From Candidatus Gracilibacteria bacterium CG2_30_37_12 (GTDB lineage: Bacteria; Patescibacteriota; Gracilibacteria; BD1-5; UBA2023), in NCBI GenBank assembly GCA_001873165.1, contig MNYO01000091.1, positions 1 to 13,278 of the forward strand: a stretch of DNA of 13,278 bases. The letters run 5' to 3'. The position numbers were made by a program, and so were the translations under genes. The notes beneath the pieces are model-generated. The model did no database searches, was not told the origin of the DNA, and saw only the letters and a list, made by a program, of their open reading frames with translations. Of this stretch, positions 1-13,278 are shown in pieces (positions within the stretch are counted from its first letter, which is position 1; each line of letters opens with the position of its first letter).

Positions 1-85
1 TAATAGTACTTCCAGTTGCAAAAGTATTTCCACAAGAACAAAGAACGGTTGTTTGAGTAGAAAATTTTGGGTGAATATCTTTCAT
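1..85 (-). CDS. rpmE: Ribosomal protein L31 (bL31), N-terminal part, cut by window start
   Basis: Reading the minus strand from the ATG at 85 gives 28 residues beginning MKDIHPKF and containing CSCGNTFATGST. This is the classic start of bL31 (MKxxIHPxY...CxCGN.F.TGS), a small protein of the large ribosomal subunit. The CxC pair is the first half of the zinc-binding site of the zinc-containing form; the second half would lie outside the window. The gene is divergent from uvrA and has its own sigma70-like promoter 40-67 bases upstream. No Shine-Dalgarno is visible before the ATG, only a T-rich stretch. The identity is secure from the motif; the C-terminus is not seen. Confidence 0.93.
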   Translation of the reverse strand, partial: MKDIHPKFSTQTTVLCSCGNTFATGSTI

Positions 86-124
86 AGAAACAAAAAAAAT
101 GAGTAAAATGTGTACTGGGGCAGT

Positions 125-152
125 ATTATATGGAGAAGCTTGTTTTTTGCAA
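125..152 (-). promoter_or_regulatory. Sigma70-type promoter of rpmE
   Basis: On the minus strand there is TTGCAA (147-152), a 16-base spacer, then a perfect TATAAT (125-130). This gives a 5' leader of about 30 bases before the rpmE ATG at 85. The rest of the divergent rpmE-uvrA spacer (86-301) is AT-rich; for uvrA only a weak TATACT at 253-258 without a convincing -35 box can be seen. Confidence 0.65.
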
Positions 153-301
153 CTTTTTCATCACATTTTTGTGTTTTTCTTATCATAACTCTTGATAATT
201 CATAAATATTTCACAATCTCTAAAAAATTTTTCGTTTTTGTTCTTTTTTGTATATACTGGCCCCTCGGAACTTTTAATTATTCACCTGTTATTTTTCTTT
301 C

Positions 302-3145
302 ATGTCCCACTCTATCGAAGTTATCGGAGCCAAAACTCATAATTTGAAAAATATCTCAGTAAAAATCCCAAAAAATAAACTCGTAGTCGTAACCGGAGTT
401 TCTGGATCAGGGAAATCTTCTCTTGCATTTGATACTATCTATGCAGAAGGACAGCGTCGGTATCTCGAAAGTCTTTCCACCTACGCTCGTATGATTATCT
501 CTTCTATCAACGAGGATACAAAAGTAGATGAAATCCGTGGACTTTCTCCGACTATCAGTATCGATCAGAAAACCACTTCCAATAATCCCCGATCGACCGT
601 CGGAACCATTACTGAAATATATGATTTTTATCGCCTGCTTTTCACAACTATCGGAACTCAGAAGTGTCCCAATCATCCAGAAATCACTCTCAAAAAACAC
701 ACTATCTCAGAGGTAATCTCTTTTGTAAAACATCTCGGAGAAGGTGCTAAGATTCATGTCATGGCACCGATTCCTTTTTTTCAAAAGGATGCCACAATGG
801 AATCTATCAAACGCTATGTACTTGATAGCGGATTTGTTCGATTTCAGATTAATGACACAGTATATTCTGTCGCCGATGCCATCGATAAGGAAACTATTCC
901 CGAGAATGCAAAAATATCAGTAGTCATCGATCGACTCGTAGTGAAAGAAGAGGAATCATTCGGGAAACGACTCAGAGATTCTTTGGAATTTGCGTATAAA
1001 ACAGGAGAAGATATGCTCGAAATTTATCAGATTGATTCGAAAGAACGAGAAAGTTTCTCAGCAAAGGCTTCTTGTCCTCAGTGTGGAACTTCCAGCGAGA
1101 CACTTTCCATATCCAATTTCTCTTTCAATTCCCACTATGGAGCTTGCGAAAGTTGTGATGGACTCGGGACGAAAGTAACCTTCCTTGAAGAGAAGATTAT
1201 CAATGGAAATCTGACACTCGAAGAAGGAGCCATCCTTCCATGGACGAATCATGTCTATTATATGGAGATACTTCGAGCCGCTGCGAAGAAACATAAAATT
1301 AATATGAATGTACCTTACAATACTCTCAGTAAAAAGGCACGGGAAATAGTTCTCCATGGATGTAGTGAAGAGTTTGAAGTATTTCATACTTTCGAAGGAG
1401 CGAACGAAGGGAAGATGTATACTACGCGATATGAAGGAGTCGTAGGGAATCTCACACGCCGATATCATGAAACCGAGGCAAATGACGCTTTTATGAAGCG
1501 TATATCTCAGTACATAACCGAGATGGAGTGTGATGTCTGTAATGGACATCGACTGAAGACATCTTCGCTCCATGTATTTGTTGGATGAATAAATATCGGA
1601 GAACTTTCCAATAAGTCCGTTCTTCATTCCCTCGAATTCTTTAGAGAATTAAAATTCTCTCCTTCTGAAAAAACGATTACAAAGGGGATTATGAAAAATA
1701 TCGTCGAACGTCTGGAATTTCTCTCGGGAGTTGGACTGAATTATATGACTATTTCTCGGCGTGCTGGAACCATTTCTGGAGGAGAGTCTCAACGTATACG
1801 ACTCGCAACACAAATCGGGACGAAACTTGAAGGAATTACCTATATTCTCGATGAACCGTCCATCGGACTTCATGCACGAGATAATGGTATGCTCATAGAA
1901 AATATCAAAAAGCTTGTAGCTGTGGGGAATAGTGTCATCGTCGTCGAACATGACGAAGATATCATGGAAGCATCTGATTATATCCTTGATATAGGCCCTG
2001 GCGCTGGGAAACATGGGGGAGAAGTTATGGCACAAGGAACCTATGAAGAGATTATTAATAATCCTGCATCTGACACAGGACTCTATCTCTCGGGGAAAAA
2101 ACAAGTACTGCTTGAAAGAAGAAATCGAACACCCATTGGTTATATAGATATAGAAGGTGCTAATGAACACAATTTGAAAGATGTGAATGTCAAAATCCCA
2201 CTGGGAGTTCTCACAACCGTAACGGGTGTTTCTGGATCAGGAAAATCCTCCCTCATTATGGACATCTTAGCACCATATTTGATTAATGAACTCAGTACTG
2301 GAAATATGGTTCCAGTAGGGAAAGTTAAAAAAATCGAAGGAGCAAAACAATTGGACAAAGTAATATTGATTGATCAATCTCCTATTGGTCGTACTCCTCA
2401 TTCTAATATCGCCACTTATACGGGAATGTTTACACATGTTCGTGAAGTTTTTGCTGCCTCACTTGAAGCACAGAAACGCGGATATGGAATTGGTCGATTC
2501 AGTTTCAATACCAAGGGAGGACGTTGTGAGACTTGTGAAGGAAGCGGAGTAAAGAAAATAGAAATGCATTTCCTTCCCGATGTCTATATAGAATGTGAAG
2601 GTTGTCGTGGAAGTCGATATAATCCAGAAACCTTAGAAGTCAAATTCAAAGGGAAAAGTATCGCCGAGGTACTTCGAATGACCGTCGAAGAAGCACTTGA
2701 TTTTTTTACTGCTTTTCCTCGTATCAAACGAGTACTTGAAGTTCTCAATGATGTGGGACTTGGCTATATAGAACTTGGGCAGTCCGCACCAACACTTTCA
2801 GGAGGAGAAGCACAACGTATCAAACTCGCATTTGATCTCTCAAAACGGTCTACTTCTCAGACTATCTATGTCCTCGATGAACCATCCACTGGACTTCATT
2901 TTTCTGATGTTCAGAAACTCCTCTTGATCCTCGATCGTCTCGTAGAGAAAGGAAATACTGTACTCGTCATAGAACATAATCTCGACATCATCGCCAACTC
3001 CGACTATTGTATCGACATTGGACTTGAAGGAGGTGATAAGGGCGGGGAACTTATCTTCTCTGGTATCACGAGAGATATACTTAAAGAGAAACGTTCCTAT
3101 ACTGGGCAAGCTCTCAAGAAGTACTGGGAAAAAAATAAGAAATAA
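302..3145 (+). CDS. uvrA: UvrA, excision nuclease ABC subunit A (one UGA read as Gly)
   Basis: 947 residues, the usual UvrA length. UvrA dimers scan DNA for bulky damage and load UvrB in nucleotide excision repair, using two ABC ATPase modules. Seen in order: Walker A GVSGSGKS near residue 32; conserved [22 protein letters not shown]; zinc module CPQCG...CESC near 260-285; CDVCNGHRL near 415; UGA at residue 429 (1586-1588); ABC signature [11 protein letters not shown] near 492 and Walker [12 protein letters not shown]; second Walker A near 642; C-terminal zinc finger CETC...CEGC near 740-770; second signature [11 protein letters not shown] near 833 and Walker [12 protein letters not shown]. 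Under the standard code it would split into a 428-residue piece plus a second piece starting at 1691 in the same frame; the bridge reads FVG-G-INIGELS, as in UvrA. The start follows a T-rich leader without a Shine-Dalgarno. It ends in TAA, 15 bases before murB. Confidence 0.96.
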
Positions 3146-3160
3146 TACTAAGTAATACCT

Positions 3161-4222
3161 ATGCTTTCATTTCTCGAAACCGATAAAGATCTTCTCAAAT
3201 ACTCCTCCTTTCATACTCCTGCAACTGCACGATACTTTTTTGAATTGCGAGAAAAACAGGATATTCCAAAACTCCATAATATCTGGGGGTTCGCGCAAGA
3301 AAATAATCTCCCCATAGTATTTCTCGGAAGCGGCACAAATATACTTTTTGCATTTGATATATTCGAAGGAATTATCATACGAAATACTCTCAAAGGAATC
3401 GAATGGAAAGATAATATAGTAACAGTCGCTACAGGAGAACTCATATCACCTCTTTCACTTCAGATATCGAAAAAAATATCTGAAAAATTTAAGACCTCTG
3501 AAAAATGACCACACGGCCCCGATAAATCTTTTATAAGGTCCGGTGACATGTGAAATTCGTGCGAAAATCGAAGCCATAGTTCCCCCGAAGAGGGGTTATC
3601 AGAGGGAGACGTACTAAAGAGTACGACGAGTGAAGACACAGAGATTTGAACATGAAGTTCGCATTTTACTGAGGTCTTTTCTCTTTTTGGTAAATGGGTG
3701 GGGCTCCCTGGCACCGTTGGTGGGGCAGTAGCTGGAAATGCTGGATGCTTTGGCTTTGAAGCTAAAGATACTCTCATACAAGCAAATATTTTCGATATGG
3801 AAACGGGGGAATATATAACTCTCCGAAATAAAGAACTAGATTTTTCTTATCGTCATTCCATCTTAAAAGATTACTCAAATTGGTTTCTTGTGGATACTAT
3901 TTTTCGAACTAATCTCATCTCCGATGACACTACTAACCCAAGAACTTTCCGTTCTGGAAAACAACCTGGAGGTTTTACTTGTGGCTCATTCTTTCGAAAT
4001 CCACCATGAGATTCCGCCGGACGACTCATAGATCAAGTTTGACTCAAAGGACATCGTATCGGGGGTGTTAAGGTATCAGAAGTACACGCAAACTTCTTTC
4101 TGAATGATAAAAAGGGAAGTTATCAAGATATTCTCACATTACGAGATCTCGCAAAAGAGAAGGTGCAAGAAATGTTCGGGATAGAATTACAAGAAGAGGT
4201 ACGAATTATAGAAAATAAGTAA
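3161..4222 (+). CDS. murB: MurB, UDP-N-acetylenolpyruvoylglucosamine reductase, with in-frame insertion
   Basis: 353 residues with six UGA codons read as Gly (3506, 3551, 3647, 3653, 4007, 4040). MurB is the cytosolic FAD/NADPH enzyme that reduces enolpyruvyl-UDP-GlcNAc to UDP-MurNAc for peptidoglycan. Seen: N-terminal SSFHTPATARYFFEL; FAD-site GSGTNILF near 57; GLPGTVGGAVAGNAG near 180-194; YRHS with the substrate Arg near 231; CGSFFRNP with the proton-donor Ser near 276; SAGRLIDQVGLKG; SEVHANF with the catalytic Glu near 307; C-terminal FGIELQEEVRII. All key residues are present. Residues about 111-173 do not look like MurB and sit just before the GLPGTVGG motif; without them the protein would be about 290 residues, typical of the shorter MurB class. 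The frame stays open through this insert only if UGA is sense. It is 15 bases after uvrA, probably co-transcribed. Whether the enzyme still works is not certain. Confidence 0.92.
3491..3678. repeat. 188-bp inverted-repeat-bounded insertion inside murB
   Basis: The segment begins AAGACCTCTGAAAAATG (3491-3507) and ends CATTTTACTGAGGTCTT (3662-3678); the two ends are inverted repeats matching at 15 of 17 positions. Inside are CCCC-GAAGA-GGGG (about 3585-3597) and the perfect hairpin GTACT-AAAG-AGTAC. Four of the six murB UGA codons are here, and the translation is rich in Ser, Glu, Gly and Thr. No target-site duplication is clear. It resembles in concept the palindromic elements of Rickettsia that insert in frame in genes; no relation in sequence is claimed. 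Confidence 0.6.
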
Positions 4223-4234
4223 GTAAACACAAAA

Positions 4235-4294
4235 ACTCCAGAGTACTGCCCTTTGGAGAGCCCTCCAGAGGACTGTCTGCGCGAGCCTTCGGGG
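4235..4294. repeat. Dispersed repeat, copy 1 (downstream of TA operon 1)
   Basis: Begins ACTCCAGAGTACTGCC and contains CCCTCCAGAGGACTGTCT followed by CGCGAGCCT. A second copy at 4873-4931 matches over nearly its whole length apart from a small gap. Both copies lie just beyond the toxin stop of a minus-strand TA operon. Here the repeat begins 12 bases after the murB stop, after the string AAACACAAAAA that elsewhere starts the hairpin terminators. Confidence 0.8.
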
Positions 4295-4324
4295 ACGATA
4301 TACATGAACTTTCAGGGAGAAAAT

Positions 4325-4648
4325 TTATCGAATATCAAATTTACTAATACGTCGTTCTTGTAAATCATCATCTTCTGCCCACTCCAAGAAAATATATTTT
4401 GACCGCCAAGGCAAGACAATAGCATTCAATGATGTTTTCCCAAGTATCATTTCTTGTGATAATCGAGTTGTGATGAGTTTCATAATTTCATTTTTTCTCT
4501 GTTTTGATTCAGCAATATAACCATCAATAATCTGATCTTCAGACCAGATACCACTGTCTCTATAGAGATTTTCATAATATTCTCTGTATTGGATAATATA
4601 ATGTGCCAGATGAGCAGAGCTTTCTGTAGAAAAGTATACTTTAAACAT
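4325..4648 (-). CDS. Putative RelE/ParE-like toxin of TA operon 1
   Basis: 107 residues from the ATG at 4648, which overlaps the antitoxin stop by 8 bases. The protein starts MFKVYFSTES, has a charged helical middle (YREYYENLYRDSG, AESKQRKNEIMKLI) and ends in likely beta strands (RSKYIFLEWAEDDD, ISKFDIR). Size, basic/helical middle, C-terminal strands and a tiny overlapping upstream gene fit a type II mRNA-interferase or gyrase-poison toxin of the RelE/ParE fold, but I do not recognise a specific family and no catalytic set can be named. A longer open frame back to 4714 exists but would run through the antitoxin gene, so the ATG at 4648 is chosen. Stop is TAA. The TA call rests mainly on gene architecture and on sharing control DNA with the YafQ-like operon next to it. 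Confidence 0.6.
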   Translation of the reverse strand: MFKVYFSTESSAHLAHYIIQYREYYENLYRDSGIWSEDQIIDGYIAESKQRKNEIMKLITTRLSQEMILGKTSLNAIVLPWRSKYIFLEWAEDDDLQERRISKFDIR

Positions 4649-4769
4649 GATCAACAAGAGTAAAAGATGACTTCTTGGATCGTAGAGACTTTCGTAAGAT
4701 CTGTGACTGCTCAATAATAAGATGATCTAGTTGTTTAGAAAGCTCTCATGCCTCTATATAGTTTTTCAT
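4641..4769 (-). CDS. Putative 42-residue antitoxin of TA operon 1 (UGA-Gly)
   Basis: Reads MKNYIEAGELSKQL to the end FTLVDHV, then TAA; residue 8 is UGA (4746-4748), so it is invisible with the standard code. It ends 8 bases inside the toxin gene, the translational coupling usual in TA pairs. The start ATG is at exactly the same place, relative to the shared leader (GAGATTATG), as the start of the antitoxin in operon 2, which strongly supports it. The protein is short and amphipathic with a basic middle (RKSLRSKK). No known antitoxin domain is recognised; it could be a minimal toxin-binding antitoxin without its own DNA-binding domain. Confidence 0.62.
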
Positions 4770-4806
4770 AATCTCTAAAGTTATTTATAAATCCTCTTCA
4801 TTATAT
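4770..4806 (-). promoter_or_regulatory. Promoter/operator leader of TA operon 1
   Basis: On the minus strand: TATAAT at 4800-4805, then GAAGAGG, the perfect 10-bp palindrome ATTTATAAAT (4783-4792), AACTTT and GAGATT up to the ATG at 4769. The same arrangement, nearly base for base, precedes operon 2. The palindrome sits just downstream of the -10 box, where an autorepressor would be expected to bind. A -35 box is not clear. Confidence 0.7.
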
Positions 4807-4830
4807 TCAAACTCACCAAAATGCAAACAC

Positions 4831-4869
4831 AAAAAACTCCCCCGTCCATTGCGGACGAGGGAGTTTTTT
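4831..4869. terminator. Bidirectional hairpin terminator between the two TA operons
   Basis: AAAAAACTCCCCCGTCC, a short loop, then GGACGAGGGAGTTTTTT: arms pair at 16 of 17 positions with A/T tails on both sides, so it can terminate on either strand. It follows TA operon 2 (minus strand) and precedes the promoter of operon 1. Closely related hairpins are at 5580 and 6239. Confidence 0.8.
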
Positions 4870-4872
4870 CTT

Positions 4873-4931
4873 ACTCCAGAGCACTGCCTTCGTGAGCCCT
4901 CCAGAGGACTGTCTACGCGAGCCTGCGGAGA
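4873..4931. repeat. Dispersed repeat, copy 2 (downstream of TA operon 2)
   Basis: Begins ACTCCAGAGCACTGCC and contains CCCTCCAGAGGACTGTCT plus CGCGAGCCT, matching 4235-4294. It stops one base short of the stop codon of the YafQ-like toxin. In this copy the hairpin at 4831-4869 directly precedes the repeat; in copy 1 the hairpin is absent but its leading AAACACAAAAA is kept. Confidence 0.8.
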
Positions 4932-4932
4932 G

Positions 4933-5212
4933 CTAAAATATTTCGCTATGAGAACCGACTCGTAATAACTGTAAAATCAACTCTTTGTCTGATATCTTAT
5001 ATACAAGAAGAATATCAGGGAATATGTGACACTCTCTGAGATGAGACAATTTTCCATCTAAATTATGATCACAATATTTCTTTTCAAGTTTTGCTCAATT
5101 CTCAAGTAAGTCTATTACTCTTTCAAACTCTTGAGTGAAACGTTTATTATTTTTAAGTTTTTTTGTAATCACTTTTAAACCGAGAGGAAAGTTTTAGTGT
5201 ATAGAGAGACAT
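4933..5212 (-). pseudogene. YafQ-family mRNA interferase toxin, frameshifted at a run of seven A
   Basis: From the ATG at 5212 the frame gives 19 residues (MSLYTLKLSSRFKSDYKKT) then TAA. If one base of the A7 run (5158-5164) is skipped, it continues to TAG at 4933 as a complete toxin of about 92 residues, with one UGA-Gly (5095-5097). The reconstructed C-terminal part has KYCDHNL, HLRECHIFPD, LLVYKI and LLRVGSHSEIF, the hallmark of YafQ ribosome-dependent mRNA interferases. It keeps counterparts of E. coli YafQ His50, His63, Asp67 and His87; the Trp68 position is Ile. Three bases separate it from the antitoxin stop, so it is the second gene of the operon. It may be an inactivated toxin, one made by transcriptional or ribosomal slippage, or a sequence error. 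A GTG at 5172 is in the right frame and could start a 79-residue product lacking the first strand. Confidence 0.82.
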
Positions 5213-5215
5213 ACT

Positions 5216-5404
5216 TTATTTATTAAGATACTTAAACATCTCTTTTGAACTTTTAAATTCCACACCATTTACTTCTGTATCCTCTGTAAGTCTGAGTAAT
5301 TGTTCTTTTTTATCATCATCTATAAATGAATGGAGTCTTTTAAATTCACTGGTGCTAAATTTTACCAATACTACACTGCGAGTTTTATCAAGAATCTGTG
5401 CCAT
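5216..5404 (-). CDS. Antitoxin of TA operon 2 (partner of YafQ-like toxin)
   Basis: 62 residues, MAQILDKTRSVVLVKF at the N-terminus and KSSKEMFKYLNK at the end, TAA stop. It has an N-terminal beta-strand-like part and a charged helical C-terminus, as expected for a small antitoxin that dimerises and binds DNA at one end and covers the toxin with the other. No family signature such as DinJ/RelB is clear, so the assignment comes from its place directly upstream of a YafQ-like toxin (3-bp gap) and from the promoter/palindrome leader shared with operon 1. No in-frame UGA. Confidence 0.72.
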   Translation of the reverse strand: MAQILDKTRSVVLVKFSTSEFKRLHSFIDDDKKEQLLRLTEDTEVNGVEFKSSKEMFKYLNK

Positions 5405-5441
5405 AATCTCAAAAGTTATTTATAAATCCTCTTTATTATAT
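5405..5441 (-). promoter_or_regulatory. Promoter/operator leader of TA operon 2
   Basis: Minus strand: GGA-TATAAT (5435-5440), AAAGAGG, palindrome ATTTATAAAT (5418-5427), AACTTTTGAGATT then the ATG at 5404. It is almost identical to the leader of operon 1, and the likeness extends upstream to a shared TTTTTGTGTTT string before the -10 region. Confidence 0.72.
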
Positions 5442-5478
5442 CCAAACCGTAGGAAACACAAAAAGTATTTTATCAACA

Positions 5479-5558
5479 GAGGTACCGGTACCATACTATC
5501 AATTTCAAATCGAAAGTCAATCTTGAGAGAATTGAAGAATCTGAGATATTGGTACCTC
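5479..5558. repeat. Inverted repeat with GGTACC arms
   Basis: GAGGTACC (5479-5486) pairs with GGTACCTC (5551-5558). The left arm is part of a perfect 12-bp palindrome, GGTACCGGTACC (5481-5492), and the interior has further imperfect pairing (TCAATTT with GAATTGA). It lies between TA operon 2 and the RAYT gene with no ORF. Function unknown; it may be a structured RNA or a protein-binding site. Confidence 0.5.
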
Positions 5559-5579
5559 CCCTCCCAAAAATCCAAACAC

Positions 5580-5618
5580 GAAAACTCCCCCATCCTTTCG
5601 GACGGGGGAGTTTTTTTC
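5580..5618. terminator. Bidirectional hairpin terminator downstream of RAYT
   Basis: AAAACTCCCCCATCC, TTTC loop, GGACGGGGGAGTTTTTTT. One A/C mismatch in the stem, and A/T tails on both sides. It lies 20 bases beyond the RAYT stop codon on the minus strand. The loop and inner stem are identical to the hairpin at 6239-6276, so the RAYT gene is bracketed by two copies in the same orientation. Confidence 0.78.
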
Positions 5619-5637
5619 GCTTCGCGGTGTTTATCGG

Positions 5638-6129
5638 TTATAATTCCAATTCATCGAGTATCAGATCTCTGTGCTTTTCTATTTTGTCCTTGTCTGTAAT
5701 CTGATGATAACTTGTCCATGGATAATCGTCTATATTCTCCACTATTCTATGTTTTACGGCATTGAAATTTACATACGATAAACACTGAGCTAGATACTCT
5801 TCATCCTGAATAAATCTTGCCCGAAAACGTCACTCAAATAACTGTCCTTTTCTCTCATACTTTATATTAAAATATTTCCCATACGCATTCTGTAGATCTC
5901 CGAAAAATGAAGAAATCTCTATTCATGAAGTGGATACAACACAATGAAAATGGTTTGGAAGAAAGGAATAAGCTAATATCTTAATTCCAGCATATTTAGG
6001 AGAACTCAAGTACTTTAAAACAAGTTTATAAAAGCGTTCAAAATCAGACATATTTTTAAATATGGTCATTTTTTCAAATCATCGATTATATATATGATAG
6101 TATCCTGGCTCAAAAGTTCTTATCGGCAT
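5638..6129 (-). CDS. REP-associated tyrosine transposase (RAYT, Y1_Tnp, IS200-like)
   Basis: 163 residues with three UGA-Gly codons (6079-6081, 5923-5925, 5830-5832), so it shows no long ORF with the standard code. Seen: MPIRTFEPGYYHIYNRG at the start; YSFLPNHFHCVV, the HUH metal-binding motif; LQNAYGKYFN with the likely nucleophile Tyr; KGQLFEGRFRARFIQ; YVNFNAVKHRIVENIDDYPWTSY. These are the standard blocks of RAYTs, single-strand DNA transposases that recognise REP hairpins and are usually single-copy and domesticated. Two of the UGAs are at the invariant Gly of YNRG and LFEGRFR. It has a good promoter between two inverted palindromes and ends in TAA before a hairpin terminator. HUH and Tyr residues are intact, so it may be active. 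Confidence 0.93.
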
Positions 6130-6213
6130 ATAACCCCGGGGTTAAAGTTTATTACAGAGAATGATATCGATTACACTTCGTAAGTCAAATGAGTTCAACC
6201 CCGGGGTTATATG
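6127..6213. repeat. Inverted pair of self-palindromic arms around the RAYT promoter
   Basis: CATATAACCCCGGGGTT (6127-6143) and its exact reverse complement AACCCCGGGGTTATATG (6197-6213) are 53 bases apart. Each arm also contains the perfect 12-bp palindrome AACCCCGGGGTT. The RAYT start codon is the CAT at 6127-6129, inside the left arm. This could be the REP/BIME-like target of the transposase, an operator, or both. Confidence 0.85.
6161..6188 (-). promoter_or_regulatory. Predicted promoter of the RAYT gene
   Basis: Minus strand TTGACT (6183-6188), 16-base spacer, TATCAT (6161-6166). Transcription would start around 6154 and the short leader would consist largely of the palindromic arm next to the ATG. 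Confidence 0.5.
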
Positions 6214-6238
6214 GTTACTCCCGTCCTCTCTCGGGCAC

Positions 6239-6276
6239 AAAAAAATCCCCCATCCTTTCGGACGGGGGATTTTTTG
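6239..6276. terminator. Bidirectional hairpin terminator downstream of the SLH gene
   Basis: AAAAAAATCCCCCATCC, TTTC loop, GGACGGGGGATTTTTT. It lies about 60 bases beyond the stop of the minus-strand SLH gene and just upstream of the RAYT control region. Third member of the hairpin family also found at 4831 and 5580. Confidence 0.8.
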
Positions 6277-6336
6277 AACTTTGTACCTTGCGGAATAAAG
6301 AAACTTCAAACTTATTCAAGAGAAATAATCAAGCGA

Positions 6337-9300
6337 TTATTTAACAGAGTTAAGTGGGAATGTCTCAGTATTGAGAGGGTAAGAAGCAGCGTCAAGACCA
6401 CCAGCAACAAGGCTAGTAAGACTTACAGTCCATGCTTCGTTAGTAGAAGCATTAAGAGTAAGACCTTCAACTTTTACTACGTAAGTAGTAGAAGAACCAG
6501 CACTTACAATACCGTAGCTATTAAGTGGAACAATAACAGTACCACCATTAGTAACACCAGTTGCAGAACCTACAAGTTGGTTAGTACTCTTAGTGTAAAT
6601 ACTAATAGTTGCACCAGTATATCCAGCAGTAGAGTATGCACCAAGAACAGTCTTAAGACTAGCACCAGTAAGAGTTACTTGATTCTTACCGAATGCATTT
6701 ACTGTAAATTCCATTGCATTTGTAGCAAGAGCCTTAGATACAGGAGTTGTTTGAGCAACCTTGAATGTATTCTCAGAAACATCATGAGATGCACCAGCAA
6801 CGTCAGTTCCTGTCATAACAACCACTGCACCGTTAGATCCAGTAATGTCAGAACCAGCAACAACAACATTAGCAACTACACCAGTTTGGTTTGTAGTAGC
6901 GTTAACATCAGCAAGTACATAGAAGATAACTGATTTATCCATAGCAACGATAGTACCGTTTCCAGTATTAAGATTTGCAAATGTAGCACCAGTATCAGTA
7001 AGACTAGAAGCAGTTCCAAGTACAGTCATAGCAGAATCTACGAGACGAATATTTGAAAGAGCACTAAGATTAGCACCAGTAAGAACGATATCCTTAAGTT
7101 TGATTACATCGTTAGATGCAGTAACCTTAAATGAAGCGATCTTTTGATCCTTAGCACCAGCAGTGAAGAGAGACTTGTTAATAAGTGTATCTCCAGTAGT
7201 AGCAGCAAGAGCACCAACAGCAGAAGCGATATTAAATGTAGCTCCAGCAACTGAAGTAGAAGCAACAGTTACAGAAGTAAGGTTATCAACTGCAGAGTAT
7301 GCAATAGATGCAACATTGAAGCTACCAGTAGTAGTAACATCAGAGAAGTCAGCCTTAATCATAATATCTACAGCCTTAGTTGTAGAAACAGTAGAATTGA
7401 ATCCAGCAAAGTTTACAGTAGCAGTAGTAAGTGATTTAGTACTTACAGCAACACCGTCAACATAAAGTGTAAGAGAAGTATTACCTCCAGTGTATGAAAG
7501 AGCATTTCCTGCAGTAGTAGCAGAAAGATTACTAAGAGCAATAGGATTTCCTTGTGTAGAAGAGAATCGAGCAGCATATACAGTAACACCCTTAGCACCA
7601 GCAGCGAGAGGAGTAGTTCCAAGACCGTCAGTACGAGTTACATTGAGAGTAGACGCACCAATAGTAATAGTTCGACCTTCGATAGAACCGATAGCAGAAG
7701 TTACAGCATTTTGATTAGCAACGTATTCTTTTCGAGTTACAACACTGTTGATATCAAGAGTACCGAGTTTAACAGTACCTGCAGCAGTATCTCGAAGTTT
7801 TACGTATGCTCGAACTGGTACAGTACCGTTTACAGTTGCAGTTCCGAGGAAGTTAAGAGTTCCTGTAAAAGTTGCACCTGGAGTAGCAGTAAATATAGCA
7901 GCACCGATTTGAAGGTATACAGTATTCATACTCATAGAACCAGTAGCAATAGTTGTAGTATATCCAAGATTGATATCTTCAAGAGTTACTGCAGCTTTAG
8001 CAGTAATAGTACCAGCCATAAGAGTTACGTCAGAAGTACCTGGAGCAACTGTCTCAGAAAGAGTAGAAGCAGTATCTCGAGCAAATCGAACGTCACCACC
8101 ATTTACAGTGTAAATAGCAGCATTGATAGGAGCAACTGAACTAATAGTAGCTCGGAATGCACTTGCTGTTTCAACCATATTTACATCAGAAGTATTCTTG
8201 ATGTAAAGTTGGTATGTATCAGAAGTAAGTTCTACAGTATTTACAACCGCCTTAACGTAGTAAATAGCAGTAGCACCATCCTTAATAGTATCGTTTACAG
8301 TAAGAGTAAGAGTCTTTCCAGAAACAACAGCAGCAGAAGAAACTACTACACCGTTTCTTTCAAGAATGATATTAGAAAGGTTTGTAAGACTTGCAGTACC
8401 ATTTTGGTAGATAGTCATAGATTGAACCTTAATATCACGAGTATCAGGATTAGTATCTGTATTAGCAACAGTGAATTTTGCAAATTCTACAGAATCTGCA
8501 GAAGCATTGTAAGTTTGCTCTGAAGCACCTGCTACGATAGTAGCAGTAGCAACATTATAACTTGCAGTTCGAAGAGTAGGAGTTACAAATGAACCATTTA
8601 CATTTGCAGCAGAGCTTGTAATAGCAGCTGAAGCGAACGCGAAGTCGTTTCCAGGAGAAGTAGCAAGTTCAACATACATATCAAGAGATTCAGTAGAACC
8701 AGCCTTCACAACGAGAGAAGGAGCAAATGAAACTACCGCATTATTCTCAGAAGTGAAAGAAGCCTTACCAGAAACACGAGTTCCAGCTTTTTCGAACCAT
8801 ACTTTTGTTCCAGGAGGAATAGTAGCAAGTCCAGCTTTCTTAAGTTCAAGAGTGTTTACTGAAATATCAGAACCACCAGCAGTAAGATCTACAACGGCAA
8901 ATCGAACAATTCCGTTTGAAGGAATCTGAGTTCCAGAAACAGGAGTAGCAGGATTAAGAACAACTGAAAGATCACCAGCAGCTACAGTAGTAGTTGTAGT
9001 AACAGTAGTACCAGTAGTTGTAGTAACAGTAGTTCCAGTAGTTGTAGTAACAGTAGTTCCAGTAGAAGTACCTAAGTCACCGAATAGGTCACTAAGATTA
9101 AGATCACCAGAAGTAGTTTCTACTGAAGCAGTAGTAGTAAGACCAGCAGCGTTAGCAGCTACCTTAAATGCTTCACCACGAGATGCATTGTTATTTGGAT
9201 TGAAGAGAAGACCCTTGTTAATAATACCAGCTTTAGCAGCAGCATTAATAAATCCATTTAAACTAGCGTCAGTACCAAGATCCTTAAATCCTTGATCCTC

Positions 9301-9726
9301 AGTAGTTGCAGCAATACCCTTTGCAGAAAGGAGCATCTTAAGCATCTCAGCACGAGTTACGAGGTCCATAGGACGAAATTTTGGAGCAATCTTGTTAACA
9401 AGATCAGCAGAAGCAGCAGCCTCTACATATCCACAAAGATCACCAATTGCAGAAGTAACATCTGAAAATACTTTACCAGTACATTCAGCAACTTTAGCTC
9501 CCTTAATATTTACAGCAACTTTAGCCATTTCAGCTCGAGTTACATTATTACCTAGATTATAACCTGCTTCGGTAGATTGTTTACCAATAATACCAGCAGT
9601 AGCAAGTGCATCAGCATAAGGAGTGAATGAGCTAGCAGCATTAGCAACGAGTGAAGCACTCATAGCAGATGCAACAATAGCAACCACACTTACAGCGGAC
9701 GTAACTTTCTTTAAAAGAATACTCAT
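6337..9726 (-). CDS. SLH-domain surface-layer protein, secreted
   Basis: 1129 residues. A signal peptide is clear: MSILLKK, hydrophobic core to about 27, likely cleavage after ANA (about 30). Three SLH-type repeats follow, about 33-75 (FTPYADALATAGIIG...VTRAEMAK), 87-138 (FSDV...VTRAEMLKML) and 145-196 (FKDL...ASRGEAFK). SLH domains anchor proteins to the cell wall; two Cys (AEC, DLC) could form a disulfide. Residues about 222-246 are a Thr-rich linker of GTTVTTTT repeats. The rest, about 255-1129, is Ala/Thr/Val/Ser-rich with alternating beta-strand pattern, like the Ig-like or beta-rich body of S-layer proteins. It has very few Cys, no UGA-Gly codon although Gly is common, and a strongly biased codon set, all fitting very high expression. 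Single-gene unit with its own promoter and terminator; TAA stop. The exact lattice role is inferred; another large adhesin is possible. Confidence 0.88.
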   Translation of the reverse strand: MSILLKKVTSAVSVVAIVASAMSASLVANAASSFTPYADALATAGIIGKQSTEAGYNLGNNVTRAEMAKVAVNIKGAKVAECTGKVFSDVTSAIGDLCGYVEAAASADLVNKIAPKFRPMDLVTRAEMLKMLLSAKGIAATTEDQGFKDLGTDASLNGFINAAAKAGIINKGLLFNPNNNASRGEAFKVAANAAGLTTTASVETTSGDLNLSDLFGDLGTSTGTTVTTTTGTTVTTTTGTTVTTTTTVAAGDLSVVLNPATPVSGTQIPSNGIVRFAVVDLTAGGSDISVNTLELKKAGLATIPPGTKVWFEKAGTRVSGKASFTSENNAVVSFAPSLVVKAGSTESLDMYVELATSPGNDFAFASAAITSSAANVNGSFVTPTLRTASYNVATATIVAGASEQTYNASADSVEFAKFTVANTDTNPDTRDIKVQSMTIYQNGTASLTNLSNIILERNGVVVSSAAVVSGKTLTLTVNDTIKDGATAIYYVKAVVNTVELTSDTYQLYIKNTSDVNMVETASAFRATISSVAPINAAIYTVNGGDVRFARDTASTLSETVAPGTSDVTLMAGTITAKAAVTLEDINLGYTTTIATGSMSMNTVYLQIGAAIFTATPGATFTGTLNFLGTATVNGTVPVRAYVKLRDTAAGTVKLGTLDINSVVTRKEYVANQNAVTSAIGSIEGRTITIGASTLNVTRTDGLGTTPLAAGAKGVTVYAARFSSTQGNPIALSNLSATTAGNALSYTGGNTSLTLYVDGVAVSTKSLTTATVNFAGFNSTVSTTKAVDIMIKADFSDVTTTGSFNVASIAYSAVDNLTSVTVASTSVAGATFNIASAVGALAATTGDTLINKSLFTAGAKDQKIASFKVTASNDVIKLKDIVLTGANLSALSNIRLVDSAMTVLGTASSLTDTGATFANLNTGNGTIVAMDKSVIFYVLADVNATTNQTGVVANVVVAGSDITGSNGAVVVMTGTDVAGASHDVSENTFKVAQTTPVSKALATNAMEFTVNAFGKNQVTLTGASLKTVLGAYSTAGYTGATISIYTKSTNQLVGSATGVTNGGTVIVPLNSYGIVSAGSSTTYVVKVEGLTLNASTNEAWTVSLTSLVAGGLDAASYPLNTETFPLNSVK
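8990..9061. repeat. Three tandem 24-bp units coding the Thr-rich linker
   Basis: Three consecutive 24-bp copies (8990-9013, 9014-9037, 9038-9061), differing by one base in the first, each coding eight residues of the GTTVTTTT linker between the SLH and beta-rich parts of the surface protein. Such repeats can change in copy number and so vary linker length. Confidence 0.85.
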
Positions 9727-9789
9727 AGAAAACTGTGAGTTAAAAGATAAAAAGTGTCAGATGTATTTTCTTCTTTCATACCTCTTTCC

Positions 9790-9795
9790 ATTATA
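9790..9795 (-). promoter_or_regulatory. -10 box of the SLH gene promoter
   Basis: Minus strand TATAAT, 64 bases upstream of the ATG at 9726, giving a leader of about 57 bases. No good -35 hexamer is visible at the normal distance; a small GCAG-AAC-CTGC palindrome is there instead, which may be an activator site. No clear Shine-Dalgarno precedes the ATG. Confidence 0.5.
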
Positions 9796-9878
9796 ATAGC
9801 AGGTTCTGCGGACGAGCGTCTCATAATATTGAGATGTATAAAATAGGAAGGGTTTGGCTCGAGAAATAAGATGTAGTT

Positions 9879-9911
9879 GAGACCGGTCTCCTTTAAAAGG
9901 AGACCGGTCTC
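9879..9911. repeat. Perfect 33-bp palindrome upstream of the SLH gene
   Basis: Arms of 16 bases, GAGACCGGTCTCCTTT and its reverse complement, around a single A. Each arm carries the 12-bp self-palindrome GAGACCGGTCTC. It lies about 150 bases upstream of the SLH gene start. Its half-site matches the 38-bp palindrome upstream of recQ at 13 of 16 positions. No U-run follows on either strand, so it does not look like a simple terminator. Confidence 0.85.
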
Positions 9912-9943
9912 TCGAAACTTCTGTATCTCTTTTGCCGATTAAT

Positions 9944-10009
9944 GTAGGGGTCTTGCGGACTTTCCTACGAAGTTAAAGCTTTAACCTCTGTTATTTGCAT
10001 AACAAGAGG
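9944..10009. repeat. Cluster of three short inverted repeats
   Basis: GTAGG...CCTAC with an inner GTC/GAC pair (9944-9968), the perfect 14-bp palindrome GTTAAAGCTTTAAC (9972-9985), and a hairpin with arms CCTCTGTTAT and ATAACAAGAGG, one bulged base (9985-10009). There is no ORF here. Together with the 33-bp palindrome, these are all that can be seen in 9727-10003 besides the SLH promoter. Confidence 0.55.
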
Positions 10010-10044
10010 AGGGGGGAAATAATTGAGAATGTAAAATGTAGAAT
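10004..10044. repeat. Left inverted repeat flanking the four-helix-bundle gene
   Basis: Contains AAATAATTGAGAATGTA and ATGTAGAATTT after a G-rich run. The reverse complement of 10431-10482 has the same parts in the same order, including the GAGG-GGGG stretch. The gap between the two blocks differs because the right copy has an extra repeat unit. Confidence 0.65.
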
Positions 10045-10056
10045 TTAGAATGAAAT

Positions 10057-10422
10057 TTATTTCATCCGAGATGTTTTAAGAATACTTGTCAGTAATTTTA
10101 TTAACTCTATGCAATCTTTTTGAAGTGAATCTCACTGTGTCTTTGTGAGATTATTTGTTGCACAAAGAAGTAAGATCCAGTATTCCGTTTCTCGTGCTTC
10201 TTTCAGAGCGATTGATCACTTTGAAATAAAATCGGCAGTACTTTGGGCATCAGTCATTTCTGCAACATTTGCACCAATGGAAGTACCACTTCTTAAAAAC
10301 TGATTCACAAGATTTTTCTCTACATGCAAGGTATTCATATATTTAACAGCTTCAACAACTCGAACAGCAAAAGCAAAACTTTTATTTGCGATAATATTAT
10401 TCGTTTTCATATGGAGCTTCAT
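10057..10422 (-). CDS. Four-helix-bundle protein of the S23/IVP (bAvd-like) family
   Basis: 121 residues from the ATG at 10422 (117 from the second Met at 10410, which fits the family start MK..NIIANKSFAFAVRVV better). Two UGA-Gly codons (10216-10218, 10132-10134); without recoding it would stop early at ADFISK. Seen: NQFLRSGTSIGANVAEM, then STADFISK-G-SIALKEARETEYW, the diagnostic stretch of the family first found in 23S rRNA intervening sequences and similar to the Avd accessory protein of diversity-generating retroelements. These form pentameric four-helix bundles of mostly unknown role. Neither an rRNA nor a reverse transcriptase is in the window. The gene stands alone and is enclosed by inverted repeats at 10004-10044 and 10431-10482, suggesting it moved in as a unit. 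TAA stop. Confidence 0.88.
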
Positions 10423-10430
10423 TAAATGAT

Positions 10431-10482
10431 TTAAAATTCTACATTCTCAATCCTACATTCTCAATTATTTCCACACCCCCTC
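10431..10482. repeat. Right inverted repeat flanking the four-helix-bundle gene
   Basis: Holds two tandem 14-bp units, CTACATTCTCAATC and CTACATTCTCAATT (10439-10466), then ATTTCC and a C-rich run; it is the inverted counterpart of 10004-10044. Confidence 0.7.
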
Positions 10483-10673
10483 TCATTATAACATCATAAC
10501 AAGGGATGCACACTTAAACAGTAACGTTTAATATAAAGATGTTAAAGAACTTGTTCCCCGAGAACATAGGGCAAGCCTAGTTATCAGTACCGGTGATTAT
10601 ATAGAAAACAGAGTAAAGTCAAATAATTCACAAATCTCTTCACTCTTTCTTCACGGTCATTATTTTCAGAACA
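10483..10673. other. Gene-free interval upstream of recQ
   Basis: No ORF on either strand with table 25 that looks real. Visible are scattered short inverted repeats (TTAAAC/GTTTAA at about 10514-10531, AACATC/GATGTT, CTTG...CAAG near 10550-10575) and an ACCGGT near 10590. Possibly a structured leader or an unrecognised small RNA, but no known riboswitch fits. Confidence 0.3.
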
Positions 10674-10711
10674 GATATCGGTTTCCTTTCATATGAAAGG
10701 AAACCGATATC
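10674..10711. repeat. Perfect 38-bp palindrome upstream of recQ
   Basis: GATATCGGTTTCCTTTCAT joined directly to its reverse complement, with no mismatch and no spacer. It ends 82 bases before the recQ ATG. Its half-site is related to the 33-bp palindrome at 9879 (CGGT, then TCCTTT, in the same spacing). No trailing U-run. The likely recQ promoter would lie between it and the gene, but no strong -35/-10 pair is seen. Confidence 0.88.
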
Positions 10712-10793
10712 CAGACCGGCAGAAAATATAACAGAAAAGGATTTAAAAAGCAAAGAATGGAATATAAAATTTTGATTCTCCTCTGAAATCCAT

Positions 10794-12830
10794 ATGATAC
10801 ACCCCTATTCAATCAACACTCTTTTTATGTCTGTTCCTATTCAAACTATCCTCAAAGAAACTTTCGGTCTCGATGCCTTTCGTGAAGGCCAAGAAGAGAT
10901 CATACAAAGTATCCTTTCTGGCCATGATTCTATGGTATTTATGCCGACTGGCGGAGGAAAAAGTCTGACCTATCAGATTCCTGGAATCGCTCTGGATGGT
11001 ATAACTATTGTCATTTCTCCGCTCATTTCTCTTATGAAAGATCAGATCGATAAACTTCGAGAAAAATGAATTTCTTCTGTTTGTATCAATTCCACTATTT
11101 CTCTCCAAGAACAACGCGATATCTTAGAGGAAATCCGATATCCAGGAGAGTCTCCTATTAAATTTATCTACATCGCCCCAGAACGTCTGCATAATGAGGA
11201 GTTTTTGAATGTCATATCCAAAGTAAAAATCTGACTTATAGCGATAGATGAGGCGCACTGTGTCAGTCAATGGGGACATGATTTTAGACCGAGTTATATG
11301 AAGATTAAAGACTTCATAAAAATGCTCAGAAATAAAATACCCACAACTTACGATGAAGAGGAATATTTCCCCCATGACAAGGGGGGACAGGGGGGTTATA
11401 TTATCCCTATCATTGCCCTCACCGCAACCGCTACCAAAAAAGTACGTTCCGATATTATGGAACGTCTGGGGCTTTCTATTATAAAAGAATTCATCTATGG
11501 ATTTGATCGAAAAAATATCGTAATACTCGTCCGTGAAATAGCCAAGAAAGAAGAGAAGCTCGAGAAAGTTGCAGAGATTATTGAAAAAACTCCTGGGAGT
11601 GGTATTGTCTACGCAGCATCTATTAAAAATGTAGATGAAGTCTATAATTACTTGAAGTCCAAAGGAATCAGTGTCGGGAAATATACAGGAAGTATGGATA
11701 ATAATTCCCGAGAATCTGCACAAAATGATTTCATGGATGATACCACTCGAGTAGTTGTTGCCACCAATGCCTTTGGGATGGGAATCGACAAAAAAGATAT
11801 CCGATTCGTCATCCATTATAACCTCCCTGGAAGTGTGGAGGGATATTATCAGGAAGTCGGACGTGCTGGACGAGATGGGAAAATGAGTATCGCCGTGATA
11901 ATTGCGAGCTTTGCTGATACCAAGATACAAGAATTTTTTGTAGAAAATGGAAATCCCTCAGCTGAGGAGATATTAGAATTCTATGATTATCTCTATGAAG
12001 ATCTGATAGATGGTGAATGAAAAGGAAAGACTATTGAGAAAACCTATGCAGGAATGGGCCACGAGAGCGGGATAGGAAATGATATGAAAGTCGCTTCCAT
12101 TGTAAAAATACTTGAAAAATACAAAATCGTCAGTCGTGGAATATATGGAGAACAGAATCCTACGGCAGGATTTCGCGGAAAGGGAATTACACTTCTCAAA
12201 GAAAAACGAACACATCAATATATCCCCATCGATTGGGCTCACCAGACTATGCTCAAAAATGAATCTACCAGTAAACTCAATGCTATCAAGAAATTTCTCT
12301 TCACTCCACAGTGTCGCAAGAGATTCATTCTCACCTATTTTTCCGATATCACCGATCTCGAGAAACTCCCGAAAAATTGTGGGATGTGCGATTATTGTAT
12401 GGATCAAAAAAAGGGGATAGTCCGTGAACGACCTTCTTTTAGTAGTGCTGAAAAAAAGGAAAAGAAAACTCGCGAGAAAAAACAAGTCGGACGAAGTCAG
12501 AAAACCGATACCCTCGAGGAGACCCTCCGACTCTTTCGAGAACAGAAAAATCTCTCAGCTATAGCCGATGAACGAGGAGTTACCACTCAAACTATCGAAG
12601 CTCATATCGCCAAGCTTTATGGACGAGGAATTATCACGATTGATGAGGTGAGTAAACTCACTTCTCTCGACAATATCGAATATGCCCGAGATATTATCGA
12701 GAAGAAATTTGAAGGGAAAGTAGAGAAGCTTCGTGAAATTAAAGATGTTATTGAAGGAGAGGGAAGAAAGGATGTTCGATATTTCGATATCCATCTGGCG
12801 ATTGCGATGATGGAGAAAGAAGGAAAATAA
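10794..12830 (+). CDS. recQ: RecQ family ATP-dependent DNA helicase with C-terminal HTH_40-like domain
   Basis: 678 residues from the ATG at 10794 (a second Met at 10827 gives 667), with three UGA-Gly codons at residues 92, 147 and 409. RecQ is a 3'-5' helicase acting in recombination and fork repair. Seen: motif 0 FREGQEEII; Walker A MPTGGGKS near 50-57; [21 protein letters not shown] near 151-166; motif [11 protein letters not shown]-lobe [59 protein letters not shown] zinc site with Cys at about 507, 529, 532, 535 (CGMCDYC). The C-terminus (about 574-620, [19 protein letters not shown]...TIEAHIAKL) looks like the HTH_40 domain of some RecQ proteins rather than HRDC. Residues about 182-204 before ALTATA are an unusual insertion with [12 protein letters not shown] stop. 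Standard-code reading would break it into three in-frame pieces. Confidence 0.95.
11338..11403. repeat. Palindromic G/C-run insertion inside recQ
   Basis: Contains CCCCC (11369-11373), ATGACAA, GGGGGG (11381-11386), ACA and GGGGG (11391-11395), so the C-run can pair with either G-run. It codes the stretch with [12 protein letters not shown] between the helicase motif II region and ALTATA, where RecQ proteins are normally several residues apart only. The exact borders are uncertain. Confidence 0.55.
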
Positions 12831-12847
12831 GAAAGTTCCGAGAGTAT

Positions 12848-12874
12848 GTCATCCCGAGCGAAGTCGAGGGAACC
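12848..12874. repeat. REP-like sequence GTCATCCCGAGCGAAG...GAGGGA
   Basis: An imperfect hairpin, with TCCCGA pairing against TCGAGGGA, 18 bases after the recQ stop. From general experience this string is found as an intergenic repeat in many unrelated bacteria, so it probably belongs to a widespread repeat class; not verified here. Confidence 0.5.
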
Positions 12875-12910
12875 CTTTAAATCGACATTATAATACTGCG
12901 TTCAAAGAAA

Positions 12911-13051
12911 TTACAGAATATAGGATTCTTTTTTCTTGCGTTGCACTTCAGAAAAACTCTTTGCAACGAAAAGCCAAATCGTTGGCTTTTTTCCCGATTC
13001 ATTCCTCATCGGTATTGCTACGGCTTCGAATCCTATTCAAAATTGAGGCAT
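12911..13051 (-). CDS. Doubtful 46-residue ORF with one UGA-Gly
   Basis: MPQF-G-IGFEAVAIPMRNE at the start, and WLFVAKSFSEVQRKKKESYIL at the end, TAA. The fifth codon is UGA. It has no recognisable domain, and a terminator-like hairpin (12969-12992) and an inverted repeat (CGTTGCA/TGCAACG) lie within it, so it may be only the translation of a conserved non-coding repeat. Listed because the frame is open with the local code and nothing else fills the interval. Confidence 0.2.
12969..12992 (+). terminator. Rho-independent terminator downstream of recQ
   Basis: AAAGCCAA, ATCG loop, TTGGCTTT followed by further T residues on the plus strand; perfect 8-bp stem. It is about 140 bases after the recQ stop codon, the first good terminator there. 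Confidence 0.7.
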
Positions 13052-13068
13052 AATGGCAAAAAGTGTGT

Positions 13069-13136
13069 GGCTGTTTTGACTACTTCACCCCGCTTCCAGA
13101 GGGCAGATAAGGGGGTAAATTAGTCAAAAACAAGCC
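13069..13136. repeat. Long imperfect hairpin, 68 nt
   Basis: GGCTGTTTTGACTA at the left pairs with TAGTCAAAAACAAGCC at the right; the pairing continues inward with CACCCC against GGGGGTA, leaving a loop of about 20 bases that itself contains TTCC/AGGG-type pairing. No gene overlaps. It could be a small RNA, a mobile-element end or a recombination site. Confidence 0.5.
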
Positions 13137-13234
13137 AAATTTAGCGAGAAATATAAAAGTTGATACTTGGGTGCCTTAGATAAGAGAACAACTTGTATTT
13201 TTAACCACACATAATTTTCTATTTAACCTATATT

Positions 13235-13269
13235 TACAAAAAAGAGGAGGTTTTCTCTTCTTTTTTGTA
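13235..13269. terminator. Bidirectional terminator-like hairpin at window end
   Basis: TACAAAAAAGAGGAG, GTTTT loop, CTCTTCTTTTTTGTA; one mismatch in 15. A/T-rich on both sides so it could serve the recQ side or a gene beyond the window. 13137-13234 holds nothing I can assign. Confidence 0.6.
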
Positions 13270-13278
13270 TTTCTATGT

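Follow-up and report, generated by a model that had tools for sequence, protein, structure and literature searches.

Chromosomal integrons (superintegrons), for example those of Vibrio, are arrays of small cassettes with many toxin-antitoxin (TA) pairs, and integrons are defined by a tyrosine recombinase. The locus described here resembles the Vibrio integrons in being an array of small cassettes with a constant element between different cores, but there is no integrase in the arrays and every unit has its own promoter and terminator. It also shares with REP/RAYT systems (REPtron, REPIN) a predicted RAYT flanked by repeated palindromes, paired at about 65 bp (77 bp in G060; G-numbers label genomes and L-numbers loci), but the palindromes are loopless here and border TA operons as well. 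To our knowledge, the benefit of RAYT/REP systems to their host is an open question. The cores are of the kinds known from type II TA systems (YafQ/DinJ, ParDE/RelBE, HicAB), from which the locus differs by its short antitoxins and by TOX1, a toxin without a Pfam or relevant NCBIfam model. In some E. coli, a TA operon is reported to stand in place of the REPtron locus (PMC6006769). The rAID arrays of Bacteroidales have a tyrosine recombinase and orphan immunity genes as their defining features (PMC12247911); the arrays considered here consist of TA pairs, and no tyrosine recombinase was found in them. Among the titles and opening lines of abstracts that were listed, TA arrays of this kind were not described. 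The small genomes of Patescibacteria have been hypothesised to be without defence and TA systems (PMC12455944); in the genomes analysed, TA operons accumulate at a single hotspot.

The window, the whole stretch of 13,278 nucleotides that was analysed, belongs to a genome of 946 kb (G000). Read with translation table 25 (TGA = glycine), it contains uvrA (recognised by eye) and murB and then, in the direction of their transcription, the S-layer gene, RAYT and two TA units. The S-layer gene, RAYT, the YafQ unit and the second TA-like unit are on the minus strand and converge on murB on the plus strand. The features are as follows.

3161..4222, plus strand: murB, gene at the border of the site, pointing towards the array (PF02873, E = 2e-28; PF01565)
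4225..4235, minus strand: AAACACAAAAA at the murB border, like the T-tail of a terminator; the array strand reads TTTTTGTGTTT
4235..4295, minus strand: REP-like repeat, copy 1, 3' of toxin 1 (direct-repeat match, dispersed)
4325..4648, minus strand: toxin 1 (TOX1), 107 aa, predicted fold of the ParE/RelE superfamily
4641..4769, minus strand: antitoxin 1 (42 aa), whose gene overlaps the toxin 1 start; homologous unit in G005
4767..4812, minus strand: leader 1, from the -10 box TATAAT to the start codon (direct-repeat match)
4825..4835, minus strand: AAACACAAAAA between hairpin and leader 1, a terminator tail merging into the promoter block
4831..4869, minus strand: terminator hairpin separating units 1 and 2
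4873..4931, minus strand: REP-like repeat, copy 2, 3' of toxin 2 (direct-repeat match)
4933..5211, minus strand: toxin 2 gene, YafQ family (PF15738, E = 4e-23; open 3' part 4933-5172)
5216..5404, minus strand: antitoxin 2, 62 aa
5402..5447, minus strand: leader 2 (direct-repeat match)
5454..5464, minus strand: AAACACAAAAA, upstream portion of the unit 2 promoter
5481..5492, unstranded: CCGG-centred palindrome GGTACCGGTACC, just 5' of the unit 2 promoter
5581..5615, unstranded: terminator-like hairpin between RAYT and unit 2
5638..6129, minus strand: predicted RAYT, a REP-associated tyrosine transposase of the HUH-Y1 type (above cut-off with PF01797, E = 1e-5)
6131..6144, unstranded: palindrome P2 with AACCCCGGGGTT core, at the start of RAYT
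6197..6208, unstranded: palindrome P1 (AACCCCGGGGTT), 65 bp upstream of P2
6241..6275: hairpin terminating the S-layer gene
6337..9726, minus strand: gene of the S-layer (SLH) protein, upstream border of the array site (PF00395, E = 2e-12)

The first-pass annotation had described two different TA operons with a common leader and a common repeat of about 60 bp, and the direct repeats confirm both at the places given: the leader copies at 4767-4812 and 5402-5447 share 93.5% identity along 46 bp (E = 1.7e-13), and between 4235-4295 and 4873-4931, the two copies of the repeat, identity is 87% over 61 bp (E = 5e-14). The repeat had moreover been regarded as the right-hand flank of the scaffold. It is found at seven further partial places in G000 with E not exceeding 1, of which four are weak (E > 0.05), and is consequently a dispersed REP-like element. 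Partial matches exist in three of 58 relatives, the one in G005 off the contig of the array, and no match was obtained in G003. As the repeat occurs without the leader, this half of the scaffold was refuted, and the repeat was rejected as part of a general frame. The hairpin proposed between the units is present at 4831-4869 without being confined to this place, recurring at 5581-5615 and at the end of the S-layer gene (6241-6275). Likeness among terminators weighs little, since terminators in these genomes generally look alike. AAACACAAAAA occurs at 4225-4235, 4825-4835 and 5454-5464, and in G006 and G003 the same tail stands behind the S-layer gene terminator. It reads as the tail of a terminator or as the beginning of the promoter block that follows, and as a recombination site it was set aside. 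A deletion between two ACTCC strings at the murB border, as previously suggested, is possible and would rest on 5 bp. In five loci, no Rfam family reached its gathering cut-off, and three weak matches below threshold close to the array were put down to chance. The frame is the terminator-promoter-leader block between operons.

Each unit consists of a putative ParE/RelE-, YafQ- or HicA-type toxin and an antitoxin, assigned by sequence or by predicted fold; the antitoxins listed are short, 41 to 73 aa. In the window, the 3' part of toxin 2 scores 82 bits with PF15738 (cut-off 30), which places it in the YafQ family, and the gene is frame-broken near its start. The intact copy of 92 aa in G005 reaches 75 bits with TIGR02385, above the cut-off of 27.9, and 71.9 bits with TIGR00053 (YafQ), under the cut-off of 87.25. 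For TOX1, which has homologues in 26 of the 77 genomes of the order, no Pfam family and only one irrelevant weak NCBIfam match were found, and fold prediction confidently gave a ParE/RelE-type fold. The two toxins had been called unrelated. BLASTP indeed gives no match between them, but in view of the fold predicted for TOX1 they may be distant members of one fold superfamily, and all array toxins other than HicA may belong to it.

The leader has exactly two matches in the genome of the window, even if three mismatches are allowed. With up to three mismatches, the same pattern was detected among the 77 genomes at two places each in G000 and G005 and at one place each in G003 and G002, and was absent from the remaining 73. 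All six places precede antitoxin genes, the cores being YafQ, TOX1 and ParE/RelE-like. A second genus has its own version of the leader, present in eight copies in two of eight genomes searched, four in G068 and four in G040, every copy inside an array; it was not found in the other six.

Differences in unit number were observed at the same site within the genus. The region from the S-layer gene to murB, the latter adjoining the site in G000, G001, G003, G004, G005 and G006, harbors no TA unit in G006, G004 and G001, one in G003, two in G000 and five in G005; a RAYT is also present there in G001 and in G000. No murB gene was found in G002. The genomes appear to be metagenome assemblies, and the comparison is one between genomes of the genus. 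The five cores in G005 are YafQ, ParE, HicAB, TOX1 and a toxin of 78 aa labelled ParE/RelE-like. The 'RelE' labels of the 78-aa toxins are those of this analysis with weak or absent Pfam support: the G005 protein has no Pfam match, and its relative in G068 matches PF05016 below cut-off. At the DNA level, the YafQ unit of G005 is 89.5% identical to that of the window over 544 bp and the TOX1 unit 86.9% over 502 bp. By eye, a terminator and a TATAAT promoter block stand upstream of every G005 unit. A promoter-led stretch with no clear gene was noticed between TA units 1 and 2 of G005 (L057, about 3030-3270), for which no Rfam family reached cut-off.

In other genera, arrays of two to six units behind an S-layer gene, with at most one gene between, are present in G017, G027, G031, G038, G040 and G068, the last with six units. 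A phmmer search identified an S-layer homologue in ten TA-bearing loci, those of the six array genomes, the window, G003, G005 and G035, the unit of G035 having been read only partly. One extra gene separates the S-layer gene from the first TA unit in G005, G017 and G068, and in G000 this position is held by RAYT. In G001 and G060, the S-layer site contains RAYT only. The G069 locus gave no S-layer match by phmmer and was placed by a downstream neighbour gene common to G068. Counting against the generality of the S-layer site, TOX1 loci with no S-layer homologue in the fetched stretch are L058-L061, L063, L066-L070, L072 and L106, some of them in tandem; L073, also a TOX1 locus, has just a partial S-layer match more than 2 kb away. 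A small ORF in the G040 array (L101, 6772-6909) seemingly joins the start of a TOX1-type antitoxin to the last part of the cognate toxin and resembles what a deletion would leave behind.

Frames and cores were compared for 33 units of 10 genomes, using the 70 nt upstream of the antitoxin start and a score of at least 35 as the limit for likeness. As BLASTP rates some TOX1 variants as unrelated, pairs were counted by named family; units, family labels and array limits were picked by eye and the pairs are not independent. Within the same array, leaders were alike in 14 of 36 pairs of different toxin families and in four of 10 pairs of the same family. Between genomes of one genus, same-core leaders were alike about as often (8/29) as different-core leaders (18/73). 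Between genera, likeness was seen in none of 92 pairs sharing a toxin family and in one of 282 pairs of different families. A shuffle test yielded z > 4 for 19 of the 38 same-array pairs with BLASTP E > 0.01. From the pair counts and the lineage-specific versions, the leader follows lineage and array, not the core. Sharing is not universal: 22 of the 36 same-array pairs of different families miss the score threshold, and clear sharing was not detected for the three G038 pairs and the different-family pairs of G069. In G068, two intergenic blocks, each spanning the interval between a toxin stop and the following antitoxin start, share 96.6% identity along 148 bp and precede a ParE and a TOX1-type core with a BLASTP E of 1.4 between them.

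Two other explanations were considered. Selection for a common operator and promoter, that is co-regulation, could keep leaders alike with no exchange of cores, and it would fit with leader patterns being located only before TA genes and with the features that by eye the listed leaders have in common even across families, a TATAAT-like box and AT-rich sequence ahead of the ATG. The 148 bp conserved in G068, however, take in the terminator and spacer of the preceding unit, leader versions are lineage-specific, and the same core family is preceded by different leaders in different genera (the 0/92 above), which makes this explanation improbable. That one TA operon was duplicated in tandem and the cores of the copies then diverged is still harder to maintain and is considered very improbable. 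Units are adjacent and mostly co-oriented, and true paralogues do occur as neighbours, for instance two ParE units in G069 (E = 5e-16) and TOX1 variants, but within an array HicA, YafQ, ParE and TOX1 show no BLASTP match below 0.01 while some frames are 90-97% identical. HicA in addition belongs to a different Pfam family, and its fold presumably differs from that of the other array toxins.

Taken together, arrays, frames shared in a lineage-specific manner, differences in unit number, one chimeric gene and, in two genomes, junctions on palindromes are present at these sites. They are probably best explained by an array of TA cassettes behind the S-layer gene that is reshuffled by recombination in the shared intergenic frames. 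Units are complete operons, every one of them with a promoter, leader and terminator to itself, and within one genome the frame is often common to units whose cores are not detectably related in sequence. Such frames could supply the homology at which incoming or neighbouring units recombine, the incoming DNA perhaps being taken up from relatives. By homologous exchange, mainly in the frames, units would be gained, lost and swapped; a new core would drop into the resident frame, and the terminator, promoter and leader of the host would stay. The shared leader would then put each new unit under a promoter/operator already working in the host, and the array illustrates at the sequence level how new TA pairs can come under such a promoter. 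Core exchange in a constant frame, as originally proposed, is backed by the leaders, cores and unit numbers of the relatives, with the 60-bp repeat left outside the frame.

One exchange was caught within a gene. In G017, which belongs to another genus of the same family, the antitoxin of the YafQ unit starts as does that of a ParE/RelE-like unit in G031; past a break, the antitoxin together with its toxin resembles the YafQ unit of G005. Before the break, 28 of 33 informative sites side with G031, and after it 129 of 152 side with G005 (maximum chi-square 66, not reached in any of 2000 permutations). Judged by these sites, the gene is a clear chimera, in which the leader-side part and the core-side part of an antitoxin have been brought together by recombination.

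That no integrase is in view had also been stated, and for tyrosine recombinases in the arrays this holds. PF00589 has 23 matches across all 12 genomes searched but none in any array, the nearest on an array contig being about 17 kb off (G068:C17); several array contigs are short, which limits how far their neighbourhood could be read. The window, however, does contain a predicted RAYT (5638-6129), a single-strand transposase of the HUH-Y1 type, which like the CCGG palindromes at 5481, 6131 and 6197 adjoins the units and was missing from the first-pass annotation. A possible, though doubtful, alternative is that a RAYT/REP-like system moves the units, the HUH-Y1 enzyme cutting or joining at the CCGG palindromes that border RAYT and TA units, which would yield an integron-like array without an integrase.

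One observation in favor of this alternative is the distribution of CCGG. In eleven array loci, G001 being included although its RAYT is not accompanied by a TA unit, 28 of 31 CCGG sites in arrays are centres of palindromes of at least 10 bp, compared with 8 of 138 elsewhere in these loci (Fisher p = 1.6e-21, with sites that are not independent) and one of 109 in 18 other fetched loci, among which are the empty S-layer sites L076 and L108 as well as L071, the G035 locus linked to an S-layer gene (0/1). Such palindromes were found in seven of the eleven array loci, mostly at unit borders; there they separate the terminator of a unit from the promoter of the unit that follows. Twelve of the 28 are from G017; 24 are intergenic or at the edge of a gene, and the remaining four fall within the two similar RAYT genes of G017. 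The arrays of G068, G040, G038 and G003, four of the eleven loci, contain no CCGG at all, and that of G069 has a single palindrome, which speaks against a general role. The sequences vary by lineage, with AACCCCGGGGTT in G000, G001, G031 and G060, GAGACCGGTCTC in G017 and G005, and AAGTCCGGACTT in G027, a shorter form of which is present in G069. By eye, the spacer between P1 and P2 holds promoter-like sequence, and the GT[AG]G guide of canonical REPs was not seen in the palindrome flanks, a further point against a REP-like system. Two GAGACCGGTCTC palindromes, 21 bp apart, are also located upstream of the S-layer gene of the window (9879-9911).

In a PF01797 search of 12 genomes, matches were obtained in G000, G001, G017 and G031, each with at least one in the S-layer site; this site holds the sole match of G031 and of G001, two of the three of G017 and a RAYT of G060, again in favor of a RAYT-driven process. 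Against it stand the other eight genomes (G003, G005, G006, G027, G038, G040, G068 and G069), in which no match with E of at most 0.001 was found. G000 has 13 other PF01797 matches, one full-length and 12 partial, four of which begin at the first bases of a contig. With NF047646, all four RAYTs scanned scored 56-64 bits, under the cut-off of 80 bits (E = 3e-15 for the window RAYT). AACCCCGGGGTT is present in seven of the 77 genomes; both copies of G000, all four of G031 and three of four of G001 are in the S-layer site, and it occurs at many other places in G047 (33 copies) and G059 (14). In G047, from another genus, it forms a dispersed palindrome family and is often paired about 20 bp apart among the matches listed.

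In two genomes, junctions coincide with palindromes. In G027, the border of units 1 and 2 combines the flanks of two palindromes: its left side matches that of palindrome 1 over 56 identical nt and its right side that of palindrome 2 over 50, both counted from the palindrome centre. In G017, a TA stretch of 607 bp lies exactly between two palindrome copies and parts one RAYT from its promoter; the second RAYT copy is uninterrupted. The right flank is identical for 402 nt and to 94.9% over 573 nt, the left flank to 88.5% over 156 nt. Both junctions speak for RAYT acting at the palindromes, but deletion between 12-bp repeats could also give a precise junction. Because the arrays of G068, G040, G038 and G003 are without both, palindromes and RAYT cannot explain every array. 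With recombination in shared frames as the favored process, some junctions would land on palindromes where these are present. Still more tentative, and considered unlikely, is a gene-capture platform of a new kind at the S-layer hotspot, in which complete TA operons would be palindrome-bordered cassettes handled by the array-borne RAYT, the frames having been homogenised later in lineages that lost RAYT. If true, it would be an analogue of the integron based on HUH-Y1 chemistry; should the link to RAYT hold, RAYT/REP systems would gain a testable gene-moving role.

Two further observations concern the window outside the array. The murB gene contains an in-frame insert of about 70 codons (3476-3690), absent at this position from murB of G001 and G003-G006. 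Its repeat, which we take to resemble the palindromic elements of Rickettsia, is also present elsewhere in G000, G001 and G002, and murB of G001 has its own insert at a different position, matching part of this repeat. Finally, a protein of the 23S rRNA intervening-sequence family (PF05635) is encoded at 10057-10422, beside a recQ-like gene.
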